DNA of 64,000 bases from Elusimicrobia bacterium GWA2_66_18 (GTDB lineage Bacteria > Elusimicrobiota > Elusimicrobia > UBA1565 > UBA9628). Each line of letters starts with the position of its first letter. Position 1 is the first letter of the stretch. Location of the stretch: the NCBI GenBank assembly GCA_001799675.1, contig MGTX01000004.1, positions 1-64,000 on the forward strand, written 5' to 3'. The notes beneath the pieces were generated by a model, which was given only the letters and a program-made list of their open reading frames with translations, had not been told where the DNA came from and did not search any database. The translations under genes were made by a program, and so were the position numbers. This document shows positions 1 to 64,000 of this stretch, in pieces.

Positions 1-549
1 ATGGACGACGCGCTGCTCAACGGAGCAAGCCAAACTACTCAAGCTCGTCGGAGCGTCACGATTTCTGTAGTGGCTAAGAGCCCCGAAAGTCAGGATCAGG
101 GCGGTCTGCTCGTCAAAACTTTCCCGCGCGCCCAGGCTCCAGACCCGGGTTTTCAGGGCCAGTATCCCGGACTTCAAGGCGCCCCACCGCCTCGTCGTGC
201 GCAGATCGGGGCCGAAGCTCCGATCCATAAAATCCACGGCCGCGACATCCCGGACAATGCTCGCCTGTTGGTCAAACATCGCCTCCGTGAAGGAGGCGCC
301 TTCGCGGTAAAATCCCGCCGATATTCCCCGATGCAGCTGGAGGTCCCGCAACAGCTTCATGAGGGGCCGGCAATATTCGATACCAATCCTCTCCTTACGC
401 GTAAAGGCGATGATTTTATTGATCTCGCTGAACAGAAGGTATTGCGTCACGATGAGAGGTATGAGGATCATAAGTCCCATCAAGATCGCCTTCTGTCCGT
501 ACTTGAGCCTGTCGAGCAGCGCGACCGCCGGCTGGATGAGTCTTCTCAT
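1..549 (-). CDS. Membrane sensor protein, N-terminal part (cut by window edge)
   Basis: Reading the minus strand from an ATG at 549 gives 183 open codons that run off the left edge. The protein starts with a short basic segment and a membrane helix (about residues 15-36, QKAILMGLMILIPLIVTQYL), followed by FSEINKIIAFTRKERIGIEY and an LQLHRGIS segment. This pattern is seen in the periplasmic sensor region of some methyl-accepting chemotaxis proteins, histidine kinases and diguanylate cyclases, so a two-TM transmembrane sensor is likely. The output domain lies outside the window and cannot be named. It diverges from the GT9 gene at 765. An 11-nt C tract sits about 26 nt upstream of the start on the coding strand. 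The end of the visible part is less typical of the family than the start. Confidence 0.62.
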   Translation of the reverse strand, partial: MRRLIQPAVALLDRLKYGQKAILMGLMILIPLIVTQYLLFSEINKIIAFTRKERIGIEYCRPLMKLLRDLQLHRGISAGFYREGASFTEAMFDQQASIVRDVAAVDFMDRSFGPDLRTTRRWGALKSGILALKTRVWSLGARESFDEQTALILTFGALSHYRNRDAPTSLSSLACSVEQRVVH

Positions 550-574
550 CGCCGCCCCGTGACTATCGCGCGAA

Positions 575-585
575 GGGGGGGGGGG
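575..585. repeat. Homopolymer tract of 11 G (C on the minus strand)
   Basis: Eleven consecutive G residues lie in the intergenic region between the divergent sensor gene (start 549, minus) and the GT9 gene (765, plus). On the sensor's coding strand this is a poly-C run in the 5' region. An in-frame stop precedes it in the sensor frame. A change to 12 C would connect an upstream ATG to the sensor frame. Confidence 0.8.
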
Positions 586-752
586 AATTTGACGTTCATT
601 GAATCCAACTTAACATTTTTACTCCTCCGCAATCCGCAATAGTCGCACAAGCCGCCAACAGTCTCGCGGTCTATGCGACCGTCGGACTCATTTCTGGGCC
701 CATGGGAGCCTGTTGCGCTTGGGGATAGGCGGGGAAGGCCCTCGCTCAATGC

Positions 753-758
753 TAGAAT
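753..758 (+). promoter_or_regulatory. -10 box (TAGAAT) 6 nt before the GTG start at 765
   Basis: TAGAAT followed by CTCTCC and then GTG. The same 12-mer TAGAATCTCTCC precedes the transketolase start at 39260. The spacing puts the expected transcription start at or next to the start codon, so the mRNA is probably leaderless. No convincing -35 hexamer is visible. Confidence 0.55.
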
Positions 759-764
759 CTCTCC

Positions 765-1856
765 GTGGGACGGCTGCAAGCCCTCGGAAAGAGCGCGGAG
801 AAGGCGGGCAAGTCCCTGCTCCGCGAAAGTCTCGTGCGGCTGCTGCCCAGGCCGCGCCCCCCGGTAGGCCCGGTGGAACCGTCCTGCGTGCGCCGGGTCC
901 TCGCCGTGAGGCGCGACTCTCGCCTGGGAAACCTCCTGCTCCTGACCCCGTCTCTGCGGCTGATCAAGACCGCCTTTCCGGCCGCGCGCGTCGAGGTCCT
1001 GATCTCGCGGCGTTATGGCGACGCGCTGGCGCACAACCCCTGCGTGGCCGAGATCCTGACGGCCAAGGACCTGCCCGGCCTGCGCCTGCGCGGCTACGAC
1101 CTGGCCTTCGACTTTTCGCCCCAGCACGCCTTCTCCCTGTCGAGCGCCGCGTGGACCGCGCTCTCCGGCGCCAAGCGCCGAGTGGGCTTCGATCGCGGCG
1201 ACGCGGCCAAGTTCCTCGACGACCTCGTCGCCGTCTCCGCGGCGCGAGAGCACGAGACCGCCGGCCTGGCGCGCCTGGTCCGTCACGCCGCCCCCGCCGC
1301 GGCGCTGCCCCCGGATTCGGAACTGGCCACGGAATGGCACTTCGGCCCCGGAGAGAGGGAGGAGGGGGCGCGTATCTGGAAGAAGTGGGGGCTCGACCGG
1401 GAGACGGTCGCGCTCTTCCTGGGAGCGCGCGCGGAGAAGCGCCTCGCTCCCGAATGGTTCCTCGAACTTGGACGGCGACTGGCCGCGTCCGGCCGCAAGG
1501 CCGCGCTCGCGGCGGGACCGGCCGAGCGGGAGTTCTTGAAGGGCCTCTCCATCCCCGCGGGGATCGTGATCGCGCCGGAACTGCCCCTGCGGACGTTCGC
1601 CGCCGCGGTCGCCCAGGCCCGCGCGGTCCTCACCGCCGACACGGGCCCGATGCATCTCGCCGTCGCCGTGGGTGCGCCGACGGTCGAACTCTTTTCCCAT
1701 ACCGAGCCCTGGCGCTTCGGCTACGCCCACCGCCCGGGCCACCGCGTGTTGGAGACGCCGGGACGCCACCCGCGAGTCGACGAGGCGTGGTCGGCCCTGA
1801 CGGAGCTCCTGCGCCTGCCTAGATCCAGGGGCTCAGACGCCCGATGTGGCTCTTGA
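765..1856 (+). CDS. Glycosyltransferase family 9 (ADP-heptose:LPS heptosyltransferase-like)
   Basis: A 363-aa protein with the GT9 pattern: an N-terminal Rossmann half beginning VRRDSRLGNLLLLTP near residue 46 and the C-terminal nucleotide-sugar half containing LTADTGPMHLAVAVGAPTV near residue 290. GT9 enzymes transfer heptose or related sugars from ADP-activated donors to lipopolysaccharide core on the inner face of the cytoplasmic membrane. The N-terminal 45 residues are a basic extension before the usual family start. The GTG start at 765 is chosen because a TAGAAT box ends 6 nt upstream. The gene converges on, and overlaps by 38 bp, a second GT9 gene on the minus strand. The exact acceptor sugar cannot be read from sequence. 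Confidence 0.88.
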   Translation: MGRLQALGKSAEKAGKSLLRESLVRLLPRPRPPVGPVEPSCVRRVLAVRRDSRLGNLLLLTPSLRLIKTAFPAARVEVLISRRYGDALAHNPCVAEILTAKDLPGLRLRGYDLAFDFSPQHAFSLSSAAWTALSGAKRRVGFDRGDAAKFLDDLVAVSAAREHETAGLARLVRHAAPAAALPPDSELATEWHFGPGEREEGARIWKKWGLDRETVALFLGARAEKRLAPEWFLELGRRLAASGRKAALAAGPAEREFLKGLSIPAGIVIAPELPLRTFAAAVAQARAVLTADTGPMHLAVAVGAPTVELFSHTEPWRFGYAHRPGHRVLETPGRHPRVDEAWSALTELLRLPRSRGSDARCGS

Positions 1857-2829
1857 GCTTGGAATAGGCCTCGTCGACCGTCGTTTCCCGGCAGGACTCC
1901 CACTCCGGGCACACCGTACCGCCGTGCCGCGCCCCGCGCGGGCGCCACACCGCCTGAGTGTAACCGGCATAGAAGCCGAAGGTGGGCGCCTTCAGAGCCA
2001 CGGCCAGATGCGTGGTCCCGGTGATGTTGCAGACGAACAGGTCCATCTTCTGGAGCATCGCCCCGGCAACCCCCAGGCTTGCTGTCGGCAGGACCGGGAC
2101 CGGACGCTTGAGCGCGCGGACGATTGCCATAACTTTCTCGCGCTCTCCGGGGCCGCCCATGTAATAGACGCGCAAGGTGGGATCGTCGAGGAGGCGGTCG
2201 GTGAGCGCCGCGAACTTCTCCTCGGGCCAGCGGAAGGAGAAGCGGTCGAAGTTGCCGGGATGAATGAGGACCTTGAAGGAGCGCTCGCCTTGGACCATGA
2301 ACGAGGATAGCAGACCGTCGGCCTGCGCGCTGTCGGCAGGAAGCGTACGTAGTTCCAGCTCAGGGTCGTAAGGCGCTCCCAGGGCCGCGGCCAAGCGGGC
2401 GTAACGGTCGTACATATGCTCCGTGATGGCCGGCGCGGCGACGACTTGGTCGAAAACGCTCGGGCCCCGGACTTTGTCGAAGGCCACGCGCGCGCGGGCG
2501 CGCGTCGCGCGCGCGATGAGCATGGAGGTCTTGGAGAATGAGGAATTGAGGTCGATGAGCAGATCGCAGGGCTGGCTGAGCAGGCTCCAGGCAAGCGAAA
2601 GATGCCCGTCCACGCGGTGCGGCTTTTCAAGAACCGCCCAATCATCGATGAACGGAATCAGCGGCAGGACTTGAACGCTGCGCCAGCCGACCAGCAGGCG
2701 GATGCGGGCCTTGGGGAAGCGTCGGCGCAGAGCGCGCAGGAAGGGCGTAGCGACGATGACGTCGCCCACGCGACCGATGCAGAGGCAGGTGATGCGCGCG
2801 ATGGGCGCGCGTCCTAGATCCACTCTCAC
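1819..2829 (-). CDS. Glycosyltransferase family 9 (heptosyltransferase-like)
   Basis: A 336-aa GT9 protein. Near the N-terminus it has CIGRVGDVIVATPFLRAL, the family's GD-I-TP region, and near residues 275-295 NITGTTHLAVALKAPTFGFY, equivalent to the D-G-HLA donor-binding motif but with Thr-Thr replacing the usual Gly-Pro-Met. An ATG at 2838 is open in frame, but it lies inside the TATAAT promoter box (2837-2842). The GTG at 2829, 7 nt after the box, is therefore the better start. It is only distantly similar to its convergent neighbour at 765 in the parts compared, so it is probably not a recent duplicate. The likely role is addition of a core sugar to lipopolysaccharide at the inner membrane. 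Confidence 0.86.
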   Translation of the reverse strand: MRVDLGRAPIARITCLCIGRVGDVIVATPFLRALRRRFPKARIRLLVGWRSVQVLPLIPFIDDWAVLEKPHRVDGHLSLAWSLLSQPCDLLIDLNSSFSKTSMLIARATRARARVAFDKVRGPSVFDQVVAAPAITEHMYDRYARLAAALGAPYDPELELRTLPADSAQADGLLSSFMVQGERSFKVLIHPGNFDRFSFRWPEEKFAALTDRLLDDPTLRVYYMGGPGEREKVMAIVRALKRPVPVLPTASLGVAGAMLQKMDLFVCNITGTTHLAVALKAPTFGFYAGYTQAVWRPRGARHGGTVCPEWESCRETTVDEAYSKLKSHIGRLSPWI

Positions 2830-2836
2830 GCGAATC

Positions 2837-2842
2837 ATTATA
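2837..2842 (-). promoter_or_regulatory. -10 box (TATAAT) overlapping the upstream in-frame ATG
   Basis: TATAAT on the minus strand ends 7 nt before the GTG at 2829. The ATG at 2838 shares bases with this box, so it cannot be in the transcript if the promoter is real. Confidence 0.55.
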
Positions 2843-2906
2843 GCAGGCGCCCTCGCCCCTTGTTGCCGCCCCGCGCCGGCCGTATACTCCAGGGGGGCGC
2901 CCCGCC

Positions 2907-4016
2907 ATGCCTCAGACGAAGAGATTGCGCTGTCTCGACGCCTTTCGCGGCCTTACGGTCGCGGCAATGGTGGCGGTCAACTGCTCGGGCCGCGAGGAGG
3001 TCTACGCGCCCCTGGCCCACGCCGCCTGGCACGGCTGGTCGCTTGCCGACTTGGTCTTTCCGTCATTCCTGGTGGCACTCGGGGCCTCGGCGCTCTTCTC
3101 CTTCGAGGCGCGCCGGACCAAAGGGCAGGCCCCGTCCGACTTCGCCCGCTACGCCCTTTTGCGCGCCCTAGGCCTCTTCGCCCTGGGTATGCTCGTCGAT
3201 CTCGTCCTCTTCTCGACGCCCGGAGGCGCGCGCTGGCCCGGAGTCCTCCAGCGCATCGCCCTGTGCTCGCTCGGCGTCTCGGGCCTGCTCATCTTCGAGA
3301 AGCCGGCCGCGGAAGCATCCATCGCCTTGGGGCTGCTGGCCGGGTATTGGCTGGCGATGATGTACGTGCCGGTCCCCGGCCACGGCGCCGGCATCCTCAC
3401 GCCGGAAGGCAACCTCGCCTACTGGCTCGACCGGACGCTCTTCGCCGGACACACGAGCGATCCTCTGGGGGACGAGGAAGGGCTGCTCAGCACGCTTCCG
3501 GCCCTGGCCACGGCCCTGCTCGGGCTGTGCGCCGGGCGCAAGATCGCGCAGGACGGCCTCGAAACTCGCGCCGCGGCGCGCCTCGGCGTCCTCGGACTGG
3601 CGCTGGCGGCCTTGGGCGCGGTCTGGGGGCGCTTCTTTCCCGTCAACAAACACCTTTGGACGAGTTCCTACGCCCTCCTCTCCGGCGGGCTGGCCGTGGC
3701 GGGCTTGGGCGCGCTCGCGCTGACGATCGAAGGCAGGACAGCGCGCTGGGCCGCGCCCTTCGAGGCGCTCGGGCGGCACGCTTTGACGGCTTATATCCTC
3801 TCCGGCCTCCTCTACGGCATCCAGGAGTTCGTGGTCGTCCGCCTTCCCGACGGAGCGCAGGGCAACGTGAAGCTCTGGCTGGTGGCGCGACTCTTCGACC
3901 CCTGGCTGTCTGCGCGCGCGGCCTCGCTGGCCTACGCCCTCGCCTTCACCGCGCTCTGCGCGGCCGCCGCCGCGCTCTATGAAGCCCGCCTCACTCGTAG
4001 CGGAGGGCCTCGATAG
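2907..4016 (+). CDS. DUF5009/COG4299-type membrane acyltransferase (HGSNAT-like)
   Basis: A 369-aa polytopic membrane protein with about ten hydrophobic segments. The N-terminus RLRCLDAFRGLTVAAMVAVN and the following HAAWHGWSLADLVFPSFL match the family that includes heparan-alpha-glucosaminide N-acetyltransferase. Members are thought to move acetyl groups from cytoplasmic acetyl-CoA to sugars on the outer side of the membrane. The conserved His of HAAWHGW is present. The ATG at 2907 has a GGGGGGC-rich ribosome-binding region and a TATACT box 18 nt upstream, so this gene is not leaderless. Its 3' end overlaps the convergent MacB gene by 26 bp. Neighbouring GT9 genes suggest cell-envelope glycan modification, which is inference. 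Confidence 0.82.
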   Translation: MPQTKRLRCLDAFRGLTVAAMVAVNCSGREEVYAPLAHAAWHGWSLADLVFPSFLVALGASALFSFEARRTKGQAPSDFARYALLRALGLFALGMLVDLVLFSTPGGARWPGVLQRIALCSLGVSGLLIFEKPAAEASIALGLLAGYWLAMMYVPVPGHGAGILTPEGNLAYWLDRTLFAGHTSDPLGDEEGLLSTLPALATALLGLCAGRKIAQDGLETRAAARLGVLGLALAALGAVWGRFFPVNKHLWTSSYALLSGGLAVAGLGALALTIEGRTARWAAPFEALGRHALTAYILSGLLYGIQEFVVVRLPDGAQGNVKLWLVARLFDPWLSARAASLAYALAFTALCAAAAALYEARLTRSGGPR

Positions 4017-5970
4017 GGGACAGCAGCGAGGCCTTTCGGGCGGGCCAGAAGCCGAAGAGGATGCCCACTCCGGCGGAGAAGAAGAAGGCCAGCACGAGGG
4101 ACTGGGGCGTGACGATGGCGGCCCAGCCCGCCCAGGTCGATAGGCCGAAGGCGATGGCCATGCCGAGGAGGATTCCCATCAGGCCTCCGCAGGTGGACAA
4201 GGCGGCGGCCTCGATCAAGAACTGTATGAGGACCGCGCGGCGCGTGGCGCCGATGGCCTTGCGCAGGCCGATCTCGCGCGTGCGTTCGGAAACCGAGACC
4301 AGCATGATGTTCATGATGCCGATGCCGCCCACGATCAGCGAAATCGCGGCCACGATGCCCAGCAGCAGCGAGAAGATCTTCGAGGTGCCGGAGAGCGCCG
4401 CCTGGATTTCAGCCATGTTACGAAGCATGAAGTCGTCGTCCTTGTAGTCGGGCAGCCGATGGCGTTTGCGCATCACCGAGCGGACGGCCGCGATGACGGC
4501 GTCGGTATCGTCCGGCGAGGCGGCCTCGATGCTGACCACGCTCAGGTACTGGCGCCCCAGCACGCGCTTCATGGCGGTCTTCAGAGGAATGATGATGACG
4601 TCGTCCTGGTCGCGGAAACCGCTCGAACCCTTGCGCGTGAGCACGCCGATAACCCTGAACTTGATGTGCTCGATGTTGATCGAGCGGCCGACGGGGTCCT
4701 GGTCGCCGAACAGATTCGTGGCGACGGTCGGCCCCAACACCGCGACGCGAGCCATGCTCTCGTCGTCCTCGGCCGTGAAGAAACGGCCGTAGAAAGGCGT
4801 GGAGTTGCGCATCTGCTCGTACTCCGGCATGGCCCCCGTCAGGTTGGTGTTGACGTTCTTGTCGCCGAAGACGACCTGGACGCTGCCGCTGACCTCGCCG
4901 GCCGTGCGCGCGATGCCCGGATGGGCGCGAGCGATCATCACCGCGTCGTCGAGCGTCAGGCGACTGAACGACCCCTGGGCGCCGCGCGGGCCGCCGGCGG
5001 TCCGGGGGGAGACGGGGAAGAGCATGATGAGGTTCGAGCCGAGTCCGGAGAGCTGGGTCTCCACCGACTTCTGCGCGCCCTTGCCGACGGCGAGCATCGC
5101 GATGACGGCCGTCACGCCGATGAGGATGCCGAGCATCGAGAGCGCGCTGCGCAGCTTGTTGGCGCGGATGGCGCCCAAGGCCGAACGAACGTGCTCGATA
5201 AGTTCCTCGCCGCTGAGCTCCCGGATCGCAGGCGCCTGGGCGAGGACCTCGGCCTGCCGGGCGGCGGACTGCCCGTGGCCGCCGCGCGGCGAGGGGTTCG
5301 CCTCGTCGCAGACGATGACGCCGTCCTTGAGTTTGATGATGCGCTTGGCGTAGGCCGCGATGTCCGGCTCGTGGGTGACCATCACGACCGTGATGCCGGA
5401 GCGGTTCAGATCGATGAGGCGACCCAGGATCTCCTCGGCCTGCGCGGAGGCGAGGTTCCCGGTCGGCTCGTCGGCGAAGATCAAGCGCGGCCGGTTGATC
5501 AGGGCCCGGGCGATGGCGACGCGCTGCTGCTGGCCGCCGGACAGCTGGTTCGGAGCGTGGTCCAGGCGGTCGCCGAGGCCCACCTCGCGCAGGACCTCTG
5601 CCGCCCTCCGCGCGCGGCCAGGCTCGCCGGTGTAGAGCATGGGCAGGCCCACGTTGTCTTGCGCGCTGGTGCGCGCCAGGAGGTTGAACATCTGGAAGAC
5701 GAAGCCGATGGTGCGCGAGCGCAGGGCCGCGCCCTCGTCGTCGCTCAGGCGCGAAACGTCCAATCCGAGGAGCCGGTAGGAGCCGGAGCTGGGACGGTCG
5801 AGCAGGCCCAGGATCTGCATGAGCGTGGACTTGCCGGAGCCCGAGGGGCCCATGATGGCGACGAACTCGCCCGCCTCGATGCGCAGGGCTACGCCCTTGA
5901 GGACGTCCAGGCTGCCGCCGCCAACGAAGTAAGTCTTCGTGACCCCGGAGATCTCGATGAGAGGCGGCAC
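3991..5970 (-). CDS. macB: MacB-family ABC transporter (fused ATPase and permease)
   Basis: 659 aa, the usual MacB length. The order is ABC ATPase (residues 1-235), a linker, one TM (about 285-305), a large periplasmic domain, and three C-terminal TM segments ending in SPIEALRYE. Walker A is GPSGSGKST, the signature is LSGGQQQRVAIARAL and Walker B is LIFADEPTG. The D-loop reads GNLASAQ where MacB/LolD proteins normally have GNLDS. The GTG start at 5970 has AGAGGT upstream and lies 8 nt after the stop of the membrane-fusion gene. MacB proteins act as mechanotransmitters that push drugs, toxins or lipoproteins through MacA and TolC. Here it is the last gene of the TetR-headed efflux operon. The open frame upstream of 5970 is a shadow of the MFP gene. 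Confidence 0.9.
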   Translation of the reverse strand: MPPLIEISGVTKTYFVGGGSLDVLKGVALRIEAGEFVAIMGPSGSGKSTLMQILGLLDRPSSGSYRLLGLDVSRLSDDEGAALRSRTIGFVFQMFNLLARTSAQDNVGLPMLYTGEPGRARRAAEVLREVGLGDRLDHAPNQLSGGQQQRVAIARALINRPRLIFADEPTGNLASAQAEEILGRLIDLNRSGITVVMVTHEPDIAAYAKRIIKLKDGVIVCDEANPSPRGGHGQSAARQAEVLAQAPAIRELSGEELIEHVRSALGAIRANKLRSALSMLGILIGVTAVIAMLAVGKGAQKSVETQLSGLGSNLIMLFPVSPRTAGGPRGAQGSFSRLTLDDAVMIARAHPGIARTAGEVSGSVQVVFGDKNVNTNLTGAMPEYEQMRNSTPFYGRFFTAEDDESMARVAVLGPTVATNLFGDQDPVGRSINIEHIKFRVIGVLTRKGSSGFRDQDDVIIIPLKTAMKRVLGRQYLSVVSIEAASPDDTDAVIAAVRSVMRKRHRLPDYKDDDFMLRNMAEIQAALSGTSKIFSLLLGIVAAISLIVGGIGIMNIMLVSVSERTREIGLRKAIGATRRAVLIQFLIEAAALSTCGGLMGILLGMAIAFGLSTWAGWAAIVTPQSLVLAFFFSAGVGILFGFWPARKASLLSPIEALRYE

Positions 5971-5978
5971 TTGACCTC

Positions 5979-6995
5979 TTATTTCCCGGCCGCCGCCGCG
6001 GGCCTCTTCGGCTTCGGCGCCGTGCCCTCGCCGGCGCCGCCGCCGCGCATGCCGCGGCTCATGAAGGACAGCGGGCTCGACTCGGGCGCCTTCTGGGCGA
6101 CGTACTTGCCTTGCGGCAGGAGGACCTTGTCTCCGAGCGCGACTCCGTCCAGGATTTCGACTTGCTCGTCGGTCTCGAGGCCGACCCTCACCTCGCGGGT
6201 GACGGGCTTGCCGTCCGGACCGGGGGGAAGACTCACCACGCGCTTGCCGCCGGGCATATCGTTCACCGCCGCCGCGGGCAGCAGCAGCGCGTCTTCCTTG
6301 CGGGCGACCAGGAAGCTGACGTTGGCCGTCATCTGAGAACGGAAGAAAGGGGGAAGCTGGTCGGGGCGGACCTTCACGCCGTAGGTGATGACGTTGGAGA
6401 CGTTCTTGCCCTCGAAGAGGATGTCGTAAACCTTGCCTTGCGTCCATCGGTCGGGGTAGGCGTCGAGCCGCACGCGCGCCTTCTGAGCGATCTTGATCTT
6501 GCCGATGTCCGACTCGTCGACCTGGGCGTTGACGATGAGGGTGTCGGCCACAGCGAAGAGCACGGCGCCGGCGCTCACGGCCTCGCCCACGACCACGTTG
6601 CGCAGGATCACCTCGCCCGGAAGGGAGGACACGATCGGCGTCGGTTTGTAGGCATCCTGCCACTTCTTGAGTTCCTCCGGCCCCTGCGCGAGGGCCGCGT
6701 CGAGAATCGCGGTGCGGTCGGTGGAACTCATCCACGCGACGATCTGCCCCGCGCTCACCCGGTCGCCTTCGTCGACGAGAAGCTTCTCGATGCGGCCGCC
6801 CACGGGAGACTTGACCTCGACGCGGTTCATGGGCGCGACGAAACCGCTCGCGTCGACCGCCTGCTCGATGGGCCCGCGCTGCGCCGAAACTATTCTCGCG
6901 GCGGGATCTCGGCGCTCCTTGCGTCCCTTGCGCGCCCATGCGGCCGCGCCCAGAATGACGGAGACAACGGCCACAGTGATCATCGTTCGCTTCAT
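5979..6995 (-). CDS. Periplasmic membrane-fusion protein (MacA/HlyD family)
   Basis: 338 aa. An N-terminal signal/anchor helix (residues 4-20) is followed by the lipoyl half-motifs VEVKSPVGGRIEKLLVDEGD and LPGEVILRNVVVGEAVSAG, a beta-barrel domain and a Gly/Pro/Lys-rich tail. The segment between the lipoyl halves is short, so there is no long alpha-helical hairpin of the classic MacA or AcrA type. It bridges the inner-membrane pump to TolC. It starts 1 nt after the stop of the MFS-TolC gene and ends 8 nt before MacB, so MacB is the obvious partner. Because no other adaptor is encoded in the operon, it may also serve the RND pump (inference). Confidence 0.88.
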   Translation of the reverse strand: MKRTMITVAVVSVILGAAAWARKGRKERRDPAARIVSAQRGPIEQAVDASGFVAPMNRVEVKSPVGGRIEKLLVDEGDRVSAGQIVAWMSSTDRTAILDAALAQGPEELKKWQDAYKPTPIVSSLPGEVILRNVVVGEAVSAGAVLFAVADTLIVNAQVDESDIGKIKIAQKARVRLDAYPDRWTQGKVYDILFEGKNVSNVITYGVKVRPDQLPPFFRSQMTANVSFLVARKEDALLLPAAAVNDMPGGKRVVSLPPGPDGKPVTREVRVGLETDEQVEILDGVALGDKVLLPQGKYVAQKAPESSPLSFMSRGMRGGGAGEGTAPKPKRPAAAAGK

Positions 6996-6996
6996 C

Positions 6997-9456
6997 TCAC
7001 TCTCCGAGCGCCCTGCCCAGGGCGCGGTCCCACGCGGTCTCGGCGTCCATCGCCGCGCGCCGGGCCGAGAGGGTCTGCCTCTCGGCCGAGACGCGGTCGG
7101 ACACGATGACTTCCCAGTTGTCGAAATTCAAAAGACCCGAGGCGTAGCGGACGTCGGCCTCGCCGTTGCGCTGGCGCGCGGCCTCCAGGAGCGCGTCCTG
7201 GACGCGCACGTTGTCGGCCGCGTCGGCGAAGGAGGACCACGACGACTCGAGGTCGGAGAGGGCCTGCAGGCGCGTCGCGGACAGGTCCGAGACGGCCTTC
7301 TCGTAGCCTCGGCGGGAGGCTAGAGTCGAGAAGTAGGTCGAAGTCGGCCCCCCTCCGAAGAGGGGGTAGCTCAGCGTCGCGCCCGCCGACCAGCCCGCGC
7401 GGGCGCTGGGGAACTCCACGCTGTCCGAGCGCGAGCGGGAGTAGCTGGCGGAGAGGGATGGCCAAAGGTTGCTGGACGCCTGAGCTCGCGAGGCCTGCGC
7501 CGAGCGAACGGACGCCTCCGAGAGAGCGACGTCGGGGCGCAGAGGCAGGAGGGTGCGGAAGTCCTCCGGCCGCGCGGGAGGCACGGGCGCGGCGAAGGCC
7601 CCGCTGGCGAGGAATTCCTCGAAGCTCTCGCGGCCGAGCTGTCGGGACATCTCCCGGCGAGAGGAACGCAGATCCCTCTCCGCCGACGCCAGGGAGGCCT
7701 CCGCATGCAGGGTCTGGGCCTTGGCCCGCAGCATGTTTCCCTTCGACTCGCGGCCCGAATCGTAGCGGAGGGTCACCAGTTCTGAGTCGTGACGCCTCAA
7801 CTCGAGGATGCCGCGCGCGACCTCAAGGGAAGCCTGCGAAAACATCAGAGAGGAGAACGCCTGGCGCAGGGAGGCGCGCAGGTCCGAGGAGGAGCGCCGC
7901 AGGGAGGCCTGCGAGGCGCTCAGCGAAGCGGACGCGGAGCGGATGGAGGCGACCCGGCCCATGTCGAAGAGGCTGATGGACGCCGACGCGGAGGCCCCCC
8001 AGGACGCTTGGCGCGAGGCGTTCGACTCCGAGACGGAGTTCGAGAGCGACAATTGGGGCAGCAGGCCGTTCCAGGAACCGTAGAAGGTTGCCCGGCTGGC
8101 GTCCAGCGCGAGTCGAGAGGAGGCCAGGCTCGGATTGGCGCGGGCGGCCTCGGCCGCGCACTCCTCCCAGGTCAGCGCGCGGGGCGCCGCGGAGGCGGTC
8201 CCGGCGGCGAGGCTGGATGCGGCCAGGACGGCAAGGATCGCGGCCGCGCGGGCGCGGCGCGCGTTGCGTCCCAGGAAAGCGAAACCGGCCAACGCGCAGC
8301 CCGCGCCGCCGACGGTCAGGGCGAAAGGGGCGCCGAAACGCTCCGCGGCCCAGCCCGCAGCCAGGGCCCCGAAAGGGGCCGTCGTCGTGAATGACATCGA
8401 GAAGAGCGACATCAGGCGTCCCCGGTGCGCGTCGTCCGAGCGGGACTGAAGCCGGATGTTCCCGCCGGCGAAGGTCGTCATCATAGCAAAACCCGCCGCC
8501 ATGGCGGCTGGCACGGCCAACCCCATGCGATCTGAGAATCCGAAGGCGGCCAGGGCCAGGCCGAAGCCCACCGCCCCGCGCCCCACCGTTTGAACGAGGC
8601 CCTCGGGTCCCCGCAGCCGCGCCAGCAAGAGCGAGGCCCCCATGGCCCCGAACCCGACGGCCGCGGTGAGCAGCCCCATCCCGCGCGGGCCGGCCTTGAG
8701 CACGCCCTCCGAAAAAGCGGGCATGAGGGAGAAGAGGGGCATGCCCGCCAGGCTCACGGCCGCGAGCAGGAGGAGCAGGCCCCTGCGCTCGGGGTCTCTC
8801 AGGACGTAGCCCAGGCCCTCGCGGACGTCGGTGGCCGCGGACTCATCGGTCTGCATCGCGGGCCGGCGCGGTCGTATCGCCCACAAGCTGGCCAGAACGG
8901 CGAGGTAGCTTGACGCATTGAGCCAGAAGCAGGAGGCCTCTCCTGAGCGCGCGATGAGGATCCCCGCCAGCGCGGGGCCGACCATGCGCGAGGCGTTGAT
9001 GAGGATACCGCTCAGGGCGATGGCGTTGCCCATCTCCTCCGGAGGGACGAGTTCGGTCACGAAGGCCTGCCGGGCGGGCATATCGAAAGCGTTGACCACT
9101 CCGAGGCACGCCGCCAGCGTGACGACATGCCAGACCTGCACGCGGCCCATGCTGGTGAGGACGGCGAGCGCGGCGGCCTGGAGGAGGGCGAGGGCCTGGG
9201 TCCAGAGGAGGACCTTGCGGCGGTCCCAGCGGTCGGCGGCGACCCCGCCCGCCAGGCCCAGGACCAGCGCCGGCGCCTGGGACGAGGCCGCGGTCAGGCC
9301 GAGGAGGACGGCCGAACCCGTCAGCCGATAGACCAGCCAGCCTTGCGCGGTCTGCTGCATCCAGGTGCCCGACATGGAGACGAGCTGGCCGAAAAAATAA
9401 AGCCGGTACTCCCGCCGGTGGAGGGCCCGCCAAAGCGAGAGTCTGGCGCCGCTCAA
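6997..9456 (-). CDS. MFS drug exporter fused to a TolC-type outer-membrane factor
   Basis: One uninterrupted 819-aa frame. Residues 1-395 are a 12-TM MFS permease of the enterobactin-exporter (MFS_3) type, with DRWDRRKVLLW as the loop 2-3 motif. From about residue 396 an Arg-rich stretch and hydrophobic segment AAAILAVLAASSLAAGTASA look like a complete signal peptide with an ASA cleavage site. This is followed by a TolC-like protein (TWEECAAEAARANPSLASSR and two coiled-coil repeats) to the end. I found no ATG, GTG or TTG near the junction that could start a separate TolC gene. The TTG start overlaps the RND stop (TTGA). Either this is a true fusion whose TolC part is released by signal peptidase, or a stop codon was lost. 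Both domain assignments are firm. Confidence 0.85.
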   Translation of the reverse strand: MSGARLSLWRALHRREYRLYFFGQLVSMSGTWMQQTAQGWLVYRLTGSAVLLGLTAASSQAPALVLGLAGGVAADRWDRRKVLLWTQALALLQAAALAVLTSMGRVQVWHVVTLAACLGVVNAFDMPARQAFVTELVPPEEMGNAIALSGILINASRMVGPALAGILIARSGEASCFWLNASSYLAVLASLWAIRPRRPAMQTDESAATDVREGLGYVLRDPERRGLLLLLAAVSLAGMPLFSLMPAFSEGVLKAGPRGMGLLTAAVGFGAMGASLLLARLRGPEGLVQTVGRGAVGFGLALAAFGFSDRMGLAVPAAMAAGFAMMTTFAGGNIRLQSRSDDAHRGRLMSLFSMSFTTTAPFGALAAGWAAERFGAPFALTVGGAGCALAGFAFLGRNARRARAAAILAVLAASSLAAGTASAAPRALTWEECAAEAARANPSLASSRLALDASRATFYGSWNGLLPQLSLSNSVSESNASRQASWGASASASISLFDMGRVASIRSASASLSASQASLRRSSSDLRASLRQAFSSLMFSQASLEVARGILELRRHDSELVTLRYDSGRESKGNMLRAKAQTLHAEASLASAERDLRSSRREMSRQLGRESFEEFLASGAFAAPVPPARPEDFRTLLPLRPDVALSEASVRSAQASRAQASSNLWPSLSASYSRSRSDSVEFPSARAGWSAGATLSYPLFGGGPTSTYFSTLASRRGYEKAVSDLSATRLQALSDLESSWSSFADAADNVRVQDALLEAARQRNGEADVRYASGLLNFDNWEVIVSDRVSAERQTLSARRAAMDAETAWDRALGRALGE

Positions 9457-12400
9457 GTCCTCGCCTCCTCCCTCTCGTCGGCCAGGCGCTGCGCCTCGTT
9501 GGCCGCTCGGATGACGGAGGCGGCCGAGACCTGGGCCTTTCTCGACTCGAACCAGGTCATCAGGCTGTAGGCGGCCGGGACCACGAAGAGCGTGAGCAGC
9601 GTCGAGACCATCACGCCGGCGATGATGGCCAGAGCCATGGGCACCGTCGCCTCGGAGCCGGCGCCGCGGCCGAGCGCGGTGGGTACTGCGGCCATGACCG
9701 TGGCCGCCGAGGTCATCAGGATGGGCCGCAGGCGAACCGGACAGGCGTCGAGCAGGGCCTCGCGCAGTCTCATGCCGTCCTCGCGCCTCTGGTTGGTGAA
9801 GTCCACGAGCAAAATCGAGTTCTTCTTGACGAGGCCCATGAGCAGGAGCAGACCGATCATGGAGTTGATGTTGAGGCTCCGGTCGAAGACCCTCAGGGCC
9901 AGGAAGGCGCCCGAGAAGCTGAAGGGGAGCGCCAACAGCACCGTGAAGGGGTGGATGAAGCTGTTGAACTGCGCGCCGAGAACCATGTAGGCCACGATGA
10001 CCCCCAGGACCAAGGCGAACATCAGGCTTTGGAAGGACTCCTTGAAAGTTTGGGAGGAACCCGACAAGACGATGTGATAGCCGTCCGGCAGGAAGCGCTT
10101 GCCAAGCGCCTCGATGTCGGTCAGGACCTGGGCCTGGGACTTGCCGGGGGCGACGTTGGCGGAGATGCCGACCGCGCGTTCCCGGTCCTTACGCGTGATG
10201 GCCAGCAAAGTGGGCTGTTCCTTGATGTCGACCACTTCGGACAGACGGATCATCTCGCCGCGCAAATTGCGCACGTACAGTTTGCGAATGTCGTCGGCGG
10301 CCAGACGGTCTCGAGTCTCGGCGCGCACTCGCACGTCGTAGCGGCGGCCGTTGTCGGTGAAGAGGCCGGAACGCACGCCGCCGATCATGGCGTTGATCGT
10401 GGCGCCGATGGATTGGATGGAAACGCCGCGGGCGTAGGCCTTGGCGCGGTCGGGATAGACGCGGATTTCCGGCATGCCGGTCTTATAGTCGGTATCCACG
10501 TCCACGAGCGAGCCGGACTGCTCCAGGCGCTTCTTGAGCTCGGCGGCGGACTTGGTCAGCGTGTCCCAGTCCGGCCCTCTCACCGTAAATTCAATGGGGA
10601 AGCCCCGCGAGGAGGAGAAGCCGCCCTGCGAGAGGTCCATGATGAAGGCGCGCAGGGAAGGCAGCGCGTTCAAAGCCTTGCGCGCGTCGGCCATGATCTG
10701 CCCTTGTCCAACGGGGGAGCCGTCCGGGTTCTTCGGTCGCGCCTCGCGCTGCTTGAGCGTGACGAACATCATGCCCGCGTTGACCTCGCCGCCCGCGAAT
10801 CCTCCGACGGCGCCGTAATAGCGCTCAACCGAGGGGTTCTTCATCAGCCAGGCCTCGGCCTCCTTGAATTTATTGTCCGTGAACTCCATGGAGGAGCCGA
10901 CCGGGGTCTCCATACGCATCAAAAACATGGACTGATCCTGGGCCGGGAGAAATTCCTTTCGCAGCTTCCCGACCGAGGCCGAGGAGAGCGCGAAAAATAG
11001 AGCGCCCAAGCCGACGACGGTCCAGCGGTGGTCCAGGGTCCATCCCAGGCCGCGGCGGTAGGCCTCGGTCAGGCGGCTGAAGCCCGCGTCGACAAGACGG
11101 ATGAGGGCGTTGCCGTGCGAGGCGGTCTCCAGGAACTGCGAGCACCTCATCGGCGTCAGCGTCAGCGCCTCCAGCAAAGAGAAAGACACCGCCGCCGAGA
11201 TGGTAACTCCGAACTGGAAGAAGAACTTGCCGATGATGCCCTTCATGAACACGACGGGCAGGAAGATCGCGAGGATGGCGATCGTGGCGGCCATGGCGGC
11301 AAAGGATATCTCGCGCGCTCCGATCACCGCGCCCTCCAGACGCGAGCGTCCCAGTTCGACATGGCGCACGATATTCTCCAACACCATGATGGCGTCGTCG
11401 ACGACGATGCCGATGGAGAGGGTCAGGCCGAGCAGCGTGAAGCTGTTCAGCGTAAAACCCAGGAAATAGGTCACGATGAAAGTTCCGAGCACCGAAGTCG
11501 GGATGGCCAACAAGACGTTTAAAGTCGAGGACCAGGAGCCCAGGAAGAGCCAGCACACGAGCGACGTCAGGACCGCCGCGAGGATGAGGTGGCGGGTCAA
11601 CTCGCCGACCGACTGCTGGATGAACCGCGTCGAGTCGAAATTGACTCCGAGCTTCATGCCTTTGGGCAGGCCCGGCGACACCGCCTTCATCTTCTTCTTA
11701 ACGCGCTCGGCGATCTCCACGGCGTTGGCGCCGCGCTGCTTGCGAATACCCATGCCGACCGCGCGCCGGCCGTTGACGCGGGAGATGCGCCGCACGTCGG
11801 CCAGGCCGTCTTCGATGCGCGCGACGTTCTTAAGCGGAATGGCAACGGAGATGGGACTGCCGCCGCGCTGGGTGATGAGAAGTTCCCCGAACATGGCGGG
11901 GTCCGATATCTCGCCCAGGGTTCGGACGTTGAACTCCTTGGTCGGCGTGTCGATCTGGCCGGCTGGAACCTCGGCGTGCTCGCGGCGGATGGCGTCCAGG
12001 ACGTCCGTCACGGTGATCTGGTAGCGCCTCATCTTCTCGGCGTCCACCCAGACGCGCAGGTTGCGGGGGATGAGGCCGCCCAGGATGATGTCGCCCACCC
12101 CGGGGACGGTCTGGAACTTGCTCTTCAGCACGTCCTGGGCGTAGACCATCAGGTCCTTGACCGGGACGTCTCCGGAGAGCGCCAGCCACAGGATAGGTTG
12201 GTCCTCGGGGTTAACCTTCGTGACGATGGGTGGGTCGATGTCGCGGGGCAGGCGTTGCTGGGCCTGCGCGATCTTGGTCTGGATCTCCTGCAGGGCCACG
12301 TCCACGTTGCGGTTTAAGTCGAGCTCGACGGTAATGGCGGCCTGGCCGAGTTTCGATGATGAGGAGATATCCTTGACTCCCTGAACGCTCGTGACGGAGT

Positions 12401-12605
12401 CCTCGATGATGTCGACGACCTCCGCCTCCATGATCTCGGGCGAGGCTCCCTCCCAGGTCACGGCGATGTTCACGACCGGGAAGTCGACGTCGGGCATCTG
12501 GCTCACACCCATGCGGCTGTAGCCGATCCATCCGAAGATCATGAGAGCAAACATGAGCATCCAGGCGAAGACGGGGTTCTTGATCGAGATGTCGGAAAGG
12601 GTCAT
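9453..12605 (-). CDS. RND multidrug efflux pump (HAE-1 / MdtB-like)
   Basis: 1050 aa, full length for a hydrophobe/amphiphile RND pump. It starts MTLSDISIKNPVFAWMLMF, has two large periplasmic loops and twelve TM segments, and keeps the TM4 proton-relay pair in GIVVDDAIMVLENI. The ATG at 12605 overlaps the stop of the upstream TolC gene (ATGA) and fits the family start. Seventeen extra upstream residues are open but are a shadow of TolC. It uses the proton gradient to extrude drugs, detergents or metabolites from the periplasm or membrane through a TolC channel. Unusually, no membrane-fusion protein gene is adjacent to it. The only adaptor in the operon lies next to MacB. Confidence 0.93.
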   Translation of the reverse strand: MTLSDISIKNPVFAWMLMFALMIFGWIGYSRMGVSQMPDVDFPVVNIAVTWEGASPEIMEAEVVDIIEDSVTSVQGVKDISSSSKLGQAAITVELDLNRNVDVALQEIQTKIAQAQQRLPRDIDPPIVTKVNPEDQPILWLALSGDVPVKDLMVYAQDVLKSKFQTVPGVGDIILGGLIPRNLRVWVDAEKMRRYQITVTDVLDAIRREHAEVPAGQIDTPTKEFNVRTLGEISDPAMFGELLITQRGGSPISVAIPLKNVARIEDGLADVRRISRVNGRRAVGMGIRKQRGANAVEIAERVKKKMKAVSPGLPKGMKLGVNFDSTRFIQQSVGELTRHLILAAVLTSLVCWLFLGSWSSTLNVLLAIPTSVLGTFIVTYFLGFTLNSFTLLGLTLSIGIVVDDAIMVLENIVRHVELGRSRLEGAVIGAREISFAAMAATIAILAIFLPVVFMKGIIGKFFFQFGVTISAAVSFSLLEALTLTPMRCSQFLETASHGNALIRLVDAGFSRLTEAYRRGLGWTLDHRWTVVGLGALFFALSSASVGKLRKEFLPAQDQSMFLMRMETPVGSSMEFTDNKFKEAEAWLMKNPSVERYYGAVGGFAGGEVNAGMMFVTLKQREARPKNPDGSPVGQGQIMADARKALNALPSLRAFIMDLSQGGFSSSRGFPIEFTVRGPDWDTLTKSAAELKKRLEQSGSLVDVDTDYKTGMPEIRVYPDRAKAYARGVSIQSIGATINAMIGGVRSGLFTDNGRRYDVRVRAETRDRLAADDIRKLYVRNLRGEMIRLSEVVDIKEQPTLLAITRKDRERAVGISANVAPGKSQAQVLTDIEALGKRFLPDGYHIVLSGSSQTFKESFQSLMFALVLGVIVAYMVLGAQFNSFIHPFTVLLALPFSFSGAFLALRVFDRSLNINSMIGLLLLMGLVKKNSILLVDFTNQRREDGMRLREALLDACPVRLRPILMTSAATVMAAVPTALGRGAGSEATVPMALAIIAGVMVSTLLTLFVVPAAYSLMTWFESRKAQVSAASVIRAANEAQRLADEREEART

Positions 12606-13867
12606 CGGTCGTCTCCGGGAGAACCCGCGGCCGTTTCCAGACGCACGCGGGACCAATAAGCGTCGAGACGCGCGGTGTCGAGCTGCAGGCGCGTCTGCTG
12701 GAGCGTGTTGAGGCTGCCGAGGACGTCCAGGTTCGTCACCTGTCCGAGGCGATAGTCCTCGGCCTGGGCCTTGGCGTTGGCCTCGGCCAACTGGGCCGCC
12801 TTCTCGAGCGCGGCGACGACGGCGGCCGAAGAAAGAAGGTCGCGGTACGCGGACTTAACCTCGAGTTCGGCCGTGCGCTCCGTTTCCGAGAGAGCCAGTC
12901 GCTTGGAGCGCAGCTGAGCCTCCTGTTGGCGGACCTGGGCGGAGATCTCGCCGCCGGCATAAAGAGGAAGGGAGCCCGTGATGGTCGCATCCCACTTCAC
13001 GTTGGAAGTAAATCCGGGGGGGCGCTGGAAGTAGTAGTTCGCGTCCAAGCCGAAGGACGGCCAGCGGCGCCGGGAGACGACCTTGATCGACAGTTCCGAG
13101 GCTTCCAGATCCGCGCGGCGGGCCGCTACGTCGGAACGTTGGCGCGCCCGGGTCAGGACGGAGAGCAGGTCGGGAGCGGAGGCGGCCTGCGCGATGGGTT
13201 TGGGTGCGAGCCGTTCGTCGAGGCCGGTCAGGAAGCCGAGCTTGAACTGGGCGACGGCTTCCCGCGCGCGAGAGGTCTCCAGCGCCGCCAAGTTCTGCGC
13301 CAGCTGAGACTCGGCGGCGAGGAGCTCGCTGGCGCGGGCGCGGCCGAGCCGCCGGAACTCGCGGAGGTCCTTGACGCGGTCTTCGGTGTTGTCCACGACG
13401 GTCTCCCGGATGGAGATCTCATCCTGGGCGGATAGAAGATCCAGATAGGCCCGGGCCGCGTCCTGATAAAGAAGATGCTTGGCCCGCTCCAACTGAAGCT
13501 GCGCGGATCGTCCGAGATCCTTTGAGGCGCGGTAGGAGAGGAACTCGCGCAGGCCTGAGAAGAGAGGCTGATGGGCCGTGACCCAGCCCTGCTCCCGGTT
13601 GCCCTGAAGAAAGAGATTCGAGGCCCCCTGGGGGACCTGCTGCAGGGTCTCCGTGCCCATGAGGGATATCCGCGGCAAGACGCTCGACCAGAGCTCGTCG
13701 GCCTTGGCGAGGACCTCCTGATACGTCTCGCCGCTCTGGGCCACATGCTCGCTGCGGGCCAAGGACAGTCGATAAACCTCGGCCATGTCGATGGCTCTGC
13801 CGGACGGCGCGTCCGCGGCGGCGCAGAGGGGGGAGGATAGGAGGGCGGCGAACAGGAGGGACTTCAC
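12602..13867 (-). CDS. TolC-family outer-membrane efflux protein
   Basis: 421 aa with a signal peptide (MKSLLFAALLSSPLCAAADA) and two OEP repeats of long amphipathic helices. The second half contains PSFGLDANYYFQRPPGF and LPLYAGGEISAQVRQQEAQL, typical of TolC. It forms the outer-membrane duct of tripartite pumps. The start ATG overlaps the TetR stop (ATGA) and the stop overlaps the RND start (ATGA), so regulator, channel and pump are translationally coupled. A second, divergent TolC domain is fused to the MFS permease downstream. The operon therefore encodes two different channels. Confidence 0.9.
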   Translation of the reverse strand: MKSLLFAALLSSPLCAAADAPSGRAIDMAEVYRLSLARSEHVAQSGETYQEVLAKADELWSSVLPRISLMGTETLQQVPQGASNLFLQGNREQGWVTAHQPLFSGLREFLSYRASKDLGRSAQLQLERAKHLLYQDAARAYLDLLSAQDEISIRETVVDNTEDRVKDLREFRRLGRARASELLAAESQLAQNLAALETSRAREAVAQFKLGFLTGLDERLAPKPIAQAASAPDLLSVLTRARQRSDVAARRADLEASELSIKVVSRRRWPSFGLDANYYFQRPPGFTSNVKWDATITGSLPLYAGGEISAQVRQQEAQLRSKRLALSETERTAELEVKSAYRDLLSSAAVVAALEKAAQLAEANAKAQAEDYRLGQVTNLDVLGSLNTLQQTRLQLDTARLDAYWSRVRLETAAGSPGDDR

Positions 13868-14472
13868 AGCGACACCCCGCTTCCCTCAAGGAAGAAGGCG
13901 ACGACCCGCTCCGCCTCCTGCTCCAATGGCCGGTCGTGGCCATGGACGATCTTGCGCATGGTGGCGCTTCGGCAGAGGCCGATGAAGGCCGCGGCGGCGA
14001 AATCGAGGTCCGCAATGGAGCGCGCCTCATCCTTGGAGGCCAGCGCGATGAGCACGCGCACGCGGGCGTGGTTGGTCCGGATCTTCTCCATCATCTTCCC
14101 GCCGGCGCGCGCGCCGCAGCCGGGCAGACGGCCGCCGATGAACTGGGCCATGAAGTCACGGCTGTGGTCGAAATGATTGAGAATGACCCGGGCCGTCGAG
14201 GCGAGCATCTCCTTGCCTTTGAGGCCCGTCTTGGCTAGAACCTCCAGTTCCAGACCGAGCCCATCGACGAGATCGGCCAGGGCCGCGGCGAAAAGGTCCT
14301 CCTTGCTCTTGTAGTAGAGGAACAACGTCCCCTTGGCCACCCCCGCCTCGCGGGCGATGTCGTCGAGGACGATGTTCTGGAAGCCGCGCTTGATGAGGAG
14401 TCGCCGGGCGGCCTCGAGGATATGGCGCTTCTTCGAGTCGGGGTTGCGAACGACGATCTTGACGTTGTTCAT
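13864..14472 (-). CDS. TetR/AcrR-family repressor of the efflux operon
   Basis: 202 aa. The N-terminal helix-turn-helix (about residues 15-60) reads IVLDDIAREAGVAKGTLFLY with the typical YYKSKEDLF following. The C-terminal ligand domain is family-variable. It is the first gene of the efflux operon and overlaps the TolC start by 4 nt. A perfect 10-bp inverted repeat lies 8 nt upstream of its start codon. Autoregulation and repression of the whole six-gene operon, relieved by a pump substrate, is the likely logic. Ligand identity cannot be inferred. Confidence 0.9.
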   Translation of the reverse strand: MNNVKIVVRNPDSKKRHILEAARRLLIKRGFQNIVLDDIAREAGVAKGTLFLYYKSKEDLFAAALADLVDGLGLELEVLAKTGLKGKEMLASTARVILNHFDHSRDFMAQFIGGRLPGCGARAGGKMMEKIRTNHARVRVLIALASKDEARSIADLDFAAAAFIGLCRSATMRKIVHGHDRPLEQEAERVVAFFLEGSGVSL

Positions 14473-14480
14473 GATCTCTC

Positions 14481-14508
14481 ATTAATGACTGACTGGTTAG
14501 TCATTAAT
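14481..14508. promoter_or_regulatory. Palindromic TetR operator
   Basis: ATTAATGACT and AGTCATTAAT form a perfect 10-bp inverted repeat around GACTGGTT. The whole site is AT-rich against a GC-rich background, and the TGACTGACTGGTTAGTCA core resembles operators of AcrR/TetR regulators. It ends 8 nt before the TetR start codon, so a bound dimer would block transcription of the operon. Confidence 0.8.
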
Positions 14509-14550
14509 GTAGCACGAAGGCCGCCGCGCGCGCAAGGCAAGGGTGCGGCG

Positions 14551-14754
14551 CTATTCCCGGAGAAAGTAGAGGGAGCCCGACAGGACCGCTCCCGCGAGCC
14601 ACATGAGCGTCGTGTCGCTGACGAAGTACGGGAAGATCATCAGGACCCCGCCCATGGCCAGGAGCCGGAAGTTGTGGGTCTTCTTGCCGTAGGAGAAGGC
14701 GACGAAGCCCACGCCGGAGAAGACCAGGCTGCCGACGATGGCCCCGGTGCTCAC
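14551..14754 (-). CDS. Small conserved two-TM membrane protein
   Basis: 67 aa, beginning at GTG with GGGAG just upstream. It has two or three hydrophobic stretches (VGSLVFSGVGFVAFSYGKK and LLAMGGVLMIFPYFVSDTTL). Small proteins of this layout, with a GKK turn after the first helix and FPYFV in the second, recur in many proteobacteria as unnamed inner-membrane proteins. Function is unknown. It lies 68 nt downstream of the next small membrane protein gene and is probably cotranscribed with it. It is separated from the efflux operon by the TetR operator region. Confidence 0.65.
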   Translation of the reverse strand: MSTGAIVGSLVFSGVGFVAFSYGKKTHNFRLLAMGGVLMIFPYFVSDTTLMWLAGAVLSGSLYFLRE

Positions 14755-14822
14755 GCTCCCGACGAGAGAGCCGACGTTGAACGCCGAGGGGGTCTCCAGC
14801 CCGGGGATGGAAGGAGCCAGGG

Positions 14823-15251
14823 CTATTTGGCCTTCTTAGCCTTGGGGGCCGCTGGGGCCGCGGGCGTCTCGAACGGCATCTCGCCGACCGGAGGGTGGCC
14901 GGGAGGCATCGACAGCATGCCCGCGTCCGACGCGCCGGATATGCCGCAAGATCGCGTCCCCGCCTTGTCGCGCGCGTGGGTCAGGGCGCCGCAGAGGAAG
15001 CCTGCCAGACCACCGACCACGAGGACCCAGCCCACGGCCTGCCCCGCGCGCCGCACGGCGCCCGAGTCCTTGGAGGACTGGTGCAAGACCCAATAGCCCA
15101 AGACGGACACTCCCGCCATCAGCGCCGTGGAGGCATGGCCCGTCGCGCAGCCGCCTCGGCCCATCATGGCGCCGCCCATCGCGCCGCCGTGTTCGCAGGC
15201 GCTCGCCGCGCCGGGCAACAGCGTCGTCAAGCCCGCAAAAATCATCGTCAT
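14823..15251 (-). CDS. Hypothetical membrane protein with Gly/Met/His/Cys-rich N-terminus
   Basis: 142 aa starting at an ATG preceded by AGGAGG. A short signal-like segment is followed by a region rich in Gly, Met, His and Cys (CEHGGAMGGAMMGRGGCATG), two TM helices (about residues 40-55 and 72-92) and a Pro/Ala/Lys tail. The Met/His/Cys cluster could bind a metal such as copper, but there is no direct support. Not recognised as a named family. Confidence 0.55.
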   Translation of the reverse strand: MTMIFAGLTTLLPGAASACEHGGAMGGAMMGRGGCATGHASTALMAGVSVLGYWVLHQSSKDSGAVRRAGQAVGWVLVVGGLAGFLCGALTHARDKAGTRSCGISGASDAGMLSMPPGHPPVGEMPFETPAAPAAPKAKKAK

Positions 15252-15460
15252 TAGAGCCTCCTCACGGCACGCGTCGTTTTCACACGGGAAACCATGTCGC
15301 TAAGTGGGATATTAGCATGCCCCACGCCTGCGTGTGAAGCTCGGTGAACGTCGATAGGACCTTAGACCTTTCGATTTTACCCCGAATGCTCATGACAGGA
15401 ATCATCCCATCGGGCATACTATCATTCCATGACGGTCGACATCGACGCAACGGGGGACGA

Positions 15461-16071
15461 ATGCTCATATCAATCGTAAAGCGGGATAGCCGCTTGCTGA
15501 TTCTGCCGATAACGGCCATGTTGATGTCCGTGACCGGATTGGTTCAGGCCGCGCAGATGCATGAGCCGCGCCCAGGCGGGGGCGCCGTCCGGGCTTGGAG
15601 CGTGCCTTTTACTCCCGTATCGCAGGGCATGATGACCGGCCTCCAGGGATTTTTGAAAACCGAGACCGGCGAGGGGCTCCTCGCTCAGGTCCCATCGCTG
15701 GACATCATCGCAAAACTCACCCCGGATTCTGAGGCGCATCGTCGAATCGTCGGCGCCTTGGATTTATCCGCCGATTTTGAAGCCCAGCTGCAGGCCGCGA
15801 TTAAAACCGCGGACAACAAGGCATTAGTTGGGCATTCAAGATCTCTCCGGTTTTCGCCGTCCTGCTCGCCGCCGCAGGGCATTGGCTGATCGGCTTAGCG
15901 ATCTTCGGCGCGGCGTATGCAGGTAGCCGGATTTTGCGGCGCATCGCACGACGAGCGATGTATTTGACGCGGGAAGCCAACCGCCGCTGGCTTGATGACC
16001 ATCCGGAGATCGAAAAAACATTCGGCCAACTGGACGATCCTGAGATGCTCTCCGAGCGAGTTCAAGGTTAA
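15461..16071 (+). pseudogene. Secreted-protein gene remnant, frameshifted
   Basis: An ORF from the ATG at 15461 (GGGGGACGA ribosome site) encodes a signal peptide (residues 9-32, ending VQAAQ), the segment GGGAVRAWSVPFTPVSQGMM and about 80 more residues before ending at 15889. From about 15823 the -1 frame carries coding-like sequence (PVFAVLLAAAGHWLIGLAIF, then RRWLDDHPEIEKTFGQLDD) to a stop at 16071. That second frame is closed upstream by TAA at 15802 and has no usable start of its own, so the two pieces look like one broken gene. The conserved N-terminal pattern is reminiscent of large secreted proteins whose middle has been deleted. No slippery heptamer suggests programmed frameshifting. 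Confidence 0.45.
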
Positions 16072-16277
16072 AAATCGGGATCCCGGGGAGAAGGCGCTAC
16101 TGCGCGGCCCGGGGTCGATTTCTTCGGGAGGCGGGCGGATTGGAGAAATCAGACGAGCTTGCTCAGACTGAAACTGCACCTCGCCGATCAAAAGTGGGCG
16201 GATAGGGAAGGGGCGCGAGATTCCTTGTTCGGCCTTCAGATGCTGGAAATTCCCAAAATCGCTGAAGGCGTACACTC
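16072..16277. other. Intergenic region before the radical SAM gene
   Basis: This stretch holds a GC-rich imperfect hairpin (about 16076-16115) and, at its right end, an element of about 48 bp shared with the region before the peptide transporter at 22158. A minus-strand ORF across it lacks coding character. Confidence 0.4.
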
Positions 16278-16282
16278 GTGAG
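16235..16282 (+). promoter_or_regulatory. Shared upstream element, copy 1
   Basis: TTCAGATGCTGGAAATTCCC, then AAAATCGCTGAAGGCGTACA and CTCGTGAG, closely matches 22103-22151. Both contain AATTCC, 17 nt, then a TACACT or TATAGA box next to the downstream start codon, so this is most simply a shared promoter or operator (GGAAATTCC is palindromic). Confidence 0.5.
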
Positions 16283-17675
16283 AATCGAGGGCTCACTCAT
16301 CCACGATCCACGATCTTACTATGCCTGGATCGTCGACAAAGGTTGTTTTCACCATGAAAACGCCCTGCCCAGCCTCTTCTGCTCTGAGGAAAAACCTTTC
16401 AACCCTCTCGCAATTAGGGAGGAATGGCACAAGGCGCTGCACAGCGTCGGCCCGAATGCATTCTTCAGGCTCTATGTACACATCCCCTTCTGCGAAAGCA
16501 AGTGCGCGTACTGCATGTTTCCCACCGACATTCTTAGGAGCCAAGGGGCCGCGGCGAAAGCGGAAGAGTACCTGGAATACCTCGCCTCATGTTTCCGTTT
16601 TTTTTCGCCCGTCACAAGAGGCGCTGTATTTTCCGCCATAAACATCGGCGGCGGCACGCCGAGCCTGCTCTCAGCGCGGCAACTCGGACGCCTGGCATCC
16701 AGCCTGCGAAAAGCTTTCTCAGTTTGGAACAACTGTCGTTTTTCAGTTGAAATGAATCCGAAAGATGTGACGACTGAAAAAGTGACCATCTTGAAATCCT
16801 TGGGATGCAACAGAGTCAGCCTCGGGATACAAAGTTTGAACGCGAAGGTGCTGGCCAGCGTCAACCGTGGCCATCAAACCCAAGAAATATCTGAGCGGGC
16901 GTTGGAGACCCTAAAGAAAGCTGGGATCGAACATATCAACTGCGACCTTCTGCTCGGCCTGACCGAGGACACCGGGGAGACCCTAATAGAAAGCGTCGAT
17001 GCCGCATTGTCCCGCCTCCAGCCATCGAGCGTCATGATTTATTATGTGGAAAGGCTCCAGCATCTGGATTACTCCATGCGCATCCCCGAACCGGAGTGGT
17101 ATCGGCACAGGCAGGCGCTGGAGAAGGCTTTCGTCCGTCATCTTTCCCATAAAAAACATCACGGCTACGACATAACTCACGATGCAAACGGCTATGAGTT
17201 CGTGAAGACAACCCAAACACGCAGACGCACCGGGGGTAATGACCGACTTGCGGTGGAGTTGATGGAACTGGGACTGGGAAAAAATGCGCGCTCCACAATT
17301 GGAGGCGTCCTGGAATATCGAACCCTGAACACTCCCGCCGTTTTTGACAAAAACGAACGCAGCATCATGGGGAAACGAATCTCTCCACACGAGCGGCTTG
17401 CCCGGCAGATCATCGGATGCCTTTCCTCATTGGAGAGGATACCGTGGAGGATGATGCTTGAAACGCAGGGAATAGACCTCCTGGATTATTTCAAAGAATC
17501 CATCGACAGGTTGACGCGGGAGGGCGGAAGAATAACGGTGGATGGAGACGACATCCGTTTCCTGGCCACCAAACCCACAGAACGGATGACGGATTTTCTG
17601 TATTTTCTGGATTACGGAAGATATGGAGCGCTCCGCAATTTCAGGCGCCGATCCCCTGGGCGAGGCAGTGGGTAA
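16278..17675 (+). CDS. HemN/HemW-like radical SAM protein
   Basis: 465 aa. The radical SAM core starts FRLYVHIPFCESKCAYCMF around residue 62, with the CX3CX2C cluster ligands, then NIGGGTPSLLS and the conserved VEMNPKD and RVSLGIQS segments. This is the arrangement of HemN/HemW coproporphyrinogen dehydrogenase-like enzymes. The N-terminal 60 residues and the C-terminal 150 differ from true HemW, so the substrate may not be a porphyrin. Base composition is clearly lower in G+C than in flanking genes, with many AAA/AAT codons, which suggests lateral acquisition. The GTG at 16278 lies 1 nt after a TACACT box. It is the only start that keeps the N-terminal extension. No operon partner is adjacent. 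Confidence 0.78.
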   Translation: MRIEGSLIHDPRSYYAWIVDKGCFHHENALPSLFCSEEKPFNPLAIREEWHKALHSVGPNAFFRLYVHIPFCESKCAYCMFPTDILRSQGAAAKAEEYLEYLASCFRFFSPVTRGAVFSAINIGGGTPSLLSARQLGRLASSLRKAFSVWNNCRFSVEMNPKDVTTEKVTILKSLGCNRVSLGIQSLNAKVLASVNRGHQTQEISERALETLKKAGIEHINCDLLLGLTEDTGETLIESVDAALSRLQPSSVMIYYVERLQHLDYSMRIPEPEWYRHRQALEKAFVRHLSHKKHHGYDITHDANGYEFVKTTQTRRRTGGNDRLAVELMELGLGKNARSTIGGVLEYRTLNTPAVFDKNERSIMGKRISPHERLARQIIGCLSSLERIPWRMMLETQGIDLLDYFKESIDRLTREGGRITVDGDDIRFLATKPTERMTDFLYFLDYGRYGALRNFRRRSPGRGSG

Positions 17676-17710
17676 GTTTATATCGCGTCGGCACTAGAGC
17701 GTTCACCACC

Positions 17711-17854
17711 ATGGACTGGACCAAAGACTCGGACTGGGTCGCGGCGGCCTGGTCGCCCGGGCGGGCCGCGCCCTACATCATCGAAGCCTTGGACACCTTC
17801 TCCGGGTCGAACAGGTGGACCACGGCGTACGTTGCGTCGAAAGCTCCGAATTAA
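17711..17854 (+). CDS. Short ORF, possible gene remnant
   Basis: ATG to TAA, 47 aa (begins MDWTKDSDWVAAAW). The aromatic-rich sequence with AAPYIIEALDTF looks like a piece of a folded domain rather than random translation, but there is no ribosome-binding site and no family is recognised. It may be a leftover of a larger gene between the radical SAM gene and the protease gene. Confidence 0.25.
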   Translation: MDWTKDSDWVAAAWSPGRAAPYIIEALDTFSGSNRWTTAYVASKAPN

Positions 17855-17918
17855 CCGCAGGTCAGCTCGCAACCGACCGATGATGGCCGGCTGAGGATGC
17901 GGCAAGCCGGAGAGAGGC

Positions 17919-19115
17919 TCATGGCTGCTTAAGGTCCTCCAGGATGAGACGTCCATGGGCCGCGTCGACGCGGGCGATGAATTGCCCAAGGAAGGTCATT
18001 CCGAGCAGCCCGTCGAAGCCCTGTCCCGAGACCGGGGAGGCGACTACGATCACGTTTTTGACAACGGATTGACCGACCGCCATCGAATCAAGACGCAGAA
18101 CGTCCGCCGCTACCATGCGGCCGTCGGCGACCTTCACTTGTGCGGCGCCGACGCGCATTTCGGGAGGCAGTGAGAGCCTCGCCGCCGCCTCCTGGTAGAG
18201 CAGGGTCGTTGAGGCGCCCGTGTCGACGAGAAGACGCACGGTGACTTTCCCGTTGAGGAGCACCTTGACGAACACGCCGCCCGCGTCCTTCTCGGCGGGG
18301 ATCTCGTCCTGGCGGAAGTCGCCTGACATCTCCGAGAGCTCGCCGCGCAGCCACGCGTAATAGGCAGCCTCCTGTTTGAGTAGGCCCGCGCCTTCGCCTC
18401 GAATATAGGCATCGAGCAGCCGATAGCTTTCGAGATAATCGTGGCCCTGGTTGCGGGACTCCTTCTTGAGCCGGTCTATTTCCTCCAACCGCAGACCCGC
18501 GGCCTGGATTTGAACGCCTGTTTTATTGACCTCTCCGACGAGATGGTTATAGCCGGACGGGTTGGATTCCGCATCGATGCCGTTGAGATCCAAGGACAGC
18601 GATGCGTAGTCCGCCTTGAGCGTCGGGAGGCTCTCCTTGAGCTGCGATGACTCCTCATCCAATTCGCGCGTCAGTGCCCGGGAGTCAAGAGCCTTCTCGC
18701 GCTTGGCCTGCGCGTTGCGATATAGCTTATGGAGTTTCGCTGCTCCCTTGGGCACGACGCGCCCTGATTCGTACTGCCGGCGCTTGAGCTTGCTGTCTGT
18801 TTTCGACGCCTGAGCCGTGTCTACGCGCTGTATCCGCGCGATATCGGCCTTGTCGAGAACCGTGCTACCATAGCCGATGTCGAGCGTGATCTGCGTTCGT
18901 GTCTGCGAGGTGACCTTGCCCTCCATCTGATTGCCATTATTGAGATAGACGATATCGGCGCGGGCGGGGAGGCAAAGAGAGAGAGCGAGGGCCAAAGAGA
19001 GCATCGGTTTAAGTATAACCACATGGACCTTAATATTGATCCAGTCGGAAGGATGGGCGTTGGAAACCAGCGTCCGGTTGCGCTCATCAAACGGCTCGAT
19101 GATAACGACACTCAT
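17919..19115 (-). CDS. Secreted retropepsin-like aspartyl protease
   Basis: Up to 398 aa. A signal-like segment (MLSLALALSLCLPARADIVY) begins at residue 38. The coupled start at 19115 overlaps the upstream transglutaminase stop (ATGA), while the internal Met at 19004 would give a clean signal peptide, so the true start is uncertain. After a small beta domain (IVYLNNGNQMEGKV) and a Lys/Glu-rich helical region comes a single-lobe aspartyl protease domain: catalytic VRLLVDTGASTTLLYQEAA near residue 295 and hydrophobic-Gly motif FDGLLGMTFLGQF near 375. Such proteins act as homodimers in the periplasm. The pairing with a transglutaminase-like enzyme suggests joint processing or cross-linking of a secreted substrate (inference). 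Confidence 0.8.
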   Translation of the reverse strand: MSVVIIEPFDERNRTLVSNAHPSDWINIKVHVVILKPMLSLALALSLCLPARADIVYLNNGNQMEGKVTSQTRTQITLDIGYGSTVLDKADIARIQRVDTAQASKTDSKLKRRQYESGRVVPKGAAKLHKLYRNAQAKREKALDSRALTRELDEESSQLKESLPTLKADYASLSLDLNGIDAESNPSGYNHLVGEVNKTGVQIQAAGLRLEEIDRLKKESRNQGHDYLESYRLLDAYIRGEGAGLLKQEAAYYAWLRGELSEMSGDFRQDEIPAEKDAGGVFVKVLLNGKVTVRLLVDTGASTTLLYQEAAARLSLPPEMRVGAAQVKVADGRMVAADVLRLDSMAVGQSVVKNVIVVASPVSGQGFDGLLGMTFLGQFIARVDAAHGRLILEDLKQP

Positions 19116-20083
19116 GCGCGTCTTCCGTTGTCTCTATAGCTGCGGACGAACTCGATGTCGTAAAGGGGCTTGCCATCCGCCTCCGCATAAGGACGATGAA
19201 AGAAGTTGAGCGGCGGACCCTTCTGGGGCGGCGAAAGCCGGATATCGCGTCCGGTGCTCAGCAGGACCCGGTTGACATCCAGATGGCCGAAGTAATACTC
19301 GGCGCGCCGGGGATTCTTCCAGGCTTCGGATATGTCCACCGGAATCCAGGAGCCCTTCGCGTAGAACTCGGCCCAACAGTGGTAGTCGCTGAGCGCACCC
19401 TCCGGAGCCTCGGGCAAGGAAAGCCCCATACGGAACCGGGCCGGAATCCCGCTGGCCATGGCCAACGCCATGAAAAGCGAATGGAAATCCGTGCAGTTGC
19501 CCTTGCCGACCCGACAAGCGTAAATGGAGTCCCCGCGGCCCCAGCCCTGGCCTGACTTATCGTAAGCCATGCGCTTGAGCACGTATTGATAGAGCGCGCG
19601 GCCCTTCTCGACCGGATCGGTCATGCCTTGCGTCTGCTTCCTGGCGATTTCCCGGATAGCGTCGTCGAGCGCGAGCAGTCCTCTGGGGATCCGGTAGGCA
19701 GCCGAAGGCTCCTTGTCGTCCGGGAACGCCTCTTCAAGCTTTCGGGCGATCCGATATCTGAGCCGCACCTCCAAGGTCCGCCCTATGGGCCGGCGAACCC
19801 GGAGGAAGACGGTTTGGTTTCCAAACTCGGGCTCGGAGGTGACTGCATACGGCAGCGGAGAGTCGACTCCCAGAAGCTCGGTGGATTGCGGCCCGCCGCT
19901 TGGCGGCTTGGGAATCCAGAGCCGGACCTCGCGGGCCCCCTTGGGGATCGCCACCTTGACTGCCTCGTTGAGTTCGATGGATCTTGATCGCGGCGGCGGC
20001 GCGCCGCCGGAATAAGCCGCCAAGCCGGCGACTCCCGCCACGCATGCGGCCGCCATGAGCGCCCAGCGTGCTTTGAGTTTCAT
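19112..20083 (-). CDS. Periplasmic transglutaminase-like cysteine protein
   Basis: 323 aa with an N-terminal signal/anchor (ALMAAACVAGVAGLAAY). The transglutaminase-like core contains the catalytic triad in order: Cys in GKGNCTDFHSLFMALA, His in SDYHCWAEFY and Asp in WIPVDISEAW. Bacterial members are papain-fold proteases or amidases acting on proteins or peptidoglycan-linked peptides. Here the protein should be periplasmic. It is translationally coupled to the aspartyl protease gene that follows. No cross-linking substrate is evident nearby. Confidence 0.85.
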   Translation of the reverse strand: MKLKARWALMAAACVAGVAGLAAYSGGAPPPRSRSIELNEAVKVAIPKGAREVRLWIPKPPSGGPQSTELLGVDSPLPYAVTSEPEFGNQTVFLRVRRPIGRTLEVRLRYRIARKLEEAFPDDKEPSAAYRIPRGLLALDDAIREIARKQTQGMTDPVEKGRALYQYVLKRMAYDKSGQGWGRGDSIYACRVGKGNCTDFHSLFMALAMASGIPARFRMGLSLPEAPEGALSDYHCWAEFYAKGSWIPVDISEAWKNPRRAEYYFGHLDVNRVLLSTGRDIRLSPPQKGPPLNFFHRPYAEADGKPLYDIEFVRSYRDNGRRA

Positions 20084-20137
20084 CGTTGTCTCCCGGGGCT
20101 CTCCGGCATCGCTGGCCGGAGAGCCCCAGTCAAAGCG

Positions 20138-20701
20138 CTAGTCTTGCGCCGTAACCATCTCGTTCTTCTCGTTCCACGTATAGCGCGGCTTTCCGTTCAC
20201 TTTGTGGATCAGCGCTTTGTCGATCGTCCAACTGCCGTCCGGATTCTTCGTTGCGAAGAAGTCCAGGTCCAGCTTGTCCTTCTCGCCCTTTTTGACGGAC
20301 TTAAAGTCCGAGCAGGCGAAGAACTTGCTGGACCCTAGCTGCACGATCCGGTCCTTGTGGACCTTGACCACCCGGAGGTTCCAGTCCTTGTTCAGCTTGT
20401 CATCGTGGATGGTGTACCACTCGGTCTTGCTCTTGCCCTTGCCGACTTCGCAGACCTTGGCGTCGTACTCCTTGCGGATTTGGTTCAGCCACGCCTTGGA
20501 GCCCTCCGGAGCCTGCACGGGCTTGCCCTTGGGATGCTCCGGGTGCTCTTTGGCTTGCGGCGTAGCCTGAGGGGCCGGCGCCGGTTGCGCCTGCTGCTGT
20601 GCCGAAGAGAGCGCCTCGGTGGGATGCTCCTTCGGATGCTCGGCCGCCTTCAGGCTTGCGGCCGCGAGCATGGCTGCTGCGGCGATCTTGAGTCTGGTCA
20701 T
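20138..20701 (-). CDS. Periplasmic hypothetical protein
   Basis: 187 aa. Signal peptide (AAAAMLAAASLKA), then a low-complexity His/Pro/Gln/Ala linker with EHPKEHP repeats (residues 20-65), then a folded domain of about 115 residues rich in Lys, Asp and aromatic residues (KTEWYTIHDDKLNKDWNLRV). Two Cys (in AKVCEVG and FFACSDF) could form a disulfide. No family recognised. It lies 54 nt upstream of the transglutaminase gene on the same strand and may be cotranscribed. Confidence 0.7.
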   Translation of the reverse strand: MTRLKIAAAAMLAAASLKAAEHPKEHPTEALSSAQQQAQPAPAPQATPQAKEHPEHPKGKPVQAPEGSKAWLNQIRKEYDAKVCEVGKGKSKTEWYTIHDDKLNKDWNLRVVKVHKDRIVQLGSSKFFACSDFKSVKKGEKDKLDLDFFATKNPDGSWTIDKALIHKVNGKPRYTWNEKNEMVTAQD

Positions 20702-20774
20702 TTTCTTTTTCCCTCCGTCTGTTTTGTCTGTTCGATGGCGGCGGCAACTAGAAAAACAATAAAACCACGATTCT

Positions 20775-21935
20775 TCACGGCGCAGACCTCAACTCGATGT
20801 CGGCATACCAGGCTTCGGCCTGGGAGCCGGTGTTGTCGGTGTCGGTCATGACGGCGATGCCGGCCAAAGGTGGCGGGTCCTCTTTGAAGAGCTTGCGGTA
20901 ATCCTCCAGGATGTTGCGCTCGTCCGCGATCCATTTCCCGGCTTCACCGTCGCCCGAGTGGACGGCGACCATCATAACCCGATCCGTGTAGGGGTTCGGC
21001 GTCGATTCACCTTTGGGAAGTCGGTTGGCCCAGATATAGTTGATTCCCGCGTGCGGCGGATGCTCGCCATAGAACGTTTTCGCAAACCCATACTTGATTT
21101 GAGCGCCCGCGCCGACTTTCGACGGGTCATAGCGAAAGGTGACGTAGATCCGCGCGGCATAGTCATCGCCCGCTTTGGTCTTCTCGTCTCCTTTGGCGAG
21201 CGAGTGAGAGACGCGCCAGCGCCAGCGCAGGATCGGGAGTTTTGCCGCATCCTGAGCGAGACGGAAGATAAGGCCGGAAGCCGCCGCCTTGCTGACCCGC
21301 GCCACCGGTCCCACCGGGCGCCATCCGTGTTCGCAACCGAAGCCGACGCGCGCGCTCTCGGGAAGGTCCATCAGGGCCAAACTCGCGGCCGATTGCGAGA
21401 GCGTGCCCCCCGCATACTGCCATGTGCGCCAAAAGGCGGGGGCAGCCATGCCAGCACCATGGTCGCCGGAGGCCAGGCCACCAAAAAAAGGGATGCCCGG
21501 CAGGCGCGTCTGGAGGGTGCGCAGCAACTCATTATCCCGACCGTCGCTCAATCCGGAGAACACGAAGCCGACGGGGCAACGGTCCCCGCGGCGGCCCACG
21601 GCCGCTGCGATCCGCTCCCCGGCTTTTACTGGATCAAGGGCGCGGGGGGCGCTCGCGAATCGGAAGTTCGCGCCGGGAAGCTCCAGCAGCAAAACCGCCA
21701 CCGAGTCCTTCGTAACGCCCGCGGGTGTGATTTCCGCGTAGGACGAACCGCCGATCAGAATCGCGGGGTCAAGAACCCGGCAGAGTGCGGCGTGGATTTT
21801 TCTCTGATCCAGCCGGACGCCGCCGAAAGCCATAGCCAGCGATGGGTGCGGGACGGCGCGCAGTGCCTGGCGCACGGCCTGGGCCGCGGCCCGGCCGGGG
21901 TCGCCGCCCCCGGCAAGTCCAATGCCGATCTTCAT
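20775..21935 (-). CDS. Chimeric protein: FIST N domain joined to DUF3047
   Basis: 386 aa from the ATG at 21935. Residues 1-220 are a FIST N-terminal sensory domain (MKIGIGLAGGGDPGRAAAQA, then VGFVFSGLSDGRDNELLRTL and VGFGCEHGWRPVGPVARVSK). Without any linker the sequence continues as DUF3047 from its conserved middle (LRWRWRVSHSL, AGDDYAARIYVTF, NYIWANRLPKGE, GIAVMTDTDNTGSQAEAWY). The FIST C domain and the first part of DUF3047, which normally carries a signal peptide, are both absent. The join falls in SKAAASG, a place where both families often have Ala/Ser-rich sequence. It therefore looks like a deletion fusion of two formerly separate genes. Whether the product is functional is unclear. 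Confidence 0.75.
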   Translation of the reverse strand: MKIGIGLAGGGDPGRAAAQAVRQALRAVPHPSLAMAFGGVRLDQRKIHAALCRVLDPAILIGGSSYAEITPAGVTKDSVAVLLLELPGANFRFASAPRALDPVKAGERIAAAVGRRGDRCPVGFVFSGLSDGRDNELLRTLQTRLPGIPFFGGLASGDHGAGMAAPAFWRTWQYAGGTLSQSAASLALMDLPESARVGFGCEHGWRPVGPVARVSKAAASGLIFRLAQDAAKLPILRWRWRVSHSLAKGDEKTKAGDDYAARIYVTFRYDPSKVGAGAQIKYGFAKTFYGEHPPHAGINYIWANRLPKGESTPNPYTDRVMMVAVHSGDGEAGKWIADERNILEDYRKLFKEDPPPLAGIAVMTDTDNTGSQAEAWYADIELRSAP

Positions 21936-22102
21936 CGCTGTTGATCCATCGGCACAGTATACCTCGACGATCGGGCGGTGTGAAAGGCGTCGACTCAAGA
22001 TTCGCAAAACCTGTCTCCTACAAGAAATCGGGAAAGGGGGCGTGTTACGATAGCTCGGCGTTATGCGTACAATATGGGAAGAACGCTAGAACAGCAAACT
22101 AA

Positions 22103-22151
22103 TTCAGAGGTCGAAAATTCCAGAAATCGCTGAAAACGTATAGACTCGGAG
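22103..22151 (+). promoter_or_regulatory. Shared upstream element, copy 2, with promoter of the peptide transporter
   Basis: This element matches 16235-16282 over about 48 bp (ATTCC, AAATCGCTGAA, CGTA and ACTCG are common). TATAGA at 22139-22144 with AATTCC 17 nt upstream could be the promoter. The transcript would begin a few nt before the ATG at 22158. Confidence 0.5.
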
Positions 22152-22157
22152 ATCCCC

Positions 22158-23549
22158 ATGACCACCGCCAAAACCGATCGCTTTCCCGGACAGATCCGCT
22201 TCATCGTGGGTAACGAGGCCTGCGAGCGCTTCAGCTTCTACGGCATGCGCTCCATTCTCGTGGTCTTCATGGTCGGTCACCTCCTAATGGCGAAGTCGGA
22301 GTCGACCGCCCTTTACCACTACTTCGTCAGTGCCTGCTACCTCTTCCCGCTCCTGGGCGCCTGGATCGCCGACCGCTTCTGGGGCAAATACAAGACGATC
22401 CTGATCCTGTCGCTGGGCTACTGCCTCGGCCACGGCATACTCGCAATGTTCGACAGCAAGGCGGGGCTCTACGCGGGGCTGTTCTTCATCGCGCTGGGCT
22501 CGGGCGGCATCAAGCCCTGCGTGTCGGCCTTCGTCGGCGACCAGTTCACGTCCAAGAACAAGCATCTGGTCAAATCGGTCTTCGACGTGTTCTACTGGGC
22601 GATTAATTTCGGCTCCTTCTTCTCCACGATGCTGATCCCCTGGGTGCTCGACCGCTTCGGCCCCTCGTGGGCGTTCGGCATACCGGGCGTCCTCATGGCC
22701 ATCGCCCTGTTCATCTTCTGGCTGGGACGCGCCCAATACGTGAACGCGCCTCCGACCAGGACGACCGGATCGGTGGGCTTCATCCCGATCTTCTGGTACT
22801 CGCTGACGAACTGGAACCGCCAGGGCGGCGGCTTCTGGGGCCCGGCGCGCAAGAAGTTCAAGGCAGCCGATGTCGAGGCCGCCGAGGCGGCGGGAGCGAT
22901 CTTCAAGGTGTTCGCCACCGTCTCCATCTTCTGGGCCCTCTTCGACCAGCACGGCTCGAGCTGGGTCCTGCAGGCCCAGCAGATGAACCTCAACGTGCTG
23001 GGAATGAAGTTCAAGGCCTCCCAGATCGCGGCGCTCAACCCGCTGATGGTGATGGGGCTCATCCCGATCTTCGCCTACGGCGTCTACCCGGGCATCGAGA
23101 AGCTCTTCGGCGTCGCGATGACGCCTCTGCGGCGCATGTCGGTCGGCATGGTCCTGGCCGCGCTCTCCTTCGTGGCGGCAGGCCTCGTGCAGGTCGCACT
23201 CGACGAAGGCATCCAGATCAGCGTCGCCTGGCAGTTCATCCAATACATACTCATTACGGTCAGCGAGGTGATGATCTCCATCACGGGCCTCGAGTTCGCC
23301 TACACCCAGGCCCCGCGCTCGATGAAGAGCACCATCATGAGCTTCTGGCTTCTGACCGTGTTCGCGGGCAATATGATCACGGCGTGGATCGCCGAGATCA
23401 ACGTGTTCAAGGGCGCGGCGTTCTTCTTCTTCTTCGCGGGCCTGATGGCCGCCGTCTCGGTCATCTTCATCTGGAGCGCGGCTCGATACAAGCCCCGGGA
23501 ATATTTTGAGGAGCAGCCTGCTCTCGATCCCGCTTATGAGGAAAACTAG
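22158..23549 (+). CDS. POT/PTR-family proton-dependent oligopeptide transporter
   Basis: 463 aa with about 14 TM segments. The family signature ExxER is present in NEACERFSFYGMR (residues 19-31), and the second PTR motif is represented by ALGSGGIKPCVSAFVGDQF. POT proteins import di- and tripeptides, and sometimes nitrate or drugs, by proton symport across the inner membrane. The gene stands alone, divergent from the FIST-DUF3047 gene, and is followed by a strong bidirectional terminator. There is no clear Shine-Dalgarno, and the probable promoter ends 13 nt upstream, so the leader is very short. Confidence 0.92.
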   Translation: MTTAKTDRFPGQIRFIVGNEACERFSFYGMRSILVVFMVGHLLMAKSESTALYHYFVSACYLFPLLGAWIADRFWGKYKTILILSLGYCLGHGILAMFDSKAGLYAGLFFIALGSGGIKPCVSAFVGDQFTSKNKHLVKSVFDVFYWAINFGSFFSTMLIPWVLDRFGPSWAFGIPGVLMAIALFIFWLGRAQYVNAPPTRTTGSVGFIPIFWYSLTNWNRQGGGFWGPARKKFKAADVEAAEAAGAIFKVFATVSIFWALFDQHGSSWVLQAQQMNLNVLGMKFKASQIAALNPLMVMGLIPIFAYGVYPGIEKLFGVAMTPLRRMSVGMVLAALSFVAAGLVQVALDEGIQISVAWQFIQYILITVSEVMISITGLEFAYTQAPRSMKSTIMSFWLLTVFAGNMITAWIAEINVFKGAAFFFFFAGLMAAVSVIFIWSAARYKPREYFEEQPALDPAYEEN

Positions 23550-23561
23550 GGCATTGGGCCT

Positions 23562-23603
23562 AAAAAAACTGCCGCGATGGAGGAAAGTCCTCGTCGCGGC
23601 TTT
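23562..23603. terminator. Bidirectional intrinsic terminator
   Basis: GCCGCGA pairs with TCGCGGC (7 bp) and GAGGA with TCCTC, closed by a 3-nt loop. A run of seven A precedes it, giving a T tract on the minus strand, and TTTC follows on the plus strand. It ends the peptide transporter gene and any transcript arriving from the IS30 side. Confidence 0.75.
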
Positions 23604-23712
23604 CAACAAAATTGGGGTCCCTGGCTAGACAATGTTAGAACCTGGTTGACCTCGAAAGAGGCTTCCCTCGTTCAAACCAGCATGACTTTATCATTGCCCG
23701 ACATCCAGTAGC

Positions 23713-24944
23713 TATTGCAACACTTGACGTAAGCCGTCGTCTTCGTATTGATCCGTTTTCCTTGCCGTGATCGTAGCTGTTGCCGTTAGGCCTAATCCAG
23801 AGAAATGTCGTTGCCGGTAGAGGCCGTGGCCGTTGCCGTTCCGTCGCCGCGCGAATTTTGCGTGTCGGTTACGGCGCGATTACGGCGTCCCGGCGTCATT
23901 CACGGGGCATAGCCCAGGAAGGCGGTCATCTTCTCCCTTGGCGTCGACCAGCCAAGACATTTTCGAGGACGGTCGTTGAGAAACACGTCGATGCGCTTGA
24001 GTTCCGCCTTGCCAATCCCGGCGAAGGATGACTTCTTGGGGTAGAGCCTGCGGATCAGGCCGTTCGTGTTTTCGTTGGTGCCCCGCTCCCACGAATGGTA
24101 GGGATGGGCGAAAAACACGTCTATGCCGGCACCCAGCGCCAGATCTTCGTGATGGGCGAACTCCTTGCCATTGTCGAGCGTGGTGCTGAGTCGTGCCTTT
24201 GGCGGCAGCGTCTTAAATAAGGCGCACATCTTCCGCGTAACCTCGGGCGCCTCTTTGGTCTTCGTGTGCCCAACCAGCGTGAATCGCGTGCAGCGCTCCA
24301 CCTCTGTGGCCAGATTCCCCGTGCCATGCGCCCCGTTGATGAGGTCGCCTTCCCAGTGCCCGACGGTCAGGCGCGTCTCCACCTCGGCTGGACGGGTGTC
24401 GATCCTTCGCTGGTTTTGGATTTGTCCTCGCCCACGGCCATCTTGACGGGGACAGCGGCGCCGCCGCTTACGCTTGGCTCGGGGAAGGTTCCTCCACAAC
24501 GTCCCGCCAGCCTTGGCGTCGGCGTAGATGTGCGTGTAGATCGTTTCCGCACACACCCACGGTCGCCCCTCAAGCCGCGCTCGTCCGCCAATGATCGCCG
24601 GCGTCCAGCCCTCTTTGAGCCGCGCCTCGGCATCGGCCCGGACCTCAGCCGTAAATCGCCGAGGTCCCGCACGCTTGGCTTGGGCCTGCGCCTTTTCGTG
24701 AGCTTGTTTTGGGCGGTAGCCGCGTCGCCCTCTGTTGCGCGTGATCTCGCGGCTGATACTCCCAGGATTCCGATCCAACCGGCGGGCAATCTCACTCTGT
24801 TTGCGACCCTCTCGACGCCAGCGGTAGATGAGCGTTCGTTCTTCTGCAGTAACGCGCTTGTAAGTCATATCGTTTCCCTCGTGTGAGGACACACGAAGAA
24901 CGTAGCTTACAGCGTGACCTTCTCACGCTACGAGTGTTGCACTA
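23713..24944. mobile_element. IS30-family insertion sequence (1.23 kb)
   Basis: The ends are imperfect inverted repeats: TATTGCAACACTTG at the left and, read inward from the right end, TAGTGCAACACTCG. The element holds one transposase gene and about 190 bp of non-coding left end. It is flanked by GC on both sides (23711-23712 and 24945-24946), a plausible 2-bp target duplication of the size IS30 elements make. Removing the element and one GC restores a sensible 3' end for the zinc-ribbon gene to its right, which supports these boundaries. Confidence 0.85.
23900..24868 (-). CDS. IS30-family transposase
   Basis: 322 aa from the ATG at 24868. The N-terminal HTH reads TAEERTLIYRWRREGRKQSE with SISREITRNRG. 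The C-terminal DDE integrase core shows the first Asp in VGHWEGDLI, the second in TTLDNGKEFAHH and the Glu in NENTNGLIRRLYPK. The typical family end (LNDRPRKCLGWSTPREKM) is intact, so the enzyme appears functional. Eight more N-terminal residues are open, but MTYKRVTAEER is the family start. Confidence 0.95.
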   Translation of the reverse strand: MTYKRVTAEERTLIYRWRREGRKQSEIARRLDRNPGSISREITRNRGRRGYRPKQAHEKAQAQAKRAGPRRFTAEVRADAEARLKEGWTPAIIGGRARLEGRPWVCAETIYTHIYADAKAGGTLWRNLPRAKRKRRRRCPRQDGRGRGQIQNQRRIDTRPAEVETRLTVGHWEGDLINGAHGTGNLATEVERCTRFTLVGHTKTKEAPEVTRKMCALFKTLPPKARLSTTLDNGKEFAHHEDLALGAGIDVFFAHPYHSWERGTNENTNGLIRRLYPKKSSFAGIGKAELKRIDVFLNDRPRKCLGWSTPREKMTAFLGYAP

Positions 24945-25314
24945 GCCGGTAGAACGCGGGTTGGATAAAGAACTTGCGACGCACGATGAGGGCTAACACA
25001 GCCAGTATGACCACGACGAGAGCGCTTTCAATGACAGAACCAGCGCCAAATATCCTCAGTTGGACAACATACAACAGCACCAAGGCACACCAAGAAACCG
25101 CCGCAAGCGGAGTCAAGCCAAGGCTCCAGCCAAGAATGGCCGCCAAGACGAGCGCGACCCCGAGAATCCAGCGCCAATCGTGCGCGACCGCCATCCAGCA
25201 ACTCTCGCCCATCGCGCTCAAGAGGCCTGCGCCGCAGAAGGGGCAATGGCAACTGCCCTCAGGGGCATCCTTCTCGCAGTCTGGGCAATTCTGGAGACGT
25301 TGCAGGTCACTCAT
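24928..25314 (-). CDS. Zinc-ribbon membrane protein, last codons replaced by IS30
   Basis: 128 aa. An N-terminal four-Cys ribbon (NCPDCEKDAPEGSCHCPFCG) is followed by three hydrophobic segments (about residues 47-110). The last codons, encoding VQHS and the stop, lie inside the IS30 right end. Joining the sequence across the IS gives FYRLLDVGQ and then a stop on the far side, so only the final five residues were changed. The protein is otherwise intact and may still work. The start ATG overlaps the stop of a small upstream ORF. Function is unknown; zinc-ribbon plus TM proteins are often unnamed membrane proteins. Confidence 0.65.
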   Translation of the reverse strand: MSDLQRLQNCPDCEKDAPEGSCHCPFCGAGLLSAMGESCWMAVAHDWRWILGVALVLAAILGWSLGLTPLAAVSWCALVLLYVVQLRIFGAGSVIESALVVVILAVLALIVRRKFFIQPAFYRLVQHS

Positions 25315-25447
25315 CCCGAGGTGGGTTCTTCCACTTGCCGATGATGGGGGACAAGAAACGGTCCACGACAAAGGCCCAAAAGATGAGAGCTAGAAAAACA
25401 ACGAACACGATGGAAATTGTCAGGCCGCCTAAAAGAGGCCTTTCCAA
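25307..25447 (-). CDS. Small single-TM protein upstream of the zinc-ribbon gene
   Basis: 46 aa if it starts at the TTG at 25447. It contains one helix (GGLTISIVFVVFLALIFWAF) and a polar tail ending PPRDE, and stops by overlapping the zinc-ribbon ATG (GATGAGTGA), which suggests coupling. It also overlaps the start of the XRE gene on the other strand, so at least one of these two starts is wrong. No family recognised. Confidence 0.35.
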   Translation of the reverse strand: MERPLLGGLTISIVFVVFLALIFWAFVVDRFLSPIIGKWKNPPRDE

Positions 25448-25842
25448 ACGGCGACCCCTATGACTTCCTGATCCCGCCCCTGACCTTTGGCGGCTGGCTG
25501 CGCAACCAACGCCTGCGCCGCGGGATGGCGCAAAAACAGCTCGCTACATCCCTGGGCGTCCATCCCTTCACGGTCATCCGATATGAGCGGAATAGCACCG
25601 TGCCCGATTCGAACGTCCAACAGCGCCTGAAGGAGATATTAGGGAGCGGGTTCGAGCGATTCCTGAAACGCGCTATAATATCCGCTGGAGCCAGCGCCCA
25701 ACCCACGTCAGCGGTCGGCCTCTCCGAGAACTCCAGCCGTCATGAAGCGAAAAAGCAAGCCGTTGCCGCGATTCAAGTCCGAAGCCGAAGAAGCAGAGTT
25801 CTGGGACACGCACTCGGCCACCGACTACCCCGACCAGATTAA
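25417..25842 (+). CDS. XRE-family helix-turn-helix protein
   Basis: 141 aa from a weak TTG start. The DNA-binding domain is clear: WLRNQRLRRGMAQKQLATSL then GVHPFTVIRYERNSTVPDS (about residues 26-70). The part after residue 100 overlaps the CopG-like gene in another frame and has no domain character, so the functional protein may be the first 85-100 residues. The N-terminal KEAFPNGDPYDFLIPP is probably genuine. It could regulate the downstream antitoxin-like gene or itself, as in toxin-antitoxin loci, but no toxin gene is visible. Confidence 0.6.
   Translation: MSGRLKEAFPNGDPYDFLIPPLTFGGWLRNQRLRRGMAQKQLATSLGVHPFTVIRYERNSTVPDSNVQQRLKEILGSGFERFLKRAIISAGASAQPTSAVGLSENSSRHEAKKQAVAAIQVRSRRSRVLGHALGHRLPRPD
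25674..25679 (+). promoter_or_regulatory. -10 box (TATAAT) before the CopG-like gene
   Basis: TATAAT inside the 3' part of the XRE gene, 62 nt upstream of the ATG at 25742, with only a poor -35 match 17 nt further up. It may allow separate expression of the antitoxin-like gene. Confidence 0.4.
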
Positions 25843-25927
25843 GATCGTCAGGAACGTCCGCTTTGTTAGGAGCAAGCCGCGGCGGATTGCTCCTTCATCG
25901 CCTTCCAAACGCAACTCTCAAAAATGA
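25742..25927 (+). CDS. CopG/BrnA-type antitoxin-like protein (orphan)
   Basis: 61 aa. The start MKRKSKPLPRFKSEAEEAEF with WDTHSATDY is the signature of the CopG antitoxin family (the FxSExEEAxFWdthd pattern of BrnA-like proteins). The C-terminal ribbon-helix-helix part is degenerate (RSKPRRIAPSSPSKR). No BrnT-like toxin ORF is found on either side, so it is an orphan or decayed partner. Its frame overlaps the tail of the XRE ORF. Confidence 0.6.
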   Translation: MKRKSKPLPRFKSEAEEAEFWDTHSATDYPDQIKIVRNVRFVRSKPRRIAPSSPSKRNSQK

Positions 25928-25929
25928 AA

Positions 25930-25935
25930 TAGAAT
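25930..25935 (+). promoter_or_regulatory. -10 box (TAGAAT) for the riboswitch-DUF1646 transcript
   Basis: TAGAAT ends 6-7 nt before the conserved AAGGG that begins the structured RNA, so transcription would start almost exactly at the motif. Confidence 0.45.
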
Positions 25936-25941
25936 CCCTCA

Positions 25942-25995
25942 AAGGGTCCGGGGGGCTTCATCCTACCGGAGGATAGAGTGGTCGGGCCGCCACTC
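25942..25995 (+). ncRNA. Structured leader RNA, probable DUF1646-motif (Na+) riboswitch, copy 1
   Basis: The order is AAGGG, stem TCCGG/CCGGA (25947-25951 with 25966-25970), single-stranded GGAT, and hairpin GAGTGG/CCACTC (25976-25981 with 25990-25995) closed by the loop TCGGGCCG. The same skeleton occurs at 27098-27150 with different but still complementary stems. It lies directly before the AAGGAG ribosome site of a DUF1646 transporter gene, the gene family after which the DUF1646 RNA motif, later shown to sense Na+, was named. The short distance from the last stem to AAGGAG suggests control of translation initiation. Class assignment rests on context and recollection, not a covariance-model search. 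Confidence 0.7.
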
Positions 25996-26007
25996 AAGGA
26001 GAAATCC

Positions 26008-27060
26008 ATGTCCTACGGACTACCTGCCCTCGTCAGCCTCGGCGTGATTATGGCCCTCGTCTTGGTCCTTCCCTTCTCCGTGCGCTGGGTGGAGGAGGAG
26101 CTCGAGGCCTTTCTACTCGTGATGGGTTGCCTGGCGGTCAGCATCTCGCAGATCTGGACTGGACACTTAGTCCTGGAGGCTCTGTCCGAGCCGCTCAAGA
26201 TCTCCTGCGCCGTCCTGCTCTTCGGCTTCGCTTTCCGACGCTTTCGCGGCGCTATCGCCAATGGAGTGTCGCGCCTCTCGGCCAAATTGGGCCTGCCCGT
26301 ATTCTTTTTCATCCTAGTGGTGACCCTTGGCTTGGCGTCGAGCGTCGTTACGGCCATCGTCGCCGCGCTCGTGCTCGTGGAGGCGATCTCGGCGCTGAAC
26401 CTCGACCGAGCCACGGAGCGCTCGCTCGTGATCCTGGCTTGCTACTCCATCGGCCTGGGCGCGGCGCTGACTCCCATCGGAGAGCCGCTTTCCACGATCG
26501 CCACAACGCGCCTGGTCGGCCCGCCTCATCACGCCGACTTCTTCTTCCTGGCGAAGCTCTTGTGGCCTTGGCTGTTGCCGGGCATTTTAGTCCTCGGAGG
26601 ACTGGCGGCGCGGCAGGGTGGGGGAATCGTCGCACACTCCAAGGGCCTGTCGCAGGATTCGCACGAAAATACATGGACGGTCTTCCGTCGGGCCCTGAAA
26701 GTCTATGTCTTTGTGGCAGCCCTCGTCCTGCTCGGCCGCGGCCTATCGCCGTTGGTCGAGCGCTGGCTGGTCCGCATGCCGGCCAACGCTCTCTACTGGG
26801 CGAACATATCCTCGGCCGCCTTGGACAATGCCACCTTAGCCGCCGCCGAACTGTCGCCGCGCATGGACATCGAGCGAATCAGGGCCGTCCTGATCGCTCT
26901 TCTCGTATCCGGAGGAATGCTCATTCCAGGGAATATCCCAAACATCATCTCCGCGGAAAAGCTCGGCATCAAGAGCCGGGAGTGGGCGCGCGCCGCTATT
27001 CCGCTCGGACTCGTCATGATGACGGTCTATTTCGTCGCGCTGCGTTTCATCGCGCCCTAG
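26008..27060 (+). CDS. DUF1646-family membrane transporter (putative Na+/cation antiporter)
   Basis: 350 aa from the ATG at 26008, which has AAGGAG at ideal distance. About ten TM segments are visible. The opening VLPFSVRWVEEELEAFLLVM and the repeat-like SVVTAIVAALVLVEAISAL and GAALTPIGEPLSTIA place it in DUF1646 within the ion-transporter superfamily. The two halves with TPIGEP and GNIPNIISAEKL resemble the substrate-binding hairpins of this superfamily. It probably exports Na+ or a related ion, given the riboswitch in front, but transport is not proven for most members. A longer start at 25978 would run through the riboswitch and is rejected. Confidence 0.8.
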   Translation: MSYGLPALVSLGVIMALVLVLPFSVRWVEEELEAFLLVMGCLAVSISQIWTGHLVLEALSEPLKISCAVLLFGFAFRRFRGAIANGVSRLSAKLGLPVFFFILVVTLGLASSVVTAIVAALVLVEAISALNLDRATERSLVILACYSIGLGAALTPIGEPLSTIATTRLVGPPHHADFFFLAKLLWPWLLPGILVLGGLAARQGGGIVAHSKGLSQDSHENTWTVFRRALKVYVFVAALVLLGRGLSPLVERWLVRMPANALYWANISSAALDNATLAAAELSPRMDIERIRAVLIALLVSGGMLIPGNIPNIISAEKLGIKSREWARAAIPLGLVMMTVYFVALRFIAP

Positions 27061-27080
27061 GCAGAGCGTGCTCAGTTCGC

Positions 27081-27086
27081 TATAAT
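27081..27086 (+). promoter_or_regulatory. -10 box (TATAAT) for the riboswitch-trehalose transcript
   Basis: TATAAT ends 11 nt before the conserved AAGGG of the second structured RNA. The expected start near 27093 places the whole motif in the leader. Confidence 0.5.
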
Positions 27087-27097
27087 TTCCCGTCGGC

Positions 27098-27150
27098 AAG
27101 GGTCTGAGACAGATTTGCCTCAGAGGATTCGGATGGTCGGGCCGCCATCC
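27098..27150 (+). ncRNA. Structured leader RNA, probable DUF1646-motif (Na+) riboswitch, copy 2
   Basis: AAGGG, stem TCTGAG/CTCAGA (27103-27108 with 27119-27124), GGAT, and hairpin GGATGG/CCATCC (27131-27136 with 27145-27150) around the invariant loop TCGGGCCG. Compared with copy 1, both stems have changed on both sides while pairing is kept, and the single-stranded segments are identical. This is covariation evidence for a selected RNA structure. It controls the trehalose synthesis genes. AGGA of the ribosome site follows within a few nt. Confidence 0.7.
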
Positions 27151-27166
27151 CAGGATATAGCGGTCT

Positions 27167-29428
27167 ATGCGCATCACCATCCGCCTCATCGTCTCACTCG
27201 TCCTCGTAGTCGCGGCCGTCGCCGGGGCTTCGGCCTTCATCCAGGTACGCCTCGAACGCCAGCGCCAAGCCGAAGACCTTGAGCGCCGCTGCCGGCTCGT
27301 GGCCCAGAGCCTGATCGAGACGGTCGACTCCATGGAGCCGCAGGCCGCCACCACGAGACTGCTCCGCCTCTCCAAACGCTTCGATCATCAGGGGCGCATC
27401 CTCGGCGTAGGCTTCTTCACATCGGCCGGCGAGGCCATCGCGATGACGCCGTGGATGGCGGCGGAGGCGCCCAAGGCATCCGACTTCGTCAGGGACGCCC
27501 TCGCGTCGCAGGTCGACCGCTCGCAGTTCGAGACCATCCGCAGTTCTCAAACGCTGCTGTACGTGCTGCCTCTTGAGACTCCATCCGCGGGGGTAGCCGC
27601 GGTGCTCGTGGTCCATGACGCGAGCTCCGTTGGCGGGCAGCTCCGGCGCATCTGGCGCTACGCCTTTCTGCGCGTGCTGGCGCAGGCCGCGCTGATCTCT
27701 CTTGTCACCTTGCTCATCGTCCGCTGGAGCATCGTCGGCCCGATCGCGCGGACCTCGGAGTGGATACGCAGGCTGCGCAGCGGCGATGCCTCCGAGCCGT
27801 TCACTTTGCCCAAGGAGGACCTTTTCGCCCCGCTGGCCAAAGAAGTCAGTACGCTCGCTCATCACCTGGTCGCCGCCCAGCGCAGCGCCGAAGAGCAGGC
27901 CCGCCTCAGCGAGCAGGCGGAGTCGTTCTGGACGCCCGAACGGCTCAAGGAGCACGTCCGCGCCAAGCTCGGAGGGAAATCCCTGTTCGTCCTCTCGAAC
28001 CGTGAGCCTTACATGCACCTCAAAATAGGCAAGAAACTAGAGACAATCGTGCCCGCGGCCGGTCTCGTGACGGCTATCGATCCCGTGCTTCGCGCCTGCG
28101 GCGGCACGTGGATTGCCCACGCGGCGGGCGATGGGGACTGGGCCGTGGTCGACGAGCTTGACCGCATCCGGGTGCCCGAGGACGATCCGCGATACACTCT
28201 GCGGCGCGTCGCTCTCACGAAAGAGCAGGAAGATGGTTATTACTATGGTTTCTCCAACCAGGGGCTCTGGCCGCTCTGTCTCATGACCCACCAGAGGCCG
28301 GTATTCCGAGAAGAGGACTGGCGGCAATACAAAGCGGTCAACCAGAAGTTCGCCGAGGTGCTGCTCGAGGAGCTCGAAGGCGTCGATGAGCCCTGCATCT
28401 TGGTCCAGGACTACCAGTTCGCCCTTTTGCCGCGCATCATCAAGCAGGCTCGCCCGGACGCGCGCGTCGCGATCTTCTGGCACATCCCTTGGCCGAATCC
28501 GCAAGCATTCAGCATCTGCCCCTGGCAGCGGGAACTGCTCTACGGCATCCTCGGCGCCGATCTCGTCGGGTTCCACACCCAGCTGTTTTGCAACAACTTC
28601 CTCGAGACGGTGAACGCCGCGCTCGAGTCCAGAATCCGCTGGGAAAGCTTTTCTGTGGAGAAGGAGGGACACCGCACCTATGTGAAGCCGTTCCCGGTCG
28701 GAGTGAGCTTCCCTCAGGTGTTCCCGGACGTTCCCATGGACGAAGCCTTGGACGCCTCCAAAACGGAGTTGCTGCGCGAGTTGGGCGTGAAGGCGAGCCG
28801 GCTCGGCGTCGGCGTCGAGCGCATCGACTACACGAAGGGCCTGCTCGAACGCTTCCTGGCCATTGAGCGCTTCTTTGAGAAATATCCTCAATACGTCGGC
28901 GAGTTCACGTTCGTCGAACTCGGCGCGCCGAGCCGTACACACATCAAGAACTACCACGACTTCATGGCGCAAGTGGAAGCCGAGACGGACCGCATCAACT
29001 GGAAGTTCAAGCGCAACGACTGGCGCGCCATCGTTCTCATCCAACGCCATCACAGCCACCGGGAGATCCTGCCGTTCTACCGGACGGCGGACCTCTGCAT
29101 GGTGACTTCCCTTCATGACGGCATGAACCTCGTCGCCAAGGAGTTCGTAGCCGCCCGCAGCGAAGAAACCGGCGTGCTGATCCTGAGCCGCTTCGCGGGC
29201 GCGTCGAGTGAGCTTCGAGACGCCCTGATCGTCAACCCCTACGACACAGAGCGCATGGCCGATTCCATTTTCGCCGCACTCGAAATGCCGAAGGATGAGC
29301 AGGCGTTGCGCATGAGGCGCATGCGGCAGTCCGTGCGGGAGCACAACATCTATCGCTGGGCCGGCAGCCTGGTCGGCGAATTGGCTCGGCTGAGGCTCGA
29401 AGCTGAAGCCACGGAGCGCCGGGCATGA
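27167..29428 (+). CDS. otsA: HAMP-sensor / trehalose-6-phosphate synthase fusion
   Basis: 753 aa. Residues 8-28 form TM1, a periplasmic sensor-like domain of about 130 residues follows, then TM2 (about 165-190) and a HAMP linker ([18 protein letters not shown]). From about 260 there is a complete GT20 domain: [64 protein letters not shown] and [18 protein letters not shown]. The enzyme joins UDP-glucose (or another NDP-glucose) and glucose-6-phosphate to trehalose-6-phosphate. The membrane sensor suggests the catalytic domain is regulated by a periplasmic or osmotic signal. The stop overlaps otsB (ATGA). Upstream lies a probable Na+ riboswitch, so compatible-solute synthesis is tied to sodium both at RNA and protein level (inference). 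Confidence 0.9.
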
Positions 29429-30180
29429 AGCCGTTGGATTTTAGACGGACCACAGAGCTGTCCCGCGGCCGGGGATTAGCTCTCTTTCTCGACTTCGACG
29501 GCACGCTCTCTCCCCACGGTCCCGATGGCGACCGCTCCGCTCCATTGCCCGCGGCTCGAGCAGCGTTGGCGATATTGACCCGAAAGACCGGTGTGCGCGT
29601 CAGCGTGATTTCCGGGCGGACGGTCGGCGATCTGCGCAAAAGGATCGGCTTGAGCGGCGTGACCTACGCAGGCAATCATGGCCTCATCATCGACGGGCCG
29701 GGAGCGGAGTTCGAGCATCCCCTGTCCTCGGTGCTCAATCACGCCGTCGGCATCGCGGCCGGATTGATCCGCGGGCGGCTCAAGGCCCACGCGGGCGCCA
29801 CGGTCTGCCACAACGGGTTGAGCCTGAGCCTCAACGTCGGCATGATGACGCCGGCAGGGCGCCGCGCGGCCGCCTCGATCGTCGACTCGCTGGCCAACGA
29901 GCTTCAGGGGCTGCGACTGCGCTGGCAGAAAGGACACCTCGGCTGGGACCTTCTGCCGGAAGTCGGCTGGACCAAGGGCGACGCTCTCGCGCATCTAATG
30001 GCCCGCGCGCCCGGCGCCCTTGCCGTCGCCGTAGGCGACGGGCTTTCGGATGAGCCGATGTTCGAGCGCGTACGGAAGGCCGGTCTGGCGATCCGAGTAG
30101 GGCAATCCCGGACTTCCGCCGCGAACTGGTTCGTGCATAGCCCGCGTGAAGTCGCCGCCCTTCTGAAGGCCATAGCTTGA
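29425..30180 (+). CDS. otsB: Trehalose-6-phosphate phosphatase
   Basis: 251 aa HAD-superfamily phosphatase. Motif I is LFLDFDGTLSPHGP, with SVISGRTVGDLRKRIGL, the cap sequence VTYAGNHGLII, and motif IV VAVGDGLSDEPMFERVR. It dephosphorylates trehalose-6-phosphate to trehalose in the cytoplasm. The 4-nt overlap with the synthase gene couples the two steps. All catalytic Asp residues expected in HAD motifs I and IV are present. Confidence 0.93.
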   Translation: MKPLDFRRTTELSRGRGLALFLDFDGTLSPHGPDGDRSAPLPAARAALAILTRKTGVRVSVISGRTVGDLRKRIGLSGVTYAGNHGLIIDGPGAEFEHPLSSVLNHAVGIAAGLIRGRLKAHAGATVCHNGLSLSLNVGMMTPAGRRAAASIVDSLANELQGLRLRWQKGHLGWDLLPEVGWTKGDALAHLMARAPGALAVAVGDGLSDEPMFERVRKAGLAIRVGQSRTSAANWFVHSPREVAALLKAIA

Positions 30181-30304
30181 CGCTTGCGAACGTTCACTCC
30201 GATAGAGAACATCGCCGCAAACTGTGCATGCCACGGTCGGCGGTTCACCGATCTGCTCCCGACTGCACCCTCGGGGTACCCGTCTGACGTTTTTTTAAAA
30301 CCAG

Positions 30305-30338
30305 AAAAAACAGCGACCGCGAAAGCGAAAACTCGCTG
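30305..30338 (-). terminator. Intrinsic terminator of the tRNA-His gene
   Basis: On the minus strand CAGCGA and TCGCTG form the outer stem with an inner CGC/GCG pair, followed by TTTTTT. It lies 26 nt beyond the mature 3' end of the tRNA. Confidence 0.75.
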
Positions 30339-30363
30339 ACGCGGCCGCATGCGACCAGATCTG

Positions 30364-30438
30364 GGTGACCGAGGGGACTTGAACCCCCGACCTCCGCGTT
30401 CACAGCGCGGCGCTCTAACCAGCTGAGCTACGGCCACC
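30364..30438 (-). tRNA. tRNA-His (anticodon GTG)
   Basis: On the minus strand a full cloverleaf is visible: acceptor GTGGCCG/CGGTCAC, D arm with AGCTGGTTA, anticodon stem CCGCG/CGCGG with loop CTGTGAA (anticodon GTG), T arm GGGGGTTCAAGTCCCCT. The extra G at position -1 opposite C73, a tRNA-His identity element, is encoded. The CCA end is not completely encoded. TATAAT at 30449-30454 is the likely -10 box. Confidence 0.95.
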
Positions 30439-30448
30439 GATGGCGCCG

Positions 30449-30454
30449 ATTATA
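30449..30454 (-). promoter_or_regulatory. -10 box (TATAAT) of tRNA-His
   Basis: A minus-strand TATAAT lies 10 nt before the mature tRNA 5' end. No good -35 is seen. Confidence 0.55.
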
Positions 30455-30521
30455 GCACTTTCGTCTCTCCCGGCCTGCGACACGGCATGGAAAGCGCTTT
30501 CCAAGGACTCGTCATAAAATC

Positions 30522-30527
30522 TACAAT
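30522..30527 (+). promoter_or_regulatory. -10 box (TACAAT) 8 nt before the Fnr-like gene
   Basis: TACAAT, then 8 nt, then the ATG at 30536, so this is another candidate leaderless promoter. Confidence 0.45.
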
Positions 30528-30535
30528 ACCAATAT

Positions 30536-31243
30536 ATGGCATTTTCGCGACGCGACGCGCCCAACTGCGACTGGTGTCCATTCCGCAGGAACTGCTTTTA
30601 TGAACTCCTCGGCACCAAGGAGGCCAAGAAGGCCTGGCGAGACATGCGCCTGGCGAACCCCTTCAAGCGCGGCGAGGTCATCTTCCACGAGGGCACCCTG
30701 CCCCAGGGCGTCTACGTCGTCTGCACCGGTAAGGTTAAGGTCTACAAGTCCAGCCGCACCGGCCAGCAACTGACCACCCGCGTCGAGTCCCCCGGAGACC
30801 TGGTCGGCCACGTCACGATGCTGGCCGATGACGGCCAGTACACCTCGACCGGCGAGGCCCTGGAGCCCAGCGTGGTGTCCATGATGGACAAGAAGACCTT
30901 TTGCGACTTCCTCTTCCGCTTCCCGCAGGCCGCCCTGGTGCTCATGCGCGAGTTGTCCCGAGACGTGCGCCGCGGCGAGAACAAGGCCCGCGACATCGCC
31001 TTCAAGCCCGCGCGCGGCCGCTTGGCCGACACCCTCCTGCGCATGATGGCTCCCAAGAAGCCCCACCCGGTGGTCGCCGGCATCAAGCGCCGCGATCTTG
31101 CCGAGATGGCGGGCCTCACCATCGAGACCACCGTCCGCCTCCTCAAGGATTTCGAGGAGCGCGAGATCCTGCACAAGCGGGAAAAGGACCTCGTCATCAT
31201 CGGCGAGGACCGCCTGCGCGCCCTCGCCGGCGCCGCCTCCTGA
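30536..31243 (+). CDS. Crp/Fnr-family regulator with N-terminal cysteine cluster
   Basis: 235 aa. The N-terminus has CDWCPFRRNC (Cys 11, 14, 20), the spacing of the first three cluster ligands of E. coli FNR. A cyclic-nucleotide-binding fold follows (GEVIFHEGTLPQGVYVVCTG) and a C-terminal winged helix with recognition segment RRDLAEMAGLTIETTVRLLK. The E-T-R type recognition helix suits TTGAC- or TTGAT-type half sites. The fourth FNR ligand, near residue 122, is not at the usual place. Cys123 (TFCDF) and Cys63 are alternatives. It may sense oxygen, NO or redox state. A perfect Fnr/Crp-type palindrome lies just downstream, before the repeat-peptide gene. Confidence 0.85.
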   Translation: MAFSRRDAPNCDWCPFRRNCFYELLGTKEAKKAWRDMRLANPFKRGEVIFHEGTLPQGVYVVCTGKVKVYKSSRTGQQLTTRVESPGDLVGHVTMLADDGQYTSTGEALEPSVVSMMDKKTFCDFLFRFPQAALVLMRELSRDVRRGENKARDIAFKPARGRLADTLLRMMAPKKPHPVVAGIKRRDLAEMAGLTIETTVRLLKDFEEREILHKREKDLVIIGEDRLRALAGAAS

Positions 31244-31276
31244 CGGGCCTTTCGGCCCGACTCTCGTCGGGCGCCC
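31243..31276. other. Overlapping hairpins after the Fnr-like gene
   Basis: GGGCCTTTCGGCCC and CCCGACTCTCGTCGGG are two mutually exclusive hairpins directly after the stop codon. There is no T tract, so termination may be factor-dependent or weak. Confidence 0.4.
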
Positions 31277-31298
31277 GGCCCCAAACCCCATAGGGCCT

Positions 31299-31312
31299 TT
31301 GACCTTGGTCAA
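31299..31312. promoter_or_regulatory. Fnr/Crp-type operator (perfect 14-bp palindrome)
   Basis: TTGACCTTGGTCAA is fully symmetrical and matches the Fnr/Anr consensus layout TTGAN6TCAA. It lies about 110 bp before the repeat-peptide start and 56 bp after the Fnr-like gene. The nearest -10-like box downstream is TACACT at 31372-31377, which would put the palindrome near -79. Confidence 0.7.
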
Positions 31313-31420
31313 TGAGTCGAATCAAGACGCTCGTTTGATCGCTCTCATTGGGTCATGCAACCCTGACGCGCTACACTGCCGTTGTCGCAAAAACGATTTA
31401 GACGGACAAGGAGAAAAACA

Positions 31421-31630
31421 ATGCTCAGCCTGATACTGACGGTCACGATGATGAACGCCGCTCCCGTCCCGCAGACGGCCCAGTTCCAGCCCTGCGTGTG
31501 GCCCAACAAGTGCGTGCAACAGCCTGTCGCCCAGTTCCAGCCTTGCGTGTGGCCCAACAAGTGCGCGCAGACCATCGCTCAGTTCCAGCCCTGCGTGTGG
31601 CCCAACAAGTGCGCAAGCAATAAAGCCTAA
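31421..31630 (+). CDS. Probably exported 69-aa peptide with three CX5C repeats
   Basis: The ATG at 31421 has a near-perfect AAGGAG. The first 16 residues (MLSLILTVTMMNAAPV) form a short signal-like segment lacking the usual basic residues. The rest is three identical copies of AQFQPCVWPNKC, separated by VQQPV and AQTI and ending ASNKA. Each repeat has two Cys five residues apart, so disulfide loops, metal binding or thioether modification are possible. The spacers differ while the repeats are invariant, as in multi-copy peptide precursors. An Fnr-type operator upstream and a strong terminator downstream make it a single-gene transcript. I recognise no family. A peptide signal, a RiPP-like precursor or a metal/redox-binding peptide are alternatives. 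Confidence 0.75.
   Translation: MLSLILTVTMMNAAPVPQTAQFQPCVWPNKCVQQPVAQFQPCVWPNKCAQTIAQFQPCVWPNKCASNKA
31478..31612 (+). repeat. Three 36-bp coding repeats
   Basis: Copies at 31478-31513, 31529-31564 and 31577-31612, differing only at silent positions (GCC/GCT and CCC/CCT). Spacers of 15 and 12 bp keep the reading frame. Confidence 0.9.
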
Positions 31631-31661
31631 GAGCCGAGCCTCACCATAACCAGCGATGCCG

Positions 31662-31695
31662 GAAAGCCCCGACCCCTCGGGGCTTTCTTTTTTTT
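31662..31695 (+). terminator. Strong intrinsic terminator of the repeat-peptide gene
   Basis: GAAAGCCCCGA and TCGGGGCTTTC pair over 11 bp around a 4-nt loop and are followed by eight T. Confidence 0.92.
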
Positions 31696-31731
31696 CATAC
31701 TATACCCAAGCCCGCATCCAGGAGACCCCCG

Positions 31732-33516
31732 ATGACCGTCAAGCTCGCCTTCGCCGCCCTGCTCGCCGCCGCAGCGGCCCGCGCCGCCGCGCCCGCGCCG
31801 ACCGTGGCGCAAGCCCAGGCATTCATCGAACGCGCCGAAAAGACCCTCGAGGACCTCAACACGAAGGACAACTTCGCCAACTGGGCGTACTCGACCTACA
31901 TCATCTACGACACGGAGAAACTGGCGGCGGCGGCCGACCTGGCCTACGCGGTCGAAACGGCGAAGCTGGCCGGGGAAGCCCTGAAGCACGAGAAGCTCGA
32001 CCTCCCCGCGGACGTGCGCCGCAAGATCCTCCTGCTGAAGCTCTCGGTCTCGGCGCCCGCGCCCGAGGACCCCCGGGAGCAGAAGGAACTCGCCGACATC
32101 CAGGCCTGGCTCCAGGGCGAGTACGGCAAAGGCAAATGGTGCCGCGCGGCGGACAAATGCCTGACCCTGCCGGACATGGAGGACATCCTGCGCGACAGCC
32201 GCGACCCGAAGGAGTTGCTCGAGGTCTGGAAGGGCTGGCGGACGGTCTCGCCGCCGATGCGCAGGAAGTACGAGCGCTTCGTGGAGCTCTCCAACAAGGG
32301 CGCGCGCGGCATGGGATTCGCGGACACGGGCGTGCTCTGGCGCTCACGCTACGACATGAGCCCGACCGCGTTCACGGCGGAGCTGGAGAGGCTCTGGGAA
32401 CAGCTCAAGCCCCTCTACGCCTCGCTGCACGCCTATACCCGCCACCGCCTCATCGAGAAGTACGGCAAGGAGGCGGTCGGCGACGACGGGCTCATCCCGG
32501 CGCACCTGCTCGGCAACATGTGGGCGCAGAGCTGGGAGAACGTCTACCCTCTCGTGGCGCCGCCCTCCTCGGACCCGGGCTACGACCTGACCAAGATCCT
32601 GGAGGCCCGCAAGACCGATGAGAAGGAGATGACGCGCATGGGCGAAAGGTTCTTCACCTCGCTCGGCTTCGAGCCCCTGCCTCCGACCTTCTGGGAGCGG
32701 TCCCTCTTCACCAAGCCCCGCGACCGGGAGGTCGTCTGCCACGCCTCGGCCTGGGACGTGGAGGACTCGCAGGACCTGCGCATCAAGATGTGCATTAAGC
32801 CCAACGCCGAGGACCTCGTCACAATCCACCACGAGCTGGGTCACAACTTCTACCAGCGCGCCTACGCCGCGCAGCCCTTCCTGCTGCGCGGCAGCGCCAA
32901 CGACGGCTTCCACGAGGCCCTCGGCGACACCATCGCGCTCTCCGTCACGCCGGAATACCTCAAGCAGATCGCCTTGGTCGACAAGGTCCCGGGCGCCGAG
33001 GGAGACCTTGGACTGCTCATGAAGATGGCCCTGGAGCGCGCGGCCTTCCTGCCCTTCGGATTGATGGTGGACCAGTGGCGCTGGAAAGTCTTCTCCGGCG
33101 AGGTCAAGCCGGAAGACTACAACAAGGCCTGGTGGGACTTGGCCGCCAAGTACCAAGGGGTCAAGCCTCCGGTCGAGCGCAGCGAGGCGGACTTCGACCC
33201 GGGGGCCAAGTACCATGTGGCGGCCAATGTGCCCTACACCCGCTACTTCCTGGCCCAGGTCCTACAGTTCCAATTCTATCGCGCCTTATGCGAGCAGACG
33301 GGCCATATCGGCCCCCTGCACCGCTGTTCCTTCTATAACGACAAGAAGGCCGGGGAGCGGCTCAACCGAATGATGGCCATGGGCGCCAGCCGCCCCTGGC
33401 CGGACGCGCTGGAGGCCATGACCGGAAGCCGGAAGATGGACGCGAACGCCATCACGGAGTATTTCGCTCCGCTGAAGATCTGGCTCGACGCGGAGAACGC
33501 CAAGCGCGCGAAGTAA
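31732..33516 (+). CDS. Secreted M2-family zinc peptidase (ACE-like peptidyl-dipeptidase)
   Basis: 594 aa. A signal peptide (residues 1-19, Ala-rich) is followed by an almost wholly helical M2 fold. The zinc site is [15 protein letters not shown] (HExxH) with the third ligand Glu in [14 protein letters not shown]-terminal conserved parts include [20 protein letters not shown] and [16 protein letters not shown]2 enzymes remove C-terminal dipeptides. This one should act in the periplasm or outside. A TACTAT-type promoter after the preceding terminator indicates separate transcription from the repeat-peptide gene. Trimming of that peptide is conceivable but unsupported. The downstream upp operon is convergent, with a 2-bp gap. 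Confidence 0.92.
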
Positions 33517-33518
33517 GG

Positions 33519-34142
33519 CTAGGTGTTGAAGAGGCGATCTCCGGCGTCGCCCAGACCAGGCACGATGTAGCCCTTCGCGTTGAGGACCGGGTCCACGGCC
33601 GCGGTGTAGATGGGCACGTCGGGGTGGTCGCGATGGATGCGGGCCACGCCCTGTTTGCAGGCGAGGAGGGTCAGGAGGGCGATGTTCTTGGCCCCGTCCG
33701 TCTTGAGGATGTGGATGGACTCCGCGGCCGAGCCGCCGGTGGCGAGCATGGGGTCGCAGAGAACGACGAAGTGGTCCTTCAAGTCCTTGGGCAGGCGCAC
33801 GTAGTAGCACACGGGGTTGAGCGTCTTCTCGTCGCGGTAAAGCCCGATATGACCGATGCTGGCCTGGGGAGCCAGTTCCAGCAAACCCGGGGTCATGCCC
33901 AGACCCGCGCGCAGGACGGCGACGAAGGCCAGGGGCTGGTCGAGCACGACGGCGGGAGCGCTCTTGAGGGGGGTCTGCACCGCGGCCCTGCGAGTGCGCA
34001 CGCCTTTCAAGACCTCGCCGCCCAGAAGCATGGCCGCCTCGGCCATGAGGCGGCGGAAGCCCTGGGAGTTGGTCTCTTTGTCGCGCAGCCGCGCGAGCTT
34101 GTCGGCGACGAGGGGGTGATCGCTGACGAAAAGATTCGGCAT
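33519..34142 (-). CDS. upp: Uracil phosphoribosyltransferase
   Basis: 207 aa, the standard length. The PRPP-binding loop is VLCDPMLATGGSAAESI, the N-terminal part has FVAVLRAGLGMTPGLLELAP, and the uracil-binding end is GYIVPGLGDAGDRLFNT. It converts uracil and PRPP to UMP in the cytoplasm. It is the last gene of a three-gene salvage operon after pyrimidine-nucleoside phosphorylase (8-bp gap), which supplies uracil from uridine. Confidence 0.96.
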   Translation of the reverse strand: MPNLFVSDHPLVADKLARLRDKETNSQGFRRLMAEAAMLLGGEVLKGVRTRRAAVQTPLKSAPAVVLDQPLAFVAVLRAGLGMTPGLLELAPQASIGHIGLYRDEKTLNPVCYYVRLPKDLKDHFVVLCDPMLATGGSAAESIHILKTDGAKNIALLTLLACKQGVARIHRDHPDVPIYTAAVDPVLNAKGYIVPGLGDAGDRLFNT

Positions 34143-34150
34143 GGCGTCTC

Positions 34151-35458
34151 CTATTTCAATATCTCGAGGACGACGGGCGACTGGCGCGGGCGGTTCGGAC
34201 CGACCTTCAAGGCCTCTCGATATTTCTTCTCGCCGAGCGTGAGCTTGGCCTCATCGGCGGCATGGATCACCGCGATCCTTTCGCCTTTTTTGACATGATC
34301 ACCGACCTTCCGGATCAACTCCAAGCCGGCTCCGTAATCCAGTTCCTGCTCTTGATAGGCGCGCCCCGCCCCAAGAAGCACGGCGGCGTGACCGATTCGG
34401 CGGGCGTCGAGACGCGTGATGTATCCGTCCATAGTCGAGAGGATCCGGCGCGAGCGCTTTGCCTTCGGCAGAAGGGAGGGGTCGTCCACGACGGAAGTCG
34501 TTCCGCCTTGGGCCTTCACCATCTCACGAAAGAGCCGCAGGCCCGACCGGTCCTTGATCCGCTCGTGCATCATCGCGGCGCCCTGCCCCGCCGTCTTCGC
34601 CATTCCGGAGAGCTTCAACATCCAGCCGCCGATGGTGAGAAGGCATTCGAGATAGTCCGCGGAGGTCTCATCGCCGTTTAGGATCATCAGGGCCTGCCGG
34701 ATCTCCAAGGCGTTGCCCACATAGCGCCCCAGCGGCTGCTCCATGGCCGTGAGCACGGCCACGGTCGGCATACCCAGGCCCTTGGAGGTCTTGACCAGGG
34801 CGCGCGCGAGTTTCCGGCCGCTCTGCGCGTCGCGGAAAATCGCCCCGGAGCCGACCTTCACGTCGAGCACCAGGGCGTCCAGCTCCTCGGCGACTTTCTT
34901 CGAGAGGATGCTGCCCACGATGAGGGGTCGCGCCGGCACGGTCGCGGTCGCGTCGCGCAGGGCGTAGAGGGTGCGGTCGGCGGGGGCCAGCGTGCCGGTC
35001 TGGCCGAACATGCACACGCCGAGCGTGCGCACGAGGCGGCGGATGGTGGCCAGCCCCAGCCGGACTTTGAAGCCCTTGATGGACTCGAGTTTGTCGAGCG
35101 TGCCTCCGGTATGCCCCAATCCGCGGCCCGACATCATCGGCACGGCCAAACCGCAAGCCGCGGCCAGCGGCGCCAAGGCCAGGGAGACGCCGTCGCCCAC
35201 TCCGCCCGTGGAGTGCTTGTCCGCTTTGGGACGCGCGACGCCGTCCAGGCCCAGGGATCTCCCTGAGCAAGCCATGGCGCGGGTGAATTCGACGGTCTCG
35301 CGCTCATCCATCCCCCGGCAGACCACGGCCATGAGCCAGGCGGCCAGCTGGTAGTCGGGGACCAAACCCCGGGCCGCGCCGCGCGCGACGAAGGCCAGCT
35401 CCTCGGGCGTGTGGCGGCCCCCGTCGCGCTTCTTGGCGATGAGGTCGAGGAAGATCAT
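34151..35458 (-). CDS. pdp: Pyrimidine-nucleoside (thymidine) phosphorylase
   Basis: 435 aa from the ATG at 35458 (start MIFLDLIAKKRDGGRHT). It has KADKHSTGGVGDGVSLALAP, the phosphate/nucleoside region MSGRGLGHTGGTLDKLESIK, and the C-terminal alpha/beta domain EQELDYGAGLELIRKVGDHV. It phosphorolyses uridine, thymidine or deoxyuridine to the base and (deoxy)ribose-1-phosphate. It sits between punA and upp, 7-8 bp from each. Distinguishing deoA (thymidine only) from pdp (broad) needs alignment. Pairing with upp favours uridine use. Confidence 0.92.
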   Translation of the reverse strand: MIFLDLIAKKRDGGRHTPEELAFVARGAARGLVPDYQLAAWLMAVVCRGMDERETVEFTRAMACSGRSLGLDGVARPKADKHSTGGVGDGVSLALAPLAAACGLAVPMMSGRGLGHTGGTLDKLESIKGFKVRLGLATIRRLVRTLGVCMFGQTGTLAPADRTLYALRDATATVPARPLIVGSILSKKVAEELDALVLDVKVGSGAIFRDAQSGRKLARALVKTSKGLGMPTVAVLTAMEQPLGRYVGNALEIRQALMILNGDETSADYLECLLTIGGWMLKLSGMAKTAGQGAAMMHERIKDRSGLRLFREMVKAQGGTTSVVDDPSLLPKAKRSRRILSTMDGYITRLDARRIGHAAVLLGAGRAYQEQELDYGAGLELIRKVGDHVKKGERIAVIHAADEAKLTLGEKKYREALKVGPNRPRQSPVVLEILK

Positions 35459-35465
35459 GCCCGGC

Positions 35466-36296
35466 CTAGATCTCTCGGATGAGGTCGGAGAGGACGGCGC
35501 GCAGGGCATCGGAAACCCGGGCGCCGAGGGCGAGGACATCGCCGTGGTTCTGGATGGAGCCGGGCAGGCCCGCGGCCATGTTCGAGGTCCACACGAGCGC
35601 GGCCGTGGCGACGCCCATCTGCCGCGCGGGGACGACCTCGGGCACGACCGACATGCCCACCACGTCGCCGCCGAGGGCGCGAAAGGCGCGGATCTCGGCC
35701 GGGGTCTCGTAGGAGGGGCCGCCCACGGCCAGGTAGACGCCCTGGTGAGAGACGACTTTGCGCTTGCGGCAGACCGAGAGGATGATCCGGCTCAGACGCG
35801 GGTCGTAGGCGTCGGTCATGTCGGGAAACATGGTCCCGAACTCTTCCTCATGGAACGCCCGGAGAGGGTTGCGGCCCATGAAGTTGATGTGATCGGTCAG
35901 CACGGTGAAGTGGCCGGGCTTGATCTTCTCGCGCATGGAGCCGACCGCCGCGGTCACGATCAGCGACTTGAGGCCCAGGTACTCCATGGCGCGCACGGGC
36001 AGGGCGATGGACTCCATCGCGTGACCCTCGTAATAATGGAAACGTCCCTGCATGACGGCCACCGTGCGTCCGTGGGCTCGTCCTAGGATCAGCTTGCCCT
36101 CATGGCCGGGGACGGTGGTGCGGGGAAATCCCGGAATGTCGTTGTAGAGGATGGTGACCGTCTTCTGGAGAGGGGGAACGGCCTTGGCCAGGCCCGAACC
36201 CAGGACGAAGCCGATCTCAGGGCGCAAACCGGGGGCCTTCTTCTTGATGTAGGCCGTCGCGGAGCGGATCGAGCCGACGTACTGTTTGATCTCCAT
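35466..36296 (-). CDS. punA: Purine-nucleoside phosphorylase
   Basis: 276 aa from the ATG at 36296. Trimeric PNP motifs: FVLGSGLAKAVPPL, GFPRTTVPGHEGKLILGR, MQGRFHYYEGHAM and GVYLAVGGPSYETPAEIRAF. The base-contact region VPEVVPARQMG and TSNMAAGL follow. It cleaves inosine/guanosine with phosphate. It heads the punA-pdp-upp salvage operon. A TAGAAT box 8 nt before the ATG and the absence of a Shine-Dalgarno suggest a leaderless mRNA. The 34 further in-frame upstream residues are rejected for that reason. Confidence 0.93.
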   Translation of the reverse strand: MEIKQYVGSIRSATAYIKKKAPGLRPEIGFVLGSGLAKAVPPLQKTVTILYNDIPGFPRTTVPGHEGKLILGRAHGRTVAVMQGRFHYYEGHAMESIALPVRAMEYLGLKSLIVTAAVGSMREKIKPGHFTVLTDHINFMGRNPLRAFHEEEFGTMFPDMTDAYDPRLSRIILSVCRKRKVVSHQGVYLAVGGPSYETPAEIRAFRALGGDVVGMSVVPEVVPARQMGVATAALVWTSNMAAGLPGSIQNHGDVLALGARVSDALRAVLSDLIREI

Positions 36297-36304
36297 ACGG
36301 TGAG

Positions 36305-36310
36305 ATTCTA
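36305..36310 (-). promoter_or_regulatory. -10 box (TAGAAT) 8 nt before punA
   Basis: Minus-strand TAGAAT, CTCACCGT, then ATG. This is the same layout as at 753 and 39248. Confidence 0.5.
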
Positions 36311-36334
36311 TCACATCGCGCGGTCGCCTCCGCT

Positions 36335-39009
36335 TCAGGGGCAGGGCCGATAGCTGCCGCTTCCCCATCCGTTGGAAGCCGGCTGGCGATTGCCGCATCC
36401 GCGCGGGGACGGACCGGGATCGCCGTCGACATCGACGTCGTCGGTCTGATGATATTGCCGGTAAGCCTGATGAGCCATCTCATTCGCGGGCTCGGCGCCA
36501 CCCGGATCGAGGCGTTGGCTGCCCTGCAGCAGTTCATGGAGCAAATCCCATGCGCAGCCTGAGAGCCCATTGAGAGCGGCATTGGGAGGATAGCCCTCAT
36601 CCGTCCCGTAGTTGAAGAGACGATCGAATGCCAGCAAAAAATTCCTGCTGTCATCGGCGGTTAGACCGGAGTCATCGCGGCAGGCGGACTGGACCATCTG
36701 CCGCATGATGTCAAGCGAGTTCTGGATATCCGCCCGCATTCGAATTCTTTCAAGTTGCCTGGCCCATTCCTGCTGCCTCACTGCGGCCTCTTGCAAAGCC
36801 GATTGGCGTTTTTTTGCATCGGCGATCAGGTTGAGCGCCTGATTATAGTAGATGCTCCAGTCGGCATCCTTCTGGCGCGTGATTTCAACTTCAACCGCCC
36901 GGCCTTGAAGCCGGTTGAGCTCGTGAACAGTTTGTTTCAGAATCCCACGCTCCTGCAACAGACCATAGTATGCGAGTCTATCGTGCCCCAATAAGCCCGG
37001 GATCGTATCGACATCCTCCACGATGGCGTGGGCCGACCAGTCCATGGAGCCATGGCCGCGATGCGTCCCGCTGTAATCGACCCATCGAGACAGCAGATCT
37101 CCTCTCGGCGCCCACGGGCTCGCTAACCGGTTCGCCACCTCCGAGACCTTCGCGCCCCACATCGCCGCGTAATCATCCTTGCTTCTACAAAAATGGACCT
37201 CCGTCCCCGTGAACCGGCGAGCAGATTCCACTTTTCCAGAAGATTGTCGGGAACGCCGATCACGGTCAATTTCTTCGGAGGCTGGATATACCCGCTGAGG
37301 ATGGCGTTGTAGATGAGTTCGCTCCCCCAGCTATGAGCGACGATCTCATTGATCTTGAGTTTCCCATATTCCTTCAAGACTTCTTTGCCGCGGTCGCTCA
37401 GGTTGCCGTTATTGTCCGTCATGAAATTATTGATGTCATCGGTGAAGGTCACGCCAGAGAAATTTCTCAGTAGGCGTTGGACTTTCTGCCAAGATGTCAC
37501 ATTGAGCTTGCCGGCGAAGAAGGACGGTTTGACTTGACCGTCGAACATCTCCGGGAACGTCTCGTATGTATCATCGGACGACCCCAGTCCCGTGACTTCG
37601 ACGCGCTGCCTGTCGAAATATTCATTGAGCTGCTTGAGGGACTCGACCGCGTCTCTCCGATAGTCGTGACCTCCCTTGCTTTCATGCAGCAAACGTCTCG
37701 TCAATTGGGCGGGCGTTGATGCCAATGCTTCGGCATCCGATGGCTCGCTCGCCAGCGCGGGACTCGCGGCGAGGGCGAGGAGCAAAATCAGGAGCGGTCC
37801 CGCGTTTTCCGTCTTGCCTCGATCCGGCAGAGTCACGACGAGGGAGAAGATCAGACCGAAGGCCATGCCGGTCATAGCGAATGCGATGGTGCTAAGATTA
37901 ATGATCTCAAAAACCGCAGCAGGCGGAACTGGGAGGAAATAGTTATAAAGATCCATTGCGACAAGTGGAACCGCCGCGAGCCAACTCCACCAGAAAACGC
38001 GTTTTGCGTCGGCGCTGTGGAAACGCTTCGCGATAGACCGGCAGATCCATGGTCCCAGAATCGACTGCGCGGCGAACATGAGATCTCCGGTCCGCCAGGT
38101 TCCCCAGCCGGCGCCATAGGAAATGCACGGAATGAGGAAACCGATCAACCCCGATATGTTGATGAAAAGCACGAGGTTGTAGCCGATAAAATTCAGGCGC
38201 TGGAGAAAGCGATTCGATCCGGGCAAAGCCATGAGCAGGAGCAGCGGCCCGTTGATGAACAACCACGCTCTCCAGAAGCCCTGGAAGCCCCTCAGGTCTA
38301 TCTCGGGCTTCTCCGGCGGGTTGACGCTGGAAAGGTACTTGGAGAGATGGAATTCGACCGTTTCACGGTTCATCAGGAGCCCGGCTTGGTCGGCGGCTTT
38401 CATCGGGGGATCGCCGGATGTCAGGATGAAAAAGGCCTTCGGCGACTCCGAGTAGCACTGGAACAAGCGGTAAGGGCGCTTGATCCAGACTTGGAAACTC
38501 TCGGGCGGAAAATGGAATTGCAGTCCGTAGCCGCATCGGTCGCCGATCTCGTAGTCGAGCCCATGCGCCGACATTTCCCGTTCCTTGGCGCGGCGGATCT
38601 TCCGAAGACTCTTATACCCGCCGGGAGCGTCCTTGGGGATGACCACCAACTCCAGAAGATTTTTGGGGGTGAAGTTCTCCGCGGTGAAGTCGGAATCCTT
38701 CAACAGCTTGGACTCCGCTTTGACTCCCGCCCTAGGATACCGCTCAAGAAGTTCATCGCTGCGACTGAGCCGGGGTTGAAGACGCACGAACTCCGTCTCC
38801 GCGCGCATGCTGGCAGAAACCACCCAGCCGTAGGAATATTGGAAGGTCTCCCCATAATGACCGACATAGAGGCTATTGCCTTCCGCCGGTTCATGAACCT
38901 TGAACGTGGTCCTGGTTTCGGAACCGGCGTCGCTTTGGGCGCGCAGGGGGCCGGCTAAAAACAGGACCGGAAGCAGGGCTTTCAACGCGAGGTCCGCCGT
39001 TTTTTTCAT
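36335..39009 (-). pseudogene. Membrane protein with alpha/beta-hydrolase domain, interrupted by a frameshift
   Basis: The first frame (ATG at 39009) has a signal peptide, an extracytoplasmic domain of about 230 residues, about six TM segments, a further signal-like helix (LLILLLALAASPALASEP), and the start of an alpha/beta-hydrolase with nucleophile elbow IVAHSWGSELIYNAI. It leaves the family-like sequence at VIGVPDNLLEKW. From 37231 the next frame continues the same fold (VESARRFTGTEVHFCRSKDD, then GHGSMDWSAHAIVEDVDTIP) to a stop at 36335. Adding one A to the AAAA run at 37232-37235 (TTTT on plus) would join both into one protein of about 890 aa. Lipase- or esterase-like activity at the membrane is likely for the intact form. 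Either the gene is recently broken or the base is a sequencing error. Confidence 0.72.
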
Positions 39010-39138
39010 AAGCTCCCCAAAATAAAAACCAGCGGCCCGGGCGCAGTCACGCCGCGAGCCTCTGGTTTCACCCGATTAAGGTCGGGCCGTGGATGCCCCG
39101 GGGCCGATTCCCCGAGTTACAGAGTTTCCCTACAACTC
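39010..39138 (-). promoter_or_regulatory. Structured 5' leader with attenuator (unclassified riboswitch candidate)
   Basis: A minus-strand TATAAT (39139-39144) is followed by about 125 nt of leader. Its first part can fold into a junction closed by CTCTG/CAGAG (39120-39124 with 39060-39064), enclosing hairpins CGGGG/CCCCG and CCCGA/TCGGG. The CCAGAG strand of the closing stem is also the 5' arm of a terminator hairpin just before the ribosome site, so the two structures exclude each other. This promoter-aptamer-terminator-RBS order is typical of transcriptional riboswitches. I could not match the sequence to a known class. Confidence 0.6.
39019..39066 (-). terminator. Leader terminator (attenuator) before the hydrolase gene
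   Basis: On the minus strand ACCAG pairs with CTGGT and GGCG with CGCC inside, followed by TTTTTATTTT. The start codon at 39009 and its GGGGAG lie just beyond, so reading the gene requires read-through. Confidence 0.7.
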
Positions 39139-39247
39139 ATTATAAATCATGATCCGTGACGGCGCCTGAGCCGGAAGGCCCGACGGCACCTAGGACTTTA
39201 AGGACTGCGGTTCGGGCGATCATCGCCGCAAGAAGCGCGGATTTTCG

Positions 39248-39253
39248 TAGAAT
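39248..39253 (+). promoter_or_regulatory. -10 box (TAGAAT) 6 nt before the transketolase start
   Basis: TAGAATCTCTCC then ATG, identical over 12 nt to the sequence before the GT9 gene at 765. Confidence 0.55.
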
Positions 39254-39259
39254 CTCTCC

Positions 39260-40081
39260 ATGCCCATCGCGACCGCGGACCTGAAGGCCCTCGCCCGAGA
39301 CATGCGGGTGGACGTCATCCGCATGATCGAGGCGGCCGGCAGCGGCCATCCCGGAGGCTCCCTCTCGGTCATCGATTTGCTCGCCGTTCTCTATTGGAAG
39401 TTCTTGAAGCACGATCCCAAAAATCCGGACTGGCCGGATCGTGACCGGTTGATCCTGTCGAAAGGCCACGCCTGTCCCGCGCTCTATACCGTCATGGCTT
39501 ACCGCGGATATTTCCCCAAAGAACGGTTGATGACCCTGCGCAAGCTCGGCAGCCCTCTCCAGGGCCATCCCGACCGCCTGCGACTGCCGGGCATCGAGTT
39601 CTCCTCCGGTTCGCTCGGCCAGGGCCTCTCGGTCGGCCTCGGGATGACGATCTCGGCCAAGATGGACAAGGCCCCCTGGAAGACCTACGTCGTGCTCGGC
39701 GACGGCGAGCTGCAGGAGGGCCAGTGCTGGGAGGCCCTCATGGCGGCCCCCAAGTTCAAGCTCGACAACCTCGTGGCGATCGTGGACCACAACAACGGCC
39801 AGATCGACGGCCCGGTCGATTGGGTCATGGGCATCGAGCCGCTCGAAGACAAGCTTCGCTCGTTCAACTGGGACGTCCGGTCGGTGGACGGCCACGACCT
39901 CGCCGCGATCGAGGATGCGTTCGCGCGGACGCAGGAATGCGCGGACAAGCCGCACGCGATCGTCGCGAAAACGATCAAGGGCAAGGGCGTCTCCTTTATG
40001 GAAAACGACATCGCCTGGCACGGCAGCGCGCCTAAAAAAGACGACGCGGACAAGGCGGTCGAGGATATCCGGCATGGCTAA
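39260..40081 (+). CDS. Transketolase, N-terminal (thiamine-diphosphate-binding) subunit
   Basis: 273 aa. The ThDP/Mg motif is VVLGDGELQEGQCWEALMAA with VAIVDHNNGQIDGPVDW. The substrate-side GSGHPGGSLSVIDLL and DRLILSKGHACPALY are present. This is the small-subunit form in which transketolase is split into two genes, as in many thermophiles, Firmicutes and archaea. It transfers two-carbon units between sugar phosphates in the non-oxidative pentose phosphate pathway. It overlaps the second subunit gene by 8 nt. The start is fixed by the TAGAAT box 6 nt upstream. Confidence 0.94.
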   Translation: MPIATADLKALARDMRVDVIRMIEAAGSGHPGGSLSVIDLLAVLYWKFLKHDPKNPDWPDRDRLILSKGHACPALYTVMAYRGYFPKERLMTLRKLGSPLQGHPDRLRLPGIEFSSGSLGQGLSVGLGMTISAKMDKAPWKTYVVLGDGELQEGQCWEALMAAPKFKLDNLVAIVDHNNGQIDGPVDWVMGIEPLEDKLRSFNWDVRSVDGHDLAAIEDAFARTQECADKPHAIVAKTIKGKGVSFMENDIAWHGSAPKKDDADKAVEDIRHG

Positions 40082-41015
40082 GGCCACGCGCGAGTCGTTC
40101 GGCGAGACCATCCTGGAAGCCGCGGCGGACAACCCTCGCCTCGTCGTCCTGGACGCGGACCTCTCCAAGTCCACGATGACCCAGGCCTTCATGAAGAAGT
40201 ATCCCGCGCGCCATCTGGAGCTGGGCATCGCCGAGCAGAACATGATCGGCGTGGCCGCGGGGCTGGCCCTCTCGGGCAAGGTCCCGGTGCTGGCCAGCTT
40301 CGCCTGCTTTCTCATCGGGCGCCTGGAGAACATCCGCATCTCGGCCGCCTACAACAAGACGAACATGAAGCTCGTGGGCACCCATGCGGGCATCGGCATC
40401 GGTGAGGACGGAACCTCCCAGATGGGCCTGGAGGACATGGCGGCCATGCGCGCCCTGCCCAACATGGTGGTGCTCCAGCCGGCCGACCACGAGGAGACGC
40501 GCCAGGCCGTTTATTGGATGCTCGCTCATGAAGGCCCCGTCTACCTCCGCCTCACCCGCCAGAAGATGGCCGATCTTCATGGTCCCGACTACAAGTGGGG
40601 CTTCAATAAGATCGACGTGGTCTTCGAACCCGCCAAGAAACCGGCGAAATATCTGGCGACCATCGTCGCCTCGGGCGGCCCCGTGCCGCACGCGGTTTCG
40701 GCGGCCAAGGAATTGGAGAAGAAGGGCTTCGCCGTGCGCGTGGCCAACGCCTCGACCCTGTCTCCCTTCGACGGCGAGGCCGTCGCGCGCTTCGCCAAGG
40801 ACTCCCAGCGCCTCGTGACGGTCGAGGACCACAACGTCAACGGCGGCTTGGGCTCGGCCGTCTGCGAAGCCGCCTGCGAGCGCGGCGCCCCGGTCCCGGT
40901 CGTGCGCCTGGGCCTGCGCGAATTCGCGGAGTCGGCCACGCCGGAAGAGCTCTACGAGAAGTACGGCCTGACCGCCGCCGCCGTCGCCGAAGCCTGCCTC
41001 AAGAACCTCGGCTGA
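40074..41015 (+). CDS. Transketolase, C-terminal subunit
   Basis: 313 aa from the ATG at 40074, inside the end of the first subunit gene. It contains the pyrimidine-binding domain (HLELGIAEQNMIGVAAGLAL, GTHAGIGIGEDGTSQMGLED, MRALPNMVVLQPAD) with the catalytic Glu of GIAEQNM, and the C-terminal domain (VTVEDHNVNGGLGSAVCEAA). It forms the active enzyme with the preceding product. The rpe gene at 44.5-45.2 kb belongs to the same pathway but lies in another operon on the opposite strand. Confidence 0.94.
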   Translation: MAKATRESFGETILEAAADNPRLVVLDADLSKSTMTQAFMKKYPARHLELGIAEQNMIGVAAGLALSGKVPVLASFACFLIGRLENIRISAAYNKTNMKLVGTHAGIGIGEDGTSQMGLEDMAAMRALPNMVVLQPADHEETRQAVYWMLAHEGPVYLRLTRQKMADLHGPDYKWGFNKIDVVFEPAKKPAKYLATIVASGGPVPHAVSAAKELEKKGFAVRVANASTLSPFDGEAVARFAKDSQRLVTVEDHNVNGGLGSAVCEAACERGAPVPVVRLGLREFAESATPEELYEKYGLTAAAVAEACLKNLG

Positions 41016-41027
41016 ACGCCAGGCGGC

Positions 41028-41825
41028 CTACTCCGGAGTCGGCCCGCCGCGGCGGGACCGCTCGACGAGCCAGACGACGCCCGTCGAGACGAAGTAGAGG
41101 CCGAGAAGGACGACGCCGAAGAGGATCGTCGTCGCGATCACGTCGCCCGGCGTGAGAAAGGCCGCCGCGAAAAGGATGGCGACGGTGGCCTCGCGCCAAT
41201 AGCGCAGCATCGAGCGCGAGGTCACCAGGCGGAAGCGCGCCAGAAAGTAAAACAGGACCGGCGCCTCGAAGGAGATCCCGGCGCCCGCCACGGTATAAAG
41301 GAAAAGATCGAGATACTCGGTGGGGCGCAGGTTCGCGCGCAGGCCGGCCTTGACCGCCTCATCGAGGAGGAGGTCGCCCAAGATGGGGAAGATCACGAAG
41401 TAGGAAAACACCGCGCCAGAAATAAAACAGGCGCTGGTCACCAGGACGAAGGTCGAAGCCATCTTCTTCTCGCGTTCCCTCAGGGCCGGGCGCACGAAGG
41501 TCCAGACCTGGTAGAACAGATAAGGGGAGACCGCGAAGACCGCGGCCCAGAAGGAAAGCCTCATGAGCGAGAAGAAGGGTTCGGCCAGGTCCGTGAAGGC
41601 GAAGGGCTGGAGGGTCGCCGCCGGAACCTGCAGGCGCCGGGCCATGGCGGCGATGAAGGGACGTTTGGCCCAGTCCCAGAGCGAGAAACGGAAGAAATAG
41701 GCGGCCGCCGTCGAGACGAGGAGGGCCAGGGCCGAGCGGATCAAGCGATCTCGGACCTCTCCCATGTGCTGCCAGAAGGGGAGAGGCCTGTCGTCCGGCA
41801 GGACCTCCGCGATGAGCTCGTTCAT
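41028..41825 (-). CDS. tatC: Sec-independent protein translocase TatC
   Basis: 265 aa with six TM helices. The family N-terminus PLPFWQHMGEVRDRLIRSAL contains the conserved Glu of the twin-arginine signal contact site (HxxELR region, here HMGEVRDRL). Later conserved parts are SFWAAVFAVSPYLFYQVWTF and FVRPALREREKK. It is the receptor of the Tat pathway. No tatA/B gene is adjacent. It is the last gene of the minus-strand housekeeping run, and its ATG overlaps the yraN stop. Confidence 0.95.
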   Translation of the reverse strand: MNELIAEVLPDDRPLPFWQHMGEVRDRLIRSALALLVSTAAAYFFRFSLWDWAKRPFIAAMARRLQVPAATLQPFAFTDLAEPFFSLMRLSFWAAVFAVSPYLFYQVWTFVRPALREREKKMASTFVLVTSACFISGAVFSYFVIFPILGDLLLDEAVKAGLRANLRPTEYLDLFLYTVAGAGISFEAPVLFYFLARFRLVTSRSMLRYWREATVAILFAAAFLTPGDVIATTILFGVVLLGLYFVSTGVVWLVERSRRGGPTPE

Positions 41826-42172
41826 CGGGAGTCGGCCTCGAAGGCCCCCGGGATGTGCTCGAGTCTGCCGCCCTGCACGGCGACTACGTCGAAGCGGCAG
41901 GGGCCGTCCCAGCCTCGGGCCGCGAGCCAGACGGATGCTGCGCGCACGACCTTGCGGCGCTTGGACGCGTCCACCGAGGCCGCCGCGCCCCCGTAGCCGC
42001 TCGACGCGCGGGCGCGGACCTCGACGAACACGATCTCATCGGCGTCTCGCGCGATGAGATCGATCTCTCCGGTCTTGGCGCGGAAATTGCGCTCGATCAC
42101 GATCATTCCCTTGGCCTGCAAGTACTCGGCCGCCATATCCTCGGCCTTCTTTCCGGTCGCGATGCGCGTCAC
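41822..42172 (-). CDS. yraN: YraN/UPF0102-family nuclease-like protein
   Basis: 116 aa from a GTG at 42172 that overlaps the rnhB stop (GTGA). The restriction-endonuclease-like core is clear: GKKAEDMAAEYLQAKGMIVI, RAKTGEIDLIARDADEIVFV (Glu and Asp of the active site) and EVRARASSGYGGAAASVDAS. Family members are usually next to rnhB, as here. Molecular function is still poorly defined. A role in Holliday-junction or repair processing has been proposed for some. Confidence 0.92.
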   Translation of the reverse strand: MTRIATGKKAEDMAAEYLQAKGMIVIERNFRAKTGEIDLIARDADEIVFVEVRARASSGYGGAAASVDASKRRKVVRAASVWLAARGWDGPCRFDVVAVQGGRLEHIPGAFEADSR

Positions 42173-42810
42173 TTGGTCGTCTCCAAGACGGAGCGCGCCA
42201 CGGGGGCGTAAGAGCGGCGGTGAGCCGCGCAGGGGCCCAATCTCTCGAGGGCGTCGAGGTGGGCTTTGGTGCCGTAGCCCTTGTGCCGAGCGAAACCGTA
42301 GCCCGGATATCGGCGGTCGAGGCGCGCCATCCAGCGGTCGCGCACAACCTTCGCCACGATGCTCGCGGCGGCGATGTTCAGCGAGAGAGCATCCCCGCCC
42401 ACGATCTTCTCCTGAGGGAGCGCGCTGTCGGGGATGCGGCTTGGTCCGTCGACTAGGACCAGGAAGGCTCTTCCGCCGGCCTTGGCCGCGGCGCGGCGCG
42501 ACGCACGGCCCATGGCGGTCAAGGTCGCCTTCAGGATATTGTATTCGTCGATGGCCCCGGGATGCGCCCAAGCCACGGAAACGGCCAAGGCCTCGGAAAC
42601 GATGACCCCGAAGAGCCTTTCCCGGTTCCTCGGGGTCATCATTTTCGAGTCGCGGACCTCGTCCAATCCCGGAGAAGAGTCCTCCGGCAGAGACACGGCC
42701 GCGACCACGACGGGCCCCGCCAAGGGGCCCCGGCCGGCTTCATCGACGCCCACGAGACGCGCGCCCGGGGCGCGCCGCCTCGCGTCATCGTCGAAACGCC
42801 GGCCGTCCAA
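42169..42810 (-). CDS. rnhB: Ribonuclease HII
   Basis: 213 aa. The motif VGVDEAGRGPLAGPVVVAAV gives the first Asp-Glu pair, DSKMMTPRNRERL the conserved DSK, LVDGPSRIP the third Asp, and NIAAASIVAKVVRDRWM the fourth. It removes ribonucleotides misincorporated into DNA and Okazaki primers. It is located between rplS (3-bp gap) and yraN (4-nt overlap), a common bacterial order. Confidence 0.96.
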   Translation of the reverse strand: MDGRRFDDDARRRAPGARLVGVDEAGRGPLAGPVVVAAVSLPEDSSPGLDEVRDSKMMTPRNRERLFGVIVSEALAVSVAWAHPGAIDEYNILKATLTAMGRASRRAAAKAGGRAFLVLVDGPSRIPDSALPQEKIVGGDALSLNIAAASIVAKVVRDRWMARLDRRYPGYGFARHKGYGTKAHLDALERLGPCAAHRRSYAPVARSVLETTK

Positions 42811-42813
42811 AAT

Positions 42814-43257
42814 CTACTTGGCGACGGCCGCGGCGCCCTCGCCCTTCTTGTGGGTCTCGGGCTTGGAGACCCTGGGAGCCTCGGTCTTGTGGGCCGCGGG
42901 CTTCGCTTCGGGCTGGACGCCGGCTTCGCCGGTCTCGCGTTCGTCGAGACGAGCGGACTTCCCGGTCAAACCGCGCAAGTAGTACAGACGCGAGCGGCGC
43001 GCCTTGCCCGCGCGGACCAGCTCCACCTTCTCCACGTGAGGCGTGGAGATAGGGAACGTCCTCTCGACGCCGACGCCGAACGACACCTTGCGGACCGTGT
43101 AGGTCTCGCTCGCGCCGCGGCCGCGGCGGCTGATCACGGTGCCCTCGAAGACCTGGACGCGCTCGCTGTCGCCTTCCTTGACCTTCATGTGCACCTTGAC
43201 CGTGTCCCCAGCGCGAAACTCGGGAGTCGTCTTCTTCTCTTCCATTGCAGCCATCAT
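42814..43257 (-). CDS. rplS: Ribosomal protein L19 with C-terminal extension
   Basis: 147 aa. The core ([20 protein letters not shown], then [58 protein letters not shown]) is normal L19 of about 110 residues. A charged low-complexity tail of about 40 residues ([20 protein letters not shown] onward) is extra. L19 sits at the 30S-50S interface. The ATG at 43257 has GAGGTG 5-6 nt upstream; the ATG two codons later is also possible. Confidence 0.95.
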
Positions 43258-43296
43258 ATGAGCACCTCGATCATACGGTTCTCCTGGACTTCTTAT

Positions 43297-43980
43297 CTAC
43301 CTGGGACTTGGCGCCCGCAACAGCAGATCGGGTCGCTTACGCTTGGTCGCGGACCGGGCGGACTGCCGGCGCCACTCCGCGATCTTCTTATGGTCGCCGC
43401 AGAACAGGATCTCCGGGACCTCGCGGCCGCGCCAGACGCGCGGCCGCGTGTATTGAGGAAAATCGAGCAGGCCGGAGGCGAAAGACTCGCTCTCGGCCGC
43501 GTCCTCCTTCTTGAGCACGCCGGGCAGTTTGCGGGCCACCGCGTCGGCCACGACCATCGCCGGCAACTCACCGCCGGTGAGCACGTAGTCTCCGATCGAT
43601 ATCTCTTCGTCGAACAACGGCATGACCCGTTCGTCGACGCCTTCGTAACGACCGCAAACGAGCACGAGGTGCGTCTCCTGGGCCAGCCGGGACGCCTTGC
43701 GGTCATCGAACGGATCGCCCTGCGGGGACATGCAGAGAACCTTCGCGCCTTTCGTCATGACGCTCTCGACGGCCATCGCCAAGGGCCCCGGCATCATGAC
43801 CATGCCGGGACCGCCTCCGAAAGGACGATCGTCCACTTTGCGGCGCTTGTCCTCGGAGAAGTCGCGCGGGTTCACGCAGCCCCAGGAGAGCAGGCTCTTC
43901 TCCTGGGCGCGCAACAAGATGCTCGCGTCCATGATGGACGCGAACATATCCGGGAAGAGCGTCACGAAATCGATCCTCAC
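43297..43980 (-). CDS. trmD: tRNA (guanine-N1)-methyltransferase
   Basis: 227 aa SPOUT-class enzyme. Conserved parts are IDFVTLFPDMFASIMDASIL, RKVDDRPFGGGPGMVMMPGP, LVCGRYEGVDERV, and the knot region EEISIGDYVLTGGELPAMVV. It methylates G37 of tRNAs to prevent frameshifting. The GTG start lies 3 nt after the khpA stop. In most genomes rimM precedes trmD, and here there is no room for it. Confidence 0.96.
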   Translation of the reverse strand: MRIDFVTLFPDMFASIMDASILLRAQEKSLLSWGCVNPRDFSEDKRRKVDDRPFGGGPGMVMMPGPLAMAVESVMTKGAKVLCMSPQGDPFDDRKASRLAQETHLVLVCGRYEGVDERVMPLFDEEISIGDYVLTGGELPAMVVADAVARKLPGVLKKEDAAESESFASGLLDFPQYTRPRVWRGREVPEILFCGDHKKIAEWRRQSARSATKRKRPDLLLRAPSPR

Positions 43981-43983
43981 GTT

Positions 43984-44211
43984 CTAGTCGATCTCCACGA
44001 CCGCCTTCTTGCCCGCCTTCGACGCGGCCACTCCCACCAGGGACCGGATGGCTTTGACCACCTTGCCCTGCTTGCCGATGATCTTGCCCTTGTCCTCCTC
44101 GGCGACGACGAGCTTCAAAACGGCGGTATCGCCATCCATGAACTCGGTCACCGAGGCTGCCTCGGGCTTGCCCGCGAGCCGTTGAATGATGAAGAGCGCC
44201 AGATCTTTCAT
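43984..44211 (-). CDS. khpA: KH-domain RNA-binding protein KhpA
   Basis: 75 aa, one KH domain with the GXXG loop in KGKIIGKQGKVVKAIRSLVG. It starts MKDLALFIIQRLAGKPEAAS. The KH protein between rpsP and rimM/trmD is conserved across bacteria and binds diverse RNAs, often with KhpB. Gaps are 4 bp to rpsP and 3 bp to trmD. Confidence 0.93.
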   Translation of the reverse strand: MKDLALFIIQRLAGKPEAASVTEFMDGDTAVLKLVVAEEDKGKIIGKQGKVVKAIRSLVGVAASKAGKKAVVEID

Positions 44212-44215
44212 AGCC

Positions 44216-44476
44216 TTACTTGGCCGCCGCGGCTCTCTTGTACGACTTGACGAGCGCGAAGACCGTGTCGGACGGCCGGGCGCCGACCTTGATCCAATGC
44301 TCGTAGCGGTCGCCGTTGAGGACGATCTTCTTGCCCGCGGTCTCCTCGCGGGGATTGTAGGTGCCCAGGACCTCCACGGGCCGGCCCGAAGCCGCGCGGG
44401 CCTTCTCGATGGCGACCACGCGGTAATAGGGCTGGTGCGGCTTGCCCGTGCGCTGCAACCTGATGACGACGGCCAT
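44216..44476 (-). CDS. rpsP: Ribosomal protein S16
   Basis: 86 aa, the standard length. MAVVIRLQRTGKPHQPYYRV, then the IEKARAASGRPVEVLGTYNP region and HWIKVGARPSDTVFALVKSY. It is an early 30S assembly protein. It leads the rpsP-khpA-trmD-rplS cluster, 34 bp after the rpe stop. Confidence 0.97.
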   Translation of the reverse strand: MAVVIRLQRTGKPHQPYYRVVAIEKARAASGRPVEVLGTYNPREETAGKKIVLNGDRYEHWIKVGARPSDTVFALVKSYKRAAAAK

Positions 44477-44510
44477 GTGTTCCTCCGTTGCGGCTTGCGC
44501 CGCGCGACGT

Positions 44511-45194
44511 CTAGTCTCCGTCTGCGGCCCGGGCTTTCGCCTCGAGCGCGCGAAAAGCGGCGACGGGGTCCTTCTCTCCGAAAACGGCCGAGCCGGCGAC
44601 CAAGCTGTCCGCCCCGGCCGCGACGGCTTGCGAGATATTGAGAAGACCGACGCCCCCGTCGACCTGCACCCAGCAGTCGAGGCCGCGCGCGTCGACGGCG
44701 GCGCGCAGAGCGGAGACCTTCGGCATCATGTCGGCCATGAACTTCTGCCCGCCGAAGCCGGGCTCGACGGCCATGACCAAGGCCAGGTCGCACTCGTCGA
44801 GCACTGCCAGGATTGCGTCGATCGGCGTCCGAGGCTTGGCCGCGAGACCCGCCTTGCGTCCGAGCGCGCGGATTCCCCGCAACGCGGACTTCACATCCTT
44901 GACCGCCTCGACGTGGACCGTGACGATGTCCGCTCCCGCTGAGGCGAACCAGGGCGCTGCGGCCTCGGGGTTGGCGACCATGAGATGAGCGTCCACGAAG
45001 AAGCCGTGCTTCTTGGCCAGAATGACGAAGTCGGGACCGAAGCTCAGGTTCGGCACGAAATGTCCGTCCATGACGTCCACCGAGACCCAGGAACAACCCG
45101 CTGCTTTAACGGAGTCCAACTGCTCGCCGAGGCGCGAGAGGTCTCCCGCCAAGAGCGAGGGGACGACGACCGGGGTCTTGGCCGCCACGATCAA
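44511..45194 (-). CDS. rpe: Ribulose-phosphate 3-epimerase
   Basis: 227 aa TIM barrel. Motifs: VPSLLAGDLSRLGEQL, SVDVMDGHFVPNLSFGPDFV (metal-binding Asp/His), VDAHLMVANPE, MAVEPGFGGQKFM and VQVDGGVG. It interconverts ribulose-5-P and xylulose-5-P. A TTG at 45194 overlaps the PASTA stop and is 7 nt from AGGAG. A GTG two codons later is an alternative. It is the natural partner of the split transketolase encoded at 39-41 kb. Confidence 0.95.
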   Translation of the reverse strand: MIVAAKTPVVVPSLLAGDLSRLGEQLDSVKAAGCSWVSVDVMDGHFVPNLSFGPDFVILAKKHGFFVDAHLMVANPEAAAPWFASAGADIVTVHVEAVKDVKSALRGIRALGRKAGLAAKPRTPIDAILAVLDECDLALVMAVEPGFGGQKFMADMMPKVSALRAAVDARGLDCWVQVDGGVGLLNISQAVAAGADSLVAGSAVFGEKDPVAAFRALEAKARAADGD

Positions 45195-46150
45195 AGGTCC
45201 CTCTCCTCGACGAGGATCCCATTCAGGTATATCTTCACGCGGGCTCCGCCCGCGGACTGGACCGGGACCTCGATCTTCGAGCCCGGCTTGCGCAGGCCGT
45301 TGAAGAGCTCGCGCTCGCCGTACTTGTCCGAGATCAGGATGCGCACCTGGCTGTCCGACCCGCCCTGGGAAAGCTCGTAGCGGAAGATCTTGGACGCCGT
45401 CGCCGAAGGCGCGGAGCCTTTGCGCCCGCTCACGCTCACGACCGCCCGCGCGTCCCCGGAGAGCACGGCGTCCGGAGAGGGAAACTGGGTCATCACGGTC
45501 CCGTTGGGGAAAAGGGAACTGGGGTCGCTCTTGACCTCGAGCTTGACGCCGGCGCCCGCTGCCCAGGATTGGACCTCGTCGAGCGTCTTGCGCTGGAAGT
45601 CCGGCATGAGCGCCACGTCCGCGGGCGGCGCGCCCCCGGAAACGACGAGGTTGATCATGGCGTCGCGCTCGACGCTGGTCTCCGCCTTCGGATCCTGGGA
45701 GAGGACCATGCCCTTCTCGAACTTGAGCGAGTAGGCCTCGCTTACCTCGCCCAGCACGAGCTGGCTCTGCCGGAGCATCATCTCCGCGTTGCGTTGGGGC
45801 AGGCCCGTCAGGGAGGGGGCGAGCACGGTCTGCCCGCCCTGGCTGATGATGACGCGGATGGTCTTTCCCTCGCGCACGACGGCGCCGGGCGGCGGCTCCT
45901 GGCGCACGACGGAGGAGATGGGGACCGCGGCGTCGAACTCGACGCCGTTCTTGCGCAGGCCCAGGTTCAAAGGGGCGAGAATGTCGAGAACGGCGGCGAT
46001 GGATCGGCCTTTCAGGTCGGGCACGATCTGAGTCCTGCGGCCATGGATGAGTCCCGCTAGGCCCCAGTTCACGGCCCAAAGGGCGAACGCGAGGAAGGTC
46101 GCCATGACGGCGGTCGCCTCCCAGTACGTCGCCTTCTCGCTCTTGGTCAT
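45191..46150 (-). CDS. Membrane-anchored PASTA-domain protein without kinase domain
   Basis: 319 aa. One N-terminal TM (about residues 12-33) leads to three extracytoplasmic PASTA repeats: IVPDLKGRSIAAVLDILAPL, VLAPSLTGLPQRNAEMMLRQ, and LMPDFQRKTLDEVQSWAAGA. Each ends in a V-SG or V-SQG strand. A C-terminal domain of about 70 residues (FRYELSQGGSDSQVRILISD) follows. PASTA domains bind peptidoglycan fragments. The gene sits between fmt and rpe, exactly where Firmicutes and others carry the PASTA kinase prkC. No kinase or phosphatase gene is present here. The start ATG overlaps the fmt stop by 1 nt. Confidence 0.88.
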   Translation of the reverse strand: MTKSEKATYWEATAVMATFLAFALWAVNWGLAGLIHGRRTQIVPDLKGRSIAAVLDILAPLNLGLRKNGVEFDAAVPISSVVRQEPPPGAVVREGKTIRVIISQGGQTVLAPSLTGLPQRNAEMMLRQSQLVLGEVSEAYSLKFEKGMVLSQDPKAETSVERDAMINLVVSGGAPPADVALMPDFQRKTLDEVQSWAAGAGVKLEVKSDPSSLFPNGTVMTQFPSPDAVLSGDARAVVSVSGRKGSAPSATASKIFRYELSQGGSDSQVRILISDKYGERELFNGLRKPGSKIEVPVQSAGGARVKIYLNGILVEERDL

Positions 46151-47100
46151 CAAAGGTCTTTGACGAACGGCAAAAAATCACCTTCGGCCACACGGAGGCC
46201 GTTGGCGAAATCCGCAGCGTTCAGCGTCTTTTTTCCCTCAGGTTGTACGGCGAGGACCCACAGACGGCTGCGAGACCCGCATTCTACCAAAATACCCCGC
46301 CCGCGTTCAACGCTCAGGACGCGGCCGGGCCGCCCTGTCCCCGGAGGGTCGCCGAGATCCGGAAGGGCCGTCTTCAAAACCAGGACCCGGGGGCCTCCCT
46401 TTTCGAGCGCCGCGCGCGGCCACAACCGAAAGCCGCGGACCAAGGCGTGGATCTCCGACGCGGGCTTGCTCAGGTCGATGAGGGCGTCCTCGCGTTTGAT
46501 GAGGGGCGCAAGGCTCGCCGTGCCCTCCTGCGGCCTGCGGACGATCCGGCCGGCCTCCAGGTCCGCGAGTGTGCGGTCCAGGAGGTCGACGCCGAGCTCG
46601 GTCAGCCGTGCTAGGAGAGACGGGGCATCCTCGTCGTCCTTAATGTCCGTCTCGATCACGGACTGGATCGGGCCCGTGTCCATGCCCTCGTCGAGCCAGA
46701 ATAAGGTCACGCCCGTGCGCCTCTCCCCACGAACGAGGCTCCACTGCACCGGCGCGGCGCCTCGATAAGCGGGCAGGAGCGAAAAGTGCGCGTTCAGGGT
46801 CCCCAGCTTCGGCGCATCCAGGACGTCGCGCCTCAGGAGGCGGCCGTAGGCCACGACCACGGCGAGGTCCGGCGCGAGGGCTTTGAGCCCCTCGGCGACC
46901 TCGGAAGGGCGCGCCGGCTGGAAGGTCTTCAGGCCCAGTTCGAGCGCCGCGGCCTTGACGGGGGTCGGCTGGACCCCGAGGCCGCGCCCTGCAGGCCGGT
47001 CCGGCTGGGACACCACGGCAAGGACCTCGCTGCGCGCGGCGAGCCTGCGCAGGAAGGCGACGGCGGTCTCGGGCGTCCCGAAGAAAATGGTTTTCAGCAT
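46150..47100 (-). CDS. fmt: Methionyl-tRNA formyltransferase
   Basis: 316 aa from the ATG at 47100 (MLKTIFFGTPETAVAFLRRL). The formyltransferase core has VVSQPDRPAGRGLGVQPTPV and the catalytic region LNAHFSLLPAYRGAAPVQWS with the HxSLLP His, then GVTLFWLDEGMDTGPI. The C-terminal OB-like domain follows. It formylates initiator Met-tRNA. It is 7 bp downstream of def, the enzyme that removes the formyl group. Confidence 0.96.
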   Translation of the reverse strand: MLKTIFFGTPETAVAFLRRLAARSEVLAVVSQPDRPAGRGLGVQPTPVKAAALELGLKTFQPARPSEVAEGLKALAPDLAVVVAYGRLLRRDVLDAPKLGTLNAHFSLLPAYRGAAPVQWSLVRGERRTGVTLFWLDEGMDTGPIQSVIETDIKDDEDAPSLLARLTELGVDLLDRTLADLEAGRIVRRPQEGTASLAPLIKREDALIDLSKPASEIHALVRGFRLWPRAALEKGGPRVLVLKTALPDLGDPPGTGRPGRVLSVERGRGILVECGSRSRLWVLAVQPEGKKTLNAADFANGLRVAEGDFLPFVKDL

Positions 47101-47107
47101 CGCGCGC

Positions 47108-47620
47108 CTAGTCCCAGGTGGGCTTGACGCCCTTGACGACGTCGAGGACCTTGAGACGATCCTCAAAGGGAAGGCGGTCGATATAGAGCTTGCCGTCTAG
47201 GTGGTCGATCTCATGCTGGAAGGCGCGGGCGAGGAGTCCCGTGCCGCTCATCTCCCATGGTTCGCCGTGCTCGTCGAGCGCCCGCACGCGCACGCGCGCG
47301 GCGCGAGAGAGCTTGGCGTACACGCCGGGAAGAGAGAGGCAGCCCTCCTCCTTCTTCTGCTCGCCCTCGCTTGAGAGCAGCACCGGGTTGATCAAGACGA
47401 GGCGCTGGGACTTGCCCTCGGGCTTGACGTCGATGACGGCCAGACGCAGGGACAACCCGATCTGGGGCGCGGCCAGACCCACGCCGCGCGCCGAGGCCAT
47501 CGTGGCCCACATGTCCTTGAGCAGAGCGGGCAACTCGGACTTCAGCGCCGGGAAATCGACGAGGGGGCAGGGCGTCTTGAGGACGCGCTCGCCGTGCTTG
47601 GTGACCCTGCGCGCGGGCAT
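47108..47620 (-). CDS. def: Peptide deformylase
   Basis: 170 aa. The three motifs are GVGLAAPQIG, EEGCLSLPGVYA (Cys metal ligand) and FQHEIDHLDGKLYIDRL (HExxH). It removes the N-formyl group from nascent proteins using a metal, normally Fe2+. It begins 1 nt after the APC permease stop. Confidence 0.97.
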   Translation of the reverse strand: MPARRVTKHGERVLKTPCPLVDFPALKSELPALLKDMWATMASARGVGLAAPQIGLSLRLAVIDVKPEGKSQRLVLINPVLLSSEGEQKKEEGCLSLPGVYAKLSRAARVRVRALDEHGEPWEMSGTGLLARAFQHEIDHLDGKLYIDRLPFEDRLKVLDVVKGVKPTWD

Positions 47621-47621
47621 C

Positions 47622-49619
47622 TCAGAGATCCACCACGTGCTCGACGCCCGGGCCGATGATGCGGAAACGCACCTGTTTCTTGTCCTGCTGGAGAGAACCC
47701 CAGGTCATGGCCAGGCGCTCGAGCTGGACGTCGGTCGAGAGCTTGGCCGAGACGCCGAAGACGACCTCCGAGGCTCCGACGGCCTGCGCGGCCTGGGTGA
47801 TGGCGTAGAAGGGTTCGTTGGAGACCACCAACATCGGCGTCACGGACTTCCCGGACTTCTCGGCCAATTCCAGGATGCGGGTGAAAAGCTTCTGCTCATC
47901 GTGGTCCATGACCACGGTCTCATCGATGAGGCCCAGGCCGGTGCGGATGCGGGAGGTGAAGACGACGAGGTCGGTCGTCTCCGAGTCGAGGGTTTCCAGG
48001 ATCTTGTTGAGATGGTAGAGGTTGTTCGGGTCGCGCACCGCCACCAGCAGGCGGTTGGGCTTGTCGATCTCGGCGCGGATGACGGAGAGGTCATCGGCCT
48101 GGCGCAGGTTGAATTTCTCCTGGTGCCCGGCGCTCGCGCGCGCGGCGACGCGACGGTTGATGCGCTCGGAGATGGTGAACAAGACGAAGAAGAACGCGGT
48201 GAAGGAGAGGCCGGAGACGGTGGCGACCTTCTTCGTCGTGAAATTGACCAGACCGATCGCCAGCAGCGTCAGGAAGAGCAGCGCCAGGCCGATCGGCCAG
48301 TCGAACCCGCCCGCGCGCAGGTTCAGAGGGAAGCGCCAGAGGCGCGGGGAGCGGTCCTTGAAGCGCAGGACCAGCACGGCGGCGGACTTGAAGACGAAGC
48401 TCCAGATCACGCCGAAGGCATACGCCTCGCCCAGCAGGTAGATGTCTCCGCGGCACAGGACGATGGTCAGCGCCTGGAGGACGACCACCGTGTTGATCAT
48501 GCGGTGCGTCGTTCCGAAGCGCGGGTGCAGGTGGCGCAGGGATTCGGGCATGATGCCGTCCTCGGCGAGGCGATTCATGACGCCGTTGGAACCCATGATG
48601 GAGGTATTGACCGCGCCTGAGAGGATCAGCACGCCGACCAACACGACGAAGGCCTGGAGCAGGAGCAGTGCCCAATGCGGCCCGGCCATGGACATGGCCA
48701 GACCGGAGAGGAGATTGTCCGTGTAGCGGCCGCGGATGGCGTCCGGGATGAGGCCCTCGGCCAAGAGAGAGACGCTTCCGGTCAGAACGAGCGCGGAGAA
48801 GAAGATCAGGAGCGCGGCGCGCTTGAGGTTGACCAGCTTGGGAGCTTCCATCTCCCGGTAGACCTGGGCCAGCGTTTCCACGCCGCTCATGCCTAGGAAG
48901 GCGTGGCCGTAAGCGATCACCAGGCCTAACAACCCAATCCTCTTGTGCCATTGACCGGAAGCCAGCCAGCCGAGGGACTCGGGGGTGAACCTCGTCTCGA
49001 ACGAGGGCCAGTGGAAGCCGCGCACCGCGATGGTGTAGGCCGACCACGCGAAAGTCACCACCGCCATCACCCCGACGAGGGACATGATCTTGACCGCTTT
49101 GTCGGAGGACTCCTCGATGCCGCGGATGTTCTGGCGCCAGAAGTAGGCGACGACGGCCAAGGCGAAGGCGACCGAGAACAGCTTCGGATCCACCGACCAA
49201 TGGATGCTCAATCGAGGGAAGGCGGAGTTGACGAGTCCCGCCAGGTATTGCCCGGCGGAGACGGAGCTGATGGCGCCGGTCAGCACGTAGTCGAACATCA
49301 GGGCCGAGACCGAGACCTTGGCCAGCGTCCCGCCCATCGACTCGCGCACCACCTTATAGACCCCGCCGCGCACGAACATGCTCGAGCCCTCCACGTAGAG
49401 GGCCAGCACGGGTGCGGCGAAGAACATCACCCCGACGATGAACCACGGAGCGGCGGGACCGATGGCCGTTTCCACGATGCCGCCGATGTACCAGGCCGTC
49501 GAGGCCATGTCGCAGAGGACGATCGCCCCCGCGTGCCAGAAGGAGATGAAGGTGAGCATCGCCGTGTTCAACACGACGACTTCGGTGACGCGCCGGCCCG
49601 GGCAGGGCTCAGGCTTCAA
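47622..49619 (-). CDS. APC-superfamily permease with C-terminal USP-like domain
   Basis: 665 aa. About 12 TM segments in residues 1-490 have APC features (FISFWHAGAIVLCDMASTAW, then MSGVETLAQVYREMEAPKLV with the conserved Glu). A cytosolic domain of about 170 residues follows (RLLVAVRDPNNLYHLNKILE, later MLVVSNEPFYAITQAAQAVG). It resembles a universal-stress/nucleotide-binding fold as found on some amino-acid or cation permeases. The substrate is unknown. The TTG start at 49619 lies inside the end of the EIIA gene (11-nt overlap), so regulation by the EIIA-like protein is an attractive idea (inference). Confidence 0.82.
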   Translation of the reverse strand: MKPEPCPGRRVTEVVVLNTAMLTFISFWHAGAIVLCDMASTAWYIGGIVETAIGPAAPWFIVGVMFFAAPVLALYVEGSSMFVRGGVYKVVRESMGGTLAKVSVSALMFDYVLTGAISSVSAGQYLAGLVNSAFPRLSIHWSVDPKLFSVAFALAVVAYFWRQNIRGIEESSDKAVKIMSLVGVMAVVTFAWSAYTIAVRGFHWPSFETRFTPESLGWLASGQWHKRIGLLGLVIAYGHAFLGMSGVETLAQVYREMEAPKLVNLKRAALLIFFSALVLTGSVSLLAEGLIPDAIRGRYTDNLLSGLAMSMAGPHWALLLLQAFVVLVGVLILSGAVNTSIMGSNGVMNRLAEDGIMPESLRHLHPRFGTTHRMINTVVVLQALTIVLCRGDIYLLGEAYAFGVIWSFVFKSAAVLVLRFKDRSPRLWRFPLNLRAGGFDWPIGLALLFLTLLAIGLVNFTTKKVATVSGLSFTAFFFVLFTISERINRRVAARASAGHQEKFNLRQADDLSVIRAEIDKPNRLLVAVRDPNNLYHLNKILETLDSETTDLVVFTSRIRTGLGLIDETVVMDHDEQKLFTRILELAEKSGKSVTPMLVVSNEPFYAITQAAQAVGASEVVFGVSAKLSTDVQLERLAMTWGSLQQDKKQVRFRIIGPGVEHVVDL

Positions 49620-50148
49620 GTTTGCGGACCAGCTCGAGGACTACGGAGGGAGTGGAGGCCGCGGTGATCTGGTCGATGAGGGCCGGCTGGAAGAGCGAGG
49701 AGACCCCGCGCAGGAGTTGCAGGTGCAAGGAGAATGCCTCCTGCTTATTGGGGGAGAAGAACAGGAACATCACGCGGATGGAGAGGTCGCTCTGCTTCGG
49801 GTCGGGGATGGGCGTCTTGAGCACGGCCACCCCGGCCAGGATGCCGTCGATGCCGTCCATGCGCGCATGCGGCAAGCTCAGGCCCGTGTCGAGCGTGGTC
49901 GAGATGCCCTGCTCGCGCTCCAGGACCTTGTTCAAGAAGACGGTCCAGTCGGCGATTGCGGCGCGGCGGCACACGGCCCGGGCCAGCGCCTCGATAACCG
50001 CGGCCTTGTCCTGGCCTTCGGCGGGGAAGAGGACGGTCTCATCGCAGAGGAGCGACGAGATCTTCAGGCCCTTGGACGCGCGGGACGAAGACGTCTTAGC
50101 GGCGTCCGGCGCAAGCGACCGAGAGGGTTTCTTCTGGAACCAGCCCAT
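49609..50148 (-). CDS. PTS EIIA-type (PtsN-like) phosphoacceptor protein
   Basis: 179 aa. After a basic N-terminus (MGWFQKKPSRSLAPDAAKTS) an EIIA-fructose/nitrogen domain fills the rest: VLEREQGISTTLDTGLSLPH with the phosphorylatable His in LPHARMDGI, then RVMFLFFSPNKQEAFSLHLQ. Members without a cognate sugar permease are regulatory and can bind K+ or amino-acid transport systems. Here it is encoded directly before an APC permease. No EI or HPr gene is in the window. The promoter is TTGACA/GATAAT divergent from hemD. Confidence 0.88.
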   Translation of the reverse strand: MGWFQKKPSRSLAPDAAKTSSSRASKGLKISSLLCDETVLFPAEGQDKAAVIEALARAVCRRAAIADWTVFLNKVLEREQGISTTLDTGLSLPHARMDGIDGILAGVAVLKTPIPDPKQSDLSIRVMFLFFSPNKQEAFSLHLQLLRGVSSLFQPALIDQITAASTPSVVLELVRKLEA

Positions 50149-50223
50149 AGGGAAAGGAACGGGGTTATTATCGCACGCGTTTGAGGGGGGTGTCAAATGA
50201 AGGATTATTATAGAATGAAGGGC
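50149..50223. promoter_or_regulatory. Divergent promoter region between EIIA and hemD
   Basis: On the minus strand TTGACA (50191-50196), 18 nt and GATAAT lead to the EIIA gene. On the plus strand TAGAAT (50211-50216) ends 7 nt before the hemD ATG at 50224, as in the other leaderless candidates. Confidence 0.55.
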
Positions 50224-50997
50224 ATGACGCAGCCGCTCGCAGGAAAGACCATCGTCGTCACCAGGCCCCGCGCCCAGTCCGCGCGCCTGGCCGCGGCATT
50301 GCGCGCGCGGGGCGCGCGCGTCGTCTTCGCCCCGCTCATCGTCATCGTCTTGCCCCGGTCCTGGCGGACCCTCGACGAGGCCCTTCGTGGCCTGAGCCGC
50401 TTCGAGGCCGTTGTCTTCGCCAGCGCCAATGCCGTGGACATGTTTTTCTCGCGCGCGAAGAGGATCATCGGCAAGCGCCCTGCTCCTCCCCGCGTCGTGG
50501 CCGCGGTGGGGCCGGCGACCGCCGAGGCCTTGAGCGCCCGCGGCTGGGCCTGCGCCGTCATCCCGGAGGACAGTCGGGCCGAAGGCCTGGCCGCCTCTCT
50601 GCGACTGCCTCGGGGCTGCCGCGTCCTCCTGCCGCGCGCCGAGCGCGGACGCGAGGCCCTCCCGCGGCTCCTGCGCGCCGCGGGCGCGCGCGTGACCCTG
50701 GCCGCGGCCTACCGGACCTCGGCCGACAAGGCCGGCCTGCGCAGGCTGCGCGAGGCGCTCGCCCGCGGGGCGCACGCCGTGCTCTTCGCCTCTCCCTCGG
50801 CCGTCAAGTCCGCGGCGGGCCTGTTGGGCCGCGCGCGGATGCGCCGGGTCTTCGGGACGGTCGCGGCCGTCGCCATCGGCCCGACGACGGCCGCGGCCCT
50901 GCGCGCCCTGGGCGTAGCGCCCGCCGGCGTCGCCCCTCGTCCCGACGCCGGCTCCTTCGCCTCGGCCGCCGCCCGAGCCCTCGGAGCCCGCGCGTGA
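50224..50997 (+). CDS. hemD: Uroporphyrinogen-III synthase
   Basis: 257 aa. The two-domain HemD layout is visible: LAGKTIVVTRPRAQSARLAA at the N-terminus, FEAVVFASANAVDMFFSRAK, VVAAVGPATAEALSARGW, and in the second half AVLFASPSAVKSAAGLLG and AAVAIGPTTAAALRALGV. The enzyme cyclises hydroxymethylbilane with inversion of ring D. No other heme gene is adjacent, but the decaheme cytochrome lies 0.9 kb downstream. The ATG at 50224 is preferred over ATGs at 50197 and 50215, because the TAGAAT promoter box overlaps them. Confidence 0.88.
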   Translation: MTQPLAGKTIVVTRPRAQSARLAAALRARGARVVFAPLIVIVLPRSWRTLDEALRGLSRFEAVVFASANAVDMFFSRAKRIIGKRPAPPRVVAAVGPATAEALSARGWACAVIPEDSRAEGLAASLRLPRGCRVLLPRAERGREALPRLLRAAGARVTLAAAYRTSADKAGLRRLREALARGAHAVLFASPSAVKSAAGLLGRARMRRVFGTVAAVAIGPTTAAALRALGVAPAGVAPRPDAGSFASAAARALGARA

Positions 50998-51773
50998 AAC
51001 GGCGAGAGGCCCTCCTCGAAGCCCTGCGACGGGCGGGACGCGTCTTGAGCCGCCGCTTCGGCCGCGTCGGCTACCGACACAAACGCCGCGCCGACCTGGT
51101 CACCGCCGCGGATCTGGAAAGCCAGAAGGAGATCCTCGCCGTGATCCGCGGCGCCTTCCCCGGCGACGACTACCTCGCCGAGGAAGACGGGGTCCGCGAC
51201 ACGGGCGCGGAGCACCTCTGGCTCATCGACCCGCTTGACGGCACCACGAACTACGCCCACGGCTATCCGGCATCCTGCGTCTCCATCGGCGTCCTGCGGC
51301 GCGGCCGGCCCCTCCTGGCGGGAATCTACGACCCCTTCCGCGACGAGCTCTTCCTGGCCGGGAAGGGACGCGGAGCGACCATGAACGGGCGCAGGATGCA
51401 AGTCACCCGGACCCGCCGCGTGGCCGACTCTCTTCTCGTCACCGGCTTCGCCTACGACCGCGCCGAGCGCGCCGACTTCTATCTGGCGCGCTTGAAGTCC
51501 TTCCTCCTGCGTTGCCACGACGTGCGCCGCTCCGGTTCCGCGGCGCTCGACCTGGCCTGGGTCGCGGCCGGGCGCGTGGACGGCTTCTGGGAATACGGAT
51601 TGAGCCCCTGGGACGTGGCCGCGGGCTGGCTGCTGGTGGCCGAGGCGGGGGGGAAGGTGACCGATTTCGCGGGGCGTCCCTGGACCGACCCGGCGCGCCT
51701 CGGCGCGCGGACTTTGGCCAGCAACGGCCTAGTCCACCGCGAGATGCTGGAAGTCCTCCGGAGGACGAGATGA
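50994..51773 (+). CDS. Inositol-1-monophosphatase family protein
   Basis: 259 aa. Metal and substrate motifs: FPGDDYLAEEDG (Glu), WLIDPLDGTTNYAHGYPASC, and near the C-terminus YGLSPWDVAAGWLLVAEAGG. The family also includes FBPase and PAP phosphatase activities, so the substrate is not certain. The GTG start overlaps the hemD stop (GTGA), indicating coupling. Confidence 0.92.
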   Translation: MKRREALLEALRRAGRVLSRRFGRVGYRHKRRADLVTAADLESQKEILAVIRGAFPGDDYLAEEDGVRDTGAEHLWLIDPLDGTTNYAHGYPASCVSIGVLRRGRPLLAGIYDPFRDELFLAGKGRGATMNGRRMQVTRTRRVADSLLVTGFAYDRAERADFYLARLKSFLLRCHDVRRSGSAALDLAWVAAGRVDGFWEYGLSPWDVAAGWLLVAEAGGKVTDFAGRPWTDPARLGARTLASNGLVHREMLEVLRRTR

Positions 51774-51901
51774 GCAAGGCCCCGATCCTGTTCATATTAG
51801 GGAAGCGAGCAGGATTGTTGCTAAGTAGGCTGATGAATCTATGCGTCACGCCGAATCGGCCCGAAAGGCCGCAGATAAAGAGGGGGAAGAATGATTTATA
51901 A
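51770..51901 (+). CDS. Short ORF between the phosphatase and cytochrome genes
   Basis: 43 aa (MSKAPILFILGKRAGLLLSR and a polar tail) whose ATG overlaps the preceding stop (ATGA). It runs 11 nt into the cytochrome gene. It could be a coupled small protein or chance. A CGGCC/GGCCG hairpin (about 51857-51870) lies in the same stretch before the cytochrome ribosome site. Confidence 0.25.
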   Translation: MSKAPILFILGKRAGLLLSRLMNLCVTPNRPERPQIKRGKNDL

Positions 51902-52820
51902 AAACAAAATCATGAGCGCGCTGGCGTTCTGCGCGCTGATGGCCGTCGCCTTCGTCAACAGAGCGACCGCCCAAGAAAAGACCGCCGAACCAATCGGAGC
52001 TTCCTCGTGTCTTGGCTGTCATACGTCGCATGAGTCGTTTAAGAAGAACATCCACGCGAAAGCCTTGGCCAACGCCAAAGGCATCGAGTTTGAGAAGAGC
52101 TGCGAGACCTGCCATGGCCCCGGCTCCCTGCACGCCGCCGCCGGGGGCAAAACGAGCGAACCCGGCTTTGCGACCATCAAGAATCCCGCGAAACTCAAGG
52201 GAGCGCAAGCCTCCGCCGTCTGCCTCCAGTGCCATGAAGGAGGCAAGCGGATGCACTGGCAGGGCTCCACGCACGACATGAAGAACGTCTCCTGCGTCAA
52301 CTGCCACGGAATGCACGCCGACCAGGTCAACGGAGGCAAGGCTCCTCTGCTCAAGAAGGCCTCGCCGGCGGAATCATGCTACCAGTGCCACGCCGAGAAG
52401 AAAGCTCAAATCCGCAAATCGGGTCACATGCCCCTCGTCGAGGGCAAGATGGGCTGCACCGGCTGCCACAATCCCCACGGCTCTTCCGCCGACAAACTCT
52501 TGGTCAAAAACACCGTGCCCGAGACCTGCTACCAGTGCCACCAAGACAAACGCGGACCGTTCATGTGGGACCATGCTCCCGCGCGAGAGAACTGCGCGAC
52601 CTGCCACGATCCTCACGGCTCGCACAACGAGAAGATGCTCGTGACCCGCGCTCCCATGCTGTGCCAGCGCTGCCACGTCGGCGGCAGACATCCGGCCACG
52701 GCGTACGGCAACACGGTCAGCGACCTCGCCTCGAACCGCCTCGCCTACAAGGGCTGCGTGAACTGCCACTTCGCCATCCACGGGTCGAACCATCCGTCGG
52801 GCAAATGGCTTAACCGGTAA
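51891..52820 (+). CDS. mtrA: Periplasmic decaheme c-type cytochrome (MtrA/DmsE-like)
   Basis: 309 aa with a signal peptide (MSALAFCALMAVAFVNRATA from residue 8). Ten CXXCH heme sites can be counted: CLGCH, CETCH, CLQCH, CVNCH, CYQCH, CTGCH, CYQCH, CATCH, CQRCH and CVNCH. This number, the length and the adjacent MtrB gene match MtrA/DmsE/PioA, the electron wire inserted in the MtrB barrel. It would carry electrons between periplasm and outside. AGGGGGAAGA precedes the ATG. It is followed after 16 bp by mtrB. Confidence 0.92.
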   Translation: MIYKNKIMSALAFCALMAVAFVNRATAQEKTAEPIGASSCLGCHTSHESFKKNIHAKALANAKGIEFEKSCETCHGPGSLHAAAGGKTSEPGFATIKNPAKLKGAQASAVCLQCHEGGKRMHWQGSTHDMKNVSCVNCHGMHADQVNGGKAPLLKKASPAESCYQCHAEKKAQIRKSGHMPLVEGKMGCTGCHNPHGSSADKLLVKNTVPETCYQCHQDKRGPFMWDHAPARENCATCHDPHGSHNEKMLVTRAPMLCQRCHVGGRHPATAYGNTVSDLASNRLAYKGCVNCHFAIHGSNHPSGKWLNR

Positions 52821-52836
52821 TACAGGGGAGAGAATT

Positions 52837-55149
52837 ATGATCAAACGCCTGAAACTGTTACTTGCGGCGGTCATGTCGGTTCATGCAGCGCAGGCGTGGG
52901 CCGAGGTCAGCCAAGAAATCGACATGAAGGTCCAGAACCGCAATCAGAAGACCTTCCTGGGCGCACCGAGCGCAAATCCGACCGAATATGGGGAAATTCC
53001 AAACGGCCTCATTCTCGAACGCTACAGCGTGGAGTTCGACACGACCAACTACATGTTCGAATTCAACGCCACGAACGTCGGCCTCAACAACCAGAACCTC
53101 AATATGGAAGGAGGCAAGGCCGGCAAGATGACGTGGGAGATCGGTTACGACAAGATGCCTCACCTCTTCTCCAATGAGGCGCGCTCGCCCTTCAGGTATG
53201 CGGGTAATGACACGATGAAACTCGACGGAGCCTGGCGTAACGCCTCCATGCAGAGCAGCTTCAACACGAACGTCTCCTCCGCGCTGAGCGGAGCGCCGTA
53301 TGTCCCTCTCGGCTTCGACATCGAGAGCGCCAACGTCGACCTTCGCTTCCACCCGGGCAAAGACTTCATGGTGGAGTTCGGCTCGCTGAGGCGGACAAGG
53401 CGCGGGACGAAGGCGCAGGAGGCGTCCTTCGGCTTCTCGAACGCCATCGAGCTCGCCGCTCCGGTCGACTGGGAAACCCACGAGGCCTACCTGGACATGC
53501 AGTTGGCCAAGAAGGAATACCAGTTGGCGTTCAACTACAGGCTCTCGGACTTCAACAACAATATTCCGAACCTGTTCTGGGATAACCCCAAGCGCAACTC
53601 CGACAACTACGCCTCTTCCAACCAGTACTCGGCCGGAGACAGCTCGGCCAAGGGCGCTCTGGCCAACGCCCCGGACAACCGGGCCCATGCCTTCAAGCTC
53701 GAGGGCGGGGCGGCCCTGCCGATGAACGGCCGATTCAGCTTCGAGGGCGGCTACCAGCGGTGGACGGCGAACAGTCAGATGCTGCCCTACACCATCAACA
53801 CCGGGATGAATACCGGCAATGCCGTTGCGGCCGCGGCAGGACTGACCTTCAATGCCTTCGACCCCGCCAACCGCCCCTCGGAAACGGTGGACGGCCGCAT
53901 CGACGTCTATACCTATCTGTTCAAGCTGACCTCCCGTCCGCTCTCCTGGCTGAAGAGTTCGCTCACGCATGACGCCTACATCATGGAGAACAAGTCCACC
54001 CAGTACGACGTGCCGGGTTGGGCCGTGTTCGACCAGGTCTGGCACTCCGAGAACGCTCGCACCCCCCGCGAGCAGTTTCGCGAGGACAAGACCGCCCTGA
54101 AGCTCGACTACGAGATCACCTCGTGGCTCTCCGGAGACCTCGATTTGTCGCATAAATACGAGAAGAAGACCCGCGAGATTCCGAAAAGCAAGGAGGACAC
54201 CATCTCGGCCGGCTTCTTGATCCGCCCGAGCAAGGACTTGTTCATGAACATGTCCTATCTGATGAGCGGGCGCCGCGGCAATGGTATGGACATTTCCGAA
54301 TACCCGACGGTTCTCTCGACCGTCACCAACCGGACGTATTTCACCGAACATCCGGGACTGCGCCGTATCGATGTGGCGGACCGCAACCGAAACACGGCCC
54401 GCATGCAGGTGCAGTGGGCGCCCGGAGAAGTCAACGTAAGCTTCAGCGCACGACTGACCGAGGACAAATACCGCCTCGGCAAGGGCGACCCGACCGGAGG
54501 AGACCCGTTCGTCTATCCCGGTCTGTTCGGCATCACCTCGGACATCACCAAGTCCGTCGGCTTGGATTTCTCGCTGCCGGTCATCGGCAACACCGTGGTC
54601 AACGGCTATTACTCCTACGACGTGGGAACCCGCTATCTGAAGTCAAGCCAGACGTCCGGCGCCGGCAATTCCGCGACCGGATACTCGTTGCCTGGTGAAA
54701 ATCCCGGATCGACGAGCATCATGTTGGGCGATCCGCGCAGCGTGTGGGAAAACCGCATGAGGGACCAGTCGCACATCGCCGGTCTGTCGATGACCTGGCT
54801 GCCCTTAGCCAAGCTTAAGACGATGCTCGGCTACGACATCACTTCGACGATACAGAACCTCGATACCATGTATGCCGGAAGATTGGCGAGCACCGCGACC
54901 GACCCTTACAATTCGTTTCCGACGAGCAAGCGCATGCTGCAGACGCTGCGGGCGGCAGGAGAATACAAGATGACGGCGTCCCTGACGCTGGCGGCGAACT
55001 ACGCCTATGAGAAGTTCGACGCCACGGACTTCGCCTACAGCAACGTGGCCCTGCGCGACGCAAGCAACGCGTCGATCTTCCTGGGAGTCAATCCGATTCG
55101 CAACTACTATGCGCACACCGTGGGCACCGGCATGAAATACCGCTTCTAG
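52837..55149 (+). CDS. mtrB: MtrB/PioB-family outer-membrane beta-barrel
   Basis: 770 aa, signal peptide MIKRLKLLLAAVMSVHAAQA. The rest alternates short polar turns and amphipathic strands, ending in an outer-membrane C-terminal aromatic (YYAHTVGTGMKYRF). Features of decaheme-associated MtrB/PioB proteins include FEFNATNVGLNNQNLNMEGG, LDGAWRNASMQSSFNTNV and FRLYADYEITS-like strands. It forms the sheath through which MtrA passes the outer membrane. No CXXC near the N-terminus is seen, unlike Shewanella MtrB. No outer multiheme cytochrome (MtrC/OmcA) or inner-membrane quinol oxidase (CymA) follows. Confidence 0.9.
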   Translation: MIKRLKLLLAAVMSVHAAQAWAEVSQEIDMKVQNRNQKTFLGAPSANPTEYGEIPNGLILERYSVEFDTTNYMFEFNATNVGLNNQNLNMEGGKAGKMTWEIGYDKMPHLFSNEARSPFRYAGNDTMKLDGAWRNASMQSSFNTNVSSALSGAPYVPLGFDIESANVDLRFHPGKDFMVEFGSLRRTRRGTKAQEASFGFSNAIELAAPVDWETHEAYLDMQLAKKEYQLAFNYRLSDFNNNIPNLFWDNPKRNSDNYASSNQYSAGDSSAKGALANAPDNRAHAFKLEGGAALPMNGRFSFEGGYQRWTANSQMLPYTINTGMNTGNAVAAAAGLTFNAFDPANRPSETVDGRIDVYTYLFKLTSRPLSWLKSSLTHDAYIMENKSTQYDVPGWAVFDQVWHSENARTPREQFREDKTALKLDYEITSWLSGDLDLSHKYEKKTREIPKSKEDTISAGFLIRPSKDLFMNMSYLMSGRRGNGMDISEYPTVLSTVTNRTYFTEHPGLRRIDVADRNRNTARMQVQWAPGEVNVSFSARLTEDKYRLGKGDPTGGDPFVYPGLFGITSDITKSVGLDFSLPVIGNTVVNGYYSYDVGTRYLKSSQTSGAGNSATGYSLPGENPGSTSIMLGDPRSVWENRMRDQSHIAGLSMTWLPLAKLKTMLGYDITSTIQNLDTMYAGRLASTATDPYNSFPTSKRMLQTLRAAGEYKMTASLTLAANYAYEKFDATDFAYSNVALRDASNASIFLGVNPIRNYYAHTVGTGMKYRF

Positions 55150-55165
55150 CCGCCGTTCGACGCGA

Positions 55166-56146
55166 CTAGAAGCGGAAGGCGAGGGTAATGCGGTTCGTCA
55201 TGCCCAGGTCGCCCATCGGCACCCAGGCGTAGTCCGCGCGCAGGGTCGAGAAGTCGAACCCCAGGCCCGCCGACATCCCGACTAGGCCGTCCACGCCGCG
55301 CGCGCGATTCTGATCGTAACCGGCGCGCAGGGCGGCAAACCACGGCTTCGCGGAACCCCAAGAGGAGGCGGGCAGGCGCGCCTCCAGGCCCAGGGCTGCG
55401 GAGGGATCCTGGTCGACCCGAAAGACCACGTCAAGGGCGGCATCGAAGGTGCTCGAGAGGTGCCACACACCGCCGGCTCGCGCACGCAAGGGCAGGGGGT
55501 CGGCGGTCTCGCCCAGCTTGAGGGGAGGACCCAGGTTGGAGACGGAGGCGCCCGCATCGAACGGACCATCGCCCAGGTCCGCGACGTGCTTGAAGACGAG
55601 GCCCAGGTCCGCGGCGACCGTCATCCCGCTACGGTCGACGAGAGTCGAGCGGATGAGCTTGAAGCCCGCGCCCAGGAGGGCCGAGCCCAGGCGATGCGCG
55701 TAAGCCGCGCCCAGGGAGAGGTCCAGGGGGGTGAACCGCCCCGTCGAGTCGCCGCGGCCGTCGTAGGCGGTCTGCGCGCCCTGCGAGGCGTAGACGAGGC
55801 CCAGTCCCAGAGCGCCGGCGCGGCCCAGCGGCCGGGCGAAGGCCATGGCGCCCCGGTAGGAGGTCTCCAGGAGCGCGTCGTAGCCCATAGCCGCTTCGCA
55901 GGGGGACTCGGGCTCCAGGCGCGCCAGGGCCGCGGGATTCTGGAAAATGTCCTCGGCCCCAGAGGCGTCGGCGGCCTGGACGCCGCCCAGCGCGGCGGAG
56001 CGCGCTCCGATGGGAGTTTTCAGGAACGCGGCGGAAGTGGTCCCGGAGGCCTTGGAGGAGAAGGCCCCATTGGGGAGGAGCCCCGCGGATGCCGCCGGCG
56101 ACAGTCCGCACAGGACCAGTGCGGCGAGGGAGGTCAGACCGGCCAG
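55166..56146 (-). CDS. PorV/PorQ-family outer-membrane protein
   Basis: Coding sequence clearly extends upstream of the first ATG (55888). In frame it reads TSAAFLKTPIGARSAALGGV, then ASGAEDIFQNPAALARLEPE, which is the PorV hallmark (GARxxALG, GAxDxxxNPAAL). Before that is a signal peptide (LTSLAALVLCGLSPAASA). No ATG, GTG or TTG is available upstream, and a CTG at 56146 would give a proper signal start, so I set the start there. The C-terminus LRADYAWVPMGDLGMTNRIT ends in a barrel-type FRF. In Bacteroidota PorV works in type IX secretion; in other phyla related proteins have unknown roles. It overlaps the preceding gene by 13 bp. Confidence 0.75.
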   Translation of the reverse strand: MAGLTSLAALVLCGLSPAASAGLLPNGAFSSKASGTTSAAFLKTPIGARSAALGGVQAADASGAEDIFQNPAALARLEPESPCEAAMGYDALLETSYRGAMAFARPLGRAGALGLGLVYASQGAQTAYDGRGDSTGRFTPLDLSLGAAYAHRLGSALLGAGFKLIRSTLVDRSGMTVAADLGLVFKHVADLGDGPFDAGASVSNLGPPLKLGETADPLPLRARAGGVWHLSSTFDAALDVVFRVDQDPSAALGLEARLPASSWGSAKPWFAALRAGYDQNRARGVDGLVGMSAGLGFDFSTLRADYAWVPMGDLGMTNRITLAFRF

Positions 56147-56946
56147 ACGGGCCCCCGTCGCGCGGGCTTCTCCGAGCCGGACGCGTCGGTGTCTTGAGGG
56201 GGCGGGGAGACCGGCTCGATCGTGGGGGCCGGCTTTTTGGCGAGTTGTGACTCGATCGCGGCGGTGAGATCAAGACGCATAGTCTCATCCGCAGAGGACG
56301 CCGGTTTGGGTTCAGGCGCGGGCTCGGACTGCGGTGCAGCCGCCGGCTTTTTCGAGGAGGGCCCGGGGGCGGGCCCGAGCTCGATCTTCAACTCGGCGAC
56401 GGGAGCCGGATTCTCGACAGGGACCGGCGCGGGCGCGGGCTCGGGAGCCTTCTCCGGAACGAATTTGCGGGCGCGCTTGGGGGCCGCCGTGGCGCCCGCC
56501 GCGGCGGCGGACTTGAGGCCCTCAACGGCGCGGGCGATGTCGCTCAGGCGCTCGATGAGGGCTGCGTCGCGGCCGGAAACGGCGTCGACGCGCTTGCTCA
56601 GTTCCAGGATCTCTCCGTGCAATCCCTCCAGTTGGGTCTTGATGGTCTGCAGGTTCTGGAGATAGACGACGCTAGGGCTGATGACGTCGGAGGATTCGGG
56701 CGCGGGCATCTGGTCTTTCGGGGTCTTGAGAGGGGCCGAAACGACCCGCGCGGCCGCGGCCGTCTCCTCGACGTAGAGGGGCTGCACCGGCGAAGGCGGC
56801 GTCTCGGGCTCCGCCGCGGGCTCGCCCCGGTCGGCGGCCTCCGCCGCGGCGCGATATTGACCGAGAAGAACGAAGAAGAGGACCCCGCTGACGAGCAGGC
56901 CCACCGAGGAAATGTAGAACCAGCCGTCCGTCCAGAACCCGTTCAT
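56134..56946 (-). CDS. Single-TM protein with coiled coil and Pro/Ala-rich tail
   Basis: 270 aa. An N-terminal TM (YISSVGLLVSGVLFFVLLGQ) is followed by an acidic Pro-rich linker. Then comes a coiled-coil candidate (TIKTQLEGLHGEILELSKRV, residues about 98-135) and a long Pro/Ala/Glu/Lys low-complexity region. It is cytoplasmic or periplasmic depending on orientation. No family recognised. The promoter TTGACA-17-TAACAT lies 6 nt before its ATG. The PorV gene follows with a 13-bp overlap. Confidence 0.65.
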   Translation of the reverse strand: MNGFWTDGWFYISSVGLLVSGVLFFVLLGQYRAAAEAADRGEPAAEPETPPSPVQPLYVEETAAAARVVSAPLKTPKDQMPAPESSDVISPSVVYLQNLQTIKTQLEGLHGEILELSKRVDAVSGRDAALIERLSDIARAVEGLKSAAAAGATAAPKRARKFVPEKAPEPAPAPVPVENPAPVAELKIELGPAPGPSSKKPAAAPQSEPAPEPKPASSADETMRLDLTAAIESQLAKKPAPTIEPVSPPPQDTDASGSEKPARRGPVWPV

Positions 56947-56952
56947 GAGGCT

Positions 56953-56981
56953 ATGTTATCCATGCGGAAGCGGGGTGTCAA
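56953..56981 (-). promoter_or_regulatory. Consensus promoter 6 nt before the ATG at 56946
   Basis: TTGACA (56976-56981), exactly 17 nt, TAACAT (56953-56958), then 6 nt to ATG. This is the best complete sigma70-type promoter in the window and its transcript would be leaderless. Confidence 0.7.
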
Positions 56982-56997
56982 GGTTGAATGGAATGAG

Positions 56998-57003
56998 TAT
57001 AAT
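56998..57003 (+). promoter_or_regulatory. -10 box (TATAAT) 9 nt before the PPTase start
   Basis: TATAAT, GACACGTCG, ATG at 57013. Divergent from the promoter of the preceding gene. Confidence 0.55.
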
Positions 57004-57012
57004 GACACGTCG

Positions 57013-57705
57013 ATGACCGCGCATAAGGGCCGCCCGCCCTACCGCCTCGCCTATTGCACGCGCCAGGAGGCCGAACGCGCTGAGGCTCTGCCGCCCGAGA
57101 TCCGCGCCCGCTTCTCGGCTGAGGAGCTTTCGCAGCTGAAGTCTCTGCCTCCCCGGCGCCTGCGCGACCGCCTCGCGGGGCGCCTGGCCGCCAAGCGCGC
57201 CCTCGCCGAGCACTTCGCCGAAGAGGAAGGCTGGATCGCCGAACCGCGGGAGCTGGAAATATTCAACGACGACGCGGGACGGCCGTTCCTGCGCCTGCCT
57301 CCGGGGGCCATGGCCGCAGCCCCCTCCTTCTCCATCACGCACTGCGCCGAAGGGGGCGCGGCCGCCGTAGGCGGCGCCGGCCGCCGCGTCGGCGTGGATC
57401 TAGAAACCGTCGTCGCGCGCCCGGCCGAGGTGATCGCCTTCGTGTCCGCACCGATAGAAAACCGCTCGGCAGGGCCCGACTCCCCCGAGGCCCAGGCGCG
57501 CCTCTGGACGGCCAAGGAAGCCGCGCTCAAGCTTCTTGGCCTGGGCCTGGGCGCGGATGCGCGCGCCGTGCGCCCCGAGGCGGAAGACGTGACTTTCACC
57601 GGCCTGCCTGCCGAGATCTGGCGCGAGCTGGGCTCACCGCGCGTGCGCCTAGCCTACGAACAAGTCCAGGGCGCGATGCTCGCCGTCGTTTTTACGGGAG
57701 ACTGA
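57013..57705 (+). CDS. 4'-phosphopantetheinyl transferase superfamily protein
   Basis: 230 aa from the ATG at 57013. The Sfp-type motifs are present: FSITHCAEGGAAAVGG, the Mg-binding GVDLETV, and LWTAKEAALKLLGLGLG (WxxKEA). It transfers phosphopantetheine from CoA to carrier proteins of polyketide, peptide or fatty-acid synthesis. No carrier protein gene is next to it; it is followed after 2 bp by an acyl-CoA carboxyltransferase gene. It could be the general carrier activator of the cell or serve a pathway elsewhere. Confidence 0.88.
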   Translation: MTAHKGRPPYRLAYCTRQEAERAEALPPEIRARFSAEELSQLKSLPPRRLRDRLAGRLAAKRALAEHFAEEEGWIAEPRELEIFNDDAGRPFLRLPPGAMAAAPSFSITHCAEGGAAAVGGAGRRVGVDLETVVARPAEVIAFVSAPIENRSAGPDSPEAQARLWTAKEAALKLLGLGLGADARAVRPEAEDVTFTGLPAEIWRELGSPRVRLAYEQVQGAMLAVVFTGD

Positions 57706-57707
57706 AC

Positions 57708-59303
57708 ATGGAAAAAGAAACGACCAAGAAGGCCAAGGCGCCCCGGCCCGCGGCGCCGAGCATCCAGAAGATGCGCGCGGCCGTGGAGAAGGCCATGGCG
57801 GGAGGAGGCCCGGTGCGCGTAGAGGCGCAGAAATCGCGCGGGAAGTTCACGGCCCGAGAACGCATACACTACCTCCTCGACGAGGGCAGCTTTCAGGAGC
57901 TCGACCTCCTCGTCTCCACCCGCGCGACCGACTTCGGCCTTAAGGACAAGGATATCCCAGGCGACGGCGTCATCACCGGCTTCGGTCAGGTCAATGGGAG
58001 AGAAGTCTGCGTGTACGCTCAGGACTTCACCGTGCTCGGAGGCTCGCTGGGTCGGGCCCATGCCCGGAAGATCTGCAAGATCATGGACCTGGCCCACGAG
58101 AACCGCGTGCCCGTGATCGGTCTCCTGGACTCCGGCGGAGCCCGCATCCAGGAGGGTGTCGATAGCCTCGACGGCTACGCGGAGATCTTCTACCGCAACG
58201 TGCGGTCCTCCGGCGTCATCCCCCAGATCTCCGTCATCCTCGGTCCCTGCGCAGGCGGCGCCGTGTACTCTCCGGCCTTGACCGACTTCGTCTTCATGGT
58301 CGAGGGCATCAGCCAGATGTTCGTGACCGGCCCCGACGTGGTCAAGTCCGCGACCGGTGAGGAGGTCACCTTCGACGGTCTGGGCGGCAGCGAGGCCCAC
58401 TCCTCCAAGTCGGGCGTCTGCCACTTTGTGGCCAAGTCCGAGCCGGACTGCTTCCGCCAGGTGCGCGAGCTGCTCTCCTACCTGCCCCAGAACCGCTGGG
58501 AGAAACCTCCCCGCGTGGCCAACCCGGACCCGGTGCGGCGCCAGGTCCCTCTGCTCGAGAAGATGTGCGACCTGGACCCGCGCCGCCCCTACCGCATGCA
58601 CCACATCATCTGGCAGATCGCCGATGAACACAAGTTCTATGAAGTGCAGGCCGCCTACGCAAAGAACATCGTCACCGGTTTCTGCCGCATGGGCGGCGAG
58701 GTGGTGGGAGTGGTCGCCAACAACCCCGCGCACCTGGCGGGGGCCCTCGACATCAACGCCTCGGACAAGGCCGCGCGCTTCATCCGGATGCTCAACGCCT
58801 TCAACATCCCGGTGTTGACGCTGGTCGACGTCCCGGGCTACTGGCCGGGCGTCCAGCAGGAGCACGGGGGCATCATCCGGCACGGCGCCAAGATCCTGTA
58901 CGCCTACACCGAGGCCACGATCCCCAAGGTCACCGTGATTTTAAGGAAGGCCTACGGCGGCGCCTACATCGCCATGAGTTCCAAGCATATGCGGGGGGAT
59001 TTCAACTTCGCCCTGCCCTGCGCGGAGATCGCGGTCATGGGACCGGCCGGCGCTATCGAGATCCTCTACTCGCGCGAGCTCGCGGCCTGCAAGACCGATG
59101 ACGACAAGGCGAAGCTGAGGACCACGCTCGCCTGCGAATACGCGGCCAAGTTCGCCTCGCCTTACCAGACCGCCTCCACCGGCTCCATCGACGAGGTCAT
59201 CGAGCCCTCGCTGATGCGCTACAAGGTGGTTCGCGCCCTGCGCTTCCTCAAAGACAAGCGCGTGCCGGGCACGCAGGAGAACAGGGGGAACATCCCGCTC
59301 TGA
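57708..59303 (+). CDS. Acyl-CoA carboxylase carboxyltransferase (PccB/AccD-like beta subunit)
   Basis: 531 aa with both crotonase-like halves. The N half has GDGVITGFGQVNGREVCVYA, LLDSGGARIQEGVDSLDGYA and GPCAGGAVYSPALTDF. The C half has GFCRMGGEVVGVVANNPAHL, VDVPGYWPGVQQEHGGIIRH and ILRKAYGGAYIAMSSKHMRG. It transfers CO2 from biotin to propionyl-, acetyl- or related acyl-CoA. The residue after KAYGGAY is Ile; in propionyl-CoA-specific PccB of Streptomyces this position is Asp, so the substrate range may be broader. The biotinylated subunit and carboxylase are not in the window. A decarboxylase role is also possible in anaerobes. Confidence 0.92.
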   Translation: MEKETTKKAKAPRPAAPSIQKMRAAVEKAMAGGGPVRVEAQKSRGKFTARERIHYLLDEGSFQELDLLVSTRATDFGLKDKDIPGDGVITGFGQVNGREVCVYAQDFTVLGGSLGRAHARKICKIMDLAHENRVPVIGLLDSGGARIQEGVDSLDGYAEIFYRNVRSSGVIPQISVILGPCAGGAVYSPALTDFVFMVEGISQMFVTGPDVVKSATGEEVTFDGLGGSEAHSSKSGVCHFVAKSEPDCFRQVRELLSYLPQNRWEKPPRVANPDPVRRQVPLLEKMCDLDPRRPYRMHHIIWQIADEHKFYEVQAAYAKNIVTGFCRMGGEVVGVVANNPAHLAGALDINASDKAARFIRMLNAFNIPVLTLVDVPGYWPGVQQEHGGIIRHGAKILYAYTEATIPKVTVILRKAYGGAYIAMSSKHMRGDFNFALPCAEIAVMGPAGAIEILYSRELAACKTDDDKAKLRTTLACEYAAKFASPYQTASTGSIDEVIEPSLMRYKVVRALRFLKDKRVPGTQENRGNIPL

Positions 59304-59309
59304 ATTTAG

Positions 59310-59315
59310 TAGACT
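59310..59315 (+). promoter_or_regulatory. -10-like box (TAGACT) 7 nt before the response regulator
   Basis: TAGACT, CCGCCCA, ATG at 59323. Weaker than the other boxes of this layout. Confidence 0.35.
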
Positions 59316-59322
59316 CCGCCCA

Positions 59323-60009
59323 ATGATTAAAGCTCAGATTCTCGTGGTCGAGGATCAGAAGGCCACCTCGGACCTCATTCTTGATGTCCTCAATGCGGAA
59401 GACTACGACGCCCAGGCCGTGGATTCTCTGGCCAAGGCGCGCGCGCGCCTCAAGAAATCGCCCCCTGACATCCTGCTCCTGGACCGCAACCTGCCGGACG
59501 GCGACGGAGTGGACCTTTTGCTCGAGATCCGCTCCGACAAGAAGCTGGAAAGGATCCCCGTCATCATCCTCACCGCCAAGAAGGACGTGGCCGACAAGGT
59601 CGCGGGCCTGCACACCGGCGCCGACGACTACGTGGCCAAACCATTCAACACCGAGGAACTCGTCGCGCGCGTCGAGGCCCTTCTGCGCCGAGCAGGCAAG
59701 GGCGAGGGGCCGAAAATTTTGGAAGTGTCGGGCATCAAGCTCGATGGCGAGGCGCGCAAGGCCTGGGTCGGCGGCAAGGAGTCGCCTCTCTCCGCAAAGG
59801 AGTTCGACCTCCTCTGGTTCCTGATCTCCCGCAAGAACCACGTGCTGACGCGGGACTTTCTGCTCCAGCATGTCTGGGGCTACGACGCGGGGGTGGACCT
59901 GACCACCAAGGTCATCGATGTAACTCTCTCCCACCTCAAGCAGAAGCTGGGCCCCCCCGCCGAGAAGATCATCGCCGTGCGCGGCTTCGGCTACCGCTTC
60001 GACGCCTAA
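59323..60009 (+). CDS. OmpR/PhoB-family response regulator
   Basis: 228 aa. The receiver domain (residues 1-120) has ILVVEDQ for the acidic pocket, phospho-Asp in DILLLDRNLPDGDGVDLL, Thr in VIILTAKKD and Lys in DDYVAKPFNTEELVARV. The winged-helix output domain contains LSAKEFDLLWFLISRKNHVL and VDVTLSHLKQKLG. No sensor kinase is adjacent, so it is an orphan in this window. Targets are unknown. Confidence 0.94.
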   Translation: MIKAQILVVEDQKATSDLILDVLNAEDYDAQAVDSLAKARARLKKSPPDILLLDRNLPDGDGVDLLLEIRSDKKLERIPVIILTAKKDVADKVAGLHTGADDYVAKPFNTEELVARVEALLRRAGKGEGPKILEVSGIKLDGEARKAWVGGKESPLSAKEFDLLWFLISRKNHVLTRDFLLQHVWGYDAGVDLTTKVIDVTLSHLKQKLGPPAEKIIAVRGFGYRFDA

Positions 60010-60026
60010 GGAGTATTTTAACAGCG

Positions 60027-60509
60027 TCAGCGCGGCGGGATCTCGACCTCGAAGTCCAGTATGTCGCCAGCCTTGAGGCCGTGCCTTTTCGCCGCTCCCG
60101 CCGGAAGCTCCAGGACGTACTGGCCCCTGCCGCCCGCGCGCGCGACCTTGTCCTCGGGGGTGTCCACGGTCGATGCCTTCAGCCGCGGGGCGACCACGGT
60201 GACCTTCTTATCGGCCCCGATCCAGACGAGGTCGAGGCAGACCAGTGTGTTCTTCATCCAGAAGCCCACGTTCATCTCGGCGGGGAACACGAAGAGCATG
60301 CCGTAGTCCTTAGGAAGCTTCGTTCGGCACATGAGGCCGGTCTCGCGCGTCGCGGGACTGTCCACCACGTCGGCCTTGATGATCGCGCCGTCCGGGAAGG
60401 CCAAAACGATCTTCTTGGCCACGGCCTGGGGCTTGCAGACCGCCGCGGGACGCGCGCCAGCCGCGGCCAAGAGACTCAACGACAAGGCGAGGACGGGAAG
60501 GATAATCAT
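60027..60509 (-). CDS. DUF192 family periplasmic protein
   Basis: 160 aa with a signal peptide (VLALSLSLLAAAGARPAA). The DUF192 core is complete: DSPATRETGLMCRTKLPKDY, GMLFVFPAEMNVGFWMKNTL, CLDLVWIGADKKV and RAGGRGQYVLELPAGAAKRH. Function of the family is unknown. It overlaps the upstream glycosidase-like gene by 4 nt (ATGA). Confidence 0.9.
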   Translation of the reverse strand: MIILPVLALSLSLLAAAGARPAAVCKPQAVAKKIVLAFPDGAIIKADVVDSPATRETGLMCRTKLPKDYGMLFVFPAEMNVGFWMKNTLVCLDLVWIGADKKVTVVAPRLKASTVDTPEDKVARAGGRGQYVLELPAGAAKRHGLKAGDILDFEVEIPPR

Positions 60510-62059
60510 TTACTCTTCTCCGAAGCAGGCTTGGATTTGACGTAGCGGGAAATCTTGAGAGCCTCATCGGCCCAACCGCGCGTGCCCCAGGGACCGAGGC
60601 GGCCCCAGACGAGCCGGGACATGTCGTGAAAGAAGACGGCCCGCGCGGGGCCGTCGCCGTAGACGCCGTTCACGGCCAGACGCATCCGGCGGCCGAACTC
60701 GGCGGGGCCGGAGGGATCCTGCTGATGCAGGCCCCAGTCGAAGATGTCCCCCGGCACCACCTGCGCGTCGCCCCGGCGCAAATACGCGTGCCAATCATTC
60801 ATCATAATGTCGTATTGAGGCTTGTCCGCCTCGTAGAACATGAGGGCGTCATAGTCCGCCCCCGCGTCGTTCATCATGACCGGGTCCTGGCCGTGGTGCC
60901 AGCCCTTGTCCCAGGTGAGCGTGAAGGCCCAGAGCGGCTTATCCGTGTCGAGGCGCGTCTTAAGCTCCTTGACGATGAGCGCCGCACGGCGGGCGCGCCA
61001 CCACTGCCAGGACTCCACAAACGGCATATCCCGGCGCATGATTTTCTTCCGTGCCAACCAAGTCATCCGCTCTTCGCGGGTGAGGTTCAGCCATTCCGAC
61101 GGAACCCGGACTCCGGGCATCTCGGCGATGAAATCATCGACCAGTTCATAACCGCCCAGGGCGTTGCGTATGTAATCGACGCCGATGAAGTCGACGTCGG
61201 GGTTCTTGACGAACGGCTTAAGAAACTCGACCACGTCGTCGAGCCGTTTGCGCTCGCGGATGGAGATCGCCCTCGTGGCTACCGACCTCCCATCCTTGAT
61301 CTCCACACCGTATTCGTAGCCCGGCACCCTGTTCTTCTCCGACATGGTCAGGGAATACATGACGTACACGCCGAACATGAGCCCGCGGCGATGACATTCC
61401 TTGGCCACGTCCGGCAAGAGCTTGAGGTTGGTGTCCACCCAGACCTGCCCGTCCTTGAGCCCCGGCGTCTGGCCGCCGAGCACCCAGACAGCGTCCGCGC
61501 CCACCTCCCGGGCCCAGTCAAGCAGGCCGCGCCAATCCTGCTCGGTCCCATCCGGCGCCTTGACGCGCATCGTCGCCAGGGACATCACGCTCTCGAGCGT
61601 CGCGACCACGAACCCATCCCGGGGCAAGGGATGAGGCTTACGGCGCGCGATCCGGAAGGAGGCCGGGCGCAGGCGTTCCTTAAGGTCCGGACGGCCGAGC
61701 AGCGCCAGACGGTACTCGTCCGTGGGCGCGTTCCACGGCACGGGCCAGCGCCCGGTCCACACTCCCGTTGCCCGGCGGTGCAGGGCCGTCTCGCGCACGC
61801 CGCCGACGGTCGTGACCGTCTCTGTGCCGCGGACAACCTCAACGCGGGGAGGGGCGGACTGGAACTCCCGGTCTAGATCGATATCGCGGAAGGTCAGCGT
61901 CAGTTCCGCCAGGTCGTAATGCAGGAGTTCAGCGGCGCCCGCCTCGAGACGCACAACGCGGTTGGTCTCGAACAACCACCAGTAGCGGCCCAGGAAGACG
62001 GCGGCGTAGAACGCGGCGACCGCAAGGAGGAGCAGGACGTCGTGTCGGGTGCGTTTCAC
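60506..62059 (-). CDS. Membrane-anchored protein with putative TIM-barrel glycosidase domain
   Basis: 517 aa from a GTG at 62059. One N-terminal TM (DVLLLLAVAAFYAAVFLGRY) is followed by a beta domain (residues 30-150), then a barrel-like region: VGADAVWVLGGQTPGLKDGQ, ECHRRGLMFGVYVMYSLTMS, DVDFIGVDYIRNALGGYELV, and LWAFTLTWDKGWHHGQDPVM. Alternating strands and helices with acidic residues after strands (IGVDYIR, AGADYDALMFYEAD) resemble glycoside-hydrolase-like proteins, but I cannot assign a family. The protein would act on the periplasmic side. A TATAAT box ends 9 nt before the GTG. Confidence 0.68.
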   Translation of the reverse strand: MKRTRHDVLLLLAVAAFYAAVFLGRYWWLFETNRVVRLEAGAAELLHYDLAELTLTFRDIDLDREFQSAPPRVEVVRGTETVTTVGGVRETALHRRATGVWTGRWPVPWNAPTDEYRLALLGRPDLKERLRPASFRIARRKPHPLPRDGFVVATLESVMSLATMRVKAPDGTEQDWRGLLDWAREVGADAVWVLGGQTPGLKDGQVWVDTNLKLLPDVAKECHRRGLMFGVYVMYSLTMSEKNRVPGYEYGVEIKDGRSVATRAISIRERKRLDDVVEFLKPFVKNPDVDFIGVDYIRNALGGYELVDDFIAEMPGVRVPSEWLNLTREERMTWLARKKIMRRDMPFVESWQWWRARRAALIVKELKTRLDTDKPLWAFTLTWDKGWHHGQDPVMMNDAGADYDALMFYEADKPQYDIMMNDWHAYLRRGDAQVVPGDIFDWGLHQQDPSGPAEFGRRMRLAVNGVYGDGPARAVFFHDMSRLVWGRLGPWGTRGWADEALKISRYVKSKPASEKSK

Positions 62060-62068
62060 CGAGGGAAC

Positions 62069-62074
62069 ATTATA
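62069..62074 (-). promoter_or_regulatory. -10 box (TATAAT) 9 nt before the GTG at 62059
   Basis: Minus-strand TATAAT, GTTCCCTCG, GTG: the leaderless layout again. Confidence 0.5.
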
Positions 62075-62159
62075 CCCCAGTTGATCCGAGGAGGAATGCG
62101 TCGGGGGGATATTTTGATATACTGCGATTTCTAAATCACTCTCGGGAGGGCATCGAGAC

Positions 62160-62393
62160 ATGGTGACTGGACTCGTGCTGGTGCGTCTGATGGCGGGCAA
62201 AGAAAAGGTGGCGCTCGCTCGGATCAAGGAGATCAAGGGCGTCTCGCACGTCACCGCCGTGTTCGGCCGCTGGGACCTCGTGCTCGACATCGAGACAGAG
62301 GACGTCGCGACCCTTTCGAACGTCATCGTGCGCGACATCCGCGCCGCCCCCGGAGTGCTCTCCACCGAGAGCCTGGTCACGACCTCCATCTAG
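62160..62393 (+). CDS. Stand-alone Lrp/AsnC effector-binding (RAM) domain protein
   Basis: 77 aa. The whole protein is one alpha-beta RAM domain (LVLVRLMAGKEKVALARIKE, then GVSHVTAVFGRWDLVLDIET, and AAPGVLSTESLV) without the usual HTH. Such stand-alone domains bind amino acids and can heteromerise with Lrp-type regulators. It has a good GGGAGGG ribosome site, TATACT further up, and overlaps by 1 nt the peptide-transport ATPase gene. Sensing of imported peptides or amino acids is a reasonable guess. Confidence 0.88.
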   Translation: MVTGLVLVRLMAGKEKVALARIKEIKGVSHVTAVFGRWDLVLDIETEDVATLSNVIVRDIRAAPGVLSTESLVTTSI

Positions 62394-63409
62394 TGGAGCC
62401 CGTCCTCTCCGTCCGGGGCCTGCGGACGCACTTCGTCACGCCCGAACGGACCGTACAGGCAGTCGACGGCCTCACCTACGACCTTCACCCCGGCAAGACC
62501 CTTGCCGTCGTGGGCGAGTCGGGCTCGGGCAAGAGCGTTCACGCCCTGTCCATCCTGCGCCTGTTGCCGCAGCCCCCGGCGAAGGTCATGGCGGGAGAGA
62601 TCCTCTTCCGCGGCCGGGACCTCCTGAAGATGCCCCCGGAGGAGATGAGGGGCATCCGCGGAGACCGCATCGCGATGATCTTCCAGGAGCCGATGACGAG
62701 CCTCAACCCCGTGCTCCGAGTCGGCGAGCAGATCGCCGAGGCGATCATCCTCCATCAGAAGGTCTCTAAGGAAAAGGCTTGGGCCAAAGCCGCCGACCTC
62801 CTGGGCAAGGTCGGCATTCCGCACCCCGAGGAACGGGTGCACGACTACCCGCACCAGTTCTCCGGCGGCATGCGCCAGCGGGCCATGATCGCCATCGCCC
62901 TCTCCTGCGAGCCCGACGTGCTCATCGCCGATGAACCCACCACCGCGCTCGACGTGACGATCCAGGCGCAGATCCTGGAATTGATGAAGGACCTCCAGCG
63001 CGAGTACCGAATGGCCATCATCCTCATCACGCACAACATCGGCGTGGTGGCCGAAATGGCCGACGAAGTGGTGGTCATGTACGCCGGCCGCCCGGTCGAG
63101 AACGCGGCGGTGGGCGACCTTTTCAAGGACCCGCGGCATCCCTACACCAAGGGCCTGCTCGCCTCGGTCCCGTCCATCTACGAACGCAAGGAACGTCTCG
63201 CCGCCATCCCCGGCCAACCCCCGGACCTGGGCGACGGCTTCACCGGTTGTCCTTTCGCGCCCCGCTGCCCCGTCGTCATGGAGCGCTGCAGCACGCAGGA
63301 CCCGCCCCAGTTCCACCTCAAGGGCGGGCGCATGACCAACTGCTGGAATGCGGAAGACGAATCCGAGGAGCGTTCGCACCGCTTCGAGACGTCGCGGGGA
63401 GACCGATGA
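62393..63409 (+). CDS. Oligopeptide/dipeptide ABC transporter ATPase (OppD/DppD)
   Basis: 338 aa from a GTG. Walker [18 protein letters not shown], the Q-loop segment [20 protein letters not shown], signature [16 protein letters not shown] and Walker [21 protein letters not shown]. The C-terminal oligopeptide-transporter extension has [12 protein letters not shown], whose Cys residues in some homologues bind an iron-sulfur cluster. Partner ATPase OppF follows with ATGA overlap. Permease and binding protein must lie beyond the window. Confidence 0.95.
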
Positions 63410-64000
63410 ACGATCGACCCATCCTGGAGGTCAAGGCCCTGCGCAAGCGATTCCTCGCCTCGAAGGGACTCTTCGGCGCGAAGACGGAGATCAAAGCCGT
63501 GGACGGCGTCTCCTTCTCCGTCATGCCCCGGGAGAGCTTCGCCGTGGTCGGCGAGTCGGGCTGCGGCAAGACGACGCTCGGCAAGCTCGTGCTGGCCCTA
63601 GAGGAGCCCACCTCGGGCCAAGTCTTTTTCGACGGCGTAGACATGTCCGCCCTGACAGGCCGCGCCCTGCGCAAGCTGCGCAGACGCATCCAGGTCATCT
63701 TCCAGGACCCCTATTCGAGCCTCAACCCCCGCATGACGGTCGAGTCCATCATCACCGAGCCCTGGATCATCCACGACATGCACAAAGATCCGGCAGCGCG
63801 AGCCAAGAAGCTCGCCAAACTCCTGGACGACTGCGGCATCGCCAAGACCTTCCTGACGCGACACCCTCACGAGTTTTCCGGCGGCCAGCGCCAGCGCGTA
63901 GGCATCGCGCGCGCCCTGGCCCTCGACCCCGAACTGGTGGTGGCCGACGAACCCGTCTCCGCGCTCGATGTTTCCATCCAAGCGCAGATCTTGAATCTCC
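63406..64000 (+). CDS. Oligopeptide/dipeptide ABC transporter ATPase (OppF/DppF), partial
   Basis: The ATG at 63406 overlaps the OppD stop (ATGA). 198 residues are visible before the window ends. Walker [19 protein letters not shown]-loop [20 protein letters not shown], signature [20 protein letters not shown] and Walker [21 protein letters not shown] are all intact. It forms the ATPase heterodimer with OppD. Confidence 0.95.

Follow-up and report, generated by a model that had tools for sequence, protein, structure and literature searches.

The peptide gene in the window

The locus raises the question of what a very short reading frame, built from three identical cysteine-bearing units and placed behind FNR-type sites, could do for a bacterium. 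The window, that is, the whole stretch of 64,000 nucleotides analysed, corresponds to contig C4 of a 2.79-Mb genome, in which a genome search finds the peptide gene as a single copy. This gene for a probably exported repeat peptide (31421..31630, plus strand, 69 aa and a stop codon) has the product MLSLILTVTMMNAAPVPQTAQFQPCVWPNKCVQQPVAQFQPCVWPNKCAQTIAQFQPCVWPNKCASNKA and is preceded, shortly before its ATG, by the ribosome-binding site AAGGAG (31408..31413, plus strand). The product begins with an uncharged, hydrophobic, signal-peptide-like leader, MLSLILTVTMMNAAPVPQT (31421..31477), followed on the same strand by unit 1 (31478..31513), unit 2 (31529..31564) and unit 3 (31577..31612), each reading AQFQPCVWPNKC and separated by the spacers VQQPV and AQTI. 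The units are identical in protein, and their core DNA copies differ by one synonymous base. An intrinsic terminator with a 12-bp stem and a T run closes the gene (31661..31696, plus strand; stem 31661-31688, z = -4.7). All the elements on which the original prediction was built (the 69-aa frame, ribosome site, three repeats, spacers, terminator and operator) are present.

No Pfam or NCBIfam model matches the peptide, a profile search found no match in the PDB, and the string CVWPN does not occur in the literature searched, which also contains nothing relevant on Elusimicrobia together with FNR. AlphaFold2 returns a disordered chain for the peptide (pLDDT 49), a result uninformative for the structure of the loops.

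An undescribed family of Cys-loop peptides

Judged from its sequence, the 69-aa frame belongs to a so far undescribed family of very small Cys-loop proteins that appear to be exported. The concern that no relative might carry conserved repeats is clearly dispelled by homologues in 36 of 58 relatives, divergent members from the profile search included, and a sample taken across the phylum gave matches at E <= 1e-4 in 30 of 295 genomes. The collected family comprises 56 members at 41 loci, the window included. It is known only from Elusimicrobiota and from one phage contig. The species scan covered 84,980 species with a single genome each; divergent relatives outside the phylum could be missed, because the scan patterns, [KQR]PCV[WF]PNxC and [AV][QK][FVI]x[PT]CV[WF]P[NK], are narrow. 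Two other matches were set aside: for one in Luteimonas (L100) the aligned stretch is the tail of an ordinary reading frame that has no Cys loops, and the match is attributed to chance, and one on a Bacillus pumilus plasmid is a WPEKVAGIVAKYQGST repeat without Cys, hence unrelated.

The family is defined by its loops, C-x-[WYF]-P-x-x-C, which number 174 across the 56 members, from one to five per protein. The Cys-Pro-Cys frame (C-x-x-P-x-x-C) is kept in every one of them, which bears out the view of an undescribed repeat peptide, and the residue before Pro is W, Y or F in 166 and M, A or T in the other 8. Loop 1 begins at residue 23-28 in 52 of the 56 members, homologue start codons having been picked by rule, with a few uncertain. 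Ala, Val, Pro, Glu and Thr abound in the linkers between loops, and the genes stand alone or in tandem groups of two or three, every copy having a promoter of its own. Values of dN/dS are 0.07-0.15 in one group of closest orthologues, which indicates purifying selection, and 0.12-0.86 where the pairs are paralogous or further diverged. The low values in that orthologue group, together with the association of perfect operator boxes with family genes in 46 of 47 cases described below, argue that the family is not a product of chance.

The leader and probable export

A hydrophobic core lies near the N-terminus (positions 4-10), as the Sec pathway requires, and the other hallmarks of a signal peptide are less regular. 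The basic n-region is missing, with no Lys or Arg among residues 1-12 in any of the 56 members, and a simple signal-peptidase rule for an AxA-type cleavage site is satisfied directly before unit 1 in only 21 of 56. In its charge the leader is unlike the ordinary signal peptides encoded at the same loci, for example that of the M2 peptidase. Two other genes of the same genome that stand behind a box start with the leader-like sequences MINLFLAFATLAVPAFSQ and MENNTLTLSILLLAASAHAQ. We infer that the leader is a signal peptide of unusual charge and that the peptide is likely exported, as had originally been proposed, a view supported by the hydrophobic leader and by a phage copy with a textbook signal peptide.

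Promoter architecture and FNR-type sites

Site 1, TTGACCTTGGTCAA (31299..31312), is conserved upstream of homologues and is the sole exact copy in the 2.79-Mb genome. It had been described as a perfect palindrome, which holds for its arms, TTGACC and GGTCAA, but not for its central TT. A degenerate site 2, ATGAGTCGAATCAA (31312..31325), follows 13 bp after site 1, and in the homologues a second box likewise stands 13-14 bp from the first. Site 3, TTGATCGCTCTCAT (31335..31348), occupies the class II activator position, with its centre 30 nt before the -10 element TACACT (31372..31377, plus strand), i.e., at about -41.5. Sites 2 and 3 are weaker than site 1 in the window, and no sigma-70 -35/-10 pair was found in the window promoter. 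The predicted Fnr-type operator is therefore present, but as an array of sites and not as a single one, with the last in the class II activator position. Among the FNR-activated promoters of E. coli, the majority have their site at about -41.5 (PMC3688515), and the E. coli FNR box is TTGATNNNNATCAA (PMC4505428); the peptide promoter shows the class II arrangement, an FNR box at about -41.5 before a -10 element.

The expected co-occurrence of box and peptide is pronounced throughout the family. Perfect TTGAYN4RTCAA boxes number 47 in 476,696 bp of loci, which were selected for the peptide but contain an internal control in their remaining genes. Of the 47 boxes, 46 stand at most 200 nt upstream of a family gene, and the same sequence contains a single copy of the reversed motif. 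Counted by gene, a perfect box stands within 200 nt of 39 of the 56 family genes, with 0.03 expected in shuffles. In 49 of 56 promoters the centre of a TTGWYN5TCMT site falls 29-31 nt ahead of a -10-like hexamer, or at about -41.5, a narrow spread that is partly set by the search, because only spacers of 22 to 24 nt were searched. One or two additional sites lie further upstream in family promoters, 13-14 bp and about 23 bp apart. In 17 of the 49 peptide promoters (e.g., L034, L035, L041 and L042) the -10 element ends 6 nt before the ATG, and a leaderless mRNA is therefore predicted for these; in the window the distance from -10 to ATG is 43 nt and includes the ribosome site. FNR-type regulation of the peptide is thus well supported by promoter comparison. 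Since nearly all copies stand behind an FNR-type switch, production of the peptides probably begins once oxygen is exhausted.

The FNR-type regulator and other neighbours

Upstream of the peptide lies a gene for a 235-aa regulator of the FNR type (CRP/FNR superfamily; 30536..31243, plus strand), with cysteines in the order C11-X2-C14-X5-C20 and a further one at C63. It combines the cyclic-nucleotide barrel and the Crp helix-turn-helix (Pfam cNMP_binding, 1.5e-19; HTH_Crp_2, 8e-12), and its residues 8-234 align with solved FNR regulators (5e44/8qto). The best NCBIfam match is Fnr, at a score below the cut-off (65 vs 228 bits). C11, C14 and C20 match the FNR spacing CX2CX5C and are invariant in all 23 sequences that reach the N-terminus; the fourth invariant Cys is residue 63, and none is conserved where C122 lies in the E. 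coli protein. The roles of E209, S212 and R213 in the FNR recognition helix have been described (PMC4505428). Here Glu and Arg are kept (E209, R213), and Val replaces Ser212 of the E. coli sequence. It should be noted that oxygen sensing by this regulator is argued by analogy, because of the Val in place of Ser212 and the position of C63 away from that of C122.

A regulator of this cluster occurs at 26 of the 41 loci, in most of them adjoining the peptide gene, which supports the earlier suggestion that the adjacent FNR-like gene is the probable regulator of the peptide. The own genome holds no second regulator-like protein above 30% identity, and an orthologue or relative is found in 49 of 58 relatives at E <= 1e-25. 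Autoregulation of the FNR gene was considered as the main reason for the boxes and rejected, because peptide paralogues without an adjacent FNR gene keep their boxes and FNR genes in peptide-less genomes have none downstream: in G002, G012 and G015, which lack the peptide and retain the FNR gene, the 220 nt that follow the regulator gene contain no box.

Downstream of the peptide the window carries a gene for an M2 (angiotensin-converting-enzyme-like) peptidase with a signal peptide (31732-33516; E = 3.6e-223). This gene adjoins the peptide only in the window and in one relative (G004), and a general processing pair of peptide and M2 peptidase was rejected, since the two are neighbours at 2 of 41 loci. 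A gene for a secreted TPR protein lies upstream of the FNR-type gene at 23 loci (e.g., L034:4764-6002) and is absent from that position in the window. No recurrent neighbour was found beyond the FNR regulator, the TPR protein and housekeeping-type genes across the 41 loci, whose neighbours are partly annotated. DsbA-like genes were found, and VKOR was not found.

Other genes behind the same promoter form

A stricter class II pattern gave 6 matches in the own genome, against none for the reversed control: the peptide, PEP carboxykinase, Sdh_cyt (a membrane subunit of succinate dehydrogenase/fumarate reductase), a Pro-rich exported protein and two cases that convince less. A perfect box also stands just before a 2-oxoacid:ferredoxin oxidoreductase gene of this genome. 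These class II matches, which beside the peptide include genes of anaerobic or central metabolism, and the oxidoreductase box fit with anaerobic activation, and the shared promoter form likely marks an FNR regulon in Elusimicrobiota.

The Pro-rich protein represents a second exported family behind an FNR class II promoter; its members are Cys-free, 150-185 aa long and end like LPExDLExEIGAY. It is found in the own genome at G000:C17:56590-57157 (L139:1598-2068) and at L182-L195, in 20 of 58 relatives altogether, 19 of which also have the repeat peptide. In the peptide-less genomes G026 and G032 (L197, L198, L199 and L200) other exported proteins stand behind FNR class II-like sites, one of them a 53-aa protein ending in PPPCAINHTCH, which contains a CX5C.

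A single-loop copy on a phage contig

A family copy with one loop is encoded on the 32.7-kb IMG/VR contig IMGVR_UViG_3300009285_003361 (L234:1930-2110), adjoining the small and large terminase subunits, after which portal and head proteins follow. It reads MKILTLILTVTILAILLFGIPARA-QFQPCVWPNICAQ, a standard-looking signal peptide and then one unit. Its signal peptide has a basic n-region and a cleavage site, ending in ARA before QFQPCVWPNIC. Upstream lie the FNR-type boxes TTGACGAAGGTCAA and TTGACCGAAATCAT, with TATGAA 22 nt after TTGACCGAAATCAT and the ATG 6 nt past TATGAA, so that a leaderless start is predicted. In the structural region of the same contig (L240:5105-18000 and L241:169-2429) several further proteins have signal-peptide-like starts. 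That a phage carries a copy suggests that a virus, too, can draw some benefit from the peptide.

Possible nature of the peptide

The explanation we prefer, and to which we give about an even chance, is that of an FNR-activated, exported, multivalent Cys-loop peptide whose mature part would be a flexible chain with three identical C-V-W-P-N-K-C loops. The regulator would hold an Fe-S cluster on C11, C14, C20 and a fourth ligand, and in the absence of oxygen would bind its sites and activate transcription, two steps for which the cysteine pattern and the promoter geometry argue well. The leader would then probably send the peptide through Sec. A seven-residue CX5C unit with an aromatic-Pro pair suggests a compact disulfide ring, and each unit might accordingly close around its aromatic-Pro turn; the pairing of the cysteines and the Ala- and Pro-containing linkers suggest an arrangement like beads on a string. 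Left unprocessed, the chain could finally act within the envelope or beyond the cell, where it might be a surface peptide or a multivalent binder of the anoxic state.

The same cysteines could instead remain reduced and form a periplasmic thiol/metal buffer of the anoxic state, binding a soft metal such as zinc or Cu(I) or scavenging oxidants or NO. The Cys pair in every loop, a redox-linked role that would fit FNR-type control and the failure to find VKOR all speak for such a buffer, but a structural turn is suggested by the Pro, which never varies, and the aromatic residue, which rarely does, and there is no further common metal ligand, His occurring in only 17 and Met in 4 of the 174 loops. 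The sparse neighbourhood, limited to the FNR regulator, the TPR protein and housekeeping-type genes, also counts against this explanation, and we regard it as unlikely, while ranking it next after the unprocessed multivalent peptide. Cutting of the chain into single-loop peptides for signalling or antagonism appears more doubtful still. Loops of one protein resemble each other more than they resemble those of other proteins (3.53 of 5 residues identical, against 3.16, matched in none of 1000 permutations; the sequences are related, so the test is indicative only), and the phage contig has a single-loop version. Yet no dedicated protease or transporter cluster recurs and the M2 peptidase is a neighbour at two loci only; the original idea of release as three copies is not supported, because no processing site is conserved in the linkers (6 of 118 have a dibasic site and 4 of 118 a GG). 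Least probable of the four is a RiPP precursor in which an enzyme encoded elsewhere would cross-link Cys or Trp in each unit. Short repeated cores behind a conserved leader would suit such a precursor, and W-P-N/H/R/K of the units presumably resembles the RiPP aromatic-x-acceptor triplet, which we take as a lead. However, no maturase-like cluster recurs among the partly annotated neighbours of the 41 loci, a similar leader is found on larger exported proteins, and M, A or T replaces the aromatic residue in 8 of 174 units.

It is a speculative extension, which we hold to be rather improbable, that the peptides form an oxygen-gated extracellular system of Elusimicrobiota. Its CxWPxxC loops, specific to each lineage, would serve recognition, antagonism or signalling from cell to cell and would have diversified by duplication of genes and units, and a phage would have taken up a gene with one loop that retains the FNR-type promoter. 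Whichever chemistry applies, the unit is short enough to be synthesized, and disulfide formation, metal binding or modification is directly testable. The locus adds an undescribed small-protein family, whose regulation the sequence reveals with uncommon clarity, to a phylum of which few members are in culture, and points to a likely Elusimicrobiota FNR regulon and its promoter form, which offer a handle on the oxygen response.

Comparison with known systems

Two of the closest parallels concern regulation. With the FNR/ANR regulators (5e44/8qto) the window regulator shares the CRP fold, the N-terminal CX2CX5C and the Glu and Arg of the recognition helix, whereas it differs in the Val at Ser212, in C63 as its fourth invariant Cys and in its sub-cut-off NCBIfam score. 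Its probable target promoters share with the E. coli class II promoters of narG, dmsA and nirB a TTGAY-N4-RTCAA-type site at about -41.5 before the -10 element, but they group two to four sites at distances of 13-14 bp and about 23 bp, have a promoter-proximal site that ends in TCAT, and drive a small exported peptide.

The product itself recalls two kinds of systems. Pheromone- or RiPP-type multi-copy precursors have a leader and tandem identical units with variable spacers, as the peptide does, but the peptide lacks a processing motif, and no adjacent maturation or export enzyme was found. Small secreted Cys-rich bacterial proteins are, like the peptide, short and leader-bearing with their cysteines in pairs, while the peptide matches nothing in Pfam, NCBIfam or the PDB.
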